Positions 1 to 64,000 of a stretch of DNA of 64,000 bases are shown in pieces. Within the stretch, counting starts at the first letter, position 1; every line of letters starts with the position of its first letter. The DNA lies in contig NZ_AP018712.1 of the NCBI RefSeq assembly GCF_014701195.1, forward strand, positions 1,134,501 to 1,198,500. Reading direction: 5' to 3'. The notes beneath the pieces were generated by a model. That model was given only the letters and a program-made list of their open reading frames with translations, was not told the origin of the DNA and searched no databases. The translations under genes were made by a program, and so were the position numbers. This stretch comes from Tepiditoga spiralis. Its GTDB lineage: Bacteria > Thermotogota > Thermotogae > Petrotogales > Petrotogaceae.

Positions 1-221
1 AAATACCATTCTCTAAATAAAAGTGCAATACATATTGCAGATGTTGAAAAAATACCTAATAAAAAAGCGTTATTTTTAAACATTCCAAAAGCCATTCCGG
101 TGTTTTGTGCATAGGTTAGTTTAATAAACCAAATATTTATAGGGTTTAAAGATAAAAAATCTCTTGACCAAATTTTTGAAATTTGATCAAGAAATATTGA
201 TATTGGAATTATCCAAGTCAT
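1..221 (-). CDS. lspA: Lipoprotein signal peptidase (signal peptidase II), 3' part cut by window edge
   Basis: Membrane aspartic protease that removes the signal peptide from prolipoproteins after lipid attachment. The minus strand reads MTWIIPISIFLDQISKIW and later AQNTGMAFGMF. These match the DQxxK helix and the N-x-G-x-AFG motif of LspA. The two catalytic aspartates normally lie in the C-terminal half, which is outside the window. The ATG at 221 lies 3 nt after the cheR stop, and an AAAAGG sequence in the end of cheR can serve as ribosome site, so the two are co-transcribed. About 73 codons are visible. A lipoprotein substrate (46629-48347) is encoded in this window. Identification rests on two short motifs plus hydrophobicity. 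Confidence 0.85.
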   Translation of the reverse strand, partial: MTWIIPISIFLDQISKIWSRDFLSLNPINIWFIKLTYAQNTGMAFGMFKNNAFLLGIFSTSAICIALLFREWY

Positions 222-224
222 AGC

Positions 225-1037
225 TTATACCTTTTGATAAAAGAATGGCGCTATTGTTTTTAAGCCTAATTCTCTATAATTAAATATTCTTTCAGTTGAT
301 CCTACAAATAGCACACCACCAGGTTTTAAAGCATCTACAAATTTTCTATACAACATATCTTTTGCGTCTGTATCAAAGTATATAACAACATTTCTACAAA
401 TAATTAAATCAAAATTTTTATCAAATGTATCCATTAATAGATTTAACCTTTTAAAGGTTATTCTTGTTTTATATTGTGGTTTTACTTTAAATTTTCCGTT
501 TTCAAGCTTCATAAAATACTTATCAATATCAGATGGAGAAAAATTAATTAAACTTCTTTTATCATAAATACCTTCTTGTGCTTTTTTTAGAACAAATTTA
601 TCAAAATCTGCAGCTAATATTTTTGCAGATGAAGGAGCATTAATTTGATCTAAAACAATAGATAAAGTATGTGGTTCTTCACCAGTTGAACATCCAGCAC
701 TCCAAGCTCTAAATTTCATTGGATTTTCTTTTAAAAGTTTAGGAAGTATTTCTTTTTTTAAATATTCCCATTTTTCTGGATTTCTAAAAAATTCAGTAAC
801 ATTTATTGTTAATTTATCTAAAAATTCATCCCAAAGTTTAGTATCTTTTCTGAGATTATTCATATATTCTCCATATGTTTTATATGAATGTTTTCTCATG
901 AGCATATCTATTCTCCTGCGTACTCTGTGTTGTTTGTATCCACTCAAATCAACTTCAAAATACGTATTTAAATCTTTTAATAATTTTTCATAATCTTTGT
1001 CATTGTAAGGTGATTTGTAAATTAAGCTTTCGTTCAT
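225..1037 (-). CDS. cheR: Chemotaxis protein methyltransferase CheR
   Basis: Transfers methyl groups from S-adenosylmethionine to glutamates of chemoreceptors. At 270 aa it has the usual family length. An N-terminal helical domain (about 10-75) is followed by NVTEFFRNP at 79-87. The SAM-binding AGCSTGEEP at 114-122, an acidic AADFD near 142-146 and CRNVVIYF at 214-221 then follow in canonical order. The ATG at 1037 has a GGAGGTG site just upstream. It lies between an exported protein and lspA on the same strand. No other chemotaxis gene is within the window, although a CheY-like receiver lies in the same gene run at 4030-4389. Chemoreceptor methylation is assumed from the family. Confidence 0.95.
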   Translation of the reverse strand: MNESLIYKSPYNDKDYEKLLKDLNTYFEVDLSGYKQHRVRRRIDMLMRKHSYKTYGEYMNNLRKDTKLWDEFLDKLTINVTEFFRNPEKWEYLKKEILPKLLKENPMKFRAWSAGCSTGEEPHTLSIVLDQINAPSSAKILAADFDKFVLKKAQEGIYDKRSLINFSPSDIDKYFMKLENGKFKVKPQYKTRITFKRLNLLMDTFDKNFDLIICRNVVIYFDTDAKDMLYRKFVDALKPGGVLFVGSTERIFNYRELGLKTIAPFFYQKV

Positions 1038-1058
1038 ATGACACCTCCGTATTTATTT

Positions 1059-1805
1059 TTAAATTTTTAAATAAAATGAAAGTCCAAAACCATTATTTGA
1101 ATATAATAAATAAATATTTTCAATAAGAGGAAATCTAATATTGAATTTATTTTCATTTATAGAGAAAAATTTTGAATTTATATTTAAAGTGTTATTTTTC
1201 TTATTAAAGTAGAAGTTAAAGTCTCTATTTAAAATATAAAGTTCATAATTATCTTTTAACATAGTAATATATAACCCTTTATAATACAAGGTTATTTTTT
1301 TGTTTATATTAAATAAATTCAAATCAATTCCAATTTCATTATTATTTATACCAATATTTATCTCGGAATTTTCAAAATTTTGTGTATTTATCCAATAAGA
1401 AGTGTGAAATAAGCCTTTTTGGAAGTTTATTCCAGCATAAAGGTCATTCAAAGATAAAAGTATATAATTATCCATAACGATTGTATAGCCAAAAAAATTT
1501 TTTTTAAAAAAATCTGGAGAGGTTATACTGTTTAATTTTCTATAAGTTATTTCAAATCCTGGTTGTGAAAATTCCACATATTTAATTATATCATTAATTT
1601 TTGATGTTTCAACAGTATTATTTATAAATTTGAATTCATAATTTATAGAAGCTGAATAAATATCTTCTAATTTAAATTTAAAATCAAAAGAATATTTGAA
1701 AGTTTTTCCGTAGTCTTGAACTAAAAAAATTTTATTAGAATTATTATTAGAAAAGGATAGTGTAATTATTATAGTAAAAAGAATAAAAATAATTTTTTTA
1801 ATCAT
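1059..1805 (-). CDS. Exported protein of unknown function
   Basis: I do not recognise this protein. It has 248 aa from the ATG at 1805, which is preceded by GGGGGAT; a TTG 12 nt earlier would overlap that ribosome site and is less likely. Residues 2-18 form a lysine-led hydrophobic signal peptide without a lipobox cysteine. The rest is rich in Asn, Phe, Ile, Tyr and alternating hydrophobic residues, which suggests beta-strands, perhaps a periplasmic or outer-membrane (toga) beta protein; that is inference. It starts just after the yebC terminator and is followed by cheR with a 21-nt gap, so it probably heads a unit with cheR and lspA. Confidence 0.7.
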   Translation of the reverse strand: MIKKIIFILFTIIITLSFSNNNSNKIFLVQDYGKTFKYSFDFKFKLEDIYSASINYEFKFINNTVETSKINDIIKYVEFSQPGFEITYRKLNSITSPDFFKKNFFGYTIVMDNYILLSLNDLYAGINFQKGLFHTSYWINTQNFENSEINIGINNNEIGIDLNLFNINKKITLYYKGLYITMLKDNYELYILNRDFNFYFNKKNNTLNINSKFFSINENKFNIRFPLIENIYLLYSNNGFGLSFYLKI

Positions 1806-1821
1806 TTTATCCCCCAATAGT

Positions 1822-1843
1822 AAAAAAACGGGGAATGTCCCCG
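1822..1843 (-). terminator. Rho-independent terminator of yebC
   Basis: On the minus strand CGGGGA-CAT-TCCCCG (1829-1843) is followed by seven T (complement of 1822-1828). It lies between yebC and the exported protein at 1059-1805, whose ribosome site begins only about 7 nt later. That downstream unit therefore needs read-through or a promoter inside yebC. Confidence 0.9.
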
Positions 1844-1860
1844 CCTTTTGTTTTTATTAA

Positions 1861-2610
1861 TTACATATTTTCTGCAATTCTTTCCATTTCTTCATCATCT
1901 ATATCTTCATTACCATAAACATTTTGTACATCGTCATTTTCTTCTAATGCATTTAAAAGTTTAAATAATTTTTCAGCAGGGCTTCCTGTTAATTTTACAG
2001 TTGTTTTTGGATTATAAGTTAAATCTGCTTTTACTGTATATTTATCTTTTAAAGCATCTCTTACTGTACCAAGAGCATCTGGAGCTGCTGTTATTTCTAC
2101 TGGATCTGTTGAATCATCAACGTCTTCTGCTCCTGCTTCAATAGCTTCCATCATGAATTCATCCATATCAGCAATTTCTTCTTTTGGTATAGTTATTAAA
2201 GCTTTTTTTTCAAAGTTCCAAGCAACAGCACCACTTTCAGCTAATGAACCACCATGTTTAGAAAGAATATGTCTTACTTCTTGAGCTGATCTATTTTTAT
2301 TGTTTGTAACAACAGAAATTATTAATGCAACTCCTTCTGGCCCATATCCTTCATACATGAGTTCGAAAAGTTCTTCTCCACCTAATTCACCAGTACCTTT
2401 TTTTATAGCAGTTTCAATCTTATCTTTTGGCATATTAGCGTCTCTTGCTTTTTCTATTGCTGATCTCAATCTTGCATTTGATTCTGGGTCGCCACCTTCT
2501 CTTGCAGCAACTGTCAATTCTCTAATGAGCTTTGTGAAAATTTTTGATTTCTTAGCGTCTTGTGCGCCTTTTCTGTGTTGAATGTTGGACCATTTATTAT
2601 GTCCTGACAT
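1861..2610 (-). CDS. yebC: YebC/PmpR-family protein (TACO1 family)
   Basis: Member of the YebC/PmpR/TACO1 family, described both as DNA-binding regulators and as factors that relieve ribosome stalling. At 249 aa it has normal length. The N-terminus MSGHNKWSNIQHRKGAQD is the family signature. GPEGVALIISVVTNNKNRSAQEVRHI (positions about 90-115) is the conserved core, and the C-terminus is acidic. It follows the SpoIIE-type phosphatase by 17 nt and ends at a strong terminator, so it closes the operon that begins at 4958. The family assignment is certain; which of the proposed roles applies here cannot be read from sequence. Confidence 0.95.
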   Translation of the reverse strand: MSGHNKWSNIQHRKGAQDAKKSKIFTKLIRELTVAAREGGDPESNARLRSAIEKARDANMPKDKIETAIKKGTGELGGEELFELMYEGYGPEGVALIISVVTNNKNRSAQEVRHILSKHGGSLAESGAVAWNFEKKALITIPKEEIADMDEFMMEAIEAGAEDVDDSTDPVEITAAPDALGTVRDALKDKYTVKADLTYNPKTTVKLTGSPAEKLFKLLNALEENDDVQNVYGNEDIDDEEMERIAENM

Positions 2611-2627
2611 GTGAATCCCTCCTATAT

Positions 2628-4037
2628 TTAATAACTTTTTATTGCTAACAAAGTAGTATCATCGTGTTGTGGTGCTTCTTTTACAAAATCATCTACTGCT
2701 TCTATTATACTTTTAACTATTACATCCATATTTTCTTGTGTTTTCTGTTTTATTAATTTTTCAAGTCTTTCATATTCAAATTCATCACCAGCACCATTTC
2801 TTGCCTCTGTTATTCCATCTGTATAAGTTACAAACAAAAACGAATCCTTATAGTTGTAATTTTCAACTATTAAAGGATTTTCTTCGATGATGCCTAATGG
2901 TAATCCAGATGCTTTTGAAATTTTATATTCTCCATCTATAAATATTGGAGTATTATTATGACCTGCGTTTATTATTTTAACACTTTTTTCTTTAGAGTTC
3001 AATAGGATAAATATTGCTGTTACAAAAGTGTCATCGGGAATATTTTGAGAAAGATAATGATTTAAATATATTGCTAATTCTTCTATTGATTCGCTTTTTT
3101 CTATACGACTTTTTAAAACAGCTTTAACGGAACTCATTATTAATGCAGCAGGAACACCTTTTCCAGATACATCGGCAAGTATTCCAAAAAGTCTATCTTC
3201 ATCCAATTTTATAAGATCATAATAGTCTCCTCCAACATCAAATGCAGAACGATAAAATGCTGACGATTCTATTTTTTTTAATTTAGGAATTTCATGAGGT
3301 AAAAGAGATTCTTGTATTTGTTTTGCAAATTTTAATTGATTTGAAATTTTTTCTTGTTTTATTCGATCATTTAGATAATCCATTGTATCAAATCCAAAAG
3401 ATAATTGTTCGGTAACTGATTCCATTATTTTTTTATCTGAAGCCAAGAAAAAAGAATTATCTTTTTTTCCATATAATAAAACAAAGCCCCAAATTTTTAC
3501 ATCTGATTTTATAGGAATTAATAATATAGATTTTTCGCTTTTATTTAAAGGATCGGTTTCAGATAAAATTGTTTTGAAATTTTTTTCTTTATAAAAATAA
3601 TTTATTAAATTAGGGATAGTTTCAAAACCAGTTGTTGTTAATTCTAAAAATAAAGGTTTAAATGAAAGATCTAATGTAGAATTGTTAAACTCTCCTATTA
3701 CTACATTTTCAAAATCAACTATATCTTTTAATCTATTAACAATTTTATCAATAGTTAATCTTGGATCTTTAACAGAAAAAATGAGTTTACTTATATCTAA
3801 TATGGTTGTGAGTTCTTCATATGTTCTTGATATTTCTTCGAATTGAGCTTGTAAGATCATAGTTGTTTCTTCAATTTGAGATTTATAATTATTCATTTCC
3901 ACAATGTAATTATCTATTAAAGTATTTATTCTATTTGAAATTTCTTCATTAGAAATATTTTTTATATCATCTTTGAAAATGTTTAGAATATTATTTAATT
4001 TTAAATATATATCAATAATATTTATCACATCATTCAC
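2628..4037 (-). CDS. PP2C-type (SpoIIE/RsbU) serine phosphatase with GAF-like domain
   Basis: Metal-dependent serine/threonine phosphatase of the kind that acts on anti-sigma-factor antagonists. It has 469 aa. An N-terminal coiled-coil region (about 15-85) precedes a GAF-like sensor domain (about 90-220). The signalling linker [14 protein letters not shown] leads into the phosphatase core, with the metal-binding aspartates in FDVGGDYYD and [23 protein letters not shown], and the C-terminal [10 protein letters not shown]. Its start overlaps the end of the receiver gene at 4030-4389 by 8 nt, so the two are translationally coupled and probably form a response-regulator-controlled phosphatase. 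No STAS antagonist or anti-sigma kinase is visible nearby, so the substrate is unknown. Confidence 0.9.
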
Positions 4038-4389
4038 CTGCGATTTCTTTTATTGTATCTAATAAAAGTTTTGGACTAAAAGGTTTTGTCATTACTTTTT
4101 TTGCACCCAAAGAAATAGCATAAACCTCATCTGATTCTCCGCCTTTAGCTGTTAAAACAATTATAGGAATGTTTATATTTTCTTCTTTTAATTTTTTTAA
4201 AACAGTGAAGCCATCCATTATAGGCATCATTATATCTAAACATACGACATCTGGTTTTATTTCTTTTATTTTATTATAGCCCTCTTCTCCATTTGTTGCT
4301 TCGTAAATTTCATAACCTGCGGTTTTTAAATTAAAGGTTATTATTTTTCTAAGAACATCAGAATCATCAACAACAAGAACTTTTTTCAT
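4030..4389 (-). CDS. Single-domain response regulator (CheY-like receiver)
   Basis: Stand-alone phosphoacceptor receiver domain of 119 aa without an output domain. It shows the acidic pair D8-D9, phosphoacceptor D52 (in CLDIMMP), T80 (in IVLTAKG) and K102 (in TKPFSP), which is a complete receiver active site. The 8-nt overlap with the SpoIIE-type phosphatase suggests that it acts on or with that enzyme. It could also serve chemotaxis, since cheR lies downstream. No cognate histidine kinase is in the window. It starts 23 nt after the DUF2344 gene and belongs to the same transcript. Confidence 0.93.
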
Positions 4390-4412
4390 ATAGATCCCTC
4401 CAAATAATTGTT

Positions 4413-4958
4413 TTAATTATTTTTTAATAATGTTTTTTTACAGATTAAATAAACAAATTCTCTTTGATATTCTTCATATTTTAAGTCTTTTAAAATATTA
4501 TGAAAATTTTTTATATCTCTATAATATTCTATCACAAAAATATTTTTTTTGTTTTTGAAAGCTTTTAAATTTGAAAATTCAGGATTGATTTTTAATAATT
4601 TTTCATACATATTTTTAGATAAATAAGCGGTTATGTAATAACCTTTGATTTCATTTACTGGAGTATATTTATCATCAACTATTTTTGCGTCCATCAAAGT
4701 TAAACCTTTTGGAGATTTTTTATTAAAATTAGAAAAATCAAAATTTTTTATTGTATCAACAGCAATGTATAATTCTTTAACCATATATCCAAGAGGTATT
4801 GGAGGAGAGAATGAAAAAGAAGGTATTGGATGGTACCCTTTTGAAAATTTCATAGGACAATTTAATCTTCTTAAGGTATACTCTATTGCTCTATTAGTAT
4901 CATGATGTGATGTATAAATAAACTTTCCGTGCTTTTTAATTTTTAATAAATATCTCAT
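4413..4958 (-). CDS. DUF2344 (TIGR03936, radical-SAM-linked) protein
   Basis: A protein of 181 aa. The opening [20 protein letters not shown], followed by [21 protein letters not shown], is typical of the DUF2344 family. Its members are often fused to or adjacent to a radical SAM protein; no biochemical role is established that I know of. Here it is free-standing, heads the minus-strand run down to yebC, and has no radical SAM gene beside it (the nearest are at 41 and 54 kb). It is divergent from the penicillin-binding protein gene across a 56-bp gap that contains a plus-strand promoter. Confidence 0.85.
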
Positions 4959-4972
4959 TTTAGGCTCCTTTA

Positions 4973-4981
4973 TGGTATAAT
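4973..4981 (+). promoter_or_regulatory. Extended -10 promoter of the penicillin-binding protein gene
   Basis: TGGTATAAT matches the extended -10 consensus TGnTATAAT exactly. No good -35 is visible (TCTCAT at the expected place), which is usual for this class. It predicts a transcript start near 4988, about 27 nt before the TTG start. Confidence 0.7.
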
Positions 4982-5014
4982 ATTTTTAGACTTTTAGTGA
5001 ATGGAGGAATTATT

Positions 5015-7105
5015 TTGAAAAGTTTTATAAGTGGCTTTATTTTAACTTTTATATCTTTTTTAATAATATTTTTTTATACAAATTCTTTTTATAAAAATAC
5101 AAAATCTATATTTTTTGTCAATTCAAATTATAACACCTATTTATTTGATGATAATGAGATGATTTTACCAACAAAATACAAATATGTTAAATTAGAGAAC
5201 GTGCCTGAAGAATTAATATACTATTTGATATGGTCCGAAGACAGAAATTTTTTTGAACATTTTGGAGTTAATCCAAAAGCTATATTAAGAGCTTTTTACA
5301 TAAATATCAAAGAAAAAAACTTTTCTCAAGGTGGAAGTACACTAACTCAACAATTGGCTAAAACTGTTTATCTTTCACACGAAAAAACTTTTAAAAGAAA
5401 AATTTTAGATATGATGTTAGCTTTTTTTATAGAAAGATCTTATTCAAAAGATGAGATATTAGAAGGATATATAAATAGTGTTTATCAAGGAAATGATATA
5501 TCTGGTTTTGGTGCTTCATCAATGAGATATTTTAGAAAAGATATTTTTGAATTAAATACAGAAGAAATGTTACTTCTTGTAGGAATAATAAATGGTCCAG
5601 AACTTTATAATCCTTATAGATATCCAGATAGAGCAAAAAAACAAGCCATAAAACTTTTATATTCTATAGAAAATAACCCATTTATAAAAGATAAGGCTAA
5701 GATAGAAAAAAGAATAAATGAAATGACAATATATCCGTTGGATTATAAGAAAGAGTATTTAAATTTTATATATCAAGCTAAATCAGAAGAAAGTAAGATA
5801 GGATTAAAAGGTGGTGGATATACAATAAAAACTACCTTTAATAAAGATGTTTATGAATCAGTTACTTTAAATGCAAGTACATCTTCTATAGTTATAAATA
5901 ATAAAAATGGAAAAATATTAAGTTTTTGGGGAAGTCAATACTCTAATTTTATGTCTTTAAAACAAATTGGGTCTAATATAAAACCATTTTATTACTTACT
6001 TGCTATTGAAAAAGGATATACTCCAGATACAATATTACCAGACAAACCAATTAATTTTGGTAGTTGGTCTCCACAAAATTTTGATAATAAGTTTAGAGGC
6101 GAAGTTAAATTAAAAGATGCATTAATACATTCTTTAAATGTTCCTTCTATATATTTAGCTACTCATATAGGTAATTCTCCAACAGAATCAATTGATCAAA
6201 TAAAAAATTTTTTAATAAATAATATAAATCTAAAAGGAAAGTATACATCAGATTTAACTTTAGCTTTAGGAACACTTGAAAGTAATCCATACAATATGGT
6301 TAGAGCTTTTTGTATTTTCCCAAATTATGGATTGATACCTAAAATTTATTCTATTTCAGAAATATATGATAGAAAAGGAAATTTAATTTATAAAAAATAT
6401 CCAGAAATAGAAAAAAAAGTAAACATTTCAAATGAAACTTATTCCACTATGAATCAACTTTTAAGAGGCGTTATTGAAAATGGAAGTGGAAAAAAAGCCA
6501 ATGTTGATGGAATTGATATACATGGAAAAACGGGTACTGCAGAATATGCAACTTGGTTTACTGGATTTACTGGTTCAAAAGGAGTTTCGGTTAGAGTTGA
6601 TGGTAAAGGGCTTTTATCTACAACTTCATCAGTACCAGTTGCTTCAAGAATAATAAAAAATTTTATATATATTGGTAATAATTTTGAAGTTCCATTATAT
6701 ATAAATGTAAAAAACGTTTTTCAAAAAACAGATTTTTTTGATGATCCAATAACCTTTATTTCAAAAGGGTTTGATGTTATTCAATATTTGAAATATGCTA
6801 AACTTAAATTCAATATTAATGAACTTAAACTAAAAATAAACAAAGTTATATCTCAAATAGAAGATCTTTATCCAGACATTGCAAAAAATCTGAACGAGTG
6901 GAAAGATAAAAATTTAGTTGATTTTTTAAATAATCCTTTTGTTTTTATACAAAATGGATATGATATAGATGATTATTTAAATAAAATGGTTTGGACTGAA
7001 AAATTAAAAGATAAATTGATAAAGGTCAAGTCACAATTAGAAGATCTTTATCCAGATATTGCAAAAAAGATAGATTTATTTTTAAAATTAAAGGAGAAAA
7101 AATAA
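5015..7105 (+). CDS. Class A penicillin-binding protein (glycosyltransferase/transpeptidase)
   Basis: Bifunctional peptidoglycan synthase. It has 696 aa from the TTG at 5015, which sits 7 nt after GGAGG; a GTG at 4997 in the same frame would include the ribosome site. There is one N-terminal membrane anchor (about 5-24). The GT51 glycosyltransferase shows SEDRNFFEHFG (catalytic E75), QGGSTLTQQLAK (105-116) and FIERSYSKDEILEGYINSVY (138-157). The transpeptidase shows SxxK at S320-K323, SLN at 373-375 and KTGTAE at 505-510. Residues 577-686 are an unusual tail of two similar segments that each end in LYPDIAK, 60 residues apart. The downstream gene overlaps its stop by 1 nt. Confidence 0.95.
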   Translation: MKSFISGFILTFISFLIIFFYTNSFYKNTKSIFFVNSNYNTYLFDDNEMILPTKYKYVKLENVPEELIYYLIWSEDRNFFEHFGVNPKAILRAFYINIKEKNFSQGGSTLTQQLAKTVYLSHEKTFKRKILDMMLAFFIERSYSKDEILEGYINSVYQGNDISGFGASSMRYFRKDIFELNTEEMLLLVGIINGPELYNPYRYPDRAKKQAIKLLYSIENNPFIKDKAKIEKRINEMTIYPLDYKKEYLNFIYQAKSEESKIGLKGGGYTIKTTFNKDVYESVTLNASTSSIVINNKNGKILSFWGSQYSNFMSLKQIGSNIKPFYYLLAIEKGYTPDTILPDKPINFGSWSPQNFDNKFRGEVKLKDALIHSLNVPSIYLATHIGNSPTESIDQIKNFLINNINLKGKYTSDLTLALGTLESNPYNMVRAFCIFPNYGLIPKIYSISEIYDRKGNLIYKKYPEIEKKVNISNETYSTMNQLLRGVIENGSGKKANVDGIDIHGKTGTAEYATWFTGFTGSKGVSVRVDGKGLLSTTSSVPVASRIIKNFIYIGNNFEVPLYINVKNVFQKTDFFDDPITFISKGFDVIQYLKYAKLKFNINELKLKINKVISQIEDLYPDIAKNLNEWKDKNLVDFLNNPFVFIQNGYDIDDYLNKMVWTEKLKDKLIKVKSQLEDLYPDIAKKIDLFLKLKEKK

Positions 7106-7884
7106 TGAATAAATTAAAAAAAGGAAAAACTTTATTGAAAAAAAATGAAGTTCCAAAAAAATTTATTTATATAAAATCTGGGATTGTTTCAGATTCAAAA
7201 ACAAAATATTCTTCTAATAATTTTATAGGGTTTATTCCATTTTTATTACAAATACCAATAATTTCATCGTATAAAGTAGTTGAAGATATTGAATATGAAG
7301 AATATGAAAAAATTTCTGATATATCAGAAGAAAATATGAATTTTCTTTTAAAAGATATATCCAAAAATTATATATCATTAGCATATTATGGATTAACTAA
7401 AAAATTCCCAAATCCCGAAGAAGTATTTTTATGTAAATCTGGAAAAACTGAAAAAGAATATGCAGTTGAAGATGATGAGGATGTTATAGATTTTATTGAT
7501 AATTTTGATTTTTTAATGAATGTAGAAGAAGTTGAAGTTCCAAAAAAATTTGATGAATTTGAAAGTCTTTTAAAACAATATTTACAAGAGTTTTCAATAA
7601 TGAAATTTGTTAATTTATTAAAATCAGCACTGAATGAGTTTGAAGAAGAACAGTGGGAACCAATGTTATTAGAGTTGTTTGATAGAATAATAACTATGGA
7701 AGATAGAGCTTTAATGCTTTATGTTGTTTATATAGCTGCTATGAAATTTAATGATGTAAAAATAATAAACAAGTTTTTAAAGAAAAATTGGGAGGTTTTA
7801 AGATTTCATGGTAAAAATAATTGGTTGGATTATGCTATGAGCTATATGAATAATAAGATTTTCTTATCGGAGGCTAACAAATGA
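7105..7884 (+). CDS. Degenerate cyclic-nucleotide-binding-like protein
   Basis: A protein of 259 aa whose exact family I do not recognise. The N-terminal 75 residues (KGKTLLKKNEVPKKFIYIK, SGIV, then GFIPFLLQIPIISSYKVVED) follow the strand pattern of a Crp-type cNMP-binding fold. The phosphate-binding cassette is not evident. The rest is acidic and helical with no DNA-binding motif. Its ATG overlaps the stop of the penicillin-binding protein by 1 nt, with AAGGAG upstream, and its own end overlaps the next gene by 4 nt. Coupling to cell-wall synthesis is inferred only from position. Confidence 0.7.
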   Translation: MNKLKKGKTLLKKNEVPKKFIYIKSGIVSDSKTKYSSNNFIGFIPFLLQIPIISSYKVVEDIEYEEYEKISDISEENMNFLLKDISKNYISLAYYGLTKKFPNPEEVFLCKSGKTEKEYAVEDDEDVIDFIDNFDFLMNVEEVEVPKKFDEFESLLKQYLQEFSIMKFVNLLKSALNEFEEEQWEPMLLELFDRIITMEDRALMLYVVYIAAMKFNDVKIINKFLKKNWEVLRFHGKNNWLDYAMSYMNNKIFLSEANK

Positions 7885-8372
7885 ATTATTCGTTAATTGA
7901 AAATTTTGGAATTAAAATAGATGGAGTTTATAAAATAAAATCTGGTATAGCGATAGGAGTAATATTTTCAGAAGATTCTTCAAGTATTATAATGGTTTAT
8001 ACTAAAGGGGATATAATTGGTATAGATAAATTTTATTATAATATAGGAATAATAGATTATTATGGACTAGATGATTTTGAGTATGAAATTATTCAAGATA
8101 CTGATTTTTTTAGTCAATTAAAGAATGAAAATGAATCTGATAAGTTTGAAAAGATGCTTAAAAATCAAATGCTAGAATTACTCGCTTTTTCAAATGAAAA
8201 GAAAGAAAAAGTATTTTATTTTTGTTTAAAAAAGATAAAAATGAATTCTGGAAAAATAAAAGGTATACCAAAGCAATTTATAGATGAATTAAAAATAGAT
8301 ATGGGAATAGAGAATTTAATAAATGAAGAAAAAATTGAATTAGTGGATGATGTGTACAAGATAAAACAATGA
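7881..8372 (+). CDS. Second small Crp-like effector-domain protein
   Basis: A protein of 163 aa of uncertain family. Residues 15-75 (GVYKIKSGIAIGVIF, then VYTKGDIIGIDKFYYN) look like the beta-roll of a Crp/Fnr effector domain, where GDIIG occupies the place of the usual G-E-x-x-G turn. The C-terminal third (KIKGIPKQFIDELKIDMGI, EKIELVDDVYKI) could be a reduced winged helix but lacks a clear recognition helix. It overlaps the upstream gene by 4 nt (ATGA), so the pair is translationally coupled and may form a heteromer. It is followed by the rplU promoter. Confidence 0.65.
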   Translation: MNYSLIENFGIKIDGVYKIKSGIAIGVIFSEDSSSIIMVYTKGDIIGIDKFYYNIGIIDYYGLDDFEYEIIQDTDFFSQLKNENESDKFEKMLKNQMLELLAFSNEKKEKVFYFCLKKIKMNSGKIKGIPKQFIDELKIDMGIENLINEEKIELVDDVYKIKQ

Positions 8373-8411
8373 AAAATTTACATATTTTTCATAAAAATTG
8401 TTTTTCTAATA

Positions 8412-8420
8412 TGATAGAAT
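8412..8420 (+). promoter_or_regulatory. Extended -10 promoter of the rplU operon
   Basis: TGATAGAAT is one mismatch from TGnTATAAT and is preceded by AT-rich sequence without a clear -35. The predicted transcript start is near 8427, leaving a leader of about 79 nt before rplU. Confidence 0.5.
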
Positions 8421-8426
8421 TAGCGA

Positions 8427-8505
8427 GTGGACTGTGGTTTTAAATCCAATTTTTTTTGGTACCTTTAGTCCCAACTTATTATTCCATAAAACAGGAGGTG
8501 ACACT
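8427..8505 (+). promoter_or_regulatory. Structured 5' leader of rplU (candidate L21 leader)
   Basis: GGACT near 8429 can pair with AGTCC near 8467, enclosing a hairpin CCAA-T6-TTGG (about 8447-8460). The ribosome site AGGAGGTG (8493-8500) follows. L21 leader RNAs are known upstream of rplU in Firmicutes. Whether this belongs to that class or is only analogous cannot be settled without a covariance search. Confidence 0.4.
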
Positions 8506-8820
8506 ATGTACGCTATTATTGACTTTGGTGGTAAGCAGTACAAGGTAGAAGAAGGTCAAGTTCTTTATACCGAAACAGTAAAAGGTATAGAGGCAGGATC
8601 AGAATATGTTTTTGACAAAGTAGTATTCCTAAAGAGCGAAGATGGAGCAAAAATGGGAAAACCATTTGTTGAAGGTGCAAGTGTAAAGGCAGAAGTTGTT
8701 GAACACGGAAGAGACAACAAAATTTTAGTTGTTAAATTTAGAGGAAGAAAAATGTATAGAAGAAGAATGGGCCATAGACAAAATTATACAGCTTTAAAAA
8801 TAACAAAAATTGTTGGATGA
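8506..8820 (+). CDS. rplU: 50S ribosomal protein L21
   Basis: Binds 23S rRNA in the large subunit. It has 104 aa from the ATG at 8506, which has AGGAGGTG upstream; in-frame codons reaching back to 8434 lie in the leader and are not needed. [18 protein letters not shown] is the standard L21 N-terminus, and [15 protein letters not shown] near the end is the conserved basic segment. The stop overlaps the prp start by 4 nt (ATGA), giving the classic rplU-prp-rpmA order. Confidence 0.97.
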
Positions 8821-9104
8821 TAAAAGCTATTTTTAAAGGAAATGAAATTTTAGTAAAAGGTCATGCAATGTACGCAAACGTAGGACAAGATATAGTTTGC
8901 AGTGCTGTTAGTTCAATAACTCAATTTGTAGCTCAAATTTTGTTAGAAGAAAAAACAGCTAATTGTGAAATCAAAGAAGGTTATTTAAAGATAAAAATAA
9001 TATCTAATGATGAAATGACTATAAAACTTGTAAAGTACATGAAAGAAGCCTTAATGGGAATCGAAGAAGATTATCCGAAACATTTGAAAGTGGAGGTGAA
9101 ATAA
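8817..9104 (+). CDS. prp: Ribosomal-processing cysteine protease Prp (YsxB family)
   Basis: Cleaves the N-terminal extension from L27 in bacteria that make an extended L27. It has 95 aa. The catalytic pair is visible as H16 (in KGHA) and C28 (in [10 protein letters not shown]), spaced 12 residues as in characterised Prp proteins. It sits between rplU and rpmA, overlapping rplU by 4 nt, and the adjacent rpmA does encode the substrate motif (MNLQLFA). Enzyme and substrate are therefore both present. Confidence 0.95.
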
Positions 9105-9107
9105 TAA

Positions 9108-9368
9108 ATGAAAATGAATTTGCAACTTTTTGCTAAAAGTGTTGACCACAATAGACATGATAGTAATCCTAAATATTTAGGTATAAAGAGTCCAGAAGGA
9201 AAATTCATTAAAGCTGGAAGTATAATTGTGAGACAAAGAGGAACAAAAATCCATCCAGGTAAAAATGTTGGACTTGGAAAAGACTTTACAATATTTGCTA
9301 CAGCAGATGGAAAAGTAAAGTTTTTTGATAAAAATAACAGAAAGTATGTAAGTATAATAACAGAATAA
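9108..9368 (+). CDS. rpmA: 50S ribosomal protein L27 with Prp-cleaved extension and atypical N-terminal tail
   Basis: Large-subunit protein whose N-terminal tail normally reaches the peptidyl-transferase centre. It has 86 aa. The first nine residues, MKMNLQLFA, are the Prp recognition peptide, with expected cleavage after LFA. The mature tail then reads [16 protein letters not shown]. The usual form has a Gly/Lys-rich tail ending in NGRDS, so this tail is about four residues shorter and has no glycine before HDSNP. The rest ([20 protein letters not shown]) is standard. The stop overlaps the ribU start by 1 nt. Confidence 0.95.
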
Positions 9369-9943
9369 TGAATAGCTCTAAAAAATTAGCGATTTCAGGT
9401 ATAGTTGCAGGATTATCTTTTTTATTGACTTTTATAGAATTCCCTATATTTCCTGCAGTAGGTTTTTTAAAATTTGATCCAAGTGATTCTCTTATTGCAT
9501 TAGTTGTTTTACTTTATGGATGGATACCGGCTTTTTTTACTTTGAGTGTAAAAAGTATTTTATTTTTATTAAAGGCTGGTAGTGGAGGACCAATAGGTAT
9601 TTTAATGGGATTTTCTGCTGGACTTGCTTATATTTCAGGCTTGTATTTTGTAAAGAAATCAATTAATGAAGAGAAAAAAATAAAAAGTTATTTTTTATAT
9701 CTTATTACATCTTTGACTGTTGGTCTTGTTATGTGTTTTTTCAATTATTTTGTAGCATTACCATTTTGGTTAAATGATGTTAAAAGTATAGGAGATATTG
9801 CTGTTCAATTTAAAAAACAATATTATATGGATATACTTACTTTTTTTGAATTTTTAATGGCATTTAATTTTATAAAGTTTACGATAGACTCGATTATCGC
9901 ACATTTTATTTATAGAAAAACTAAAAATATACTTGAGAAATGA
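9368..9943 (+). CDS. ribU: ECF transporter substrate-binding (S) component, riboflavin type
   Basis: Integral membrane S component that captures a vitamin and works with an energy-coupling module (EcfA/A'/T), which is not in this window. It has 191 aa and about five to six hydrophobic segments. The segment FPAVGFLKFDPSDSLIAL (about 29-46) matches RibU-type S components, where a similar sequence precedes the second helix. Riboflavin is therefore the likely substrate. It is oddly placed, inside a ribosomal-protein operon between rpmA and rplM (1-nt overlap with rpmA, 15 nt to rplM). No FMN riboswitch precedes it, so it is probably expressed with ribosomal genes. Confidence 0.8.
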   Translation: MNSSKKLAISGIVAGLSFLLTFIEFPIFPAVGFLKFDPSDSLIALVVLLYGWIPAFFTLSVKSILFLLKAGSGGPIGILMGFSAGLAYISGLYFVKKSINEEKKIKSYFLYLITSLTVGLVMCFFNYFVALPFWLNDVKSIGDIAVQFKKQYYMDILTFFEFLMAFNFIKFTIDSIIAHFIYRKTKNILEK

Positions 9944-9958
9944 AAGGAGGAAGGAATA

Positions 9959-10405
9959 ATGGCTTCCAAAATGACACAAAAGACTTATGTGGCAAAGCCA
10001 ACGGAAATAGAAAGAAAATGGTATCTAGTAGATGCAGAAGGTAAAACATTAGGAAGATTAGCATCTCAAATAGCTATGATACTTCAAGGTAAAACAAAGC
10101 CAACATATACTTCATTTATAGATACAGGAGACTTTGTTGTAGTTATAAATGCTGAAAAAATACATTTAACAGGTAAGAAATTAGAACAGAAAATTTATTA
10201 TAGACATTCTAACTATCCAGGAGGGTTAAAAGAAACAAAAGCAAGACACATGTTAGAAAAACACCCTACAAGAGTTATTATGCATGCTGTTAAAGGTATG
10301 CTTCCAAAAAGTATTCTTGGAAAGCAAATGTTGAAAAAATTAAAGGTTTATGCAGGTCCAGAACATCCACATACTGCACAAAAACCAGAAAAAATAGAAT
10401 TATAA
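9959..10405 (+). CDS. rplM: 50S ribosomal protein L13
   Basis: Early-assembly 23S rRNA-binding protein. It has 148 aa. The motif [17 protein letters not shown] (about 20-36) and the later [19 protein letters not shown] are diagnostic. AAAGGAGG precedes the ATG. The invariant rplM-rpsI pair follows with a 15-nt gap. The gene shares a transcript with rplU, rpmA and ribU. Confidence 0.98.
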
Positions 10406-10420
10406 GGAGGGAAGAGTTAA

Positions 10421-10828
10421 ATGGCTGAATTCATAGATTACTATGGAACAGGAAGAAGAAAGACTTCAGTTGCAAGAGTTCATCTCAGACCAGGTGAAGG
10501 TAAAATAAAAATTAATGGAAAAGAATATAAAGATTCAGTTGAATATTTTAATAACAATTCAGTTTGGAAAAAGCATGCAATGGATCCACTAGTTGTTACA
10601 CAAAATGAAAATAAATTTGACTTAGTCATAAGAATAAATGGTGGAGGCTTAAGTGGACAATCAGGTGCAGTTAGACTTGGAATTGCAAGAGCATTACTTC
10701 AATTTGACGAAACATTAAGACCTATCTTAAAAAAAGAAGGTATGTTAACAAGAGATCAAAGAAAAGTAGAAAGAAAGAAAGTTGGTTTCAGAAAAGCAAG
10801 AAAAAAGATGCAATTTTCAAAAAGATAA
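10421..10828 (+). CDS. rpsI: 30S ribosomal protein S9
   Basis: Small-subunit head protein. It has 135 aa. [18 protein letters not shown] opens the protein, [19 protein letters not shown] is the core signature, and the basic C-terminus [16 protein letters not shown] is the tail that reaches the P-site tRNA. It is the last gene before a strong terminator that separates it from dnaG. Confidence 0.98.
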
Positions 10829-10851
10829 TATTCATTTTTTTCAAATCAATC

Positions 10852-10882
10852 AAGAACGGTTCTCAGGAGCCGTTCTTTTTTT
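10852..10882 (+). terminator. Rho-independent terminator between rpsI and dnaG
   Basis: AAGAACGG (10852-10859) pairs with CCGTTCTT (10870-10877), with a partly paired inner loop, and is followed by a T-run to 10882. The dnaG ribosome site begins only about 3 nt later and no promoter lies in between. dnaG-rpoD expression therefore presumably depends on partial read-through or on a promoter further upstream. Confidence 0.9.
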
Positions 10883-10900
10883 AAGCGGGGAATGATAAAA

Positions 10901-12607
10901 ATGAAAAAATACAATGATTTAAAAGAACTTACTTTTGAACTAAAAGAAAAATTGGATATTGTTGATGTAATAAGTAATTATATAAGTGTAAAAAAAGCTG
11001 GAAAAAACTATACAGCCTTATGTCCTTTTCATGCAGAAGATACACCTTCTTTTTATATTTTTCCAGAAAGTAAAACATATCATTGCTTTGGTTGTAAAGC
11101 ACATGGAGATGTAATTAACTTTATAGAAAAATATGAAAAAATAGGATTTATTGAAGCTGTAAAAAAAGCATCAAAATTAGCTGGTATAGAATTTGATTTT
11201 AAAGAAAAAAAAGTGTCAGAAGAAATAAAATTAAATGAAGAAATATCAAAAATATATACGGAAAAACTTTTAAATTTAAGCTATAAAAATAAAGTGTGGG
11301 AATATTTAAAAAAAAGAAATATTAATAAAGATCTAGTTGAAGAATTTGAAATAGGATACTCTACTGGAAAAGAAGTAGAAAATTTTTTGAAATCAAATTT
11401 AATAGATAAAGATGTAGCAATAAATGCAGGACTTTTAAATGAAAGTAGAGAAGTATTTAAGAATAGACTTATAATTCCAATAAGAGATAATAATGGATTA
11501 ATGGCAGGTTTTTCTGGAAGATTAATAGAAAATATCGATGGACCTAAGTATATAAATACTTCTGAAAATGAATATTTTAAAAAATCAAAAATATTATATC
11601 TTTATTATAAAAATAAAGAATTTATAAAACAAAATGATTTTGCAATAATTGTTGAAGGTTATTTTGATGCAATTTCAATGTATAAATATGGATTTAAAAA
11701 TGTTGTTGCCGTGTTGGGATCAACACTTACTAAAAATCATGCATTTGATATTATGAAATTGACTAAAAAAATTGTTACAATGTTTGACAATGATGATGCG
11801 GGGCAAAGAGCAACAATATCTGCAATAGATACATTACAAAGTAAAGATTTTCAAATTGCTGTTGCAAAGTATAAAGAAAAAGATCCTGATGAACTTGTAA
11901 AAAAGTATGACAAAAAATATATTGCTGAACTTTTAAAAGATTCATATAAATTTCATGAATACATTGCAGAAACTTTTTTAAAAAAGTATGATATAAAAAA
12001 TGATTTTGGCGTGGAAGCATACTTAAAAGAAATGGGAATTTGGTATAAAAAATTTAATAATGCTAAAAGATTTGAAATTGCAAACTCTTTTGTAAAAAAA
12101 ATATCTAAAGAAATAAATAAACCAGAAGAACTAATTGAGAAAATCTTAAACGAGATTTCAAAAACAAATAACCAAATGATAAGTGAAATTAAACAAAACT
12201 CTAAACTAATTGAAAAGGAAATCGGTTATGATTTGGGGAAAGCTTTTGTATATTTATGGATAAAATATCCTGAATATAAAAAAATTTTGAAATCTTTCGA
12301 TGCAACAATACTTTCAGAACAACCATTAAAAGAATTTTTGATGTATATAAAGAATGATTTAGATCTTTCTGAAATATTAGAACAATCTTCTGATAAATTA
12401 TCTAAAATCATTTCAGAAATGTGGGAAAAAGATCTTTATATAGAGCCATCAGAAATTTTATTTAGAATAGAAAAAAGTTTTGAAAATTTATCTTTAAAAA
12501 ACAAAATTTTAAATTTAAAAGAAAAATTAAAGACAACAAAATTACCAAAAGAAAGAGCAGAGATAACATCTGAGATAATTGCAATATATGCAAAGCTAAA
12601 AAAATGA
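10901..12607 (+). CDS. dnaG: DNA primase
   Basis: Synthesises RNA primers at the replication fork. It has 568 aa from the ATG at 10901, spaced 10 nt from GGGG; an ATG at 10892 is only 1 nt from that site. The N-terminal zinc ribbon has C41, H44, C62 and C65. The Toprim catalytic domain has E252 (in IVEGYFDAISM) and D296/D298 (in FDNDDAG). The C-terminal DnaB-interaction region is poorly conserved, as is usual. It is followed by rpoD with a 17-nt gap, giving a primase-sigma operon. Confidence 0.96.
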   Translation: MKKYNDLKELTFELKEKLDIVDVISNYISVKKAGKNYTALCPFHAEDTPSFYIFPESKTYHCFGCKAHGDVINFIEKYEKIGFIEAVKKASKLAGIEFDFKEKKVSEEIKLNEEISKIYTEKLLNLSYKNKVWEYLKKRNINKDLVEEFEIGYSTGKEVENFLKSNLIDKDVAINAGLLNESREVFKNRLIIPIRDNNGLMAGFSGRLIENIDGPKYINTSENEYFKKSKILYLYYKNKEFIKQNDFAIIVEGYFDAISMYKYGFKNVVAVLGSTLTKNHAFDIMKLTKKIVTMFDNDDAGQRATISAIDTLQSKDFQIAVAKYKEKDPDELVKKYDKKYIAELLKDSYKFHEYIAETFLKKYDIKNDFGVEAYLKEMGIWYKKFNNAKRFEIANSFVKKISKEINKPEELIEKILNEISKTNNQMISEIKQNSKLIEKEIGYDLGKAFVYLWIKYPEYKKILKSFDATILSEQPLKEFLMYIKNDLDLSEILEQSSDKLSKIISEMWEKDLYIEPSEILFRIEKSFENLSLKNKILNLKEKLKTTKLPKERAEITSEIIAIYAKLKK

Positions 12608-12624
12608 ATCGTGGAGGTAATTAA

Positions 12625-13866
12625 ATGGCTCAAGTAGTAAAAAAGGGAAAAGAAAATGTTGCAGAAATAATAAAAGATCTTGCAGAAATTGAAATTGTAG
12701 ACGATGACAAAATAAAGTTAAAAAGAAGAAATGTAAAAAAACACAGAGATGTGCAAAGTATAATAAAAAAATTAAAGACTCAAGCTAAAAAAAATGGTAA
12801 TAAGTTAACTTATGATGAAGTGGATAAATGTATTCCAGCTGATACGGATGAGTTTAACAGTGAATTTATAGAAAGTATATACGTAGAACTTGAAAAATCA
12901 AATATAAAAATAATAGAAAATCAAATTTCAATTGATGATGAGCCAATTCAATCAGAAGAAGATGTTTTAAAGATGTTTGATTCTGCTTCAATGCAAATGT
13001 TCGATAATATGGCATTGAATGACCCAATTAAAATTTATTTAAAAGAAATAGGAAGGATAAATCTTTTAACAACAAGAAGAGAAAAACAACTTGCAATGAG
13101 AGCACAAAAAGGCGATAAACACGCAAGAGATGAATTAATAAAAGCTAATTTAAGATTAGTTATAAGTATTGCCAAAAGATATATAGGAAGAGGGCTATCT
13201 TTTCTCGACCTAATTCAAGAAGGAAATATAGGATTAATAAAAGCAGTAAATAAATTTGATTGGAGAAAAGGTTTTAAGTTTTCTACTTATGCAACTTGGT
13301 GGATAAGGCAAGCAATAACAAGAGCTATTGCTGATCAAGCAAGAACTATAAGAATACCTGTTCATATGGTTGAAACTATAAATAGACTCAATAAAATTAT
13401 AAGAGAGTTTTTACAGGATAATGGTAAATACCCTACGAATGAAGAATTAGCAAAGTTAATGGATAAATCAGAAGATAAGATAAATGAAATATTAATGGCA
13501 GCAAGAGAAACAATTTCTGCAGATTCCCCTATAACAGGATCTGATGACGATGATTCTTCAATAGGAGATTTTTTAGCAGATGATAATATAGATCATCCAG
13601 AAGAAGCAGCTGTTAAAATGATATTAAGAGAAGAGATTGAAAAAATATTAGATACACTTCAACCAAAAGAAGCAACAGTTTTAAAAATGAGATATGGACT
13701 TTTAGATGGTAAAATAAAAACACTTGAAGAAGTTGGTCAATTTTTTAATGTAACAAGAGAAAGAATAAGACAAATAGAAGTAAAAGCACTTAGAAAACTA
13801 AGACATCCAAGTAGAAGTGCACAATTAAAAGAATTGAGATCTATGCTTGGTAAAAAAATATTTTAG
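12625..13866 (+). CDS. rpoD: Primary RNA polymerase sigma factor (sigma-70/RpoD)
   Basis: Housekeeping sigma factor. It has 413 aa. A short region 1.1-like N-terminal domain (to about 110) is followed by region 1.2-2 ([50 protein letters not shown]). Region 3 ([16 protein letters not shown]) and region 4 (LRMRYGL-like segment, [20 protein letters not shown]) complete it. The large non-conserved insert of enterobacterial RpoD is absent. GGAGG precedes the ATG. It lies in an operon with dnaG and, 9 nt downstream, a UvrD/PcrA-type helicase. The abundant TGnTATAAT promoters in the window are what this factor would read. Confidence 0.97.
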
Positions 13867-13875
13867 GGGGAGTTT

Positions 13876-15834
13876 ATGGACGAAGATATCTTCGAACTTG
13901 AAACTAATATACCGGAATTTATAAAAAATGAATTAGATTCAGAACAATTAGAAGCTGTTGTTAATTCAAGAGGTAGATCTTTGATAATAGCTGGACCTGG
14001 TTCAGGTAAAACAAGAGTAATAACTTACAAAATAGCATATTTAATGTATAATGGTATAAATCCTAAAAACATACTATTGGTAACTTTCACAAGAGCAGCA
14101 GCAAAAGAAATGATAGAAAGAGTAAAAAATGTTACTAATTCTGATATAGAAGAAATGACGGCAGGTACCTTTCATCATGTTTGTAATGCTATTTTGAGAA
14201 GATATGCAGGAAAATTAGGATACAAAAATAACTTTACTATATTAGATAGTGAAGATGCAAAAGATGTTTTGAAAATAGCACGTAATGAATATAAAGAAAA
14301 TATAGGAGATAGAGCTCAAAAACTTCCAAAAGAAAATGTAATTATGAAAATAATAAGTTATTCTAAAAACACATTAAAATCTTTAAGAGAAAGTATATTA
14401 GAAGTATCTTCAAATTTAATTGAATATGAAAATGACATTGAATATATATGGCAAAAATATGCAGAAATAAAGAAAGATATAAATGCTATGGACTACGATG
14501 ATATTTTAGTAAATACTGCCGTTTTGTTTAGAATGAATAAAGAAATATTACAATTCATTTCATCTAAGTATAGATATGTTCTTGTAGACGAATTTCAAGA
14601 TACAAATAAAATACAGTTAGAGATAGTTGAAGCTTTATCCTCTGTTCATGGAAATTTAATAGCAGTTGGTGATGATTCGCAAAGCATCTATTCTTTTAGA
14701 GGAGCAAGATTTGAAAATGTAAAAGAATTTATGGAAAATTCAACTTTATTTAAAATTCAAACAAATTATAGAAGTACACCAGAAATAGTAAATTTAGTTA
14801 ATGAAATGATTCCTTTGAATTCAGTTCATAAAACATTAAAATCAGTTAGAAATTCAATAGATAAACCAATAATTATAGAAACTTTTGATGATCTTGAACA
14901 GTCTGAAGCCGTTGTTAAAATAATAAAAGAAAAACTTGATGAAGGATTAGAACCAAATGAAATAGCGGTATTGTATAGATCTCACTTTTTATCAATGACA
15001 TTACAACAAAAATTAGATTCTAAAAAAATTCCTTACAGGCTTTTATCTGGTAAAAGATTTATAGAAACAGCACATATAAAAGATATTTTATCATTTTTAA
15101 AAATAGTTCAAAATCCATATGATAAAATATCGTGGACAAGGGCTTTAAAACTTTTTCCCAAAATAGGAAGTAAAACAGCTGTGAGAGTTTATGAAAACAT
15201 ATTTGATAGTTTAAATGATAATAAAAATTTAGAAATTGGATTAGAAACCTCATTATTGAAGAAAAATAAAAATGTATTGAATTTTTTTGTAGAATTATTT
15301 AAAAATAATACTGCTTCTGATATAATTGAATATGTATTTAAAAATCATTATAAAGAGTATTCTAAACTCACCTTTAAAGACTCGCGTTCAAGAAATATGG
15401 ATATAGAAAGATTTATTGAAATTGCAGATAAATATGAAACCCTTGAAAAATTCCTTGAAGAAATGACTTTGAGTGAAAATATTAAAGTTTCATCAAGTAG
15501 AAAAGAAAAAGAAGAAAAAGAAGTTACATTAACAACAATACATGGATCTAAAGGATTAGAATGGAAAGTTGTTATATTAATTTCTGTAAATCCAGGAGAT
15601 TTTCCAAATGGAATGGCAATAAGAGAAAAAAGGATTGATGAAGAAGAGAGATTATTTTATGTAGCAATAACAAGAGCAAAAAATGAATTGTATATATTAA
15701 AACAAGTAACTGGAACTGTTAACCCTTATATGAGAAATTCATTTGTTTTTATGAAAAAAGAAAATGATTTTATAAAAAGGATTCCAAATCAATATATAAA
15801 AAAATTAAAAACAGGTTACAAAAGATATTTTTAA
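13876..15834 (+). CDS. UvrD/PcrA/Rep-type superfamily 1 DNA helicase
   Basis: ATP-dependent 3'-5' DNA helicase for repair or replication restart. It has 652 aa. Motif I is AGPGSGKT at 39-46, motif II is VDEFQDTN near 236-243, motif III is GDDSQSIYSFRGA, motif V is TIHGSKGLEWKVV and motif VI is RLFYVAITRAKNELY. It is shorter than typical UvrD and lacks the C-terminal Tudor-like extension. It is the third gene of the dnaG-rpoD unit with a 9-nt gap. Whether it is the functional PcrA or a second paralogue cannot be told here. Confidence 0.93.
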   Translation: MDEDIFELETNIPEFIKNELDSEQLEAVVNSRGRSLIIAGPGSGKTRVITYKIAYLMYNGINPKNILLVTFTRAAAKEMIERVKNVTNSDIEEMTAGTFHHVCNAILRRYAGKLGYKNNFTILDSEDAKDVLKIARNEYKENIGDRAQKLPKENVIMKIISYSKNTLKSLRESILEVSSNLIEYENDIEYIWQKYAEIKKDINAMDYDDILVNTAVLFRMNKEILQFISSKYRYVLVDEFQDTNKIQLEIVEALSSVHGNLIAVGDDSQSIYSFRGARFENVKEFMENSTLFKIQTNYRSTPEIVNLVNEMIPLNSVHKTLKSVRNSIDKPIIIETFDDLEQSEAVVKIIKEKLDEGLEPNEIAVLYRSHFLSMTLQQKLDSKKIPYRLLSGKRFIETAHIKDILSFLKIVQNPYDKISWTRALKLFPKIGSKTAVRVYENIFDSLNDNKNLEIGLETSLLKKNKNVLNFFVELFKNNTASDIIEYVFKNHYKEYSKLTFKDSRSRNMDIERFIEIADKYETLEKFLEEMTLSENIKVSSSRKEKEEKEVTLTTIHGSKGLEWKVVILISVNPGDFPNGMAIREKRIDEEERLFYVAITRAKNELYILKQVTGTVNPYMRNSFVFMKKENDFIKRIPNQYIKKLKTGYKRYF

Positions 15835-15854
15835 AAAATAAGTATTTTTATTAA

Positions 15855-15940
15855 AGAACATTTGTTTAGAATGCACTCAATAATATAGGAATTTTAATAT
15901 ATTATTTTGAGTGAAACAACAGATTCTAAACAAATGTTCT
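15855..15940. repeat. Long imperfect inverted repeat (86 nt) before the str operon
   Basis: The outer arms 15855-15872 and 15923-15940 are perfect 18-bp inverted repeats (AGAACATTTGTTTAGAAT and its complement). The inner arms 15874-15887 and 15898-15913 pair over 14 bp with a 2-nt bulge, leaving a loop of about 10 nt. No T-run follows on either strand, so it is not an ordinary terminator. It lies between the helicase gene and the rpsL promoter. It may be a miniature transposable element, a processed RNA hairpin or a transcription barrier. Confidence 0.85.
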
Positions 15941-15980
15941 AAGAAGTTTTATTTTGTGGTGAAAATTTAACCTAATTTAA

Positions 15981-16009
15981 TTGAAAATTAAAGTTTAATA
16001 ATGTACAAT
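15981..16009 (+). promoter_or_regulatory. Promoter of the str operon (rpsL)
   Basis: TTGAAA (15981-15986) and TACAAT (16004-16009) are separated by 17 bp. A start near 16016 gives a leader of about 44 nt before the rpsL ATG. Confidence 0.8.
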
Positions 16010-16059
16010 AGGAAATGGTATTTTTAAAAATAAATCATGGAAGGAGGGCAAATATACAT

Positions 16060-16440
16060 ATGCCAACTATTAATCAGTTGATACGTTTCGGAAGAAAAAA
16101 GATGACTTCAAAATCTAAGTCACCTGCATTACAAGGAAATCCACAAAAAAAGGGTGTTTGTGTAAGGGTTTCTACAACTACACCTAAAAAACCAAACTCT
16201 GCTTTAAGAAAGATTGCAAGGGTAAGATTGTCAAATGGAATAGAAGTTACTACCTATATTCCAGGTGAAGGTCATAACCTTCAAGAACATTCTAATGTTT
16301 TAATTAGAGGTGGAAGGGTAAAGGATTTACCTGGTGTTAGATACAGAATTTTAAGAGGTACTCTTGATACAGCAGGTGTTGATGGAAGAATGCAATCAAG
16401 ATCAAAGTATGGTACAAAGAGACCTAAAGCAAAGAAATAA
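16060..16440 (+). CDS. rpsL: 30S ribosomal protein S12
   Basis: Decoding-centre protein. It has 126 aa from the ATG at 16060, with AAGGAGGG upstream; frame codons before that lie in the leader. [14 protein letters not shown] is the standard start. [19 protein letters not shown] carries the lysine that is altered in streptomycin-resistant mutants, and it is wild type here. [12 protein letters not shown] and a basic C-terminus complete it. First gene of the str operon, 14 nt before rpsG. Confidence 0.98.
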
Positions 16441-16454
16441 TAGGAGGGTAGGAA

Positions 16455-16922
16455 ATGAGAAGAAAAAGAGCCGAAAAAAGACCAATAGAAGCAGATCCAG
16501 TTTATGGTAATGTTTTGGTTACTAAATTAGTAAATAAAGTAATGCAAGATGGTAAAAAATCAAAAGCTCAAGAAATTGTTTATAAATCATTAGAAATATT
16601 AAAAGAAAAAACAGGTGAAGAAGCAATGGATGCTTTGAATAAAGCAGTTAATAATGTAAGACCTTTAATAGAAGTAAGATCAAGAAGAATTGGAGGATCT
16701 ACCTATCAAGTTCCTTTTGAAGTTGCAGAAGAAAGAGCAATTTCTTTAGCATTAAGATGGATAGTTGCTTCAGCAAGAAGTAAAAGTGGTAAACCAATGG
16801 TTGAAAGACTTTCAAACGAATTATTGGATGCTCATAAAGGTACTGGAGCTTCTGTAAAAAGAAAAGACGACCTTCATAAAATGGCTGATGCAAACAAGGC
16901 ATTTGCTCATTATAGATGGTAA
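16455..16922 (+). CDS. rpsG: 30S ribosomal protein S7
   Basis: Primary 16S rRNA-binding protein that nucleates the small-subunit head. It has 155 aa with [18 protein letters not shown] at the start and [20 protein letters not shown] in the middle. GGAGGG precedes the ATG. Gene order rpsL-rpsG-fusA-tuf is canonical, and fusA follows after 17 nt. Confidence 0.98.
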
Positions 16923-16939
16923 TTTAGGAGGAAGTTGCT

Positions 16940-19030
16940 GTGAAAGAGAGAAAATATACTCTAAATAGAACAAGAAATATAGGAATAATTGCTCATATTG
17001 ATGCTGGAAAAACTACTACAACTGAAAGAATTCTTTATTATACAGGTAAAAAACATAAAATTGGTTCTGTTGATGATGGAACTGCAACAATGGACTGGAT
17101 GGATCAAGAAAAAGAAAGAGGTATTACAATAACTTCTGCTGCAACCACTGCATTTTGGAAGGATCATAGAATTAATATAATCGATACACCAGGTCACGTG
17201 GACTTTACGGTTGAAGTTGAAAGATCTCTTAGAGTACTTGATGGTGCAGTTGCAACATTTGATGCACAAGTTGGTGTTGAACCACAATCAGAAACAGTTT
17301 GGAGACAAGCAGATAAATACAATGTTCCAAGAATAGCATATATGAATAAAATGGATAAAATAGGAGCAGATTTTTTAAATGCTGTTCAAACAATGGTTGA
17401 TAAGTTAGGTGCCAATCCAGTTGCTATGCAAATAGCTATTGGTGCAGAAGCTGATTTTGCAGGTGTTGTTGACTTAATAAAAATGAAAGCTTTATATTGG
17501 GTAAATGAAGATGGTTCACAAATGGAATATAGAGATATTCCAGAAGAACTACAATCACTTGCAGAAGAAAAAAGAGAAGATTTAATAACAGCAGCTGCTG
17601 AATTTGATGAAGAGTTAATGGATCTTTATCTTGAAGGTGAAGAAATTCCAGAAGATAAATTAAAAGCAGCTATAAGAAAAGGTACAATAGAAGTTAAAAT
17701 AACTCCTGTTTTCTGTGGAACATCATTTAAAAATAAAGGAGTTCAACCAGTACTTGATGCAATAATAGATTATTTACCTTCTCCATTAGATTTACCACCT
17801 GTAAAGGCTTATGATGATAGAACTAAAGAATTTGTAAGAGATGTTCATCCAGATGAAAATGAACCATTAATGGCTCTTGCATTTAAAATAATGTCAGATC
17901 CTTTTGTAGGAAAATTAACCTTTGCTAGAGTTTACTCAGGTAAAATGGAAAAAGGTAGCTATGTTTTAAATACAACTAAAGGTAAGAAAGAAAGAGTTTC
18001 AAGATTAATGTTTATGCATTCTGATCAAAGAGAAGAAGTTGACTATGCAAGAGCTGGAGATATAGTTGGTATAGTTGGTTTAAAAGATACAACTACTGGA
18101 GATACATTATCTCTTGAAGGCTCAGAAGAAATTCTTGAAAATCTTGAATTTCCAGATCCAGTTATCTCTGTTTCAATTGAACCTGAAACAAAAAATGATG
18201 AACAAAAATTATCTAAAGCATTAAATGCTTTAACTTCAGAAGATCCAAGTTTAAAAGCAGAAGTTAACCCTGAAACAGCTGAAACAATTCTTTCTGGAAT
18301 GGGAGAACTTCATCTTGAAATCATTGTAGATAGAATTAAAAGAGAATTTGGAGTTAATGTTAAAGTGGGTAAACCACAAGTTGCTTATAGAGAAACAATT
18401 AAAGCAAAAACAGATGTTGAAGAAAAATTTGTAAGACAAACTGGTGGTAAAGGACAATATGGTCATGTTAAAATGATAGTAGAACCATTACCATCTGATA
18501 GTGAAGAAACATTTGTTTTTGAAAATAAAGTTGTTGGTGGAAATATTCCAAGAGAATATATACCAGCTGTTGAAAATGGAATTAAAGAATCATTACAAAA
18601 TGGTGTTTTGGCTGGTTATCCAATGGTAAATGTTAAGGTTACTCTTTATGATGGTTCGTATCATGAAGTTGACTCTTCTGAAATGGCATTTAAAATTGCT
18701 GGTTCTTTAGCATTCAAGAAAGCAGCAAAACAATGTAAACCAGTACTTCTTGAACCTATAATGAAAACAGATGTAACTACACCTGAAGAATATATGGGAG
18801 ATATAATTGCTGATTTGAATTCAAGAAGAGGAAGAATAGAAGGTTTTGAAAATGTTGGAAATACTAATACAAGAATAATTCATGCATTAGTACCTCTTTC
18901 AGAATTATTTGGATATACAACAGCAATGAGATCATTGTCTCAAGGTAGAGCAACTAATTCATTACATTTTGATCATTATGAAGAAGTTCCTGCATCAGTT
19001 GCAGAAAAAATTATTAACAAAGAAGACTAA
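16940..19030 (+). CDS. fusA: Elongation factor G
   Basis: Translocation and ribosome-recycling GTPase. It has 696 aa and a GTG start preceded by GGAGGAAG. G-domain motifs are [19 protein letters not shown] (G1), [10 protein letters not shown] (switch I), DTPGHVDF (G3) and [10 protein letters not shown] (G4). Domains II-V follow, including [11 protein letters not shown] in domain IV and [10 protein letters not shown] in domain V. Only one EF-G is present in this window. A strong tuf promoter lies directly downstream. Confidence 0.98.
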
Positions 19031-19037
19031 AAAAAAG

Positions 19038-19066
19038 TTGAACTAAAACAAAAAATAATGTATAAT
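19038..19066 (+). promoter_or_regulatory. Promoter of tuf
   Basis: TTGAAC (19038-19043) and TATAAT (19061-19066) with 17-bp spacing is the closest to consensus seen in the window. It lies between fusA and tuf, so tuf and the S10 operon can be transcribed independently of the str promoter. Confidence 0.88.
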
Positions 19067-19113
19067 ATCAATTGTATACTACATATCTATAAAAAAAAAG
19101 GGAGGAAATCCGA

Positions 19114-20313
19114 ATGGCCAAAGAAAAGTTTGTCAGAAATAAGACACATATGAACATTGGAACCATAGGTCATATTGACCATGGTAAAACAACTTTAACA
19201 GCAGCTATAACAAAATCTTTAGCAAAAAAAGGTGGAGCAGACTTTACTCCATTTGATATGATCGATAAGGCTCCAGAAGAAAGAGCAAGAGGTATCACTA
19301 TAAACGTATCACACGTTGAATACGAAACAGAAAAAAGACATTATGCACATATAGACTGTCCAGGTCATGCTGACTATATTAAAAACATGATTACTGGTGC
19401 AGCTCAAATGGATGGAGCAATACTTGTTGTTGCTGCAACAGATGGAGTTATGCCACAAACAAGAGAACACGTTCTTCTTGCAAGACAAGTTAATGTTCCT
19501 GCATTAGTTGTTTTCTTAAACAAAACAGATATGGTTGATGATGAAGAATTAATCGACTTAGTTGAAATGGAAGTAAGAGAACTTCTTTCTTCTTACGATT
19601 TCCCTGGAGACGATGTTCCTGTTATCAGAGGATCTGCTCTTAAAGCATTAGAATCAGATTCAACAGATGATGAATGGGTTAACAAGATTTATGAATTAAT
19701 GGATGCTGTAGATAGCTACTTCCCAGATCCAGAAAGACCAATTGATAAACCATTCCTTCTTCCAATAGAAGATATCTTCACAATTACAGGAAGAGGAACA
19801 GTTGTTACTGGAAGAATTGAAAGAGGTACAATTCATCCATCTGACGAAGTTGAAATGGTTGGAATTGGAGAAGAAACAAAGAAAACAGTATGTACTGGTG
19901 TAGAAATGTTCAGAAAACTTCTCGATGAAGGAGTTGCTGGAGATAATGTTGGTTGTCTTCTTAGAGGTGTTGATAAAGATGAAGTAAAAAGAGGACAAGT
20001 TCTTGCAAAACCAGGATCAGTTACACCACATAAGAAATTTAAAGCACAAGTTTATGTTCTTAAAAAAGATGAAGGTGGAAGACATACTCCATTTACAAAA
20101 GGATATAGACCACAATTTTTCATTAGAACAGCTGATGTTACTGGAACATTAGAAGAATTTGATTCAGGTGCAGAAATGGTTATGCCTGGTGACAACATAG
20201 TAATGACAATAGAATTAATCTATCCAGTTGCTATGGAAGCTAACATGAGATTCGCTGTTAGAGAAGGCGGAAGAACTGTTGCTTCAGGTGTTGTTACAGA
20301 AATAATAGAATAA
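19114..20313 (+). CDS. tuf: Elongation factor Tu
   Basis: Delivers aminoacyl-tRNA to the ribosome. It has 399 aa. G1 is [14 protein letters not shown], switch I contains [17 protein letters not shown]3 is DCPGHADY and G4 is [11 protein letters not shown], followed by domains II and III ([28 protein letters not shown]). GGGAGG precedes the ATG. Only one tuf copy is seen. It has more GC-ending codons (AAC, TTC, CTT, ATC) than its neighbours, as expected for a very highly expressed gene. Confidence 0.98.
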
Positions 20314-20351
20314 TAAAATGTAATTGAAATAAAATAAAGTTAAAATAATCA

Positions 20352-20386
20352 AGGAAAAAGCCGGGGAGTGGTATGCTCCCCTTCCT
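20352..20386 (+). promoter_or_regulatory. Two-tier hairpin in the rpsJ leader
   Basis: AGGAA (20352-20356) pairs with TTCCT (20382-20386), and inside it GGGGAG (20363-20368) pairs with CTCCCC (20376-20381) around TGGTATG. The 3' flank is not a T-run, so it is more likely a regulatory leader of the S10 operon than a terminator. It lies 11 nt before the rpsJ ribosome site (20397-20404). Confidence 0.6.
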
Positions 20387-20414
20387 ATTCGATTGCAAGG
20401 AGGGACTTGATAAA

Positions 20415-20723
20415 GTGGCTAAGAAGTTTATAAAGATAAAACTAAAGGCATATGATCACAGACTTCTTGATGATTCTGCAAAGAAGATAATAGAAGCAGT
20501 TAAAGAAGTAGATGCAAGGGTATCTGGACCTATCCCATTGCCTGTAGAAAGAACGGTTTATTCGGTTGTTAAATCACCGCATAAATACGCTTATTCTATG
20601 GAACAATTTGAAAAAAAGGTTCACAAAAGAGTTATTTTTATCTATGATGCATCATCAGAAACAGTTACTAAATTGTTGAAGGTGAATATTCCTGCAGGAG
20701 TTGCAGTAGATATAAAAGCTTAA
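20415..20723 (+). CDS. rpsJ: 30S ribosomal protein S10
   Basis: Small-subunit protein and NusA/NusG antitermination partner (NusE). It has 102 aa from the GTG at 20415, which follows AAGGAGGG by about 10 nt; an upstream ATG at 20373 lies in the leader hairpin and has no ribosome site. KKFIKIKLKAYDHRLLDDSA and SGPIPLPVERTVYSV are diagnostic. First gene of the S10 operon. Confidence 0.97.
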   Translation: MAKKFIKIKLKAYDHRLLDDSAKKIIEAVKEVDARVSGPIPLPVERTVYSVVKSPHKYAYSMEQFEKKVHKRVIFIYDASSETVTKLLKVNIPAGVAVDIKA

Positions 20724-20752
20724 ATTAAAAGATCGGGCTCTGGAGGTGTAAT

Positions 20753-21376
20753 ATGAAAGGTTTAATTGGAAGAAAAGTTGCAATGACAAGAATCTACAAG
20801 GATGGAAAAGCTATCCCGGTCACAGTAGTAAAAGCTGGACCTTGTTTTGTAACTCAAAAGAAAACGAAAGAAACAGATGGTTATGATGCAATTCAAGTTG
20901 GATATGAAGAAATAGCTGAAAGAAAGTTAACTAAACCTCTTTTAGGTCACTTGAAAAAAGCAGAAGTAAAACCATTGAGAATTTTAAAAGAATTTAGGGT
21001 TGAAAATGTTGATGAATACCAATTAGGTCAAGAAATTAATGTTTCTATTTTTGAAGAAAATGAAAAAATAGATATTATTGGTACCTCAAAAGGTAGAGGT
21101 TATGCAGGTGCTATGAAAAGATGGAACTTTGGTGGAGGAGAAGTATCACATGGTTCTAAATTTCATAGAGCGTTAGCTTCAACAGGACAACATACTTACC
21201 CAGCAAGGGTTTTAAAGGGTAAAAAAATGCATGGTCATTATGGAAATAAAAGAACAACAGTATTAAACTCTCAAGTCGTACACATAGATGCAGAAAATAA
21301 CCTTATAGCAGTTAAAGGTGGAGTTCCAGGAGCGAGGGGCGGATTAATAATCATAAGAGAAGCAGTTAAAAAATAA
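20753..21376 (+). CDS. rplC: 50S ribosomal protein L3
   Basis: Early 23S rRNA-binding protein near the peptidyl-transferase centre. It has 207 aa: KGLIGRKVAMTRIYKDG at the start, then GGGEVSHGSKFHRALAS and GHYGNKRTTVLN in the loop that carries the methylated glutamine in many bacteria. TGGAGGTG precedes the ATG. It sits in the canonical order rpsJ-rplC-rplD. Confidence 0.98.
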   Translation: MKGLIGRKVAMTRIYKDGKAIPVTVVKAGPCFVTQKKTKETDGYDAIQVGYEEIAERKLTKPLLGHLKKAEVKPLRILKEFRVENVDEYQLGQEINVSIFEENEKIDIIGTSKGRGYAGAMKRWNFGGGEVSHGSKFHRALASTGQHTYPARVLKGKKMHGHYGNKRTTVLNSQVVHIDAENNLIAVKGGVPGARGGLIIIREAVKK

Positions 21377-21413
21377 TAAACGCCCGAAAACGTGATAAGG
21401 AGGAAAGAAAAAG

Positions 21414-22079
21414 ATGGCTCAGTTAGATATGTTGAATATCAACGGTGAAAAAGTAGGAACAGTTGAGCTAAGAGAAGATATCTTTGGTATTGAACCTAAT
21501 GCAGATCTTTTATTCAGATATGTTGATATGCAACTTGCAAATAAAAGATCAGGTACAGCTTCAACAAAAACCAGAGCAGAAGTAAGAGGTGGAGGAAGAA
21601 AACCTTGGGCTCAAAAACATTTAGGTAGAGCAAGAGCAGGTTCAACAAGATCACCTATTTTTAGACATGGTGGAGTTACTTTTGGACCAAAACCTAGAAG
21701 TTATGAAAAGAAATTAAACAAAAAGATGAAGAGATTAGCATTAAAATCAGCTTTGAGTGTTAGAGTTAGTGAAAACAACTTGATGGTTCTTGAAGATATA
21801 AAATTTGATGCGCCAAAAACAAAAACAATGAAAGACATTATTAAAAAAATTGGTGTTGAAAATAAAAAGACTTTATTTGTTCTTCCAAAAAAATCAGAAG
21901 AATATAAAAATGTTAAATTATCTGCAAGAAACTTACCTAAAGTAAAGGTTTTAATTGCTGATAATCCTAGTCAAGAAAAAACTAACATAGATGGTTTGAA
22001 TGTTTTTGATTTAATAAACAATGAAAAGGTTGTAATTACAAAAGCTGTAGTTGCAAAGATTGAGGAGGTGCTCGGATAA
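21414..22079 (+). CDS. rplD: 50S ribosomal protein L4
   Basis: 23S rRNA-binding protein whose loop lines the exit tunnel; in gamma-proteobacteria it is also the repressor of the S10 operon. It has 221 aa. The tunnel loop region [19 protein letters not shown] and the following [20 protein letters not shown] are intact. Its TAA shares one base with the rplW start. Confidence 0.98.
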
Positions 22080-22375
22080 TGGAAAAAGTAAGAGCATATG
22101 ATATAATTGTAAAACCAATCCTCACAGAAAAGACATATACATTAATGGGCGAAGGAAAATATACATTTGAAGTTAGCAGAGATGCTAATAAATTAGAAAT
22201 AAGAGAAGCTGCAGAATTACTTTTTAATGTAAAAGTAATTGATGTAAAAACAATGAATGTAAAAGCAAAACCAAAGAGACTTGGTAGACATGAAGGATAC
22301 ACAAGACAATGGAAAAAGGCAATAATTAAGTTGGCTGACGGCTATGTAATCAAAGAATTACAAGGCAATATGTAA
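22079..22375 (+). CDS. rplW: 50S ribosomal protein L23
   Basis: Tunnel-exit protein that docks SRP and trigger factor. It has 98 aa with [17 protein letters not shown] at the start and the C-terminal [20 protein letters not shown]. It overlaps rplD by 1 nt, with a GGAGGTG site inside the rplD end. rplB follows. Confidence 0.97.
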
Positions 22376-22391
22376 GAGAGGTGAAATGATA

Positions 22392-23219
22392 ATGGCTCTT
22401 AAAAGATACAAACCAACAACACCGTCAAGAAGATACATGCTTACAACAGATTTTTCAGAAATAACAACTAATAAACCAGAAAAATCTTTGTTAGCTCCTC
22501 TTAAAAAGACAGGTGGAAGAAACAATTATGGTAGAGTCACCCTAAGGTTTAGAGGTGGAGGACACAAAAGAAGATATAGAATAATTGATTTTAAAAGAAA
22601 TAAATTTGATATACCAGCTAAAGTAGTTAGTATAGAATACGATCCTAACAGAACAGCAAATATTGCACTTTTGGTATATGCTGATGGAGAAAAAAGATAT
22701 ATATTAGCTCCTAAAGGATTAAAAGTTGGAGATAAATTATTAAATGGTGCAAATGCAGAAATAAAAGTTGGTAATGCATTACCACTTGAAAATATTCCTC
22801 TTGGTACACTTGTTCATAACATAGAATTTGAACCAGGTAGAGGTGGAAAAATAGCTAAATCTGCTGGAACATATGCACAATTAATGGCAAAAGAAGGAAG
22901 ATACGCACTTTTGAAAATGCCATCAGGTGAATTAAGAAGAGTAAGAATGACTTGTATAGCAACAATAGGAACAGTAGGAAATGAAGATCATAAAAATGAA
23001 GTTCATGGTAAAGCTGGAAGAAGAAGATGGATGGGATGGAAACCACACGTTAGAGGTATGGTTATGAACCCAGTAGATCATCCAATGGGTGGTGGAGAAG
23101 GAGCAGCTAAATGTCACTTACCACAATCACCTTGGGGATTACCAGCAAAAGGATATAAAACAAGAAGAGGTAAAAAGAGTTCCGATAAATTTATAGTAAG
23201 AAGAAGAAAAGGTAGATAA
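22392..23219 (+). CDS. rplB: 50S ribosomal protein L2
   Basis: Core 23S rRNA protein required for subunit association and peptidyl-transferase activity. It has 275 aa from the ATG at 22392, spaced 8 nt from AGAGGTGA; the ATG at 22386 is too close to that site. [15 protein letters not shown] opens it. [20 protein letters not shown], and [14 protein letters not shown] with the functional histidine, are present. Confidence 0.98.
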
Positions 23220-23238
23220 TTTAGGAGGTGCCTTTTAA

Positions 23239-23523
23239 ATGAGCAGATCTTTAAAAAAAGGACCATATGTCCACCCTTCACTTCTAAAAAAGATAAGGGA
23301 AATGAACGAAAAGGGAGAAAACAAAGTATTAAAAACATGGTCAAGAGCATCAATGATACTCCCGGAATTTGTTGGTCACACAATAGCAGTTCACAATGGA
23401 ATGAAACATATACCTGTATATATTTCAGAACAAATGATAGGTCACAGACTTGGTGAATTTGCTCCAACAAGAAGATTTGGCGGACATGTTGATAAAAAAG
23501 CTGCCAAAGGGAAAGTAAGATAA
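23239..23523 (+). CDS. rpsS: 30S ribosomal protein S19
   Basis: Small-subunit head protein. It has 94 aa. [18 protein letters not shown] and the C-terminal segment [13 protein letters not shown] are diagnostic. GGAGGTG precedes the ATG. It lies between rplB (19 nt) and rplV (16 nt). Confidence 0.98.
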
Positions 23524-23539
23524 GGAGGCGAAAAAAGTC

Positions 23540-23974
23540 ATGGCTTCAAATATTTCAAGAGTTCAAGACGGAAGAAGAGTAAAAAAATCTGTTTTTCATA
23601 AAATAAGAAAAGAAGCAGAAGCAGCAAAACCAAGAACAAGTGCTACAGCTAAAGCAAAGAATTTGAGAATTTCTCCAACAAAATGTAGAGCTGTTGCAAA
23701 TGGTATTAGAGGAAAAAATGTAAGTGAAGCGCTTCAAATATTAATGTTTAGTCCAAAAAAATCTGCAACATTAATTAATAAAGTATTAATGTCAGCAATT
23801 GCAAATGCAGAAAATAATTTTGGATTAAAACCAGAAAATTTATTTGTAAAAGAAATTCAAATTAATGAAGGTCCAAGAATGAAAAGAATGTGGCCAAGAT
23901 CAAGAGGAAAAGCAGATATCCTTCAAAAGAGATTTAGCCACATAACAATAACCGTTCAAGATAAAAACATTTAA
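23540..23974 (+). CDS. rplV: 50S ribosomal protein L22
   Basis: Tunnel protein with a long beta-hairpin. It has 144 aa. The L22 core begins only at about residue 34 ([20 protein letters not shown]) and ends with [16 protein letters not shown], the hairpin tip. The first 33 residues (basic, Lys/Arg-rich, with the start at 23540 after AAGGAGG) form an N-terminal extension compared with the 110-aa enterobacterial form. Confidence 0.97.
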
Positions 23975-23990
23975 GTGAGGTGAAAATTCC

Positions 23991-24623
23991 GTGGGTTCAA
24001 AAGTACATCCAACAGGCTTTAGGGTTGGAATTTCACAGCCTTGGAAATCAACATGGTTCAATGAAAATAAATATAGAGAATATCTTCATGAAGATAGAAA
24101 AATAAGAGAATATGTTGAAGATAAATATCAAAGAGCAGGAGTTTCAGAAGTTATTATTTCAAGACCAAGCGATTCAATGGTTAAATTAGAAATTTTTGCT
24201 TCAAGAGTTGGAATAATAATTGGTAAAAAAGGCTCTGAAATTCAAAAATTAAGAGAAGAATTATCAAAAATAGTAAATGAAAGAGCGGTAAAAGTTTTTG
24301 TACAAGAAGTTAGAAATCCTTATTCAAGTGCAAAACTAATTGCTGAAGATGTATCAAATCAATTGTTAAGAAGAATTTCTCATAAAGTTGCAATGAAAAG
24401 AGCAATAAATAATGCAATGAAAAGAGGAGTAAAAGGTATAAAGATAATGGTATCAGGAAGACTTGGTGGAGCGGATATTGCTAGATCTGAAACATATATG
24501 GAAGGTAGATTACCGCTACAAACTTTAAAAGCAAACCTTGATTACTCAACAACGGAAGCTCAGACTAAATATGGTACAACAGGTATAAAAGTCTGGATTT
24601 ACAAAGGCGACGTACAGTTATAA
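23991..24623 (+). CDS. rpsC: 30S ribosomal protein S3
   Basis: Small-subunit head protein at the mRNA entry. It has 210 aa and a GTG start with GTGAGGTG upstream. SKVHPTGFRVGISQPWKSTW opens it. The KH domain carries ASRVGIIIGKKGSEIQKL, and the C-terminal domain has SGRLGGADIARSETYMEGR. Confidence 0.98.
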   Translation: MGSKVHPTGFRVGISQPWKSTWFNENKYREYLHEDRKIREYVEDKYQRAGVSEVIISRPSDSMVKLEIFASRVGIIIGKKGSEIQKLREELSKIVNERAVKVFVQEVRNPYSSAKLIAEDVSNQLLRRISHKVAMKRAINNAMKRGVKGIKIMVSGRLGGADIARSETYMEGRLPLQTLKANLDYSTTEAQTKYGTTGIKVWIYKGDVQL

Positions 24624-24643
24624 GAACGAGGAGGTAATTAACA

Positions 24644-25069
24644 ATGTTAATGCCAAAGAAGGTTAAATATAGAAAATCACAACGTGGATCCATGAATGGT
24701 ATGGCAAAAGGTGGAACAAACGTACACTTTGGAGATTTAGGTTTAAAATCTCTTGAAGGTGCTTGGATAACTGCAAGACAAATTGAAGCATGTAGACTTG
24801 CAATGGTTAGAACATTAAAAAGAAATGGTAAAGTATATATAAAAATATTCCCTGATAAATCATTTACATCAAAAGGAATCGGTACAAGACTCGGTAAAGG
24901 TAAAGGTGACGTTGATGGTTGGGTAGCGGTTGTAAAACCTGGAAAAGTTCTCTTTGAAATAGGTGGAGTGGATCCAGAACTTGCAAAAAAAGCTCTCAAT
25001 TATGCTGCAACTAAATTACCAGTAAGAACAAAGATAGTTCCCAGGTACCAAATAGGGGGTGAGTATTAA
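24644..25069 (+). CDS. rplP: 50S ribosomal protein L16
   Basis: Central-protuberance protein near the A-site tRNA. It has 141 aa. The start [15 protein letters not shown] at 24644 is spaced 8 nt from GAGGAGGT and is preferred over the ATG two codons later. [20 protein letters not shown] and [16 protein letters not shown] are diagnostic. The stop shares a base with the rpmC start. Confidence 0.98.
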
Positions 25070-25269
25070 TGAAAGCAGCAGAATTAAAAGTTTTAACAGA
25101 TCAAGAATTAACTCAAAAATTAGAAGATACAAAGAAAAAATTATTCGAACTTAGATTCCAGCTCGAACTTGGTCAATTAAAAAATACTGCACAATTAAAG
25201 TATGTGAGAAGAGATATTGGTAGAATTAAGACCATTTTAAGAGAAAGAGAACTGGGTATAAGGAGGTAA
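25069..25269 (+). CDS. rpmC: 50S ribosomal protein L29
   Basis: Small helical tunnel-exit protein. It has 66 aa. [17 protein letters not shown] and the basic end [15 protein letters not shown] are diagnostic. It overlaps rplP by 1 nt and is 5 nt before rpsQ, with AAGGAGG at its own 3' end serving rpsQ. Confidence 0.96.
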
Positions 25270-25274
25270 TTTGG

Positions 25275-25550
25275 ATGCCAAGAAAAGTAATTGTGGGAAC
25301 AGTTATAAGCGATAAAATGGATAAAACTGTAACTGTTGAAGTAAAAGATTTTGTAAAACACCCAGTTTATAAAAAGACAATTAAAAGAACAAAAAAATAT
25401 CATGCACATGATGAAAATAATGCATGTAAAATGGGTGACATTGTAGAAATAGAAGAATCAAGAAAATATTCAAAAACAACAAATTTTGTTGTTACAAAGA
25501 TTTTAAACGAAACACCCGAAGCTGTGGAAGAAAACGGAGGTGAAAACTAA
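25275..25550 (+). CDS. rpsQ: 30S ribosomal protein S17
   Basis: Primary 16S rRNA-binding OB-fold protein. It has 91 aa: [16 protein letters not shown] at the start, then [19 protein letters not shown] and [18 protein letters not shown]. Its C-terminus extends by an acidic tail ([11 protein letters not shown]), part of which encodes the rplN ribosome site. It overlaps rplN by 1 nt. Confidence 0.97.
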
Positions 25551-25918
25551 TGGTTCAATTAGAATCTTACCTCAGAGCAGCCGATAATTCAGGTGCTAAA
25601 GTATTAAAAGTAATAAAAGTTTTAGGTGGTTTTCATAGAGCAACTGGTAGTGTAGGAGATGTAGTTGTTTGTTCTGTTAGAGAAGCTGTACCTAACACAG
25701 ATATAAAAAAAGGACAAGTAGTAAAAGCAGTTATTGTTAGAACACATAAAGAAATTGGAAGAAGCAATGGAACTTATGTTAGATTTGATGATAACGCAGC
25801 AGTTTTAATAGATAAAAATAAGATGCCGTTAGGAACTAGGGTATTTGGTCCTGTTGCAAGAGAAATAAGAGATGCAGGATATACAAAAATTGCATCACTT
25901 GCAAAAGAAGTCTGGTAA
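25550..25918 (+). CDS. rplN: 50S ribosomal protein L14
   Basis: 23S rRNA protein at the subunit interface. It is also the binding partner of RsfS, which is encoded in this window at 55754-56095. It has 122 aa: [36 protein letters not shown] and [20 protein letters not shown] are diagnostic. Confidence 0.98.
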
Positions 25919-25935
25919 ACAGAGGTGGTGAAATA

Positions 25936-26253
25936 ATGAAAATAAAAAATGGAGATACTGTAAAGGTAATTTCTGGAAAAGATAAAGGAAAAACCGGTAA
26001 AGTATTGAGAGTAATACCAAAATACAACAAAGTGGTTGTTGAAAATATAAATGTAGTTAAGAAGCATCAAAGACCTAATCAACAAATGAGGGAAGGCGGA
26101 ATAATCGAACAACCATCCCCAATTTACTCATCAAAAGTAATGGTAGTTTGTTCTAGCTGTGGAAACGCAACAAGAGTTGGCTACAAGAAACTTGAAGATG
26201 GTAAAAAAGTTCGTTACTGTAAAAAATGTGGCGAAATAATTGATAAGGCGTAA
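25936..26253 (+). CDS. rplX: 50S ribosomal protein L24 with zinc-ribbon C-terminus
   Basis: Assembly-initiator protein of the large subunit. It has 105 aa. The N-terminal KOW motif reads [20 protein letters not shown]. Two CxxC pairs (CSSCG near 73 and CKKCG near 96) suggest a bound zinc ion, as in the C+ type of L24. GAGGTGG precedes the ATG. Confidence 0.97.
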
Positions 26254-26268
26254 TGAGGAGGAATAAAA

Positions 26269-26817
26269 ATGAGTGAATATATACCACTTAGAGACAAATA
26301 CGACAATGAAGTCGTTGAAGCACTCATGAAAGAGTTTGGTTACAAAAACAAACATCAAGTGCCTAAAATAGACAAAATTGTTATAAACATGGGTATGGGA
26401 GAAGCAACTAGAAATAAAGATATAGTTGTTAAACATGCTGATGAGTTGACAAAAATAACAGGACAAAAAGCTGTTATAGTAAAGGCTAAGAAAAGTGTTG
26501 CTAACTTTAAACTCAGAGAAGGAATGCCAATAGGAGCTAAAGTTACCTTAAGAGGAAAAAATATGTACAATTTCTTATACAAAGTTGTAAACATAGTTCT
26601 TCCTAAATTAAGAGACTTTAGAGGATTACCTTCTGATTCATTCGACGGAAGAGGAAATTATAACTTTGGATTAACAGAACAAGTGGTATTTCCTGAATTA
26701 AAACCTGACGAAGTAAAAAGAGTACAAGGTATGGATATAGCCATTGTTACTACAGCAAATACCGATGATGAAGCAAAAAAATTGCTTGAATTCGTTGGAT
26801 TCCCATTCAAAAGATAA
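26269..26817 (+). CDS. rplE: 50S ribosomal protein L5
   Basis: 5S rRNA-binding protein of the central protuberance. It has 182 aa. VPKIDKIVINMGMGEA, TGQKAVIVKAKKSVANFKLR, GMPIGAKVTLRGKNMYNFL and DGRGNYNFGLTEQVVFPE are the family blocks. It sits between rplX and rpsN in the spc operon. Confidence 0.98.
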   Translation: MSEYIPLRDKYDNEVVEALMKEFGYKNKHQVPKIDKIVINMGMGEATRNKDIVVKHADELTKITGQKAVIVKAKKSVANFKLREGMPIGAKVTLRGKNMYNFLYKVVNIVLPKLRDFRGLPSDSFDGRGNYNFGLTEQVVFPELKPDEVKRVQGMDIAIVTTANTDDEAKKLLEFVGFPFKR

Positions 26818-26837
26818 TGACTGGAGGGATAGATTAA

Positions 26838-27023
26838 ATGGCAAAAAAAGCTATGGTAGAAAAATGGAAAAGAGGATCAAAATATAAGACAAGAGAATAT
26901 AATAGATGTGAAGTTTGTGGAAGACCTCGTGCAATTTACAGAGAATTTGGATTGTGTAGAGTGTGTTTTAGGAAAATGGCCTTGGAAGGAAAACTTCCCG
27001 GTGTAAAAAAGGCAAGTTGGTAA
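26838..27023 (+). CDS. rpsN: 30S ribosomal protein S14, zinc-binding type
   Basis: Small-subunit head protein. It has 61 aa, the short C+ form. The two CxxC pairs in [18 protein letters not shown] and RVCF make a zinc ribbon. KKASW at the end is typical. GGAGGGA precedes the ATG. Confidence 0.97.
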
Positions 27024-27036
27024 GGAGGGAAGCATA

Positions 27037-27441
27037 ATGTGGAGTGATCCTATAGCAGATATGCTCACAAGAATTAGAAATGCTAATTCAGTATTTAAGG
27101 ATACAGTTGAAATACCTGCTTCAAACTTAAAAAAATCAGTTCTTGATATCTTAAAAAGAGAAGGATATGTTTCTGATTATAAATTTATTGAAGATGGAAA
27201 ACAAGGTGTTTTAAAAGTAAACATGAAATACAAAGGTGATAGAAGAAATAGAGAAAAAGTAATAGATGGAATAATAAGAGTATCAAAATCAGGTAGAAGA
27301 GTATATGTTGGAACAGATAAAATTCCATCAGTTAAAGGTGGTTTGGGAATTGCAATTATTTCCACATCTAAAGGCATTCTCACCGACAAGGAAGCTAGAG
27401 AAATAGGTGTTGGTGGGGAAGTTATTTGTTATGTATGGTAA
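27037..27441 (+). CDS. rpsH: 30S ribosomal protein S8
   Basis: Primary 16S rRNA-binding protein of the platform; in enterobacteria it is the spc operon repressor. It has 134 aa. [19 protein letters not shown] at the start and the C-terminal [20 protein letters not shown] with GGEVICYVW are diagnostic. The rplF ribosome site begins at its stop codon. Confidence 0.98.
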
Positions 27442-27456
27442 GGAGGTGCCTTGTTA

Positions 27457-28011
27457 ATGTCAAGAATTGCAGATAGACCGACAGCAATACCCGAAGGTGT
27501 TGAAATAAAAGTTGAAAACAATACTGTTACGGTTAAAGGCAAAAATGGTGAACTAAAACTTGATTTTTTACCTTCTGTAAAAGTAGAAATTGCAGAAAAT
27601 GAATTAAGAGTTTTGGAAAATGAAAATGTAAGAAAAAGAGCAGCTGATGAAAAGAAAATAACAGCACTCAGAGGTACATACACATCATTAATTAGAAACA
27701 TGATAATAGGAGTTACAGAAGGATTTAAAAAAGAATTAGAAATAGTGGGTATAGGTTATAGAGCATCTATGCAAGGCAACAAGCTCGTTATGAACTTAGG
27801 ATACTCACATCCTATTGAATATGTTGCTCCTGAAGGTATAAACATAGAAGTTCCAGCTCCAAATAAAATTGTTGTTAAGGGATCAGATAAATATCTCGTT
27901 GGTGAAGTAACAGCAAAATTAAGAAGATATAGAAAACCAAATGCTTACTCAGGAAAAGGTGTAAGATATGCTGGTGAAGTAATCGTTAAAAAAGAAGGTA
28001 AAAAAGTTTAA
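27457..28011 (+). CDS. rplF: 50S ribosomal protein L6
   Basis: 23S rRNA protein near the GTPase-associated centre. It has 184 aa from the ATG at 27457, 8 nt after AGGAGGTG; a TTG at 27451 is too close to that site. SRIADRPTAIPEGVEIKVE opens it. GYRASMQGNKLVMNLGYSHP and KPNAYSGKGVRYAGE are diagnostic. Confidence 0.98.
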   Translation: MSRIADRPTAIPEGVEIKVENNTVTVKGKNGELKLDFLPSVKVEIAENELRVLENENVRKRAADEKKITALRGTYTSLIRNMIIGVTEGFKKELEIVGIGYRASMQGNKLVMNLGYSHPIEYVAPEGINIEVPAPNKIVVKGSDKYLVGEVTAKLRRYRKPNAYSGKGVRYAGEVIVKKEGKKV

Positions 28012-28033
28012 TAGGTAATTGAGGAGGGCTGAT

Positions 28034-28396
28034 ATGATAAAGAAGGTCGATAGAGATGCAAAAAGAAGAAAGAGACATCTCAGAATTAGAAGAAAATTAT
28101 CAGGAACTTCAGAAAGACCAAGACTTGTCGTTTTCAGAAGCGAAAAACACATGTATGCTCAATTAGTTGATGATGAAGCTGGAAAAGTAATAACTTCTGC
28201 ATCAACAATTGATAAAGATGTTAAAATTGAAAAGACTTGGAATGTTGAAGCTGCGAAAGAAATAGGAAAGTTAATAGCCGAAAAAGCTAAGGCAAAAGGC
28301 GTAACTAAAGTAAAGTTTGATAGAGGTGGCTATCAATATCACGGTAGAGTAAAAGCTGTTGCAGAAGCTGCTCGTGAAGCCGGCCTAGAGTTATAA
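28034..28396 (+). CDS. rplR: 50S ribosomal protein L18
   Basis: 5S rRNA-binding protein. It has 120 aa from the ATG at 28034, which follows GAGGAGGG (28021-28028); earlier in-frame codons contain that ribosome site itself. [18 protein letters not shown] and the end [20 protein letters not shown] are diagnostic. Confidence 0.98.
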
Positions 28397-28413
28397 GGAG
28401 GTGCCTGAAAAAA

Positions 28414-28947
28414 ATGGCTAGAAACACTAAAAATTCTAGAACTGAAGTTCCTCAAGAATTTGAAGAAAAATTAATTGATATAAAAAGAGTTACTAAGGTT
28501 ACAACTGGAGGTAAAACAATTTCTTTCAGAGTAACTGCAGTTGTTGGTAATAAAAAAGGAAAAGTTGGTGTTGGAATTGGAAATGCAAGAGAAGTTCCTC
28601 AAGCAATAAGAAAATCAATTCAAAATGCCAAGAAAAATTTAATAGAAGTTCCTATAAAAAATGGAACTATTCCTCATGAAATTATTGGGGTACAAGATGC
28701 TTCAAGAGTAATGCTTAAACCAGCAGGAGCAGGTACAGGTATAATTGCCTCAAGTTCTGTTCGTGCAGTTGTTGAACTTGCAGGAGTACATAATATTCTT
28801 ACAAAAGCACTTGGATCAACAAATGTATTAAATCTTACAAAAGCAACTTTAGATGGATTAAAACACTTAAAATCACCTAAAAAAATTGCTGAATTAAGAG
28901 ATTTAACAGTTAAACAAGTAATTAATGGTGCTCACAAGGAGGGATAA
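28414..28947 (+). CDS. rpsE: 30S ribosomal protein S5
   Basis: Small-subunit protein at the mRNA entry with an accuracy role. It has 177 aa. [20 protein letters not shown] is the dsRBD-like start, followed by [20 protein letters not shown] and [27 protein letters not shown] precedes the ATG. Confidence 0.98.
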
Positions 28948-28949
28948 TG

Positions 28950-29132
28950 ATGGCAAAATTAAAGATAAAACTTGTGAGAGGTAGAGCAGGTAAAAATAAA
29001 ACTCAACTTTCAACATTGGATGCATTGGGATTAAATAAACCAAATGTAGAAGTTATAAAAGAAGATAATCCTCAGATACGTGGTATGATTAGAGTAGTTA
29101 ATCACCTCGTAAAAGTTGAAGAATTAGCATAA
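28950..29132 (+). CDS. rpmD: 50S ribosomal protein L30
   Basis: Small large-subunit protein. It has 60 aa from the ATG at 28950, 6 nt after AAGGAGGG; the preceding ATG at 28947 is closer to that site. KIKLVRGRAGKNKTQLSTL and the C-terminal QIRGMIRVVNHLVKVEE are typical. Confidence 0.95.
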   Translation: MAKLKIKLVRGRAGKNKTQLSTLDALGLNKPNVEVIKEDNPQIRGMIRVVNHLVKVEELA

Positions 29133-29147
29133 TGAGGAGGTAAGGAA

Positions 29148-29603
29148 ATGTTAAATATTGGAGACTTAAAACCAACACCAGGTTCAAGACACTCTAAAAA
29201 GAGACTTGGAAGAGGACCTGGAACAGGATTAGGTAAAACATCTGGTAGAGGACACAAAGGACAAGGTTCAAGAGGAAAAGGAAAGGTAAGACCAGCATTT
29301 GAAGGTGGTCAAACACCATTATATAGAAGAACTCCAAAATTTGGATTCTCAAATGTACCATTCAAGAAAATTTTCTCTGAAGTAAACTTAAGTGTTTTAG
29401 AAGAAAAATTTGAAGCAAATGAAGAAGTAACTATAGAAAAACTTCTTGAAAGAAGAATAATCAAAAAAGTTAATGATGGAGTAAAAATCCTCGGAAATGG
29501 CGAACTAACAAAATCCCTCGTTGTTAAAGCCAATGCATTTTCAGCATCTGCTAAGAGTAAAATAGAAGCAGCTGGCGGAAAAGCAGAGGTAATTAATGAC
29601 TAA
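29148..29603 (+). CDS. rplO: 50S ribosomal protein L15
   Basis: Late-assembly 23S rRNA protein. It has 151 aa. [20 protein letters not shown], then [20 protein letters not shown] and [13 protein letters not shown], are diagnostic. The end overlaps the secY start by 8 nt, so translation of SecY is coupled to L15. Confidence 0.98.
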
Positions 29604-30873
29604 AGCATTAGGCAATATATTCAAGATCCCGGAACTCCGGGATCGTGTGCTATTCACTTTACTTGCATTGATTGCTTTCAGAATAGGTATATTTATACCT
29701 ATTCCTGGAATTAATCAAGCTGCTTGGACAAGTGCTTTAGGTGGGATGCAAAATAGTGCAGCTGGGGGATTTATTAACTTTTTTGACGTGTTTGCAGGGG
29801 GAGCTTTAAAACGTTTTTCAATATTTGTTTTTAGTGTAACACCATATATTAATGCTTCGATAATATTACAACTTTTATCTTCTGTTTTGCCTAGTTTGAA
29901 AGAAATGCTAAAAGAAGGTGAAAGTGGAAGAAAGAAATTTGCATCAATGACAAGAAAATTAACTATAATAATCGCATTATTACAAGGATTCGGATTATCT
30001 ATATCTGCATTAAATTATAGAATGCAATCAATTCCTTCTTACATATTTATTATATTAGCAACAGTTTCTACAATCGCTGGAACTATGTTTTTATTGTGGA
30101 TTGGTGAAATGATTACTGAAAAAGGAATTGGAAATGGTATATCTGTACTTATTTTTGCTGGTATTGTTTCAAGATATCCAGGATATGCTGCACAAGCATT
30201 AATTGGATTAACTCCACTTGAATGGATAATATTACTTACAATAGTAGTAATAATTGTAGTTGCAACAGTTGCAGTACAAACTTCTGAAAGAAGAATAAAC
30301 GTACAATATGCAAAGAGAGTTGTTGGTAATAAAATTTATGGTGGAGCTTCAACATACATACCAATAAAGGTAAATGGTGGAGGAGTTATACCAATTATCT
30401 TTGCTTCAGCTATAATGACATTACCTTCAATGATATCAAGAGCAACAGCAAATAAAATTGATGATAAAATTTTTGGTATAGGATCAGCATTATATCTTGT
30501 AATTTATGGATTACTTGTATTTTTCTTTACATATTTTTATAGTTCAGTTGTTTTAGATCCAAATGAAGTTTCTGATAATATAAAGAATTATGGTGGATTT
30601 ATTCCTGGAATAAGACCTGGTAAACCAACAACAAAGTATATAACAACTGTTATGACAAGAGTTACTTTTATAGGTGCTTTGTTCTTAGTTGTTTTGGCTT
30701 TATTACCTTATGTTATAAGAGGAACAGCTGGAGTACAAATATGGATTGGTGGTACAAGTACTTTAATTGCAGTCGGGGTTGCATTAGATATACTACAACA
30801 AATGGAATCTCATATGATCGCAAGACAGTACGAAGGTTTTATGAAGAAAGGAAAACTCCGCGGAAGGAGATGA
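29596..30873 (+). CDS. secY: Protein translocase subunit SecY
   Basis: Channel-forming subunit of the Sec translocon. It has 425 aa with about ten transmembrane helices. [16 protein letters not shown] (first helix), [20 protein letters not shown], and the cytosolic loop with [20 protein letters not shown] and GKPTTKYI are family blocks. It is essential for export of the lipoprotein and the dockerin protease encoded near 46-50 kb. It overlaps rplO by 8 nt. Confidence 0.98.
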
Positions 30874-30877
30874 TTTA

Positions 30878-31534
30878 ATGAAAGTTTTGCTTTTTGGTCC
30901 GCCTGGTGCAGGAAAAGGAACACAAGCAAAAATTGTGGCAAAAAAACTTGAAATACCACACATCTCCACCGGAGATTTACTCAGAAAAACTATAAGAACT
31001 GGATCAAAATTGGGGCTTCAAATAAAAGAATTGTTAGACAAAGGAGAATTTGTTACTGATGAAATGATTAATAGTTTAGTAAAAGAAACTCTTTTGGAAT
31101 ATGAATCTTTTATACTCGATGGATATCCAAGGACTTTACAACAAGCTGAGTTTTTGAAGAAAATTTTCGATGAAAAAAATAAAAAAATAGATGCAGCAAT
31201 CTTCATAGATGCACCACTTGATATGCTTTTGAAAAGAATAACAAATAGAAGAGTATGTCCTGTGTGTGGAAGAGTGTACAATCTTATATCTCATCCACCT
31301 AAAAAAGAGTGTATTTGTGATGATGATGGAACACAATTAGTACATAGAGACGATGACAAAGAAGACGTAGTGAAAGAAAGATATAACATATATCTTGAAA
31401 GAACTGCTCCCGTAATAGAATTTTATAAAAAAAATTACAAAATTTTTACAGTTGATGGCTCTCAAGACATAGAAGATGTTACAAAAGAATTGTTTAATAT
31501 ACTGAAGGGAGTGTCTTCAAATGATAATAATTAA
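30878..31534 (+). CDS. adk: Adenylate kinase, zinc-lid type
   Basis: Interconverts ATP, AMP and ADP. It has 218 aa. The P-loop is FGPPGAGKGTQA, the AMP site is HISTGDLLR, and FILDGYPRTLQQAEFL is diagnostic. The long LID carries Cys ligands in RRVCPVCGRVYNL and KKECICDD, which indicates a structural metal. It overlaps map by 14 nt, the normal secY-adk-map order. Confidence 0.97.
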   Translation: MKVLLFGPPGAGKGTQAKIVAKKLEIPHISTGDLLRKTIRTGSKLGLQIKELLDKGEFVTDEMINSLVKETLLEYESFILDGYPRTLQQAEFLKKIFDEKNKKIDAAIFIDAPLDMLLKRITNRRVCPVCGRVYNLISHPPKKECICDDDGTQLVHRDDDKEDVVKERYNIYLERTAPVIEFYKKNYKIFTVDGSQDIEDVTKELFNILKGVSSNDNN

Positions 31535-32279
31535 GACTGAAAAAGAAATAGAAATGATGAGGCGGGCTGGGGCAAAACTAGCTCGTCTCCTTGATGATTT
31601 GATTCTTGGAGTAATAAAAGATGGTGCTTCAGCATATGATGTTGAAATGTTTGTTTTAGATTACATGAAAAAAATAAATGTAATACCTACATTTAAAGGA
31701 TATGCCGATTTTCCATATGCAACTTGTATATCTGTTAATGAAGAAGTAATACATGGTTTTGCATTAAAAGAAAAAGTTTTTAAAAATGGAGACTTAGTTT
31801 CTATTGACTGTGGACTAACTTATGAAGGTTACATTGCAGATAGTGCTAGAACTTTTATCATAGGAGATGTTTCTGAAAAAGAAAAAAAATTAGTTGAAGT
31901 TACGAAAAAATCTTTATACCTCGGTATAGAACAAGCAGTTCCTGGAAACAGAATTGGAGATATAGGAAATGCTGTTCAGAAATATGTTGAACAACATGGA
32001 TTTTCAGTTATAAGAGATTTTGTTGGTCATGGAGTTGGAAGAAAATTACATGAAGATCCACAAGTGCCAAACTTTGGAAGACCTAATTCAGGAGCTCTTT
32101 TAAGAAAAAATATGACTATTGCAATTGAACCAATGGTTGCTATGGGAAATTATGAAGTTGAAGTCCTTGATGATGGTTGGACTACAGTTACCAAAGATAG
32201 AAGTAAAGCGGCACATTTTGAACATTCTATTGTAATTACTGAAAACGGACCAGAGATTTTAACATCTCTTAACCCGTAA
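31521..32279 (+). CDS. map: Methionine aminopeptidase, type I
   Basis: Removes the initiator methionine. It has 252 aa. The metal ligands are visible: two Asp in [18 protein letters not shown], His in [14 protein letters not shown], Glu in AIEPMVAMG and Glu in [11 protein letters not shown]. It starts inside the end of adk (14-nt overlap, GGGAGTG site). Confidence 0.97.
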
Positions 32280-32292
32280 GGGGGGAGTAAGT

Positions 32293-32544
32293 GTGGCAAA
32301 AAAAGATGATGTAATTGTAATGCAAGGAAAAATTCTTGAATCTTTGCCTAATGCAAATTTTAAAGTAGAGCTTGAAAATGGTCATGTTGTTCTAGCTCAC
32401 ATTTCTGGAAAAATGAGAAAAAATTTTATAAGGCTCCTTCCAGGAGATAAAGTTACTGTTGAAGTTTCAATATATGACTTGAACAGAGGAAGAATAGTCA
32501 GGAGAGAAAAAATTAGAAGAATAAATCCGGACGAAGAAAACTAA
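32293..32544 (+). CDS. infA: Translation initiation factor IF-1
   Basis: Binds the 30S A site during initiation. It has 83 aa and a GTG start preceded by [27 protein letters not shown] and the OB-fold block [19 protein letters not shown] are diagnostic. It carries a C-terminal extension of about ten residues after the usual end of the family. rpmJ follows after 13 nt. Confidence 0.97.
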
Positions 32545-32557
32545 GGAGGAATTTAAG

Positions 32558-32674
32558 ATGAAAGTTAGAGCCTCAGTAAAAAAAAGATGTGAACATTGTA
32601 AGGTTATAAGAAGAAAAGGTAGAGTTTGGGTTGTATGTTCTAAAAATCCAAAACACAACCAAAGACAAGGTTAA
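32558..32674 (+). CDS. rpmJ: 50S ribosomal protein L36, zinc type
   Basis: Smallest large-subunit protein. It has 38 aa: [20 protein letters not shown], then [17 protein letters not shown]. The zinc ligands C11, C14, C27 and H33 are present. AAGGAGGA precedes the ATG. It lies between infA and rpsM as in most bacteria. Confidence 0.98.
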
Positions 32675-32695
32675 TTTTAAGGAGGGAATGAATAG

Positions 32696-33061
32696 ATGGC
32701 ACGTATTCTCGGTGTTGAAATACCAAACAACAAGAAGTTATTCGTGGCTCTCACATATATCTATGGTATAGGAACACATAGAGCTTACGAAATATTAAAT
32801 GATCTTGGAATAGATCCAGATAGAAAAACAATGGATTTATCAGATGATGAAATCTCTAAAATTACTCATCACATCAATGAAACATATAGAGTTGAAGGAG
32901 ATTTAAGACAAGAAATAAATAGAAACATAAAAAGATTGATAGAAATTCATTCTTACAGAGGACTTAGACACAAAGCGGGACTCCCAACAAGAGGTCAAAA
33001 GACACATGCAAATGGAAGAACCAGAAAGGGCCCAAGACTCACAAAAATTAGAAAGAAATAA
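32696..33061 (+). CDS. rpsM: 30S ribosomal protein S13
   Basis: Head protein that forms bridges to the large subunit. It has 121 aa. RILGVEIPNNKKLFVALTYI, YGIGTHRAYEIL and the basic C-terminus RGQKTHANGRTRKGPR are diagnostic. First gene of the alpha group; GGAGGG precedes the ATG. Confidence 0.98.
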   Translation: MARILGVEIPNNKKLFVALTYIYGIGTHRAYEILNDLGIDPDRKTMDLSDDEISKITHHINETYRVEGDLRQEINRNIKRLIEIHSYRGLRHKAGLPTRGQKTHANGRTRKGPRLTKIRKK

Positions 33062-33078
33062 TTGAGGAGGGTAAGTAA

Positions 33079-33465
33079 ATGGCAAAAAGAACCGCAACAA
33101 AGAATAAAAAGAAAAAGATTTCAATTGATAAAGGTGTTATAAGAATACACTCTAATTTCAACAATACTATAGTTACACTTACAGATGTAAGAGGAAATGT
33201 AGTAACTTGGTCAAGTGGTGGAAATGTTGGTTATAAAGGTACAAAAAAAGGAACACCATATGCATCACAACTTGCAGCTGATAAAGTAGCTAAAGAAGCA
33301 GTTAAATTAGGAATAAACAAAGTTGATGTTACAGTAAAAGGTCCTGGATCAGGAAGAGAATCAGCAATAAGAACTATACAAGCTGCAGGATTAACAATTG
33401 ATCAAATTAAAGATGTAACTCCAATTCCACACAATGGATGTAGACCTAAGAAAAAGAGATTCTAA
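33079..33465 (+). CDS. rpsK: 30S ribosomal protein S11
   Basis: Platform protein near the E site. It has 128 aa. [37 protein letters not shown] and the end [15 protein letters not shown] are diagnostic. Confidence 0.98.
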
Positions 33466-33497
33466 GACCCGATTGAGAAGAAGGAGGGAATAAAAAG

Positions 33498-34127
33498 ATG
33501 GCAAGATACACAGAAGCGCTCTGTAAGCTCTGTAGACGTGAAGGCTTTAAGATGTATTTAAAAGGTGAAAGATGTTATACTGAAAAATGTGCTATAGCAA
33601 AAAGAAATTTTGCTCCAGGACAACATGGTCATAACACAAAGAAAATGGGACAATATGCAATTCAGCTTAGATCAAAACAAGCTTTAAAAAGAATATATGG
33701 TATGCTTGAAAAACAATTTAGAACATATTTTAAAGAAGCTGCAAGAAGAGAAGGACAAACAGGTGAAGTTCTCATGCAACTTTTAGAATCAAGATTAGAT
33801 AATACTGTATATCAAATGGGATTTGCAGTTAATAGAAGAACAGCAAGGCAAATAATTAGACATGGTCATGTTTTAGTGAATGGTAAAAAGGTTAATATTC
33901 CTTCTTACAGACTAAGATCAGGAGACGTTGTTGAAATTAAAGAAGGAAGTAGAAGTATTCTCCAAGTTAAAAATGGTTTAGAACTTTCAAATAATAGAAA
34001 TTTAGCAAGAACTTGGTTAGATGTTAATACAGATCAATTCAAAGGAACTTTTGTAAGATTACCTAAATTAGAAGAAATGGAAGTACCGGTAGACCTTCAG
34101 GCTATCATCGAACTTTACTCGAAGTAA
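33498..34127 (+). CDS. rpsD: 30S ribosomal protein S4, zinc-knuckle type
   Basis: Primary 16S rRNA-binding protein; in enterobacteria it is the translational repressor of the alpha operon. It has 209 aa. The N-terminus carries four Cys (C9, C12, C26 and C31 in [10 protein letters not shown] and [10 protein letters not shown]), the zinc-binding form. The S4 domain [20 protein letters not shown] is intact. It is separated from rpoA by an unusually long 77-nt gap. Confidence 0.98.
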
Positions 34128-34160
34128 TGTTTTTTTGCTTCACCTTATTTACCCATTGGG

Positions 34161-34198
34161 AAAGGAGGTGTACTCCGGTTTAATTGGAAAATCGGAGG
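34161..34198 (+). promoter_or_regulatory. Candidate translational switch in the rpsD-rpoA gap
   Basis: A perfect AAAGGAGG (34161-34168) has no start codon at a usable distance. CTCC at 34173-34176 can pair with its GGAG (34164-34167). Alternatively CTCCG (34173-34177) can pair with CGGAG at 34193-34197, which is the rpoA ribosome site itself. The two hairpins are mutually exclusive. Pairing is seen in the sequence; the regulatory role is inference. Confidence 0.4.
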
Positions 34199-34204
34199 TA
34201 GAAG

Positions 34205-35272
34205 ATGGAATTATATATAAAACCAGAAACATTTGAAGTGGTTGAAGAAAGAAAAGATAATGAATATAATTATGCAAAATTTGAAATGTATCCCCTTGAA
34301 AAAGGATATGCTATTACTATGGGGAATGCATTAAGAAGAGTTATGCTTTCAACAATACCTGCCTTTGCTATTGTTGGATTAAGAGTTCCAGGGAAACTTC
34401 ATGAATTTGATACAATTGAAGGAATTACAGAAGATATACTTGAAATTTCTTTAAATTTAAAAAAAGTTCAAATAAAAGCTACAGATTCTAAGCTTCTTGA
34501 AAAGAATGAAGAATTTGAGTTAGTAATAAATAAAACTGGAATAAAAGGTGAACCGGTTGATATTTTAGCAGGGGATATACAAACACCAACGGGACTTGAA
34601 ATAGCAAATCCTGAATATAAAATAGCTACATTAAATTCTGATAACAATGTTGAAATGTATTTGTATGCAAGACCTGGTAAAGGTTTTGTATCTGCAAGAG
34701 ATATTGAAAGAACTGAAGAACAAAAAGATGTAGAATATATATACATTGATGGTGCATTTAGTCCAGTATTAAAAGTTAACTTTTTAACTGAAAACTATCG
34801 TGTTGGAAAAGTTACAGATTATGATAAGTTAATACTTGAAGTTTGGACAAAAAATAATATAGAACCTCTAGAAGCATTAAAAAGATCAACAACAATACTA
34901 ATGGATCATTTTATGTTTATGTCTAAGTATTGGAAAGATTCTACCGGTGAAGAAAGCCAAGAACCCATCCAAGATATGGGTACTGGTTTAGAAGCATCAG
35001 AAGCTTTAGCAGATGAAAGTGCTGAAATTCCAGGTGTTTCAAGAGAAATTTTAGAAACATCAATAGATAATCTTGACCTTACAAAAAGAGCAAAGAATTG
35101 TTTAAAAAGAGAAAGAATAAATGTAATAGGTGAACTTTTCAAAAAGACTCCAGAAGAATTAATGAAAATTAAAAATTTTGGAAAGAAGTCTTTAGATGAA
35201 ATAAGAAAAGAACTTATTGATAAATTCGGACTCGACTATGATAAAGTATTCAATGAAAGGAGGAGCAAATAA
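34205..35272 (+). CDS. rpoA: RNA polymerase alpha subunit
   Basis: Assembly platform of RNA polymerase. It has 355 aa, slightly longer than usual because of an acidic linker around residues 245-280. The N-terminal domain shows YPLEKGYAITMGNALRRVML and the C-terminal domain shows LTKRAKNCLKRERINVIGEL with KNFGKKSLDEIRKEL. The ribosome site CGGAGGT ends 5 nt before the ATG. It overlaps rplQ by 1 nt. Confidence 0.98.
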   Translation: MELYIKPETFEVVEERKDNEYNYAKFEMYPLEKGYAITMGNALRRVMLSTIPAFAIVGLRVPGKLHEFDTIEGITEDILEISLNLKKVQIKATDSKLLEKNEEFELVINKTGIKGEPVDILAGDIQTPTGLEIANPEYKIATLNSDNNVEMYLYARPGKGFVSARDIERTEEQKDVEYIYIDGAFSPVLKVNFLTENYRVGKVTDYDKLILEVWTKNNIEPLEALKRSTTILMDHFMFMSKYWKDSTGEESQEPIQDMGTGLEASEALADESAEIPGVSREILETSIDNLDLTKRAKNCLKRERINVIGELFKKTPEELMKIKNFGKKSLDEIRKELIDKFGLDYDKVFNERRSK

Positions 35273-35664
35273 TGAGACATAGAGTTAAAACTAATAAATT
35301 AAATAGATATGCAACTCATAGAAAAGCTCTGCTCAACAATATTGCCAGAAGCATTTTTGAAGAAGGAAGTATAATTACTACAACAGCAAAAGCAAAAACT
35401 GCAAAACCTTTAGTTGAAAAATTAATAACAAAAGCTATAAAAGCTAATAAAGGCGATGCAACTAAAAAAATGGCATTGAGTAGAGAAATCAATAGACATT
35501 TTAATGATAGAAAACTCGTTGCAAAACTTGTAAATGAAATCGCTCCAAAATATATGGATAGAAATGGTGGATACACTAGAATTTTAAAAATAGGATTTAG
35601 AAGAGGCGATGCTTCTGAAATGTCACTTTTTCAATTACTTCCTGTTAATGAAGAAGAAAAATAA
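35272..35664 (+). CDS. rplQ: 50S ribosomal protein L17
   Basis: Tunnel-exit protein. It has 130 aa. LNRYATHRKALLNNIARSIF and the end NGGYTRILKIGFRRGDASEM are diagnostic. It is the last gene of the ribosomal supercluster, coupled to rpoA by a 1-nt overlap and followed by a terminator. Confidence 0.98.
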   Translation: MRHRVKTNKLNRYATHRKALLNNIARSIFEEGSIITTTAKAKTAKPLVEKLITKAIKANKGDATKKMALSREINRHFNDRKLVAKLVNEIAPKYMDRNGGYTRILKIGFRRGDASEMSLFQLLPVNEEEK

Positions 35665-35669
35665 TGAAT

Positions 35670-35695
35670 GGGGGATTTATTCCCCCGTTTTCTTT
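35670..35695 (+). terminator. Terminator of the ribosomal supercluster
   Basis: GGGGGA (35670-35675), loop TTTAT, TCCCCC (35681-35686), then GTTTTCTTT. It starts 5 nt after the rplQ stop. Confidence 0.88.
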
Positions 35696-35734
35696 ATAAA
35701 TTAATTTTATGATAAAATTAATTTATAAAGAAAA
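35688..35734. repeat. Perfect 23-bp palindrome overlapping the probable rho promoter
   Basis: Arms 35688-35710 and 35712-35734 are exact inverted repeats around a single G at 35711. The centre reads TGATAAAAT (35710-35718), a near match to an extended -10 element. The palindrome may therefore be an operator over the rho promoter, or a second very AT-rich terminator hairpin after rplQ. A length of 23 bp with no mismatch is unlikely by chance even in AT-rich DNA. Confidence 0.75.
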
Positions 35735-35781
35735 AACTTTCCTTTTTCTTCTTTTTCTTTCCCAAACTTTGGAGGTGTAAT

Positions 35782-37074
35782 ATGGATACAAAAAAAGATG
35801 AAATAAAAGCTGTAAAGATTAATGTTTCACAATTGAATGAAATGACTAGAAGACAACTTTATGTTTTAGCAAGAAAATTTTCAATTACTGAATATTCAAA
35901 GATGACAAATAGTGAATTAAAATTTGCCATACTTAGAAAGCAAACAGAATCTATTGGATATTTTTTATATGAAGGCATATTAGAAGTTTTACCTGATGGA
36001 TATGGTTTTTTAAGAAACGTTGATAACTCTCTTTTACAAGGACCAGATGATGTATATGTTTCAAAATCTCAAATAACAAGATTTAATTTATTTACTGGGG
36101 ATGTTGTTACTGGACAAGTTAGACCACCTAAACAAGGCGAAAAATACTTTGCACTATTAAGAGTTGAAGCGGTTAATTATGAATCGCCTGAGAAATCTAA
36201 AGATAGAGTTTCTTTTAAAAATCTTACTCCAGAATATCCAGATAAAAAAATGAAACTTGAACATAAAAACTCTCCTGTTAGTTCCACAATTATTGAATTG
36301 TTTTCACCTATAGGATTTGGGCAAAGAGGTCTTATAGTAGCGCCTCCAAAAGCAGGTAAAACTATATTGATGAAAGATATAGCAAATTCTATAGCAGTTA
36401 ATTATCCTGAAACTAAAAGATATGTATTATTAATAGATGAAAGACCAGAAGAAGTTACAGATATAAAAGATACTGTAAATGCAAATGTTATAGCAGCACC
36501 TTTTGATATGAATCCTAAAAATCAAATAAAAGTTGCTGAAATGACTTTAAATCATGTTAAAAGATTAGTAGAATTTGGTCATGATGTAGTTATACTAATG
36601 GATAGTATAACAAGGTTTTCAAGAGCTTATAATTTGTTTGTTCCATCAAGTGGGAAACTCTTAAGTGGTGGTGTTGATCCAGCTGCACTTGTATATCCTA
36701 AAAAGTTTTTTGGTGCGGCAAGGAAGATAAGAGAAGGTGGAAGTTTAACTATAATAGCAACAGCTTTGGTTGAAACAGGATCAAAGATGGATGAAGTTAT
36801 ATTTGAAGAATTTAAAGGTACGGGAAATATGGAACTTGTATTATCAAGAGAAATTGCAGATGAAAGAACTTTCCCTGCAATAAATATAAAACCATCTGGA
36901 ACAAGAAAAGAAGAACTTTTAATACCAAAAGAAGAATTGAAAAATATCTTTGTACTTAGGAAGATCATTAGCAAGATGAACCCTAAAGAAGCTCTTGAAT
37001 TTATTTTAAATATGTTAAAAAAATCAAAGGATAAAAATGGTATAATGAAAGCAATAGAAAAACAAAAAAATTAA
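35782..37074 (+). CDS. rho: Transcription termination factor Rho
   Basis: Hexameric RNA-dependent ATPase. It has 430 aa. The N-terminal RNA-binding domain has EGILEVLPDGYGFLRN and DDVYVSKSQITRFNL. The P-loop is VAPPKAGKTILMKDI, Walker B is VVILMDSITRFSRAYN, and LIDERPEEVTDI and the R-loop region follow. A Lys-rich N-terminal extension of about 30 residues is present. TTGGAGGTG precedes the ATG, and prfA follows after 18 nt. Confidence 0.97.
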   Translation: MDTKKDEIKAVKINVSQLNEMTRRQLYVLARKFSITEYSKMTNSELKFAILRKQTESIGYFLYEGILEVLPDGYGFLRNVDNSLLQGPDDVYVSKSQITRFNLFTGDVVTGQVRPPKQGEKYFALLRVEAVNYESPEKSKDRVSFKNLTPEYPDKKMKLEHKNSPVSSTIIELFSPIGFGQRGLIVAPPKAGKTILMKDIANSIAVNYPETKRYVLLIDERPEEVTDIKDTVNANVIAAPFDMNPKNQIKVAEMTLNHVKRLVEFGHDVVILMDSITRFSRAYNLFVPSSGKLLSGGVDPAALVYPKKFFGAARKIREGGSLTIIATALVETGSKMDEVIFEEFKGTGNMELVLSREIADERTFPAINIKPSGTRKEELLIPKEELKNIFVLRKIISKMNPKEALEFILNMLKKSKDKNGIMKAIEKQKN

Positions 37075-37092
37075 GATTTGGAGGAAAAGAAA

Positions 37093-38163
37093 ATGGATCT
37101 ATTAAAGTTTAAAGAAAGTATAATAGAAAAATTAAATGAAGTAGAAAAAAAATTAAGTGATCCAGAAGTAACCTCAAATCCAGAAAATTTACAAAAATTT
37201 GGAATGGAACATACAAGATTAACTTCATTGAAAGAATTGTATAAAAAATATGATGAAACAAAAGAAGATTTAGAAGCATTAAACGAAATGTATAATTCGG
37301 GTGAAGTTGATGAACTTGAATATGAAATGATGAAAGAAGAAAATGAAAATAGTTTAAAAAATATAGAATTTAAAATTTTAAAAATGTTAATTCCAAAAAA
37401 TGATTTAGATGAAAAAAATATAATTATGGAAATTAGAGGTGGCGCTGGTGGAGATGAAGCTGGTTTATTTGCGGCTGAATTGATGAGAATGTATATAAGA
37501 TATGCTGAAATAAAAAAATGGAAATATGAAACTATTGATATAAAAGAAAATGAATCTGGTGGAATAAAAACTGCAGTAATAAAAATAAAAGGCAGAGGTG
37601 TATTTGGGAGATTAAAGTATGAAAGTGGAGTTCATAGAGTTCAAAGGGTACCACAAACAGAATCTTCAGGAAGAATACATACATCAACTGCAACAGTTGC
37701 TGTTTTACCAGAAGTTACAGACATAGATATAAAAATAAATGATAAAGATTTAAGAATAGATACATATAGAGCTGGTGGCGCTGGTGGACAGCATGTAAAT
37801 AAGACTGATTCAGCTGTAAGAATTACACATATGCCAAGTGGAATAGTTGTTACTTGTCAAAATCAAAGATCACAACATCAAAATAAAGAAAGTGCAATGA
37901 ACGTTTTGAGAGCTAAATTATTTGAAGTTGAGTATGAAAAACAACAAAGTAAGATGGAAAATGCAAGAAGAGGTCAAATAGGATCTGGAGATAGAAGTGA
38001 AAAAATAAGAACATATAATTTTCCACAAAATAGAGTAACTGATCATAGAATAAAGTATACATCACATAGAATATTAGAAATAATGAATGGGGAAATAGAT
38101 GAAATTATAGATAAATTAACAGAATATGATTTAATAAATAAATTAGAAAATTTAGAGATATAA
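37093..38163 (+). CDS. prfA: Peptide chain release factor 1
   Basis: Terminates translation at UAA and UAG. It has 356 aa from the ATG at 37093, spaced 7 nt from GGAGGA; an in-frame TTG at 37078 overlaps that site. The catalytic motif [20 protein letters not shown] is intact, and the recognition region reads [19 protein letters not shown], closer to RF1 than RF2. No programmed frameshift is present. Confidence 0.97.
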
Positions 38164-38185
38164 AATAATTGAATGGGGGGATAAC

Positions 38186-38650
38186 ATGTTAAAGAAATTG
38201 AATATGATATATTCAACACTTTTCATGATATCAATGCTTTCTGGTTTTAATGATATTTCAAATATAGCTTTTAAAAAACAAAGTTGGATTAGAGTTGGAA
38301 GTTTATCATTTTTAACAATATTTTTATATTTTTTAATACAACTCTTATTTATAATTGGAATCTATATTATAGAAAATAAATTAGAAAAAGAAGAAGATAC
38401 CGATACAAACATTCTGTTTTTTTCTGCGGTTATGGAATCAATAGCAATCATATTTATGATGTATTTTTCAAAATTTAATATTTTATATTATATTTTTATA
38501 AATATAATAATTATATATTTTAATAATATTATTTTATATAAAAGTTTAAAAATAAATAATTTAGAAATAAACTTAAAAAGAGTATTAAAAAATTGTTTTT
38601 TCTTTTCAACCTTTGATTATGTTGAAGAAATATTAAAGAAAAAGATATAA
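38186..38650 (+). CDS. Small integral membrane protein of unknown function
   Basis: I do not recognise a family. It has 154 aa. Hydrophobic segments lie at about 9-26, 41-64, 75-93 and 97-117, suggesting four membrane helices. A Lys/Asn-rich cytosolic tail ends in EEILKKKI. GGGGGG precedes the ATG at a normal distance, and it sits 22 nt after prfA in the same direction. It has no helicase, ATPase or transport motif. Confidence 0.7.
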   Translation: MLKKLNMIYSTLFMISMLSGFNDISNIAFKKQSWIRVGSLSFLTIFLYFLIQLLFIIGIYIIENKLEKEEDTDTNILFFSAVMESIAIIFMMYFSKFNILYYIFINIIIIYFNNIILYKSLKINNLEINLKRVLKNCFFFSTFDYVEEILKKKI

Positions 38651-38717
38651 ATAAAAAATAAATACACCATAATCTTGCTTTTGTAGGGCAGGAAAATAGA
38701 AAAAGGGGTGATTTTAT

Positions 38718-40634
38718 ATGGTAAAGGTAACTTTCCCAGATGGGAAAATACAAGAATACGATGCAGGAATTACACCAGCAGAGATAGCAGGTTCAATTTC
38801 AGAAGGTTTATTGAGAAACTCAATAGGGGCAAAATTGAATGGTGAATTAACAGACTTAAATACACCTATTGAAACAGATACAACCTTACAAATAATAACC
38901 TTAAAAGATGAAGAAGCACCAACTATATACAGACATACTCTTGCACATATAATGGCTCAAGCAGTAACTAGACTTTATAAAAATGTTAAGCTTGCAATAG
39001 GTCCTGTGATAGAAGATGGTTTTTATTATGATTTTGATATGGAAGAAAGAATAACAGAAGAAGATTTTACAAAAATAGAAGCTGAAATGAAAAAAATAGT
39101 AAAAGAAAATTTAAAAATAGAAAGAAAGGTAATTAGTAAAGAAGAAGCAAGAGAACTCTTTAAAGATGAACCATATAAATTAGAATTAATAAATGATATA
39201 GAAGATAAAACAGTATCAGTTTATTCACAGGGAAAATTTTTTGACTTATGTAGAGGACCACATTTGCCTTCAACAAAGTATGTTAAACACTTTAAATTAT
39301 TGTCGGTATCTGGTGCATATTGGAGAGGTAATGAAAATAATAAAATGCTTCAAAGAATATATGCAACCGCATTTACTAAAAAAGAAGAATTGGAAAATCA
39401 TTTACACATGTTGGAAGAAGCAAAGAAAAGAGATCATAGGAAATTGGGACCAAAACTTGGTTTGTTTATGATAGACCATGAAATAGCACCAGGTATGGCA
39501 TTTTTCTTACCAAGAGGAAAAATAGCTCTTGAAGAAATGAAAAACTTTTCAAGAGAAATACATAAAAAATATGAATATGATGAAGTTGAAACACCACAAA
39601 TCATGGATGTTAAACTTTGGCATCAATCAGGACATTGGGATCATTATCAAGAAAATATGTATTTTACAGAAAAAGAAGATACTACATTTGCAGTAAAACC
39701 AATGAACTGTCCTGGTCATATTTTAATATATAAATCTAAAGTAAATAGTTATAGAGATTTACCAATAAGAATGTTTGAATTTGGTAAAGTTCATAGATTT
39801 GAAAGAAGTGGAGCACTTCATGGATTATTTAGAGTTAGAGTTTTTACTCAAGATGATGCTCATATATTCTGTACAAATGATCAAGTTGAAAGTGAAATAA
39901 TAAGAGTTATGTCTTTAATAAATGATACCTACTCTCCATTTGGATTTGAATATGAAGCATTTTTATCAACTATGCCAGAAGATCATATGGGAGATATAGA
40001 AACATGGAGAACAGCAGAAAATGCACTTCAAAAATCTCTTGAAGATACAGGAACTAAGTTTAAGATAAATGAAGGAGATGGAGCATTTTATGGCCCAAAG
40101 ATAGACTTTTATGTAACAGATTCTCTTGGAAGAAAATGGCAATGTGCAACTATACAACTTGATTTTCAAATGCCAGAAAGATTTGATATAAATTACGTAG
40201 ATCACAATAATGAACAAGTTAGACCTGTAATGATACATAGAGCAGTATTTGGATCTTTAGAAAGATTTTTTGGAGTCTTAATTGAAAGTTATGCAGGTGC
40301 ATTTCCAACGTGGATGATGCCAGAACAAGTATCAATAGTTTCAGTTTCCGAAAAGTATAATGAAAAAGCAAATGAATTTGCAAATAAATTTAAAAAAGCT
40401 GGAATAAGAGTATCAGTTAATACAACTGATTCAACAGTTGGATACAAAATAAGAGAAGAACAAATGAAAAAAGTTCCTTATGTAATAGTTTTTGGAGAAA
40501 AAGAAGCTAACAATAAAGAAGTTATAAACATCAGAACAAGAAATGGAGATACAGTGGAAAATATTGACGTTGATGAATTTATCAATGTAATAAAAGAAGA
40601 AATAAAAAATAGAAATTTAAAATTGAGTTATTAA
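38718..40634 (+). CDS. thrS: Threonine--tRNA ligase
   Basis: Class II synthetase. It has 638 aa. The TGS domain is at the start (KVTFPDGKIQEYDAG). The editing domain carries HTLAHIMAQAVTRLY with its HxxxH. The catalytic core has a Cys zinc ligand in VKPMNCPGHILIYK, motif 2 near RFERSGALHGLFRVR and motif 3 in RPVMIHRAVFGSLERFFGVL. The anticodon-binding domain ends the protein. The 67-nt leader shows no T-box. Confidence 0.97.
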   Translation: MVKVTFPDGKIQEYDAGITPAEIAGSISEGLLRNSIGAKLNGELTDLNTPIETDTTLQIITLKDEEAPTIYRHTLAHIMAQAVTRLYKNVKLAIGPVIEDGFYYDFDMEERITEEDFTKIEAEMKKIVKENLKIERKVISKEEARELFKDEPYKLELINDIEDKTVSVYSQGKFFDLCRGPHLPSTKYVKHFKLLSVSGAYWRGNENNKMLQRIYATAFTKKEELENHLHMLEEAKKRDHRKLGPKLGLFMIDHEIAPGMAFFLPRGKIALEEMKNFSREIHKKYEYDEVETPQIMDVKLWHQSGHWDHYQENMYFTEKEDTTFAVKPMNCPGHILIYKSKVNSYRDLPIRMFEFGKVHRFERSGALHGLFRVRVFTQDDAHIFCTNDQVESEIIRVMSLINDTYSPFGFEYEAFLSTMPEDHMGDIETWRTAENALQKSLEDTGTKFKINEGDGAFYGPKIDFYVTDSLGRKWQCATIQLDFQMPERFDINYVDHNNEQVRPVMIHRAVFGSLERFFGVLIESYAGAFPTWMMPEQVSIVSVSEKYNEKANEFANKFKKAGIRVSVNTTDSTVGYKIREEQMKKVPYVIVFGEKEANNKEVINIRTRNGDTVENIDVDEFINVIKEEIKNRNLKLSY

Positions 40635-40666
40635 AAAAGGTGGTTCCTTTAGGAACCACCTTTTTT
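40633..40666. terminator. Bidirectional terminator shared by thrS and rnpB
   Basis: GGTGGTTCC (40639-40647), loop TTTA, GGAACCACC (40652-40660), flanked by six or more A on the left and six T on the right. It therefore has a T-run in either direction. It ends thrS on the plus strand and RNase P RNA on the minus strand. Confidence 0.93.
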
Positions 40667-40995
40667 AAGTGAAGAATAAGCCAAATTCTGTTTTAATCGA
40701 TCATCTATCTAAGCGATCCACCTGAAAGAGGAATTATAAAAATTCTGAGCGGGCGGCTCGTACTCTTTCTGCATGATCTTGCTCAAGATGGGGGTTGCCA
40801 AGCCAATTGGTTACCCAATTGCTGGTGAGCTCTTACCTTCACCGTTCCACCCTTACCGCAAAAGCGGCGGTTTTCTTTTCTATAGCCCTGTCCGAGGATC
40901 ACTCCTCCCGATATTTATATCGGCATCCTGCCCTTAGAGTCTGGACTTTCCTCGGATATAACTTATATGTATATCCGCGATCGAATACTTCACTT
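40667..40995 (-). ncRNA. rnpB: RNase P RNA (catalytic RNA, bacterial A type)
   Basis: Ribozyme that matures the 5' ends of tRNAs. On the minus strand the 5' part holds GAGGAAAGTCCAGACTC (complement of about 40937-40953), the universal P4/CR-I block. The middle has GGTAAGAGCTCACC, and the 3' part has CGAGCCGCCCGCTCAG and ACAGAATTTGGCTTAT, the second P4 strand. The ends pair as helix P1 (40667-40674 with 40988-40995). Length is about 329 nt. The gene begins only 13 nt after the YhcC-type gene stop, so its promoter (TATATT at 40999-41004) lies against that stop. It ends at the bidirectional terminator. Confidence 0.97.
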
Positions 40996-41008
40996 AAAAA
41001 TATATTTA

Positions 41009-41917
41009 TTAAAATTTATATAATCTTCCTTGATACGTATTTCTTTTTTTCATTTCATTTTCAATCATATTAAAAACTTTCATTTTTTTTAATCCCCATA
41101 AGCCAAACAAACAGCCTTCTTTTGGAGGTTCTGAAACTAGTCTGTGTATTACTATATTTGGTGAAAGATGTTCTAAAAAGGTTATGACTCTTTCTATATA
41201 ATCATTTAAAGTTAAAGGTTTGAAATCATCATTTTTATACATTTCACCAAGTTTAGTATTTTCTGCAATATATAAGGAATGAAGTTTAACTCCATGAACA
41301 CCAAGAATTGAAGAAATTTCAGCCATTTCTATTATATCTTCCATTGTATCAGTTGGAAAATCAAGAATAAAATGTAAGACAACATCTAATTTTCTTTTAT
41401 GAGCACGTAAAACTGCATCTAAAGTTTCAGAAACAGTATGACCTCTATTCATTAATTTTAAGGTGTTTGTATTAAAACTTTCTGCTCCAAACTCTAAAAA
41501 TACATCTAATTTTTCTTTATAAGAAGCTATTAAATCTAAAACATCATTTGATACGCAATCAGGTCTTGTAGAAATATCTAGTATTTTTATACGATCATCT
41601 ATTAAAGAACTATCATATAATTTTTTTAAAACATGAACTGGAGCATAAGTATTTGTATTGGATTGAAAATAAGCCATAAACATATTAGCTCTTCCATTAT
41701 ATCTTTCAATCATTGCGTTTAATTGATCATTTATAGGGGTTTTTGAGCTAAGAGATGCAAATCCACTTCCAGTAGAATCACAAAATATACAACCACCTTT
41801 ACCTTTTTCACCAGTTTTATTTGGACAAGTAAAACCGGCGTTTATAGGTATTCTCTGTACCTTAGCGCCGTATTTGTTTTTATTGTATGTAATTAATCTG
41901 TAATATATATCTTTCAT
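41009..41917 (-). CDS. YhcC-type radical SAM protein (TIGR01212)
   Basis: Radical SAM enzyme of unknown substrate. It has 302 aa. The cluster cysteines are in TCPNKTGEKGKGGCIFC, spaced C-x11-C-x2-C, the hallmark of the YhcC/TIGR01212 group rather than the common CxxxCxxC. VFLEFGAESFNTNTLKLMNRG and HFILDFPTDTMEDIIEM follow as the Elp3-like radical SAM core. It is the last gene of the run from 44292 and abuts rnpB. It is too far from the DUF2344 protein at 4413-4958 to be called its partner. Confidence 0.9.
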   Translation of the reverse strand: MKDIYYRLITYNKNKYGAKVQRIPINAGFTCPNKTGEKGKGGCIFCDSTGSGFASLSSKTPINDQLNAMIERYNGRANMFMAYFQSNTNTYAPVHVLKKLYDSSLIDDRIKILDISTRPDCVSNDVLDLIASYKEKLDVFLEFGAESFNTNTLKLMNRGHTVSETLDAVLRAHKRKLDVVLHFILDFPTDTMEDIIEMAEISSILGVHGVKLHSLYIAENTKLGEMYKNDDFKPLTLNDYIERVITFLEHLSPNIVIHRLVSEPPKEGCLFGLWGLKKMKVFNMIENEMKKRNTYQGRLYKF

Positions 41918-42397
41918 TTAATCACCATTTATTTTAAAGTTAATTATTCTATAAGATAAGTCTTCTACTCCAGCCTTATCAGTTCCAGTAATTATAAAAA
42001 ATGTTTTATCAAATCCATTGAACCAAGCTTTTAAGATGTATCCTTTGTACATAGAATTAAATTCTCCATGAACAAAAGGAATTGCTGATATTGCAGAAGT
42101 TATTTTATCAGAATAATTATTCACAAAAGTATACCAGAAATCCATTAAATTTACAATGTTTTTAAAGTTAAGCATTTGTAGCTTATAGGTTTCATCATGC
42201 TTTTTTAAGTCCATGATTATATGAGTAACCTTTATATCAATTTTAGTTTCCAAAATAGTTCCACCCATAGTTATGTTTCGTTCAATTGTGTAGCCAAATG
42301 GGTTAAACTCAATATAATCATTGAACTTTGAGAAATTACTTATTTGTAGAATTAAAAGAAGACTCAAGAATGTTATAATGAGTTTGAAATTTTTCAT
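41918..42397 (-). CDS. Small exported or membrane-anchored protein of unknown function
   Basis: No family recognised. It has 159 aa from the ATG at 42397, after GAAGGTG; a GTG at 42406 overlaps that ribosome site. Residues 3-20 are hydrophobic (signal peptide or anchor). The mature part is mixed alpha/beta with GVEDLSYRIINFKI at the end. Its start lies inside the deaminase gene (62-nt overlap) and it ends just before the YhcC-type gene, so it is translationally tied to both. Some lipoprotein-like DUFs look similar, but no lipobox cysteine is present. Confidence 0.65.
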   Translation of the reverse strand: MKNFKLIITFLSLLLILQISNFSKFNDYIEFNPFGYTIERNITMGGTILETKIDIKVTHIIMDLKKHDETYKLQMLNFKNIVNLMDFWYTFVNNYSDKITSAISAIPFVHGEFNSMYKGYILKAWFNGFDKTFFIITGTDKAGVEDLSYRIINFKINGD

Positions 42398-43637
42398 AAA
42401 TTTCACCTTCTTTGATATTTAAAAATTTTTTATTGTAATAAATCCATTTTCCTCCAACCATAGTTGCAAAAACATTTCTTGAATTTGCAGAAAATAATAA
42501 ATGAGATTTTAATCTCTCTGTATCTAATGGATAAAATTCTGGAAAATTTAAATCAATAACAACTAAATCAGCTTTAAACTCTGGTTCTAATCTACCTATT
42601 TTTTCATTTAAAGCAAAACCACCATTTTCCCAAACCATTCTTAAAACTTCATTTGTTTTAATTGAATCACTTCCATCTTTTGATTTTTGAAGTAAAGAAG
42701 CTAAATACATTTCTTTCATTATATCTAAAGCATTATTGCTTGCAACCCCATCAGTTCCAAGACAAACATTAATATTTTCATTTAACATTTCGTTTATTGG
42801 TGCAATTCCATTTCCGAGTTTTAAATTACTTGATGGATTGTGAGAAACAGTAACATTATTTTTTGAAAGTACTTCAATATCCCTTTCATCTACTTGAACA
42901 CAGTGGGCGGCAATAGTTGGTATTTCAAATAATCCAGTTTTTTCAATATCAGAAAGAGAGTATTGTTCTTTTTCCCAAAGAGCTTCATGTAAATGAATTT
43001 GTACATGTGTATTATATTTTTTTGCAAGATTTGCAACTTCTTTTAACTTTTCATTATTTACTGTATAAGGTGCATGTGGACCAAAACCAATCCAGATTCT
43101 TTTATCTTTTCCATTGAATTTATTGTAAGTATCTATATTTTCATTGATTCTCTTTTCCCATCCTTCTTGTGTATCAAAAGCAAGGCCACGACTTATATAT
43201 CCTCTCATACCAATATCATAAAAAGCTTTTGCAATAGAATTTGTAAACATATACATATCAACACAAGTAGTAATACCTTTAGAAGCCATTTCCATCAATG
43301 AAACAACAGAACCATAATAAGCCATCTCATCGTTCATTAAATCTTCTCGTGGTAGCATATTATCAAATAGCCATTCTTTAAATGGACTATCATCTGCAAC
43401 GCCTCTAAAATAAGCCATTGGAGTATGGGCGTGAGTATTTATAAAACCAGGAACAATGAGTTTGTTTTTTAAATCTATAATTTCTGTATCTTTTATGTCT
43501 TCTTCATCTATTGTTTCATGTTCTTTATACAAATTTATTATTTCATCATCTTCAATCAAAATACTCATTTTTTCAATATTTGAATCAGAACTCATTAAAA
43601 CAAAAGCATTTTTTAAGAGCTTTTTTATTTTAATCAT
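42336..43637 (-). CDS. mtaD: 5-methylthioadenosine/S-adenosylhomocysteine deaminase-type amidohydrolase
   Basis: Metal-dependent deaminase that converts MTA or SAH to the inosine analogue. It has 433 aa. Metal ligands are in GFINTHAHTPM (H69, H71), VQIHLHEALWEKEQY, IAAHCVQVDERD and LGTDGVASNNALD, the order of the TRZ/ATZ group to which the Thermotoga enzyme TM0936 belongs. The 3' end overlaps the small exported protein. Upstream, after 4 nt, is a class II aldolase gene, which fits a purine-nucleoside or deoxysugar salvage route. Guanine deaminase-like activity is a less likely alternative. Confidence 0.88.
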   Translation of the reverse strand: MIKIKKLLKNAFVLMSSDSNIEKMSILIEDDEIINLYKEHETIDEEDIKDTEIIDLKNKLIVPGFINTHAHTPMAYFRGVADDSPFKEWLFDNMLPREDLMNDEMAYYGSVVSLMEMASKGITTCVDMYMFTNSIAKAFYDIGMRGYISRGLAFDTQEGWEKRINENIDTYNKFNGKDKRIWIGFGPHAPYTVNNEKLKEVANLAKKYNTHVQIHLHEALWEKEQYSLSDIEKTGLFEIPTIAAHCVQVDERDIEVLSKNNVTVSHNPSSNLKLGNGIAPINEMLNENINVCLGTDGVASNNALDIMKEMYLASLLQKSKDGSDSIKTNEVLRMVWENGGFALNEKIGRLEPEFKADLVVIDLNFPEFYPLDTERLKSHLLFSANSRNVFATMVGGKWIYYNKKFLNIKEGEIYEKFQTHYNILESSFNSTNK

Positions 43638-43641
43638 CTCC

Positions 43642-44292
43642 TTATTTTTTTTGTTCTTTTAACTTACTGTAGCTATTAACATAAACGTCGTGCAATTTTT
43701 TAGCATCATTACTTGAAATTATGTTTATATTCAAATGAGTATTCAAAGAAAGTATATAAAGTTCAGCCAATTTTTCAAGTAAAATAGCATTTAAAAAAGC
43801 ATCATCCAAACTTTTACCAACTGCAACTTGTCCATGATTTTTTAATACAACACCATTTTTATTGTTTAAAGCAGAAACTATATTATTTGCAAGCTCCAAA
43901 CTTCCAGGGAATCCATATTCAGCTACTTTTATAGGGCTTCCAAGAGCCATGACTGCATCTTCTACAATAGGAGGTAGTTCTTTTAAAGTAATAGAAGCAA
44001 CAGTTGCAAAGGTTGAATGAGTATGAATTATGGCATTTACGTCATCTCTATTTTTATAAATATTTGTGTGTACTAATTTTTCAGAAGAAGGTTTTCTCTT
44101 TCCTTTAAGTAAATTTCCATCAAAATCAATTAAACATAAATCATCTATAGTTAAGGTAGAATAAGGAATACCGCTTGGTGTTATTATGATTCCATCTTTA
44201 GTTTTTAATGAAATATTTCCCCAAGTTCCAGCAACAAGATGTGAATTTTCTATTTTTCTGCAAGTTTTTATAAACTCATTTAATATTGACAT
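43642..44292 (-). CDS. Class II aldolase/adducin-family protein
   Basis: Zinc-dependent aldolase or dehydratase. It has 216 aa from the ATG at 44292 (GGAGGAAA upstream; an in-frame TTG at 44304 overlaps that site). Catalytic E71 and zinc ligands H90, H92 (in IIHTHSTFA) and H153 (in VVLKNHGQVAVG) are present. The family includes fuculose-phosphate aldolase, ribulose-phosphate epimerase, the methionine-salvage dehydratase MtnB and the deoxyribulose-phosphate aldolase of the 5'-deoxyadenosine/MTA shunt. The neighbouring MTA/SAH deaminase favours a role with 5-methylthio- or 5-deoxy-sugar phosphates, but substrate specificity cannot be read here. Confidence 0.85.
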   Translation of the reverse strand: MSILNEFIKTCRKIENSHLVAGTWGNISLKTKDGIIITPSGIPYSTLTIDDLCLIDFDGNLLKGKRKPSSEKLVHTNIYKNRDDVNAIIHTHSTFATVASITLKELPPIVEDAVMALGSPIKVAEYGFPGSLELANNIVSALNNKNGVVLKNHGQVAVGKSLDDAFLNAILLEKLAELYILSLNTHLNINIISSNDAKKLHDVYVNSYSKLKEQKK

Positions 44293-44307
44293 TTTTTCCT
44301 CCAAAAT

Positions 44308-46101
44308 TTATAAAATATTTTTTAGGTTATTAATTTTTTCAATAGACAAATTTGTCATTTTTGATATAAACTCTATGTCAACTCCATTTTCAATCATGTT
44401 CTTTGCTATTTTTTCTTCTGGAGTTAATTCAATACCTTTATCCAAATTACTAACAATTTCAACCTCTTTTTTATCAAAAGCTATTGAAACTTTTATTATG
44501 TCATTTATTCCATGATCTTTTATCTCTTCTTCATACCTTTTTTCATTTATTTGTTTTAATCCATTTTTAGCACTGTCTTTTAAACTTTTATCTTCATCTT
44601 TATTGTATTTTTTAAACTCAATAATTATTCCTTTATCTGTTTTATCTTTTGGAATTAAAATAACATCTGCTCTTCCAAGTCCTGTTTCTCTATTACTCTT
44701 TATTATGTACTCTTCTTTTAATCCAACACTCATTCCAAGTATTAATCCATGATAAAACCTTTCCGGTTCTTTTCCACTAACATCAAAATAACTCAATGTG
44801 TTCATCGTTAAATCTTTAAATTGATCTGTAAAGGTTTTTATTCTTCCTACTTTTAAATTCAAAAGCATATTTTCAATACTTATATTCGATTCTCTCAACA
44901 TATTTCTAACTGTTTGTACAAAAAAATCTTTTACTTCTTCATTTGGTATCTTTACTTTATACATTGTTATATTATTTTTTCTTTTTTTACTCGTCCACTT
45001 TAAGTAACCACTAAATAAAAATAATGTCCAAATTGCGCTTTCACTATTTAAGTTTAAATCACCATAAACCATAGTTTCTATTATTTCGCACTCTACTTCT
45101 TCTCCATTTATTAATTTTTCTACACTATCTTTTATATTAACAGTTCCTTCTTTTATTAACTTTCTTATTAAGTAATTTCCACTCGTATTCATCCAATATG
45201 GTCTTATCTTTTTTTCATCTACTAAGTTTATTATAGAAAAAGGATTGTAAATTTCAACACCACCAAAATTATAACCATTGTACCAATCTATAACTTCACT
45301 TTCTTCATATTCAAGTTCATAATACTTCAATGTTTCTTCAACTTCTTCTTTAGTTAAACCATACTTATCATTGAATAGTTCATTCAATACAGTAGAAACC
45401 TTTAAGTTATTTACACCAGTAAAGATACTTTCTTTAGAAACTCTTGTTATACCAGTAAGAACTGCTTTTTCAAGGTATACGTTATCTTTTAATGCCATGC
45501 CAAATAAGTTACCAATTAAAGATATTATTTCATCATAGTATCCGTGTAAGTAAGCTTGTTGAATAGGAGTATCATATTCATCTATTAATATTATTACCTT
45601 TTTACCATAGTATCTTTCCATATACTTTGATAAGTTTCTTATAGAATTTTCATAATCTGCATCTAAAGCTTCTCTATCCATTATTTTATTGTATACATCT
45701 TTTTCCCTTTCATTTAATACTTCAAAAACATATTCGTGATCAATGTACAAAGTTGAAAGTTCAGAAATTAATAAATTATGCATCTTTTTTAAGTTGTTAG
45801 ATTTTAAATCTTTAAAGGTGATGTATATAACAGGATGTTTATTTAAATGTTTTTCTATTATGTTCTTTTCTTTGTATATCTTTAAATCTTTAAAGATGTG
45901 TTCATTGTTTTGAGTAATATCAAAAAAGTACTTCATCATAGATTGACTGAGAGTTTTGCCAAACCTTCTTGGTCTTGTTATTAATAAAACATTCCCACTT
46001 TCAATAACTTCTTTTATTAACAAGCTTTTATCTACAAAGTACATATCTTCTTCAATTATAGTTTTAAAATCACTTTGTCCTATTGGAAGTCTTTTTTTCA
46101 T
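44308..46101 (-). CDS. AAA-ATPase-like protein with C-terminal PD-(D/E)XK nuclease domain (copy 1)
   Basis: A protein of 597 aa from the ATG at 46101 (GAGGTG 6 nt upstream). The N-terminal AAA-ATPase-like domain (Pfam PF09820 type) has MYFVDKSLLIKEVIE near 20-34, the unusual Walker A RPRRFGKT at 43-50 and Walker B KVIILIDEYDTPIQ near 168. The C-terminal PD-(D/E)XK domain (PF08011 type) shows GRADVILIP and IIIEFKKY. The last 40 residues (NMIENGVDIEFISKMTNLS) resemble tails of Rpn/PD-(D/E)XK transposase-like proteins. The family is expanded in anaerobes and has no settled function; defence or mobile-element roles are guesses. A related gene lies at 51709-53418. Confidence 0.88.
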   Translation of the reverse strand: MKKRLPIGQSDFKTIIEEDMYFVDKSLLIKEVIESGNVLLITRPRRFGKTLSQSMMKYFFDITQNNEHIFKDLKIYKEKNIIEKHLNKHPVIYITFKDLKSNNLKKMHNLLISELSTLYIDHEYVFEVLNEREKDVYNKIMDREALDADYENSIRNLSKYMERYYGKKVIILIDEYDTPIQQAYLHGYYDEIISLIGNLFGMALKDNVYLEKAVLTGITRVSKESIFTGVNNLKVSTVLNELFNDKYGLTKEEVEETLKYYELEYEESEVIDWYNGYNFGGVEIYNPFSIINLVDEKKIRPYWMNTSGNYLIRKLIKEGTVNIKDSVEKLINGEEVECEIIETMVYGDLNLNSESAIWTLFLFSGYLKWTSKKRKNNITMYKVKIPNEEVKDFFVQTVRNMLRESNISIENMLLNLKVGRIKTFTDQFKDLTMNTLSYFDVSGKEPERFYHGLILGMSVGLKEEYIIKSNRETGLGRADVILIPKDKTDKGIIIEFKKYNKDEDKSLKDSAKNGLKQINEKRYEEEIKDHGINDIIKVSIAFDKKEVEIVSNLDKGIELTPEEKIAKNMIENGVDIEFISKMTNLSIEKINNLKNIL

Positions 46102-46118
46102 TTTCATCACCTCATTTT

Positions 46119-46127
46119 ATTATACCA
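46119..46127 (-). promoter_or_regulatory. Extended -10 promoter of AAA/PD-(D/E)XK copy 1
   Basis: The minus strand reads TGGTATAAT. The predicted start near 46112 is almost at the ribosome site (46108-46113), so the transcript would have a very short leader. Confidence 0.65.
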
Positions 46128-46160
46128 TAAATGAATAAATCATATATTTATCTAAAAAAA

Positions 46161-46217
46161 GTTAGCAAACCAAACTTACAAAATTGTAAGTTTAGAGGTA
46201 AAAAAATAGTGTATAAT
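46161..46217 (+). promoter_or_regulatory. Operator-promoter module, copy A
   Basis: GTTAGCA (46161-46167), palindrome CTTACA-AAAT-TGTAAG (46175-46190) and TATAAT (46212-46217). The same elements with the same spacing, within 1 bp, recur at 46507-46564. Transcription from here would meet the terminator at 46278-46306, giving an RNA of about 85 nt with no convincing reading frame. Confidence 0.65.
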
Positions 46218-46277
46218 AAAAATGTGATTAAGTGTGATAAAATTATGTCTTATACAATTCAAAGGGGAGAATTGCAT

Positions 46278-46306
46278 AAAAAACTGCCATTAGGCAGTTT
46301 TTTTTT
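46278..46306. terminator. Terminator downstream of operator-promoter copy A
   Basis: AAACTGCC (46281-46288), loop ATTA, GGCAGTTT (46293-46300), flanked by A-run and T-run, so active in both directions. Confidence 0.88.
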
Positions 46307-46506
46307 GTTTAATTAAGAATATTTTGCATTTAGATCAAAGGAGGAAGTGTGTATGATACTTCTAAAGTAGATAAAGTAATTGATAAAGATTATGAAAATA
46401 CTTTGGAAGTATTTTTGTTATGTTAAGTAAATCATGGGGTAGTTCACAAATTATAATACTAAAGATAGCTTTTTATGTTAAAGGCTTATTTTACTATTGA
46501 AAAATA
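46307..46506 (+). other. Gene-poor spacer with one possible 25-codon frame
   Basis: No gene of normal size. AAAGGAGG (46338-46344) lies 4 nt before a GTG at 46349 that opens a 25-codon frame ending at 46426 (VYDTSKVDKVIDKDY...). A hairpin AAAATACTT-TGG-AAGTATTTT (46395-46415) lies inside that frame. It may be a gene remnant. The rest is AT-rich without recognisable signals. Confidence 0.4.
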
Positions 46507-46564
46507 GTTAGCATTACAAACTTACATTTTTGTAAGGTTACACAAGTGATTTTAGGTGTATAAT
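46507..46564 (+). promoter_or_regulatory. Operator-promoter module, copy B (drives the cohesin-dockerin operon)
   Basis: GTTAGCA (46507-46513), palindrome CTTACA-TTTT-TGTAAG (46521-46536) and TATAAT (46559-46564). The predicted start near 46571 leaves about 58 nt before the lipoprotein GTG. The palindrome lies just upstream of the -35 region, a position suited to an activator or a repressor. The regulator is not identified. Confidence 0.7.
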
Positions 46565-46628
46565 TTTTTATAGGTATGAAAAAAGTAATATGAAAAAAGA
46601 ACTATCAAATAGAAAAGGGGGAGTATTC

Positions 46629-48347
46629 GTGAAGAAAGTACTTGTTGTTTTAAGCGTTCTTACGCTTGTATTTTTAATGATTTCTTGTACACCTAACAAT
46701 GTACTATTTGCACCACAAGTGGATTTTGCACTTAAAAGTTTAGGAGCAGGTGGAAATCAATTTCCCGCTGGAGTAGATCTACCTGTTAATTGGAGTATTT
46801 CGACAAATGTAAAAGATGCAACTTTTGAATTTGTTGTTGATTTAAAAAAAGACGATGGAACAGTTATATTGAATGAAAAAACAACAAATAAAGATGGTTA
46901 CACAATTGATAAATCAAAGTTGGTTGCAGGAAATACGTACAAATTAAAAGTTACTGCAAATGATAAAAAAGATAAAATAATTGTTGAATCAAAAGTATTT
47001 ACATTTACTGTTGTAAGTAGTCAAATAACTTTTGAAACAACAGAAAAAATTTTTGGTGGACCAAGTTATCTTGCTCAATACTTAGGACTTAATGTACCAT
47101 TTAAATCAAATGATGGATTAGCTCATGTTTACGAATGGGCTCTTGATGTTGCTGCAAATTGGAATGAAACAGCATCAGCTACAGAAGTAACCTTAACAGA
47201 AAATAATTTTGAAAATTTTCCAATTACTTCAAATGGAAGAAAAATAACAGATGGAGTACATGTTTTATATGTTAGAATTAAAGGCAATGGGTTAATTCAC
47301 ACCTTCCCATTTATCTTTGATACAAAAGGACCTTCAGTTACAATGTTTGGTTCTCAAAGAGAAAATAATGGATACAATGTGTATGGTGGAAGCACACCAA
47401 GTGGAAAGGTTGCACTTCTCACCTATAAAGTTACAGATTATACAAATCCAATTATAAATATAGGATTAATGGATTATACAAATGGTTTTGATAATGATGC
47501 TCGTATAGTGCTTCCAGGAAAAACAAATTCTAAAGGATACTTTGGAATAAAAGTTCCTGAAAATATTTCTGGAACGTTTGTATTTAAAATGTTAATATCA
47601 AATGATACATTTAAAATAATGGATTTAAGTGGAAATGAACTTAAATTAATTGCTTTAGATGATCATTATATTCCAACAGGTGTAGAATTTAATGCTTCTG
47701 ATTTTAATAATTTTAAATTGGATCATTCATACAGAGTCTTTATGATAGCTGATGATGGAATTTATAATGAAACCATAGATATAAAATACTTTAAATTACA
47801 AGAAAGATTTGCCGATGATAAAGAACCTCAAATTTATTTAGAAACAGATAGTGCAACTGTTGATGTTAATAATCCTACATTTAAAGTTAGAGTAGTTACT
47901 AAAAATTTAAAAGATTATTTATCAACTGATGAACACTCTGTTATTGAACAAGATGTTTATAAATCAAATGGACTAAATTATTTACAAATACCATTTACGT
48001 TTGATTCAACAGCAACTATTTCAGGATTAACAGTTAATGAATTTAACTCTGATTATGAACTCGGAGGAACAGCAACTGTTGATGCTACAAATAATATTTT
48101 TGTTTATGCAGAAGGATTTACTTCAAATTCAGCATTAAACAATTCAACTGGTTCTGCAACAGATGTATTAGCAGAGTTTACAGTAACTCTTACAGGTGCA
48201 GCAACGGGAACACATAATATAAAGATTCCATATGAATCATACCTTAAATTGATAGATAAAGATGGAAAAACAATTGATGGTGTGAAGATAGATTATAAAG
48301 GCGTAAATGTTATTGTTGAAAAAGCATCAAGTTCATCTAAAAAATAA
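46629..48347 (+). CDS. Lipoprotein with Ig-like regions and a C-terminal cohesin-like domain
   Basis: A protein of 572 aa from the GTG at 46629, 5 nt after GGGGGAG; an ATG at 46590 has no ribosome site. Residues 1-20 are a lipoprotein signal peptide with C20 in LMISC, so the mature protein is lipid-anchored. Residues 25-390 are beta-rich with Ig/FN3-like spacing (VFTFTVVSSQITFET, HTFPFIFDTKGPSV). Residues about 400-565 read like a cohesin: ETDSATVDVNNPTFKVRVVT, LQIPFTFDSTATISGLTV, VLAEFTVTLTGAATGTHNI, then a strand ending VIVEKA. The next gene ends in a dockerin. Likely role: surface or periplasmic anchor that docks the protease. The domain call is by eye and needs a profile search. Confidence 0.8.
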   Translation: MKKVLVVLSVLTLVFLMISCTPNNVLFAPQVDFALKSLGAGGNQFPAGVDLPVNWSISTNVKDATFEFVVDLKKDDGTVILNEKTTNKDGYTIDKSKLVAGNTYKLKVTANDKKDKIIVESKVFTFTVVSSQITFETTEKIFGGPSYLAQYLGLNVPFKSNDGLAHVYEWALDVAANWNETASATEVTLTENNFENFPITSNGRKITDGVHVLYVRIKGNGLIHTFPFIFDTKGPSVTMFGSQRENNGYNVYGGSTPSGKVALLTYKVTDYTNPIINIGLMDYTNGFDNDARIVLPGKTNSKGYFGIKVPENISGTFVFKMLISNDTFKIMDLSGNELKLIALDDHYIPTGVEFNASDFNNFKLDHSYRVFMIADDGIYNETIDIKYFKLQERFADDKEPQIYLETDSATVDVNNPTFKVRVVTKNLKDYLSTDEHSVIEQDVYKSNGLNYLQIPFTFDSTATISGLTVNEFNSDYELGGTATVDATNNIFVYAEGFTSNSALNNSTGSATDVLAEFTVTLTGAATGTHNIKIPYESYLKLIDKDGKTIDGVKIDYKGVNVIVEKASSSSKK

Positions 48348-48362
48348 TAGGGGGGTTTATAA

Positions 48363-49769
48363 ATGAAGAAGATACTATTAACAGTACTTTTGGTACTTCT
48401 CGTAACCTTTATGCTTGCTGGTGTTTTGGAAGAATCAAATGAACTTGCAAATAGCATAAATTTAACTAACGTACCTTGGATGGCAGGTGTAAATCAATAT
48501 TTTGTTGATTTGCAAGAAAATACAGGAATTTCAAATTTAAATAGTTTAAATTTAAAAGTAAATAAATACAAATTTTTACCAGATTCATTTATTTCAAAAA
48601 AATTAAATGCTAATAAATTAACAACAAATGACGATGTTTTATGGAGTTCTAAATATGTTTATTCTTATAACGGAGATACATTACCAAGTGCATTTATACA
48701 AATTCATTCTCCAATAAAAAATCAAGGTTCACATGGTACATGTTGGGCATTTTCAACAATTGCAAGTTTAGAAAGTGCTATGCTCGTTCAAAAATCAGAT
48801 TTGAATCCTACTGATACAGCATCACCAGTAGTAGATCAAGATTCTACATATGATTTTTCTGAACAATACATGGCATACCATGATGTTGATTGGGATTTGC
48901 TTGCAGCAACAGGATATGAAACAATGCAAGAAGCAAATACAGATGTTGGAGGAAATGTTTATTTTTCGAGCTATAATTTAATAAGATATGGATATGTTGA
49001 TGAAAGTGCTATGCCTTATTCAGCATATGATGGTAATAAAGAAATATCTTGGAATGCAAAATCAAATTGGAACAGTACATTAAAAAGAGAAGTTCAAAAA
49101 ACTATATACCTTCCAGGTTATAAATATAATGAACAAAGTTATTCAGATTACATAAATTCTATAAAAGAAGCTTTAAAAAGATATGGTGCTTTATCAGTAT
49201 CTTACAGTGTCCCTAATGATTTTGGTGTTTATATTGGTGGAGTTTATGTTCCTTCAGATAGTTTTGCAAAATATACTGGTGGACATGCAGTTACTCTCGT
49301 TGGATGGATGGATATGGCTACATTAAAACAACAAACATATTCAGGAACTACAACAACTTGGGTTTCTTCTGATGCAACATGTGTAAAATGGAATGATCCA
49401 ATAACAGGAAAAAATGTTGAATCAACAGAATTTTGGTTAATAAAAAATTCTTGGGGAACAAGTTGGGGTTGGGATGGTTATTTCTTAGTTCCAATTGCAA
49501 CAAAAGAACAATTTGATAATAAAGAAATTGAAAGATGGATGATAGAAAACAATTCAATGTATGTTCCAGTTTATCAAAAAGCTTCAACAGCTGTTACTGA
49601 TTTTGATAATGATGGTGATACAGATATAGATGATTATAACGCATTAAAAACAGCAATAGAAAATTATTTAAAAGATAAAACATATGATGCAAAATATGAT
49701 ATATCAGATCCTAAAGATGGTAGATTAGATGGTAATGATATGGAAATGTTCTTTCAAAAAAATAAATAA
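48363..49769 (+). CDS. Exported papain-family (C1A) cysteine protease with C-terminal dockerin
   Basis: A protein of 468 aa. Residues 1-20 form a signal peptide without lipobox. Residues about 21-105 are a putative propeptide. The peptidase C1A domain has Q121 and C127 in NQGSHGTCWAFST, H308 in TGGHAVTLVGW and N362 in WLIKNSWGTSWGWDG, a complete papain active site. Residues 411-467 form a dockerin: two calcium-loop segments, DFDNDGDTDIDDYNAL and DISDPKDGRLDGNDMEMF, separated by a linker helix. AGGGGGG precedes the ATG, 15 nt after the lipoprotein stop. Together they form a two-gene cohesin-dockerin unit. The substrate is unknown; peptide scavenging or processing of surface proteins are both possible. 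Confidence 0.92.
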   Translation: MKKILLTVLLVLLVTFMLAGVLEESNELANSINLTNVPWMAGVNQYFVDLQENTGISNLNSLNLKVNKYKFLPDSFISKKLNANKLTTNDDVLWSSKYVYSYNGDTLPSAFIQIHSPIKNQGSHGTCWAFSTIASLESAMLVQKSDLNPTDTASPVVDQDSTYDFSEQYMAYHDVDWDLLAATGYETMQEANTDVGGNVYFSSYNLIRYGYVDESAMPYSAYDGNKEISWNAKSNWNSTLKREVQKTIYLPGYKYNEQSYSDYINSIKEALKRYGALSVSYSVPNDFGVYIGGVYVPSDSFAKYTGGHAVTLVGWMDMATLKQQTYSGTTTTWVSSDATCVKWNDPITGKNVESTEFWLIKNSWGTSWGWDGYFLVPIATKEQFDNKEIERWMIENNSMYVPVYQKASTAVTDFDNDGDTDIDDYNALKTAIENYLKDKTYDAKYDISDPKDGRLDGNDMEMFFQKNK

Positions 49770-49777
49770 TTAAACTT

Positions 49778-49813
49778 AAAAAAATAAAGCACCCATTGGG
49801 TGCTTTATTTTTT
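49778..49813 (+). terminator. Terminator of the cohesin-dockerin operon, interrupted by IS insertion
   Basis: AAAATAAAGCACCC (49781-49794), loop ATT, GGGTGCTTTATTTT (49798-49811), then T. The T-tract is part of the IS target duplication (49808-49815), so the element landed directly at the 3' end of the terminator. Confidence 0.9.
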
Positions 49814-49815
49814 GT
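49808..49815. repeat. 8-bp target-site duplication, left copy (right copy 51626-51633)
   Basis: TTTTTTGT occurs immediately left of the element and again at 51626-51633 immediately right of its outer end. Eight to nine base pairs is the normal duplication of IS256-family elements. Low complexity of the sequence lowers certainty a little. Confidence 0.7.
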
Positions 49816-49902
49816 GAGACCATAAAAAATTTTGTGTAAATAAAAAAATGAAAAACCTTCTTCTTGGGATGGTAAAATAAAACCAGGAAGGAGGTTTTTA
49901 AA

Positions 49903-51152
49903 ATGGCAAGAAGAAAAAAAGAAGAAAAAGAAGAAAGCAACATTGAAAAATTAGCAAGATTAATAGCAAGGGATCCAGAGGTAAACACAATAAAAGATGT
50001 ATATGAAAAGATAAAAGAATTAGTGGGACCGTTAATACAAGGGATGTTAGAAGCAGAATTAGAAGATGAATTAGGTTATGGGAAATATGATAAAGAAAAC
50101 AAGAAAACAGATAATTCTAGAAATGGGTACAGTTCAAAAAGAGTAAGAACAAGTGTTGGAGAAATGGAATTAAAAATACCTAGAGATAGAAAAGGTGAAT
50201 ATGAGCCATAGTACCAAAGTATAAAAAAGATATCTCAGATATTGAAGGTAGAATAATAGGTATGTACGGTTTAGGATTAAGCACAAAAGATATAGTAAAG
50301 AACGTAGAGGACATATATGGTGTAGAATTATCAGCGGAAATGATAAGTAAAATAACTAATAAAATATTACCTGAAATCAGAGAATGGCAAAGCAGACCTT
50401 TAGAAGAAATATATACTTTTATGTTTATGGATGGAATAGTGTTTAAAGTAAAAGATGATGGTGAAATAATAAAAAAGACTGCATATGTTGTACTTGGTGT
50501 AAATATAGATGGATTTAAAGAAGTACTTGGTATATATATAGGTGAAATAGAATCATCAAAATTTTGGTTAAGAGTATTAAATGATTTAAAAAATAGAGGA
50601 ATAAAAGATATATTAATAGCTTCTGTAGATGGATTAACAGGTTTCCCACAAGCAATAAAAACTGCTTTCCCAGATACTATAGTACAAAGATGTATAATAC
50701 ATCAAATAAGAAATACATTAAAATATGTTAGTTACAAAGATAGAAAAGAACTTGTTAATGATTTAAAAAAAGTATATAAAGCACCAAATAAAGATATTGC
50801 TTATTCAAACTTACAAGATTTGAAAGAAAACAAATGGACAAAATACAAATTAGCATTAGAAAGTTGGGAAAAACATTGGGAAACAATATCCCCTTATTTT
50901 GATTATGGCGATGATGTAAGAAAAATAATGTACACAACAAATGTAATAGAATCATTAAATAGACAATATAGAAAAGCAACAAAAAATAAAACATCATTTC
51001 CAAATGACGATGCATTATTGAAAATGCTTTATTTAGCAACAATAAATGCAACAAAAAGATGGACAGCTCGTTATAGAAATTGGAGCAATGTCCTAAACGA
51101 ATTATCCATCTTTTTTAATGAAAGAATTACAAAATATATCTATAATTCCTAA
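49903..51152 (+). pseudogene. IS256-family transposase, broken by a one-base deletion
   Basis: The first part (49903-50211, 102 codons) ends in GEYEP and then TAG. The second part continues in the -1 frame from 50211 (VPKYKKDISDIEGRIIGMYG). Restoring one base at CCATAGTA (expected P-x-V-P-K) gives a continuous protein of about 415 aa. The DDE residues are intact: D in FMDGIVF, D in ASVDGLTGFPQ and E in TTNVIESLNRQYRK. The -1 frame is closed by stops just upstream of 50205 and there is no slippery heptamer, so this looks like a mutation rather than programmed frameshifting. AAGGAGG precedes the ATG. Terminal repeats are still nearly perfect, so inactivation is recent. Confidence 0.88.
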
Positions 51153-51205
51153 CATAAATATACTTTGTAACATAACAAAAAATACCTATAACACACAAAA
51201 ATGAA

Positions 51206-51625
51206 TATTAAATATTATAATGCTATACCTTGCAATAAAAAGTTGCAAAAGGCTATTTATTACAAAAAATTATACTAAAAACTTCTAAAATTTACTCTTA
51301 AAGCATATTTCTTTATAGTCGATAATTCTTATGGAAATACTTTAAAAATAATAACTAATTTTATTTATTTTTACCTTCCAAGAAGAGCCGTTTACACAAA
51401 ATTTTTTATGCTACCTATTAAATATTATAATGCTATACCTTGCAATAAAAAGTTGCAAAAGGCTATTTATTACAAAAAATTATACTAAAAACTTCTAAAA
51501 TTTACTCTTAAAGCATATTTCTTTATAGTCGATAATTCTTATGGAAATACTTTAAAAATAATAACTAATTTTATTTATTTTTACCTTCCAAGAAGAGCCG
51601 TTTACACAAATTTTTTTATGCTACC
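51206..51625. repeat. Two tandem 210-bp copies of the IS right-end region
   Basis: 51206-51415 and 51416-51625 are identical except for one base (51401 A, 51611 T). Each copy ends exactly at the IS terminal repeat (GCTACC). Each contains a CC-TTGCAA...TTGCAA-AA-GG hairpin and no reading frame. The repeat boundary coinciding with the IS end points to a transposition-related origin. Confidence 0.95.
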
Positions 51626-51708
51626 TTTTTTGTTGATACAATGTTTTTGAATAAGATTTTAATTTTTTTATAATTTTCTTTTTGTAAATTACTTTTATAA
51701 AAACTCTT
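51626..51708. other. Short AT-rich spacer after the IS
   Basis: Begins with the right target duplication and runs into the end of AAA/PD-(D/E)XK copy 2. There is a T-rich stretch on the plus strand but no clear terminator hairpin for the minus-strand gene. Confidence 0.4.
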
Positions 51709-53418
51709 TTAATTTACTTCATCAAGATACTTCAACTCTCTTCCAACAAAGACCATCACTACTTTTTTTAATGGTCCATTAAACTCTTTGTTTATAGTTT
51801 TTTCATACCTCTTTATTTGATTTACTGCTTCTTTTATCTTTACTTGATATATTTTTTCTGTATAGTCTTTCTTTTTTATGTATTTTAACTCTATTATTGC
51901 ATTGTATGGCACTTCTTCGTATCTTTTAAACATTGCTAAGTCTATGTATCCACCTTCTACTGGATACTCGCTTTTAACGTATGCCCATGGTGTTAAGATT
52001 AAATAACTAAACAGTAGCATCTTTATGTGCTTTTCACTAAAGCTTTGAAAGTCTCTGTCTGATAGTTTTTTTAATACATCTTCTATTTCATTTGCCAACG
52101 AGTTTATATTTCCATCTACTAATAACTTTCTTATTGCTATCTTTATCTTTCCTGTATCTATATAGTTTTTTGCTCTTGTTTTTATCATTTCTAAGAAGTA
52201 TTCTGAGTATATCTTTTTTATTGAATAGTTTGGTATCTTTAAGTTCATCACAAATCCTTTTGATTCTATTGTTAAAAAGCCTAAATAAAAGAGTAAGGTT
52301 TTAACATCGTCTATTTCCATCTTTCTTTCAAGGTTAAATGCTCTTGTTAACTCTTCTATTTCTGTTTTGTCTGTCATTAATATTTCATTTAAAAGGTTTC
52401 CTATTGCTTCTTTTTCATTATCTATATTATTTATTCCAACAACTTCACCAAGTTTAAATAAATTTTGAATCTTTTTATAATCACTTGCTATGTTCATATC
52501 TATTACATCTTCTGGTTTTCTTTTTTCTCTATTGTATTCAGAAATGAAGTATAAGACCATATCGCTGTTGTAAACCTTTTCACTTGCACGTTTATTGAAC
52601 ATGTATCCATTGTAGCTAAACTTCATGTCTTGTAAAATATCATCATTTATTTGATACTCTTTGAGAATATCTTTGACTTCACTTTCAGTGAATCCCATCA
52701 TTTCATTTAACTCTAATGTTGTTGACATGTTTTTTGAGATGTTGAATCCACTCGTTAAACTATCTAAGGTTATTGGTGCTACTCCTGTTATGAATAGTCT
52801 GTCTATAACAGATCGTGTTCCTTCTTTTATGACTTCATAAAATTTTCTAACAAAACCTGTTTTACTGACGATATTTTTGAATTCATCGAGTTTAAAACTC
52901 AAAAGTTCATTTGCAAAGTGATCGTATTCGTCTATTAATAAGTAGATTTTTGTTTTTAAGTTTAATTCTTCATATTTATTTAAAAAATCTCTAAATAATG
53001 TAGAAGGTTCATTTATATTTTCAATTAAATTTATATTTAATTTATAATTAGATATAAATTTAGAAATTTTTCTATAAACTTCTGCATTAAAATCAAATTT
53101 CAACTCTTCTTTACTGTCTGTATTCAATCCAGAAAAATTAAACTCTAAAATATGATAGCTACTCTTTTTAGATGTTGGATGTTTTTGTATGTACAAGTCT
53201 TTAAAGATAGTATCAAATTTATCTGAATACTTAATATCGTAGTATTTACTCATAGTGTCAAGCCATAAACTCTTTCCAAACTTTCTTGGTCTTAAAAAGA
53301 AGATGTATGATTCTGGCATATCTTCAATTATTTCTATATACTTAGTTTTATCTACATAGTAAAAATTTTCAGCTCGTATTTTTTCGAAATTTTGAAGACC
53401 ATATGGTACTTTTTTCAT
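51709..53418 (-). CDS. AAA-ATPase-like protein with C-terminal PD-(D/E)XK nuclease domain (copy 2)
   Basis: A protein of 569 aa. NFYYVDKTKYIEIIED (about 18-33), the modified Walker A RPRKFGKS (about 43-50), Walker B KIYLLIDEYDHFANEL and RLFITGVAPITLDSLTSGFN define the PF09820-type domain. The C-terminal nuclease shows YIDLAMFKRYEEVPYNAIIE followed by LKY, i.e. D...ELK. It is clearly related to 44308-46101 but diverged, so this is not a recent duplication. The two copies flank the cohesin-dockerin operon. Function unknown. Confidence 0.88.
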   Translation of the reverse strand: MKKVPYGLQNFEKIRAENFYYVDKTKYIEIIEDMPESYIFFLRPRKFGKSLWLDTMSKYYDIKYSDKFDTIFKDLYIQKHPTSKKSSYHILEFNFSGLNTDSKEELKFDFNAEVYRKISKFISNYKLNINLIENINEPSTLFRDFLNKYEELNLKTKIYLLIDEYDHFANELLSFKLDEFKNIVSKTGFVRKFYEVIKEGTRSVIDRLFITGVAPITLDSLTSGFNISKNMSTTLELNEMMGFTESEVKDILKEYQINDDILQDMKFSYNGYMFNKRASEKVYNSDMVLYFISEYNREKRKPEDVIDMNIASDYKKIQNLFKLGEVVGINNIDNEKEAIGNLLNEILMTDKTEIEELTRAFNLERKMEIDDVKTLLFYLGFLTIESKGFVMNLKIPNYSIKKIYSEYFLEMIKTRAKNYIDTGKIKIAIRKLLVDGNINSLANEIEDVLKKLSDRDFQSFSEKHIKMLLFSYLILTPWAYVKSEYPVEGGYIDLAMFKRYEEVPYNAIIELKYIKKKDYTEKIYQVKIKEAVNQIKRYEKTINKEFNGPLKKVVMVFVGRELKYLDEVN

Positions 53419-53436
53419 TTAAATCACCTCAATTTA

Positions 53437-53445
53437 ATTATAGCA
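53437..53445 (-). promoter_or_regulatory. Extended -10 promoter of AAA/PD-(D/E)XK copy 2
   Basis: The minus strand reads TGCTATAAT, an exact TGnTATAAT, 19 nt before the ATG. As for copy 1, the leader is extremely short. Confidence 0.65.
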
Positions 53446-53480
53446 TACTAATTATTGCTTTAATTAAATTTTAGAAAAAT

Positions 53481-54839
53481 TTATTTGAATAACTTCATTG
53501 TTGGATCTTCACTTTGAAAGTTATGATCGAGTTCCGTTGTTATTTTTTCTCCATACAATGGTCCAGCTGAAATTCTTCTTACTTTAACATCTATGTACTT
53601 TCCATTTAATTCATCATTTGAGTCAAACATAACCATTTTATTATTTATAGTTCTTCCATAATGTATTCCTTGTTTAGTTGTTCCTTCTTGAATTACTCTA
53701 ACTATTTTTTCTGCATATTTTTCATTTTCTTCATGGTTTATTTGTTTTTGCAACTCTAAAATTTTCATTAATCTTTTGTTTTTAATACTCTTTGGAATAT
53801 CATCTGGTTTATATTTAGCTGCTATTGTTCCTTCGCGTGGGGAATATTCAGCAACATTCACTTTTTCAAATCTACATCTTTTAATCAAGTCTAGTGTTTG
53901 TTCATAGTCTTCATCGGTTTCACCAGGAAATCCAACTATTATATCTGAGCTTGTAGTTACACCAATTATATTTTCTTTAACTCTTCTTACTAAATCAAAA
54001 AAATACTCTCTTGTATATCTTCTATTCATTTCTTTTAATACTTTATTGCTCCCAGCTTGAACTGGAAGGTGAAAGTATTTTGCTGCCTTTGGTTCATTGG
54101 CAATTGTTTTTATTAAACTGTCTGTTATATCTGATGGATATGAGGTTGTAAACCATATTCTTTCAAGTCCTTTTATCTTTCCTGCTTCTTGAATTAATTT
54201 ATCGAGTTTTGGTGTGCCATCACCAAAGTCTTTTCCATAAGAGTCTACATTTTGTCCAAGATAAGTTATTTCTTTGAAACCTTTTTTTGCATAATCATGT
54301 ACTTCATTTATTATGTCGTTGAAATTTCTACTTTTTTCAAGACCACGAGTATAAGGTACTATACAATAAGTACAGTATTTATTACATCCATACTGTATAG
54401 TTACCCATGCATGATGTTTGCTGTTTGGAATTTTAGGTATTTGATAACTAACTTCTGATAATTTATCTGAAAAATCATAAAATCTTTCTTTCTTTGCTCT
54501 TTTTACAAGATTTACTATATCTACAACATTTCTCGTTCCAAAGACAAAGTTTACTTTATGATACTTTTTTAAAATACTTTCTCTTTCTTTTTCTGCTGAA
54601 CAACCACCAACGCCAAGTATTAAATTTTTATTTTTTTCTTTGTATTTGCCATACATTCCTATGGCTCCATACATTTTATCTTCTGCTTTTTTTCTAACAG
54701 AACAAGTGTTTAAAAGAATTACATCAGCTTGAGCTGGATTTTCTGTCCATTCAAGTCCTTCTTCTGTCAACAAACCTTTCATTATTTCTGATTCATTTAC
54801 GTTCATTTGACAGCCAAATGTTTTTATATGAAATTTCAT
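53481..54839 (-). CDS. miaB: tRNA-2-methylthio-N6-dimethylallyladenosine synthase MiaB
   Basis: Radical SAM methylthiotransferase modifying A37 of tRNAs that read UNN codons. It has 452 aa. The N-terminal cluster uses C10, C46 and C80 (TFGCQMN, LLNTCSVRK, VGGCSAEKE). The radical SAM cluster is C152, C156 and C159 in YGCNKYCTYCIVPYTRG. A TRAM domain ends the protein (GKYIDVKVRRISAGPLYGE). GGAGGTAG precedes the ATG. It lies downstream of rpsB, past a terminator. Confidence 0.96.
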   Translation of the reverse strand: MKFHIKTFGCQMNVNESEIMKGLLTEEGLEWTENPAQADVILLNTCSVRKKAEDKMYGAIGMYGKYKEKNKNLILGVGGCSAEKERESILKKYHKVNFVFGTRNVVDIVNLVKRAKKERFYDFSDKLSEVSYQIPKIPNSKHHAWVTIQYGCNKYCTYCIVPYTRGLEKSRNFNDIINEVHDYAKKGFKEITYLGQNVDSYGKDFGDGTPKLDKLIQEAGKIKGLERIWFTTSYPSDITDSLIKTIANEPKAAKYFHLPVQAGSNKVLKEMNRRYTREYFFDLVRRVKENIIGVTTSSDIIVGFPGETDEDYEQTLDLIKRCRFEKVNVAEYSPREGTIAAKYKPDDIPKSIKNKRLMKILELQKQINHEENEKYAEKIVRVIQEGTTKQGIHYGRTINNKMVMFDSNDELNGKYIDVKVRRISAGPLYGEKITTELDHNFQSEDPTMKLFK

Positions 54840-54850
54840 AATCTACCTCC

Positions 54851-54880
54851 TAAATAAAATCCGGCCTTATGGCCGGATTT
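54851..54880 (-). terminator. Terminator of rpsB
   Basis: AAATCCGGCC (54857-54866), loop TTAT, GGCCGGATTT (54871-54880). On the minus strand it is followed by TTTTATTTA. The miaB ribosome site begins immediately after, so miaB depends on read-through or an unseen promoter. Confidence 0.9.
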
Positions 54881-54892
54881 ATTGATTAAAAA

Positions 54893-55663
54893 TTATTCTT
54901 CATCTATAACTTCTTCAGCTACTTCTTCATAACTTTCTTTATTTGCATTTTCAGCTTCAACAACAGCCATTTCAGCCATTTGACCTTCTCTTCCTTCAAT
55001 GAAAGCATCTGCCATTTTTGAAGTTATTAACATAACAGCTCTTATTGCATCATCATTAGCAGGAATTACCATATCAATTGGATCAGGGTTGCAGTTTGTA
55101 TCAACAATTGAAACTACAGGTATATTTAATTTATTTGCTTCTTTTATAGCAATTTCTTCTTTTTTAGGGTCTATTATGAACATAACATCAGGAATTTTAG
55201 TCATTCCTCTAAGACCACCAAGGTTTTTTTCTAATTTTTCTAAGTTTCTTTTTATTGCTGATTGTTCTTTTTTAGGCAATTTTGTAAATTCTTCTGTTTC
55301 AACATATTCCAATAATTCTTCTAATTTTGCAATTCTTCTTTTAATTGTTGGAAAGTTTGTTAATAATCCACCTAACCATCTGTTATTAACATAAAATCCA
55401 CCGCATCTTTTTGCTTCTTCAGCAACTATTTGTTGAGCTTGTTTTTTTGTTCCTACAAATAAAATATTTTTTCCTTCAGAAGATAAGTTTCTTATAAATT
55501 CATAAGCTTCTTCAATTGATTGAAGAGTTTTTTGAAGATCAATAATATGAATACCTTTTCTTTCTGTGAAGATATAAGGTTTCATTCTTGGTTCCCATCT
55601 TCTTGTTCTGTGTCCAAAATGTGCTCCTGCTTCGAGAAGTTGTTTCATACTTACTACTGACAT
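54893..55663 (-). CDS. rpsB: 30S ribosomal protein S2
   Basis: Small-subunit protein that recruits S1 in many bacteria. It has 256 aa from the ATG at 55663, with GGAGGTG upstream; in-frame codons further upstream lie in the structured leader. [40 protein letters not shown] and [20 protein letters not shown] are diagnostic. The usual partner tsf is not downstream; miaB is. Translation may be controlled by the leader at 55693-55747. Confidence 0.97.
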
Positions 55664-55692
55664 ACTACACCTCCAAATTTGGTTTTTTCTTT

Positions 55693-55747
55693 CGATACTT
55701 TTTTTATTCCTACCAAAAGGCACCATGGAATAATAAATTTAGTATCG
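55693..55747 (-). promoter_or_regulatory. Nested-helix leader RNA of rpsB
   Basis: On the minus strand three nested helices can form: CGATACT with AGTATCG (plus 55741-55747 and 55693-55699), TTATTCC with GGAATAA (55727-55733 and 55704-55710), and TGCC with GGTA around TTTT (55719-55722 and 55711-55714). It ends 19 nt before the rpsB ribosome site. A TAAAAT at 55751-55756 would start transcription close to the 5' end of this structure. Likely an autoregulatory r-protein leader; this is inference. Confidence 0.6.
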
Positions 55748-55753
55748 TGTATT

Positions 55754-56095
55754 TTAAACTCTTGGACATTCATTCCATAGAGTTTCTAGGTTATAAAATT
55801 CTCTTCCTTCTTTTGTAAAAATATGAACGATTATTCCGCCTTCGTCAACGGTTAACCAGTCAAATCCTCTTTCCCTATCGAAAGATTTTATTTTTCTTTC
55901 ATTATCCTTGAAATATTTTACCACATAATCTCTTAATGCAGCAGTATGAGTATCTGAATTTCCTGTAACAATAACAAAATAATCTAACATTAATGAGGTG
56001 TTTTCCATATTTAGAACAACAATATCTTCTCCTTCTTTTTCATCAAGAAGATTTTTAAGTCCTTCTACGAGATTTAAGTCATCGTTTTTTTTCAT
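55754..56095 (-). CDS. rsfS: Ribosomal silencing factor RsfS
   Basis: Binds L14 and blocks subunit joining when nutrients are short. It has 113 aa. DIVVLNMENTSLMLDYFVIV, TGNSDTHTAALRDYV and RGFDWLTVDEGGIIVHIF, with YNLETLW at the end, are diagnostic. It starts 2 nt after plsX and belongs to the yceD-rpmF-plsX-rsfS run. Confidence 0.95.
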   Translation of the reverse strand: MKKNDDLNLVEGLKNLLDEKEGEDIVVLNMENTSLMLDYFVIVTGNSDTHTAALRDYVVKYFKDNERKIKSFDRERGFDWLTVDEGGIIVHIFTKEGREFYNLETLWNECPRV

Positions 56096-56097
56096 TT

Positions 56098-57075
56098 TTA
56101 CACCTCCTTTGTAATTCTTGATACGATATCTTTCTTTGCAGCTTCAGATGCAACATATAAAGCATTTGCAATTGCTTCTGAATCAGAAGACCCGTGTGCT
56201 TTTACTAAAATGCCATTTACTCCTAAGAAAAATGTTCCACCATATTGCCTGTAATCTAACTTTGTTTTTAATGAATACAAAGATCCTTTCATCATTAAAG
56301 CACCGAGTTTTGCAAATAAACCACCTTTTTTTATAGAGGCTTTTAATTCGCTTAAAATATAGTAGGCAGTTCCTTCAATTGTTTTTAAAACTGTATTTCC
56401 AGTAAATCCATCTGTTATTAAAATGTCATAGTCTCCTGTAAATACATCTCTGCCTTCAATGAATCCAACATAATTTAAGTTTTTTTCTTTTAAATAGTTT
56501 GCTGCATTTTTTACAAGGGTAGAGCCTTTTCCTTCTTCGGTTCCAATATTTAATATTGCGATTTTTGGATTTTTAATACCCATGAAATCAGCATAAGCAA
56601 TACCTTCCCTTGCAAAGTCATAAAAAAATTCTGGTTTTACTTCAGCATTTGCTCCAGCATCTATAAGTATTTTTGGTGTCGTCTTACTTGGTAAAGCAAC
56701 GGCTAAAGCAGGTCTTTTAATTCCTTTTAGTCTACCAGCAACAAAAGTTCCAGCAGAAAGAAGTGCACCAGTATTACCTGCGCTTACAAATGCATCTAAT
56801 TCTTTGTTTTTTAATAGTTCACATCCTTTATAAATTGAGGATGTTTTCATTTTTAAGGCTTGTGTAGGCTTTGTGTGATTATCTACAGTATTTTCTGCAT
56901 CAATAAAAGATACATTGTTAAATTTGTTAAATTTTTCTGAATAATCTTTTTTATTTCCCACAATTACAAGTTCGCAATTATTCAAAAATTTATTTTCTAA
57001 AGCAAAAATCGCGCCCTGAATCACAGATTCGGGCGCGTTATCGCCACCATATAAGTCGATGCCAATTTTTTTCAA
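56098..57075 (-). CDS. plsX: Phosphate acyltransferase PlsX
   Basis: Makes acyl-phosphate from acyl-ACP for phospholipid synthesis. It has 325 aa from a TTG at 57075, which lies 1 nt after the rpmF stop with GGTGAG upstream; the in-frame ATG at 57111 lies within rpmF and would add 12 residues unlike the family. KKIGIDLYGGDNAPESVIQG matches the family start. SAGNTGALLSAGTF and TDGFTGNTVLKTIEGTA are diagnostic. Gene order yceD-rpmF-plsX is conserved widely. Confidence 0.95.
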   Translation of the reverse strand: MKKIGIDLYGGDNAPESVIQGAIFALENKFLNNCELVIVGNKKDYSEKFNKFNNVSFIDAENTVDNHTKPTQALKMKTSSIYKGCELLKNKELDAFVSAGNTGALLSAGTFVAGRLKGIKRPALAVALPSKTTPKILIDAGANAEVKPEFFYDFAREGIAYADFMGIKNPKIAILNIGTEEGKGSTLVKNAANYLKEKNLNYVGFIEGRDVFTGDYDILITDGFTGNTVLKTIEGTAYYILSELKASIKKGGLFAKLGALMMKGSLYSLKTKLDYRQYGGTFFLGVNGILVKAHGSSDSEAIANALYVASEAAKKDIVSRITKEV

Positions 57076-57076
57076 A

Positions 57077-57259
57077 TTACTCACCGATTTCAAGGATTTG
57101 TTTGTTTCCATAGTATCCGCAATTCAAGCAAACTCTATGTGGGAGTTTTGGTTCACCGCAATTAGGACATGTTACTACGTTTAATTTAACAGCTGAATAA
57201 TACTTTGCCTTTCTTCTGTGAGTTCTTGCTCTTGACGTTTTTTGCTTAGGTACAGCCAT
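57077..57259 (-). CDS. rpmF: 50S ribosomal protein L32, zinc type
   Basis: It has 60 aa. AVPKQKTSRARTHRRKAKYY is the standard start. The CxxC pairs in TCPNCGEPKLPHR and CLNCGYY form a zinc ribbon. GGAGGGA precedes the ATG. It lies between yceD and plsX. Confidence 0.97.
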   Translation of the reverse strand: MAVPKQKTSRARTHRRKAKYYSAVKLNVVTCPNCGEPKLPHRVCLNCGYYGNKQILEIGE

Positions 57260-57271
57260 GATGTTCCCTCC

Positions 57272-57826
57272 TTAATCTAAATTATTATCTAATAATTGTT
57301 TTAATTTTTCAAATCTTGGGTCTATATCTTCAACTTCACAATTGTGATCTGGATGTTCATTTAAATTTTCGCCACAAATAGGACACAATCCTTTACAATC
57401 ATTTTTACAAAGTGGAATATCTGGTACAGCTAATATTATAGCCTCAATGACTCTCTCTGTCAAATCAATTTCAGAGTTTTCATAATAAATTGTATTTTCT
57501 AAATCAGATAATTCTTCTTTTTCATTTAATTCCATGTGTTCTTTTTTTATGTAAAATGCTTCAAATTGACCATTTATCTTATGGTTAAATTTTTCTAAAC
57601 AACGACTACAAGATAATTCTAATTCGGTATCAACAGTTCCATAAACTTCAATTCCATTTTTTAATTTTTTTAAATTGAATTCAACCTTTATTGGAGATAA
57701 AAATTTAGCATCTTCACTTAAAAGTTTGATTTTATCCCAAGTTATTTCGATAGAATTCTTAAAAGTTTTTTCAAAACTTTCTATTTGAATTTCAAGTTTT
57801 TTAGACTTTAAATGTTCGTTTAGCAT
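57272..57826 (-). CDS. yceD: YceD/DUF177-family protein
   Basis: Conserved protein nearly always upstream of rpmF; linked to 23S rRNA accumulation in some bacteria and plants. It has 184 aa. The family core is LSCSRCLEKFNHKINGQFEA and the C-terminal CKGLCPICGENLNEHPDHNC, both with CxxC pairs. GAGGTGAA precedes the ATG. First gene of the yceD-rpmF-plsX-rsfS-rpsB run. Confidence 0.9.
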   Translation of the reverse strand: MLNEHLKSKKLEIQIESFEKTFKNSIEITWDKIKLLSEDAKFLSPIKVEFNLKKLKNGIEVYGTVDTELELSCSRCLEKFNHKINGQFEAFYIKKEHMELNEKEELSDLENTIYYENSEIDLTERVIEAIILAVPDIPLCKNDCKGLCPICGENLNEHPDHNCEVEDIDPRFEKLKQLLDNNLD

Positions 57827-58201
57827 ATTAATTCACCTCAAAAGTTTTTTAACCTATATATTTTACGTTTTTTAGTTTTACATGCGGAAAATATAGTGTA
57901 AACTTTATGAGAACATTTTAAAAAAATTGAATTTTGAATACGTTCTAAAAATTTTTTTGCTTAAACTTGTTAGTTGAATTCTTTTAAAGAATGGTTTAAT
58001 TTGATACTTAAAAAAATAATTGATATAATATAATGAGTAAGTAGAATTTAATTAATTTATAACTTTAGTAAGATGAATTTATATTCAATATTATAGCACA
58101 AAATTTAATTTTTTATTATAAACAAACTATAGTTTTTTTATTAAACATAATAAATCTTTTTATTTAAAAAATTATTGAATTATAAAAATTGAGGTGATAG
58201 T
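57827..58201. other. 375-bp divergent intergenic region, no gene
   Basis: AT-rich spacer between yceD (minus) and the HAD gene (plus). It contains a good plus-strand promoter at 58001-58029 and a weak minus-strand candidate (TTTACA, 16 bp, TAAAAC, near 57880-57910) for yceD. No tRNA, reading frame or clear terminator was seen. Confidence 0.6.
58001..58029 (+). promoter_or_regulatory. Near-consensus promoter with long leader before the HAD gene
   Basis: TTGATA (58001-58006), 17 bp, TATAAT (58024-58029). The predicted start near 58036 leaves about 165 nt of AT-rich leader before the ATG at 58202. Confidence 0.8.
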
Positions 58202-58822
58202 ATGAAAAATTTTATATGGGATTTTGATGGAACCTTATTTAATACTTATCCAGCAACAATAAATGCTATGATAAAAACTCTTGAAGAATATGGGATTAAA
58301 GAAGATGAAAAAAAAATTTATGATTATACGAGAAAAACTTTGACTTATGCTATTGAGAGTTTAATAAAGGAACATAATCTTCCAAGAGAATTTATTGAAA
58401 AGTTTTGGGAAAATTCAAATAATATTCCTCCACACAAAAACAAACCTTTTGAAGATGCTATTAAATGTTGTAAATTAATAAAACAAAATAAAAAAAATAA
58501 TTTTATAATAACTCATAGAGATAAAAGAACTTTATTTAACATATTGAATTACTATGAAGCTACAGATATATTTATTGAAATAGTTTCAGAAGCAAATGGT
58601 TTTGAATTAAAACCATCTCCAGAAAGTTTTTTATATTTAATAAATAAGTATAACTTAAAAAAAGAAGAAACATTAGGAATTGGAGATAGAGAATTAGATA
58701 TACTTGCTGGTAAAAATAGTGGAATTAAAACTTGTTTTATGAATCATGATCTTTTAAATAAAACTTATGAAGCTGATTTTGTTATAAATAATTTTAACGA
58801 GTTTATAAAGAAATTTTGCTGA
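58202..58822 (+). CDS. HAD-family hydrolase (phosphoglycolate phosphatase-like)
   Basis: Small-molecule phosphatase. It has 206 aa. The nucleophile motif is DFDGTLFNT (D7 and D9). A helical cap spans about 15-80. Motif II lies in NFIITHRDKRTL, and motifs III/IV in LKPSPESF and GIGDRELDILAGKNSGIKT. GAGGTGATAG precedes the ATG. The substrate cannot be predicted from sequence. Confidence 0.88.
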   Translation: MKNFIWDFDGTLFNTYPATINAMIKTLEEYGIKEDEKKIYDYTRKTLTYAIESLIKEHNLPREFIEKFWENSNNIPPHKNKPFEDAIKCCKLIKQNKKNNFIITHRDKRTLFNILNYYEATDIFIEIVSEANGFELKPSPESFLYLINKYNLKKEETLGIGDRELDILAGKNSGIKTCFMNHDLLNKTYEADFVINNFNEFIKKFC

Positions 58823-58874
58823 TTAATCTATCAACTGACTAAATATTTCTAAAAGTAACCTTTTTGTCAATTTT

Positions 58875-58904
58875 TTGTTGTGACTATTTTGAAAATGATA
58901 TAAT
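58875..58904 (+). promoter_or_regulatory. Promoter of the small HTH gene
   Basis: TTGTTG (58875-58880), 18 bp, TATAAT (58899-58904) with the extended TGA before it. The predicted start near 58911 is 35 nt before the GTG. Confidence 0.75.
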
Positions 58905-58945
58905 AAAATCAAGGATAAAATATTATTTTTACTGGAGGTGCTTTT

Positions 58946-59092
58946 GTGGTTAAAAACAAAGAATTGATAAATGAGAAAAAAAGTTTTAAAATTATTGAAC
59001 TTTATGTAATGGGTTTTTCAAATCAACACATCTCCAGAAAATTAAATGTTTCATTAGATTTAGTAAAAAAAATAACACAAAAAATAAAATGA
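58946..59092 (+). CDS. Small helix-turn-helix protein (48 aa)
   Basis: GTG start at 58946, 5 nt after GGAGGTG. The 48 residues are a basic lead followed by KIIELYVMGFSNQHISRKLN and VSLDLVKKITQKIK. This has the pattern of a sigma region 4, LuxR-type or transposase HTH: a helix, the turn at GFSNQHI, and a recognition helix at VSLDLVKKI. It has its own promoter and its stop codon lies within the terminator stem. It may be a DNA-binding regulator or a truncated remnant; the intact expression signals favour a real gene. Confidence 0.75.
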   Translation: MVKNKELINEKKSFKIIELYVMGFSNQHISRKLNVSLDLVKKITQKIK

Positions 59093-59118
59093 GGGCTTAG
59101 TCCTCATTTTATTTTTTT
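59081..59118 (+). terminator. Terminator of the small HTH gene
   Basis: AAAATAAAATGAGG (59081-59094), loop GCTTAGT, CCTCATTTTATTTT (59102-59115), then T. The stem includes the HTH stop codon. Confidence 0.9.
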
Positions 59119-59155
59119 ATTAATGTAATATAAATTGAATAAAAAAATTCTCTTA

Positions 59156-59185
59156 TTGTTTTAGTATAGATTAAGATGATATAAT
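59156..59185 (+). promoter_or_regulatory. Promoter of the M24 peptidase gene
   Basis: TTGTTT (59156-59161), 18 bp, TATAAT (59180-59185) with extended TGA. The predicted start is near 59192, 16 nt before the ATG; the ribosome site is AAAGGGGTGAG. Confidence 0.75.
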
Positions 59186-59207
59186 TATTCATGAAAGGGG
59201 TGAGTTT

Positions 59208-60269
59208 ATGGATAGAATGAATAAAGCAATAGAAAATATGCAAAAAAATGGAATAGATCAAATGCTTGTAACAACAACTTCTGATATATTTTATCTTACA
59301 GGTGAATGGATTGATCCTGGAGAAAGATTTTTAGGTTTGTTATTAAATTCAAATGGAGATAAAAAACTTTTTATAAATAAATTATTTCCAGTAAAAACAA
59401 AAAATATAAAAAGTTTTATTTATGAAGATAAAGAAAATCCAATTGAAATATTTAGTTCGCATATTAATAAAAATAAAAGACTTGGTATAGATAAAAATTG
59501 GAGTGCAAAATTTTTAATTGAGTTGATGGAAAAAATTAATATAAAAGTATTTAATTCCTCTAAAGTAATTGAAGGAATGAGAGTCATAAAAGATGCAGAA
59601 GAGATAAATAAGATGAGATTATCTTCTCAAATAAATGATAAAGCAATGAAAGAGGTACAAAAGCTTATTCCTAATATGATGACAGAAAAAATGGTTGCAA
59701 GAGCAGTTTCAAATATTCTTGAAAAATTAGGGGCTGAAGGTAATTCTTTTGAACCAATAATAGCATATGGTGAAAATGCAGGTGAACCACATCATATAAG
59801 TGATAAAACAAAAATAAAACATGGTGATTCTGTAATAATAGATATGGGCGGAGTTAAAGATTTTTATTGTTCTGATATGACAAGAACTATATTTTTTGGT
59901 GCACCTAAAGACGAGTATAAAAAAATATATAATATAGTATTAGAAGCAAACTTAAAAGGAATAGAAGCTGTAAAACCTGGAAATAAATTTTCAGATGTTG
60001 ATAATGCTGCAAGAAGTGTGATAGAAAAGGCAGGATATGGAGAATACTTTACACATAGAACTGGTCACAATATAGGAATAGATGTACATGAATGGCCTAA
60101 TGTTAGTTCGGATAATGATATGGAGTTAAAACCTGGAATGATCTTTTCTGTTGAACCTGGTATATATTTGAATGGAAAGGTTGGCGTTAGAATAGAAGAT
60201 TTAGTGTTAGTTACAAAAAATGGTTGTGAAGTTTTAAATTCTTTTGATAAAAGTTTTAACATAATTTAA
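59208..60269 (+). CDS. M24-family metallopeptidase (Xaa-Pro aminopeptidase/dipeptidase)
   Basis: Cleaves N-terminal residues before proline. It has 353 aa. A creatinase-like N-terminal domain (to about 120) precedes the pita-bread domain. Metal ligands: Asp in IIDMGGVKDFYCSD (first and last), His in HRTGHNIGID, Glu in FSVEPGIYL and Glu in VGVRIEDLV. It is a monocistronic gene between the HTH gene and a convergent HD-GYP gene. PepP and PepQ cannot be told apart here. Confidence 0.92.
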   Translation: MDRMNKAIENMQKNGIDQMLVTTTSDIFYLTGEWIDPGERFLGLLLNSNGDKKLFINKLFPVKTKNIKSFIYEDKENPIEIFSSHINKNKRLGIDKNWSAKFLIELMEKINIKVFNSSKVIEGMRVIKDAEEINKMRLSSQINDKAMKEVQKLIPNMMTEKMVARAVSNILEKLGAEGNSFEPIIAYGENAGEPHHISDKTKIKHGDSVIIDMGGVKDFYCSDMTRTIFFGAPKDEYKKIYNIVLEANLKGIEAVKPGNKFSDVDNAARSVIEKAGYGEYFTHRTGHNIGIDVHEWPNVSSDNDMELKPGMIFSVEPGIYLNGKVGVRIEDLVLVTKNGCEVLNSFDKSFNII

Positions 60270-60301
60270 ATACCCATAAGCTAAGCTTATGGGTATTTAA
60301 A
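60265..60301. terminator. Hairpin between convergent M24 and HD-GYP genes
   Basis: Arms 60265-60282 and 60284-60301 form an 18-bp perfect inverted repeat containing the M24 stop codon. The T-tract is short on both sides, so termination strength is uncertain. Confidence 0.65.
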
Positions 60302-60309
60302 ATTTACTT

Positions 60310-62463
60310 TTAAAGGTTTTCATCAGTATTGTATATTTCGTTATAAAGTGTTTCTATATCACTTTCTATACTTAAAAATGTTTTTAAAATATTGGGGTTA
60401 AAATGTTTACTATTTGTTCGATTATCACCATTTATAATTATATCTAAAGCTTTTTTATGATTATAAGGGGGTTTATAAGACCTTTTTGAACGTAAAGCAT
60501 CATATACATCAACTATTGATACAATAGAAGCTTCAATTGGAATTTCATTTCCAGATAATTTAAAAGGATAGCCACTTCCGTCAAACTTTTCGTGATGATA
60601 TAAAGCAATATTCAAAGCCATTTTAAAGTATTCATCTTCTCCAATTAATCTAATTGAATACATTGTATGTTTTTGCATTATATTCCATTCTTCTTCTGTA
60701 AGTTTTCCTGGTTTATTTAAAATTTCATTAGGTATAAATATTTTTCCTATATCATGAAGTGGTGCAAAGTTTCTTATATCTTTTACAAAAGATTTAGGCA
60801 TTCCAAGTTTTTCAGAAATAAAAGAAGATAAAATTCCAACACGTTCAATGTGATTTCCAGTATTTTCATCATAAGCTTCTGCTACAATTGCTAACTTTTT
60901 AGCAAAATTATTATAAGCAACTTTAAAAGTATCATTGTTTGATTTTATGCTTAAAAATGCTTCTGTTAATTCTTTTATTGCCAATGAAATATCTATTATT
61001 TCAGAACTATCATCGTTTTTTTCTGTGGAAAGAGAAAAAAACATTCCACCAATTTTTTTCTTTTTTAAAAATAAAGGTATTGAAATAATAGAGTTTATAC
61101 TTTCTTCAATAAAAAACTCAGAAAATATTGAATTTTTATCAAAAAGTTGAATTTTAGCATCGTTTAACAAAAAACTTTTTGGTATACTTGAATCGTATGA
61201 ATAACCATCATTGTGTAATATTTTTATTGAATTAAAATTTATTTTATAAATTAAGCCAAATTTACTAGACAATATTTTTTTTGCAGAATGAAATATTGTA
61301 TCTAAAAAATCATCTTCTGAATCATTTTCAAGGTAAGTTGAGAATTTTGAACTTATTAAAATTAAATTTTTAAATTTAGTTGATTGAAATCTTTCTTTTT
61401 CTGATATTTTCTTTAGTTCTCCATTTAATGTGTTTAATTCTATATATTTTTCTACAAGCTCAGATTGATTTTCTTCTAAAACTTTATTTAATTTTTCTAA
61501 TTCCTTATGATTTTTAATTAATTCTTCATTATTTGCTTGAAGTTCTTCAAAAGAGTTTTCAATTTCTTCCTTTTGCTCTTGAATAATAACTAAAGATTTT
61601 TCAAGTTTTTTTGTTTTCATTACAATAATTTTTTTTAAAAGTATAATAACAATTGTAAAAAAAGAAAAAGATAATACAGAAAATATTATTATAAAATATA
61701 ACAATTTAGAAATTTTTTTTGAATTTGGATTTTCGTATTTTTTTAAAATTGAATAGTAATTTGAATTTGGATTTTCTTTCATAAAATATAAATTTTGATC
61801 AATAATATTTATGATTTCATTTTTTTTTGAAAATTTTTTTGAAAAACCAATTTTAATTTCATAAGGATCAAATATAATATTAGTTTCTAAAACACTATTA
61901 TCTTCAACTTCATAAGAAAGGTAATATCTGTTAACAACTCCAGCATCTGCAGAACCATTACTTACGGCTTTTTCAATGGAATAATAAGTGTTTTTTTCAA
62001 TAAAGTATGGATTGATATTAAATTTTTTTGATAAGTTTTTTATTCCATTGTTTGAGTTATAATAAACGTCTCCTTTTAATACAGCTACTACTTTTTTATT
62101 CAAATCTTTAATTGAAAGTATATTATTTTTCTTTTGTGTTATTACAACTCCCCAATTTGAAACTATTGTTTCATTATTATAATCTATTTCATTGGTTCTT
62201 TCTTCGTTATAAGCAATTGGCATTAATAAATTTATATTGTTTTCTTTTAATTTAGTGTATAGTGTTGAAAAGGTTCCAGTTATATATTCTATATCTAAAT
62301 TTTCTTTTTTTGCAATATAATTTAATAATTCTGGAAAAATACCATAAATTTTGTTATCATTAATAATAGATAATGGCGGGTTTTGATAAATTCCTACTTT
62401 TATAGATGAAAAATTTATTAAATTAACTAATATTATTAAAAAAATAATAAGTTTTTTTATCAC
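60310..62463 (-). CDS. HD-GYP c-di-GMP phosphodiesterase with periplasmic SBP3 sensor and GAF domain
   Basis: A protein of 717 aa from the GTG at 62463, about 7 nt after GGGGGT (a GTG at 62472 overlaps that site). There is a signal/anchor helix (2-18). A periplasmic amino-acid-binding (SBP_bac_3-type) domain spans about 21-235, a transmembrane helix about 255-277 and a coiled coil about 283-358. A GAF-like domain (about 365-505) precedes the HD-GYP domain, with H570-D571 in APLHDIGKI, H623-H624-E625 and GYP at 631-633, a complete active site. The architecture suggests that a small solute binding outside the cell controls c-di-GMP breakdown. Confidence 0.93.
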   Translation of the reverse strand: MIKKLIIFLIILVNLINFSSIKVGIYQNPPLSIINDNKIYGIFPELLNYIAKKENLDIEYITGTFSTLYTKLKENNINLLMPIAYNEERTNEIDYNNETIVSNWGVVITQKKNNILSIKDLNKKVVAVLKGDVYYNSNNGIKNLSKKFNINPYFIEKNTYYSIEKAVSNGSADAGVVNRYYLSYEVEDNSVLETNIIFDPYEIKIGFSKKFSKKNEIINIIDQNLYFMKENPNSNYYSILKKYENPNSKKISKLLYFIIIFSVLSFSFFTIVIILLKKIIVMKTKKLEKSLVIIQEQKEEIENSFEELQANNEELIKNHKELEKLNKVLEENQSELVEKYIELNTLNGELKKISEKERFQSTKFKNLILISSKFSTYLENDSEDDFLDTIFHSAKKILSSKFGLIYKINFNSIKILHNDGYSYDSSIPKSFLLNDAKIQLFDKNSIFSEFFIEESINSIISIPLFLKKKKIGGMFFSLSTEKNDDSSEIIDISLAIKELTEAFLSIKSNNDTFKVAYNNFAKKLAIVAEAYDENTGNHIERVGILSSFISEKLGMPKSFVKDIRNFAPLHDIGKIFIPNEILNKPGKLTEEEWNIMQKHTMYSIRLIGEDEYFKMALNIALYHHEKFDGSGYPFKLSGNEIPIEASIVSIVDVYDALRSKRSYKPPYNHKKALDIIINGDNRTNSKHFNPNILKTFLSIESDIETLYNEIYNTDENL

Positions 62464-62483
62464 AAAAGTCACCCCCTTAAGAT

Positions 62484-62489
62484 ATTATA
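62484..62489 (-). promoter_or_regulatory. -10 element of the HD-GYP gene
   Basis: The minus strand reads TATAAT, with TTATAA 17 bp upstream as a weak -35. The start near 62477 falls at the ribosome site, so the leader is very short. Confidence 0.4.
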
Positions 62490-62563
62490 AAATAATTGTA
62501 TTAATTTTATAATAATAATATATTTCCTTAACGTTAATCAAGAATATTTTAGAATAAAAAAAT

Positions 62564-62596
62564 AAAAAAACTACTTTATATTAAAGTAGTTTTTTT
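62564..62596 (-). terminator. Terminator of the DegV gene
   Basis: CTACTTTA (62571-62578), loop TAT, TAAAGTAG (62582-62589), extended by A and T runs on both sides. On the minus strand a T-run follows the stem, 21 nt after the DegV stop. Confidence 0.88.
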
Positions 62597-62616
62597 ATTA
62601 GTGTTTAATTTTTTAT

Positions 62617-63480
62617 TTAATTAGCTATTACAGACATTCCAACAAGACCTTCACCAGTATGAACAAGCATTGCAGAAGTTATAGTTCCTTCTATTATATT
62701 GTTTATTCCAATTGATTTTACTTTTTCAATTAATTCATTTTTTAATTTTGTGGTTAGTGCATCAGATGATGAAACGTAAACGGCAGCACTTTCTACAGTT
62801 TTTTCAGAAACAAATTCTTTGAATACTTCAAACATTTTATTAATAGATTTTTTCATACCTCTACCTTTTGCTACTGTATAGTATATTCCATCAGTATTTA
62901 CAGATATTACAGGTTTTATATTTAAAAAATCTCCTATTGTAGCAGAAACTTTTCCAATTCTTCCACCAGCTTTTAAAAATTTAAGTGTTGGTATTGTATA
63001 ATAAACTCTTGATTTATTTGGTATTATAGAGTTTAATTTGTTTTTTATTTCTTCAAAAGATTTATTGTCTTCAATCATATCCATGGCCTTTTTTAGAATT
63101 AAACCAGAACCAATGGAAATACTTAATGTATCTATGAGTTCAATTTCGATATCTTTATTTGTTTTTAAAAAATCATTTATAACATTTCTAAACATGTTAT
63201 GTGTACCGCTTAAATTACTAGATATAGTTAAAGCTATAATTTTTTTAAAGCCTTTTTCAACAAGTTTATTTAATTTTTCTTCAATATCTTTGTAAGAAGG
63301 CAATGAAGTTTTTGGAATATCTTTTTTCATAAATTCAATTACTTCTGGAGTTGTTATTTCAACAACATCTCTATAACTTTTATCATTTAAAATTACTTGA
63401 AGTGGAGCAATTTCTAAAAAATTTTTTTTCAAATATATTGAAGGCAAGTCACAAGCTGAATCACATAAAATTCCTATCAT
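62617..63480 (-). CDS. DegV-family fatty-acid-binding protein
   Basis: Binds a fatty acid; members of the family (FakB) present the fatty acid to a kinase. It has 287 aa. GILCDSACDLP at the start, ALTISSNLSGTHNMFRNVIN, SISIGSGLIL and KAGGRIGKVSATIGDFLNIK are the family blocks. GGAGGAG precedes the ATG. No FakA-type kinase is adjacent, so the partner, if any, is elsewhere. Confidence 0.93.
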   Translation of the reverse strand: MIGILCDSACDLPSIYLKKNFLEIAPLQVILNDKSYRDVVEITTPEVIEFMKKDIPKTSLPSYKDIEEKLNKLVEKGFKKIIALTISSNLSGTHNMFRNVINDFLKTNKDIEIELIDTLSISIGSGLILKKAMDMIEDNKSFEEIKNKLNSIIPNKSRVYYTIPTLKFLKAGGRIGKVSATIGDFLNIKPVISVNTDGIYYTVAKGRGMKKSINKMFEVFKEFVSEKTVESAAVYVSSSDALTTKLKNELIEKVKSIGINNIIEGTITSAMLVHTGEGLVGMSVIAN

Positions 63481-63689
63481 TTTTTCTCCTCCTAAAATGT
63501 TTATTATACTTTAATTTTAACACAATAATTTATATAAACAAAATTATGTAAAAATTTTAAAAAAAGATCTCTTAGTAATAGCCTATAAATAATTGATTTT
63601 ATTTAATCAATTTCTAACTTTAAATTCATTTATTTTTTTAATAACTCTGATATAATAATACCATAATAGGGTATGGAGGTGAGAAAAAT
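63481..63689. other. Divergent spacer between DegV and the glutaredoxin-like gene
   Basis: About 209 bp of AT-rich sequence. TATAAT on the minus strand at 63503-63508 probably serves degV. TGATATAAT on the plus strand (63648-63656) serves the glutaredoxin-like gene. No gene seen. Confidence 0.6.
63648..63656 (+). promoter_or_regulatory. Extended -10 promoter of the glutaredoxin-like gene
   Basis: TGATATAAT is an exact TGnTATAAT match with no clear -35. The predicted start near 63663 is 27 nt before the ATG, which has GGAGGTG. Confidence 0.7.
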
Positions 63690-63929
63690 ATGCAACATGC
63701 TAAAATAACGGTATATTCAACCCCAGCTTGTCCATGGTGTAAAAGAGCTAAACAATACTTTAAATCTTTAGGGTTGGCTTTTAAAGATATAGATGTTTCC
63801 AAAGATAGAAAAGCAGCTGAAAAAATGGTAAAAAAAAGTGGACAAATGGGAGTTCCTGTAATAGAAATAGGAAATAAAATTATAGTTGGCTTTGATAAAG
63901 CTAAGATAGAAAAAATACTTCAAATATAA
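63690..63929 (+). CDS. Glutaredoxin-like protein
   Basis: Small thiol-disulfide oxidoreductase. It has 79 aa. The active site CPWC is at C14-C17 (STPACPWCKRA), the cis-proline is in MGVPVIEIG, and the C-terminal helix is FDKAKIEKIL. The length fits the NrdH/YruB-like group found in anaerobes rather than a classical glutathione-dependent enzyme. Monocistronic, with its own promoter and terminator. Confidence 0.92.
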   Translation: MQHAKITVYSTPACPWCKRAKQYFKSLGLAFKDIDVSKDRKAAEKMVKKSGQMGVPVIEIGNKIIVGFDKAKIEKILQI

Positions 63930-63966
63930 AAAAATAAAGAAACCCATTGGGTTTCTTTATTTTTTT
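63929..63966 (+). terminator. Terminator of the glutaredoxin-like gene
   Basis: AAAATAAAGAAACCC (63931-63945), loop ATT, GGGTTTCTTTATTTT (63949-63963), then T. It resembles the terminator at 49778 in stem and loop design. Confidence 0.92.
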
Positions 63967-64000
63967 ATATTAAATTATGAATTAAATTCAATTATACCAA

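Follow-up and report, generated by a model that had tools for sequence, protein, structure and literature searches.

A predicted two-gene cohesin-dockerin tether for a secreted C1A protease in Tepiditoga spiralis

Two adjacent genes in a 64,000-nucleotide stretch of the Tepiditoga spiralis genome (the window, whose numbering is used below) very probably specify a dedicated tether, in which a lipid-anchored lipoprotein with a cohesin would hold a secreted C1A (papain-family) protease by its dockerin. We infer the binding, its calcium dependence and the location of the pair in the cell envelope.

RESULTS

Organization of the two-gene unit

The unit and its flanks comprised the following features.

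46278 to 46303, plus strand: terminator-like hairpin (intrinsic type) 5' of the unit (hairpin scan)
46617 to 46623, plus strand: Shine-Dalgarno sequence GGGGGAG ahead of the gene 1 GTG start (sequence)
46629 to 48347 and 48363 to 49769, plus strand: two-gene unit, genes 1 and 2, with a 15-nt spacer
46629 to 48347, plus strand: gene 1, lipoprotein of 572 aa with an Ig-like N-terminal region and a C-terminal cohesin (sequence, homologue alignment, Pfam)
46629 to 46688, plus strand: lipoprotein signal peptide of gene 1, with lipobox MISC (residues 17 to 20) and predicted lipidated Cys20 (codon 46686 to 46688) (homologue comparison)
47829 to 48320, plus strand: cohesin module, residues 401 to 564 (AlphaFold, Foldseek, Pfam on the family)
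48350 to 48355, plus strand: Shine-Dalgarno sequence GGGGGG, gene 2's own site (sequence)
48363 to 49769, plus strand: gene 2, secreted C1A protease of 468 aa with a C-terminal dockerin (sequence, Pfam, homologue alignment)
48363 to 48422, plus strand: signal peptide of gene 2, residues 1 to about 20, without a lipobox (lipobox comparison)
48612 to 49577, plus strand: C1A catalytic domain, residues about 84 to 405, with Q121, C127, H308 and N362 (Pfam, alignment, Foldseek)
49590 to 49766, plus strand: dockerin module, residues 410 to 468 (Pfam Dockerin_1 on the family; family profile against the PDB)
49599 to 49634, plus strand: calcium loop 1, residues 413 to 424, DFDNDGDTDIDD, canonical 12 residues (sequence, family alignment)
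49698 to 49739, plus strand: calcium loop 2, residues 446 to 459, DISDPKDGRLDGND, 14 residues (sequence, family alignment)
49779 to 49813, plus strand: perfect hairpin with a T run at its end, probable terminator 3' of the unit (read by eye; absent from the hairpin-scan list)

The start of gene 1 was placed at the GTG codon at 46629, which has a strong Shine-Dalgarno sequence in front of it; a longer version beginning at an ATG at 46590 was rejected, having no such site. Gene 2 starts 15 nt past the stop codon of gene 1, a spacing given in the original prediction and confirmed from the coordinates 48347 and 48363. Both genes lie in one reading frame, separated by three stops. Terminator-like hairpins were located on both sides of the unit, and matches in a sigma-70 promoter scan at the unit were not above chance.

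A transposase, of the IS256/mutator type by eye and split by a frameshift into ORFs of 102 and 296 aa, lies directly 3' of the unit (49903 to 51152). Two ATPase/nuclease-like ORFs that resemble each other lie one on either side of the region (44308 to 46110 and 51709 to 53418) and carry the motifs RPRRFGKT and RPRKFGKS, their family being assigned by eye only.

The gene 1 lipoprotein and its cohesin

The lipobox signal peptide claimed for gene 1 was present, and its Cys was found in all 22 family members with an available N terminus; the Met at position -3 is not the commonest residue there. A scan of named genomes with the gene 1 lipoprotein yielded no match. When the window's own proteins were searched alone by Pfam, NCBIfam and phmmer, gene 1 gave no Cohesin match and gene 2 no Dockerin_1 match at the Pfam cut-off. 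Because both modules were divergent, homologues were gathered from 103 Thermotogota genomes. Pfam Cohesin was detected in 5 of 24 gene 1 family members (best E value, 6.7e-7), in the C-terminal region where its position was resolved. Among 27 family proteases of complete or nearly complete length, 25 matched Dockerin_1 (E values up to 1; best, 1.5e-8). Matches to PF00963 and PF00404, as originally expected, were thus obtained for the homologues but not for the modules of the window.

An AlphaFold model of residues 391 to 572, built with 24 alignment rows (pLDDT 82.9; pTM 0.80), had the jelly-roll beta-sandwich fold of Cohesin (PF00963), with predicted strands at residues 401 to 564, where a cohesin had been proposed (about 400 to 565). 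Foldseek comparison of this model with the PDB returned cohesins as 49 of the best 50 matches, with type II cohesins in the lead (E = 1.8e-7). The best matches of a gene 1 family profile among PDB sequences were type II cohesins, at a weak level (E = 0.009). These results confirmed, on the basis of the model, the cohesin identity of the gene 1 C terminus, the fold being the strongest evidence. They corrected the type, since the original prediction had read a type I dockerin layout and the cohesin fold was nearest to type II.

Weak Pfam matches to Y_Y_Y, PKD and Big among family members indicated an Ig-like N-terminal region. Such domains, together with the close spacing and frequent overlap of the two genes, would suit a lipoprotein that mainly chaperones or inhibits the protease while it is exported (as with the Ig-like chagasin-type inhibitors), with the cohesin-dockerin contact being only a pairing before release. 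This explanation was judged very unlikely, as the 25 most frequent Pfam hits to the lipoproteins included no inhibitor family and the N-terminal part varied widely in length and sequence, whereas nearly invariant columns were concentrated in the cohesin part.

The C1A protease and its dockerin

The product of gene 2 is, by its sequence, a C1A papain-family peptidase with an intact catalytic site. Pfam Peptidase_C1 matched it at 7.5e-21, and the catalytic residues Cys127, His308 and Asn362, on which the claim of a complete protease had been based, were invariant across 27 homologues together with the oxyanion Gln121. Foldseek matches of the catalytic part to papain and cathepsins, obtained with the read-through model described below, indicated a papain fold. 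The signal peptide contains no Cys.

The C-terminal segment has the layout of a type I dockerin (PF00404), with two loop-helix motifs, the calcium-ligand Asp/Asn spacing and a linker in about 60 residues. The two calcium loops and helix proposed for residues 411 to 467 were located, with the loops at 413 to 424 and 446 to 459 separated by a helix; two helices were predicted in this segment by the read-through AlphaFold model. D413, D417, D424 and D446 were invariant across 27 homologues. Loop 2 exceeds the canonical 12 residues by two, through an insertion common to most of the gene 2 family; a standard 12-residue loop was present in two homologues (DLNGDGKVNGND), and the last Asp was missing from loop 2 in four (L057, L059, L061 and L063). 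The best PDB matches of a profile of the family C termini were dockerins of cellulosomal enzymes (4.6e-8), and calmodulin-type hands were also matched. The identification of both modules was confirmed by family profiles, fold and conserved context.

Occurrence of the two modules in the genome and in the phylum

The genome, a single contig of 2.5 Mb, was searched with family profiles for both modules. These detected a single cohesin (2.1e-46) and a single dockerin (1.5e-17), the next dockerin candidate being at chance level (0.4). This search of the genome detected no multi-cohesin scaffoldin and no set of several dockerin-bearing carbohydrate-active enzymes; the sole dockerin sits on the protease. 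Since cohesin and dockerin are building blocks of cellulosomes (PMC12484212), the pair might be regarded as what is left of a multi-enzyme complex like the cellulosome, with more dockerin enzymes elsewhere in the genome. This reading was rejected as exceedingly improbable because the genome, like those of nearly all relatives, has only one cohesin and one dockerin, with no multi-cohesin scaffoldin. The original claims of a dedicated pair of one scaffold and one protease, outside a cellulosome context, were supported by these single, adjacent modules.

The same profiles were applied to the 103 Thermotogota genomes, the named relatives in the phylum being Kosmotogaceae, Mesotoga, Mesoaciditoga and Athalassotoga saccharophila. 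A. saccharophila NAS-01 (L141), a cultured species, has a homologous pair. A cohesin was detected in 27 genomes, a strong dockerin in 29 and both in 26 (Fisher's exact p = 5.6e-20 for co-occurrence, with kinship ignored). In three genomes a strong dockerin was found without a cohesin, in all cases at a contig end, and in one a cohesin was found without a dockerin. All 24 readable pairs were adjacent, with the lipoprotein immediately upstream and a spacing of -32 to +15 nt, the 32-nt overlap at the extreme being due to an over-long start. One cohesin and one dockerin were present in nearly every relative; one genome (G027) had two of each, as two adjacent pairs, and in another (G100) the two genes were at the ends of different contigs. 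The suggestion that such a pair would be unusual in an organism of this type was not borne out, as roughly one in four of the genomes has it.

The single cohesin without a dockerin (L209, positions 2845 to 3480, genome G029) was truncated, a remnant lacking an adjacent protease, and at this locus the cohesin and protease genes appear to decay together. Within the family of the source organism, the pair was present in just one further sampled genome (G043). Because its protease falls in a different subclade from that of the window, the distribution in this family points to transfer or to an old duplication followed by loss.

No neighbouring cohesin was found at loci L151 to L196, which hold C1A relatives nearly all from outside Thermotogota. 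A C1A protease with a dockerin-like C-terminal module was observed in a member of the Planctomycetota (L164, 4701 onward), with no cohesin in the neighbourhood fetched.

A further gene set, in genomes with family f9 (L070, L075 and L197 to L207), encodes a lipoprotein of roughly 520 residues, a secreted protein of roughly 900 residues with no assigned function and a lipoprotein of roughly 210 residues. The roughly 900-residue protein ends in a dockerin-like loop pair (hhalign 97%, E = 9e-12). It was rejected as part of a second cohesin-dockerin pair, the upstream lipoprotein not being cohesin-like. Because the module ahead of its loops is weakly cohesin-like (best E = 1.7e-4), this dockerin may bind either inside one copy of the protein or from one copy to another.

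Lipid anchor or dockerin in sister clades of proteases

Six protease homologues (L064, L065, L067, L069, L073 and L074) lacked a dockerin. All six had a lipobox of their own, that of L073 (LSGC) being found at residue 54 in an ORF drawn too long, and would be lipidated directly, in contrast to the dockerin-bearing protease of the window. The N terminus was readable in 26 dockerin-bearing proteases, of which none had a clear lipobox and one had an ambiguous LLAC (L044, 8124 to 9608). On a tree of the shared catalytic domain, the dockerin clade (98/91) was sister to the lipobox clade (88/92).

Given the lipobox in every member of the dockerin-less sister clade, the cohesin-dockerin pair appears to substitute for a direct lipid anchor. 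The simplest reading would be that one of the two, the cohesin-dockerin link or the lipid anchor, replaced the other in its task, in either direction. Since the two clades are sisters, the anchor swap would amount to a single, unreplicated evolutionary change, and the comparison is suggestive.

In the three cases with a scanned upstream gene (L067, L069 and L074), a beta-propeller (PQQ/BamB-like) protein, not a cohesin, was encoded directly upstream of the dockerin-less protease, which suggests a different partner system. At L064 (4158 to 6914) and L065 (689 to 3415; genome G064), the C1A protease forms part of a single lipoprotein of roughly 910 residues, and in L064 the C1A domain is followed by a clostripain (C11) domain.

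Predicted interaction of the two proteins

Docking was modelled in a single read-through chain, obtainable because the two genes share a frame, by translating the three intervening stops with NCBI table 6. The AlphaFold model of this chain had a pLDDT of 76 and a pTM of 0.63 and came with no inter-domain confidence, so that it counts neither for nor against docking; its best PDB matches by Foldseek were papain-family enzymes. In a mirror-tree test, cohesin-dockerin distances were no better correlated than those for the rest of the lipoprotein (partial correlations of 0.26 and 0.28, with the catalytic domain accounted for).

These two results would also fit a reading in which the dockerin-like tail is a calcium-binding module that stabilizes or regulates the protease, with the cohesin-like domain binding another target (a glycan or a surface protein) and adjacency serving co-expression only. 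Dockerins are EF-hand-like, and the match of the tail to calmodulin-type hands fits this alternative. We nevertheless consider it improbable, as it is exactly a cohesin and a dockerin that co-occur, strictly one to one, and the dockerin-less sister clade, which shares the catalytic domain, has its own lipobox and, where scanned, no cohesin lipoprotein upstream.

Under the favoured tether, the gene 1 product would be exported, lipidated on Cys20 and retained in the cell envelope, where its Ig-like region may act as a stalk that spaces out the terminal cohesin. The gene 2 product, a C1A protease, would be exported through an ordinary signal peptide, and its C-terminal dockerin, probably calcium loaded, would be captured by the single cohesin. 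Through this capture the protease would be kept at the envelope with its active site free. The likely role would be retention of a peptide-releasing or surface-processing protease. As a speculation, an envelope peptidase in the fermenting anaerobes of the Thermotogota may retain its products close to the cell or act in the processing of surface proteins.

DISCUSSION

The predicted tether shares with the cellulosomal type I and type II pairs of Clostridium thermocellum and Acetivibrio cellulolyticus the cohesin fold, nearest to type II in the window, and a duplicated calcium-loop dockerin at the enzyme C terminus. It differs from them in that each lipoprotein has a single cohesin and each genome a single dockerin, the enzyme is a protease and the second calcium loop is two residues longer, with no scaffoldin and no carbohydrate-active partners. 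We know of no cohesin-dockerin partner pair in Thermotogota.

Proteases docked to surface cohesins are already known, as are non-cellulosomal cohesins. A cysteine peptidase of R. flavefaciens with an X-dockerin binds ScaE (PMC3573020; reviewed in PMC12484212), and an S8 protease of C. thermocellum with a double dockerin prefers ScaD (reviewed in PMC12484212). The principle of a peptidase placed at the cell surface by cohesin and dockerin is common to these and, as predicted, to the pair described here. Those proteases are accessories of cellulosomes, that of R. flavefaciens being an NlpC/P60-type peptidase, whereas here the pair would be the whole system, lipid anchored and operon encoded, with a true C1A enzyme. 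Cohesin- and dockerin-like modules outside cellulosomes have been described in bacteria and archaea, including Archaeoglobus fulgidus and ANME archaea (Peer et al. 2009, as cited in PMC9012536). These have in common with our pair the isolated occurrence of such modules outside cellulose degradation; here, in contrast, a defined partner pair with a known enzyme type lies in a conserved operon across a bacterial phylum. No description of a lipoprotein-protease cohesin-dockerin operon or of the anchor swap in Thermotogota was found in the available text of the open-licence literature. Three points seem to be new: a dedicated operon in which a lipoprotein and a C1A protease would form a complete system, the spread of this operon in Thermotogota, and the exchange of one anchor for the other.

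As a broader and tentative proposal, of which we are rather less than persuaded, a non-covalent, calcium-dependent cohesin-dockerin link may substitute in one C1A clade for the covalent lipid anchor of its sister clade. The link would be minimal and possibly reversible, would have arisen or persisted independently of cellulosomes and could allow release and recapture of the protease.

If the tether is true, two small proteins would make up a dedicated protein link of one socket and one plug. The Thermotogota are rich in thermophiles, and their cohesin-dockerin pairs could be heat-stable linkers. Two protein families would be linked in this phylum, and non-cellulosomal cohesins would then have a concrete biological role, the anchoring of a protease where a lipid anchor would otherwise serve.
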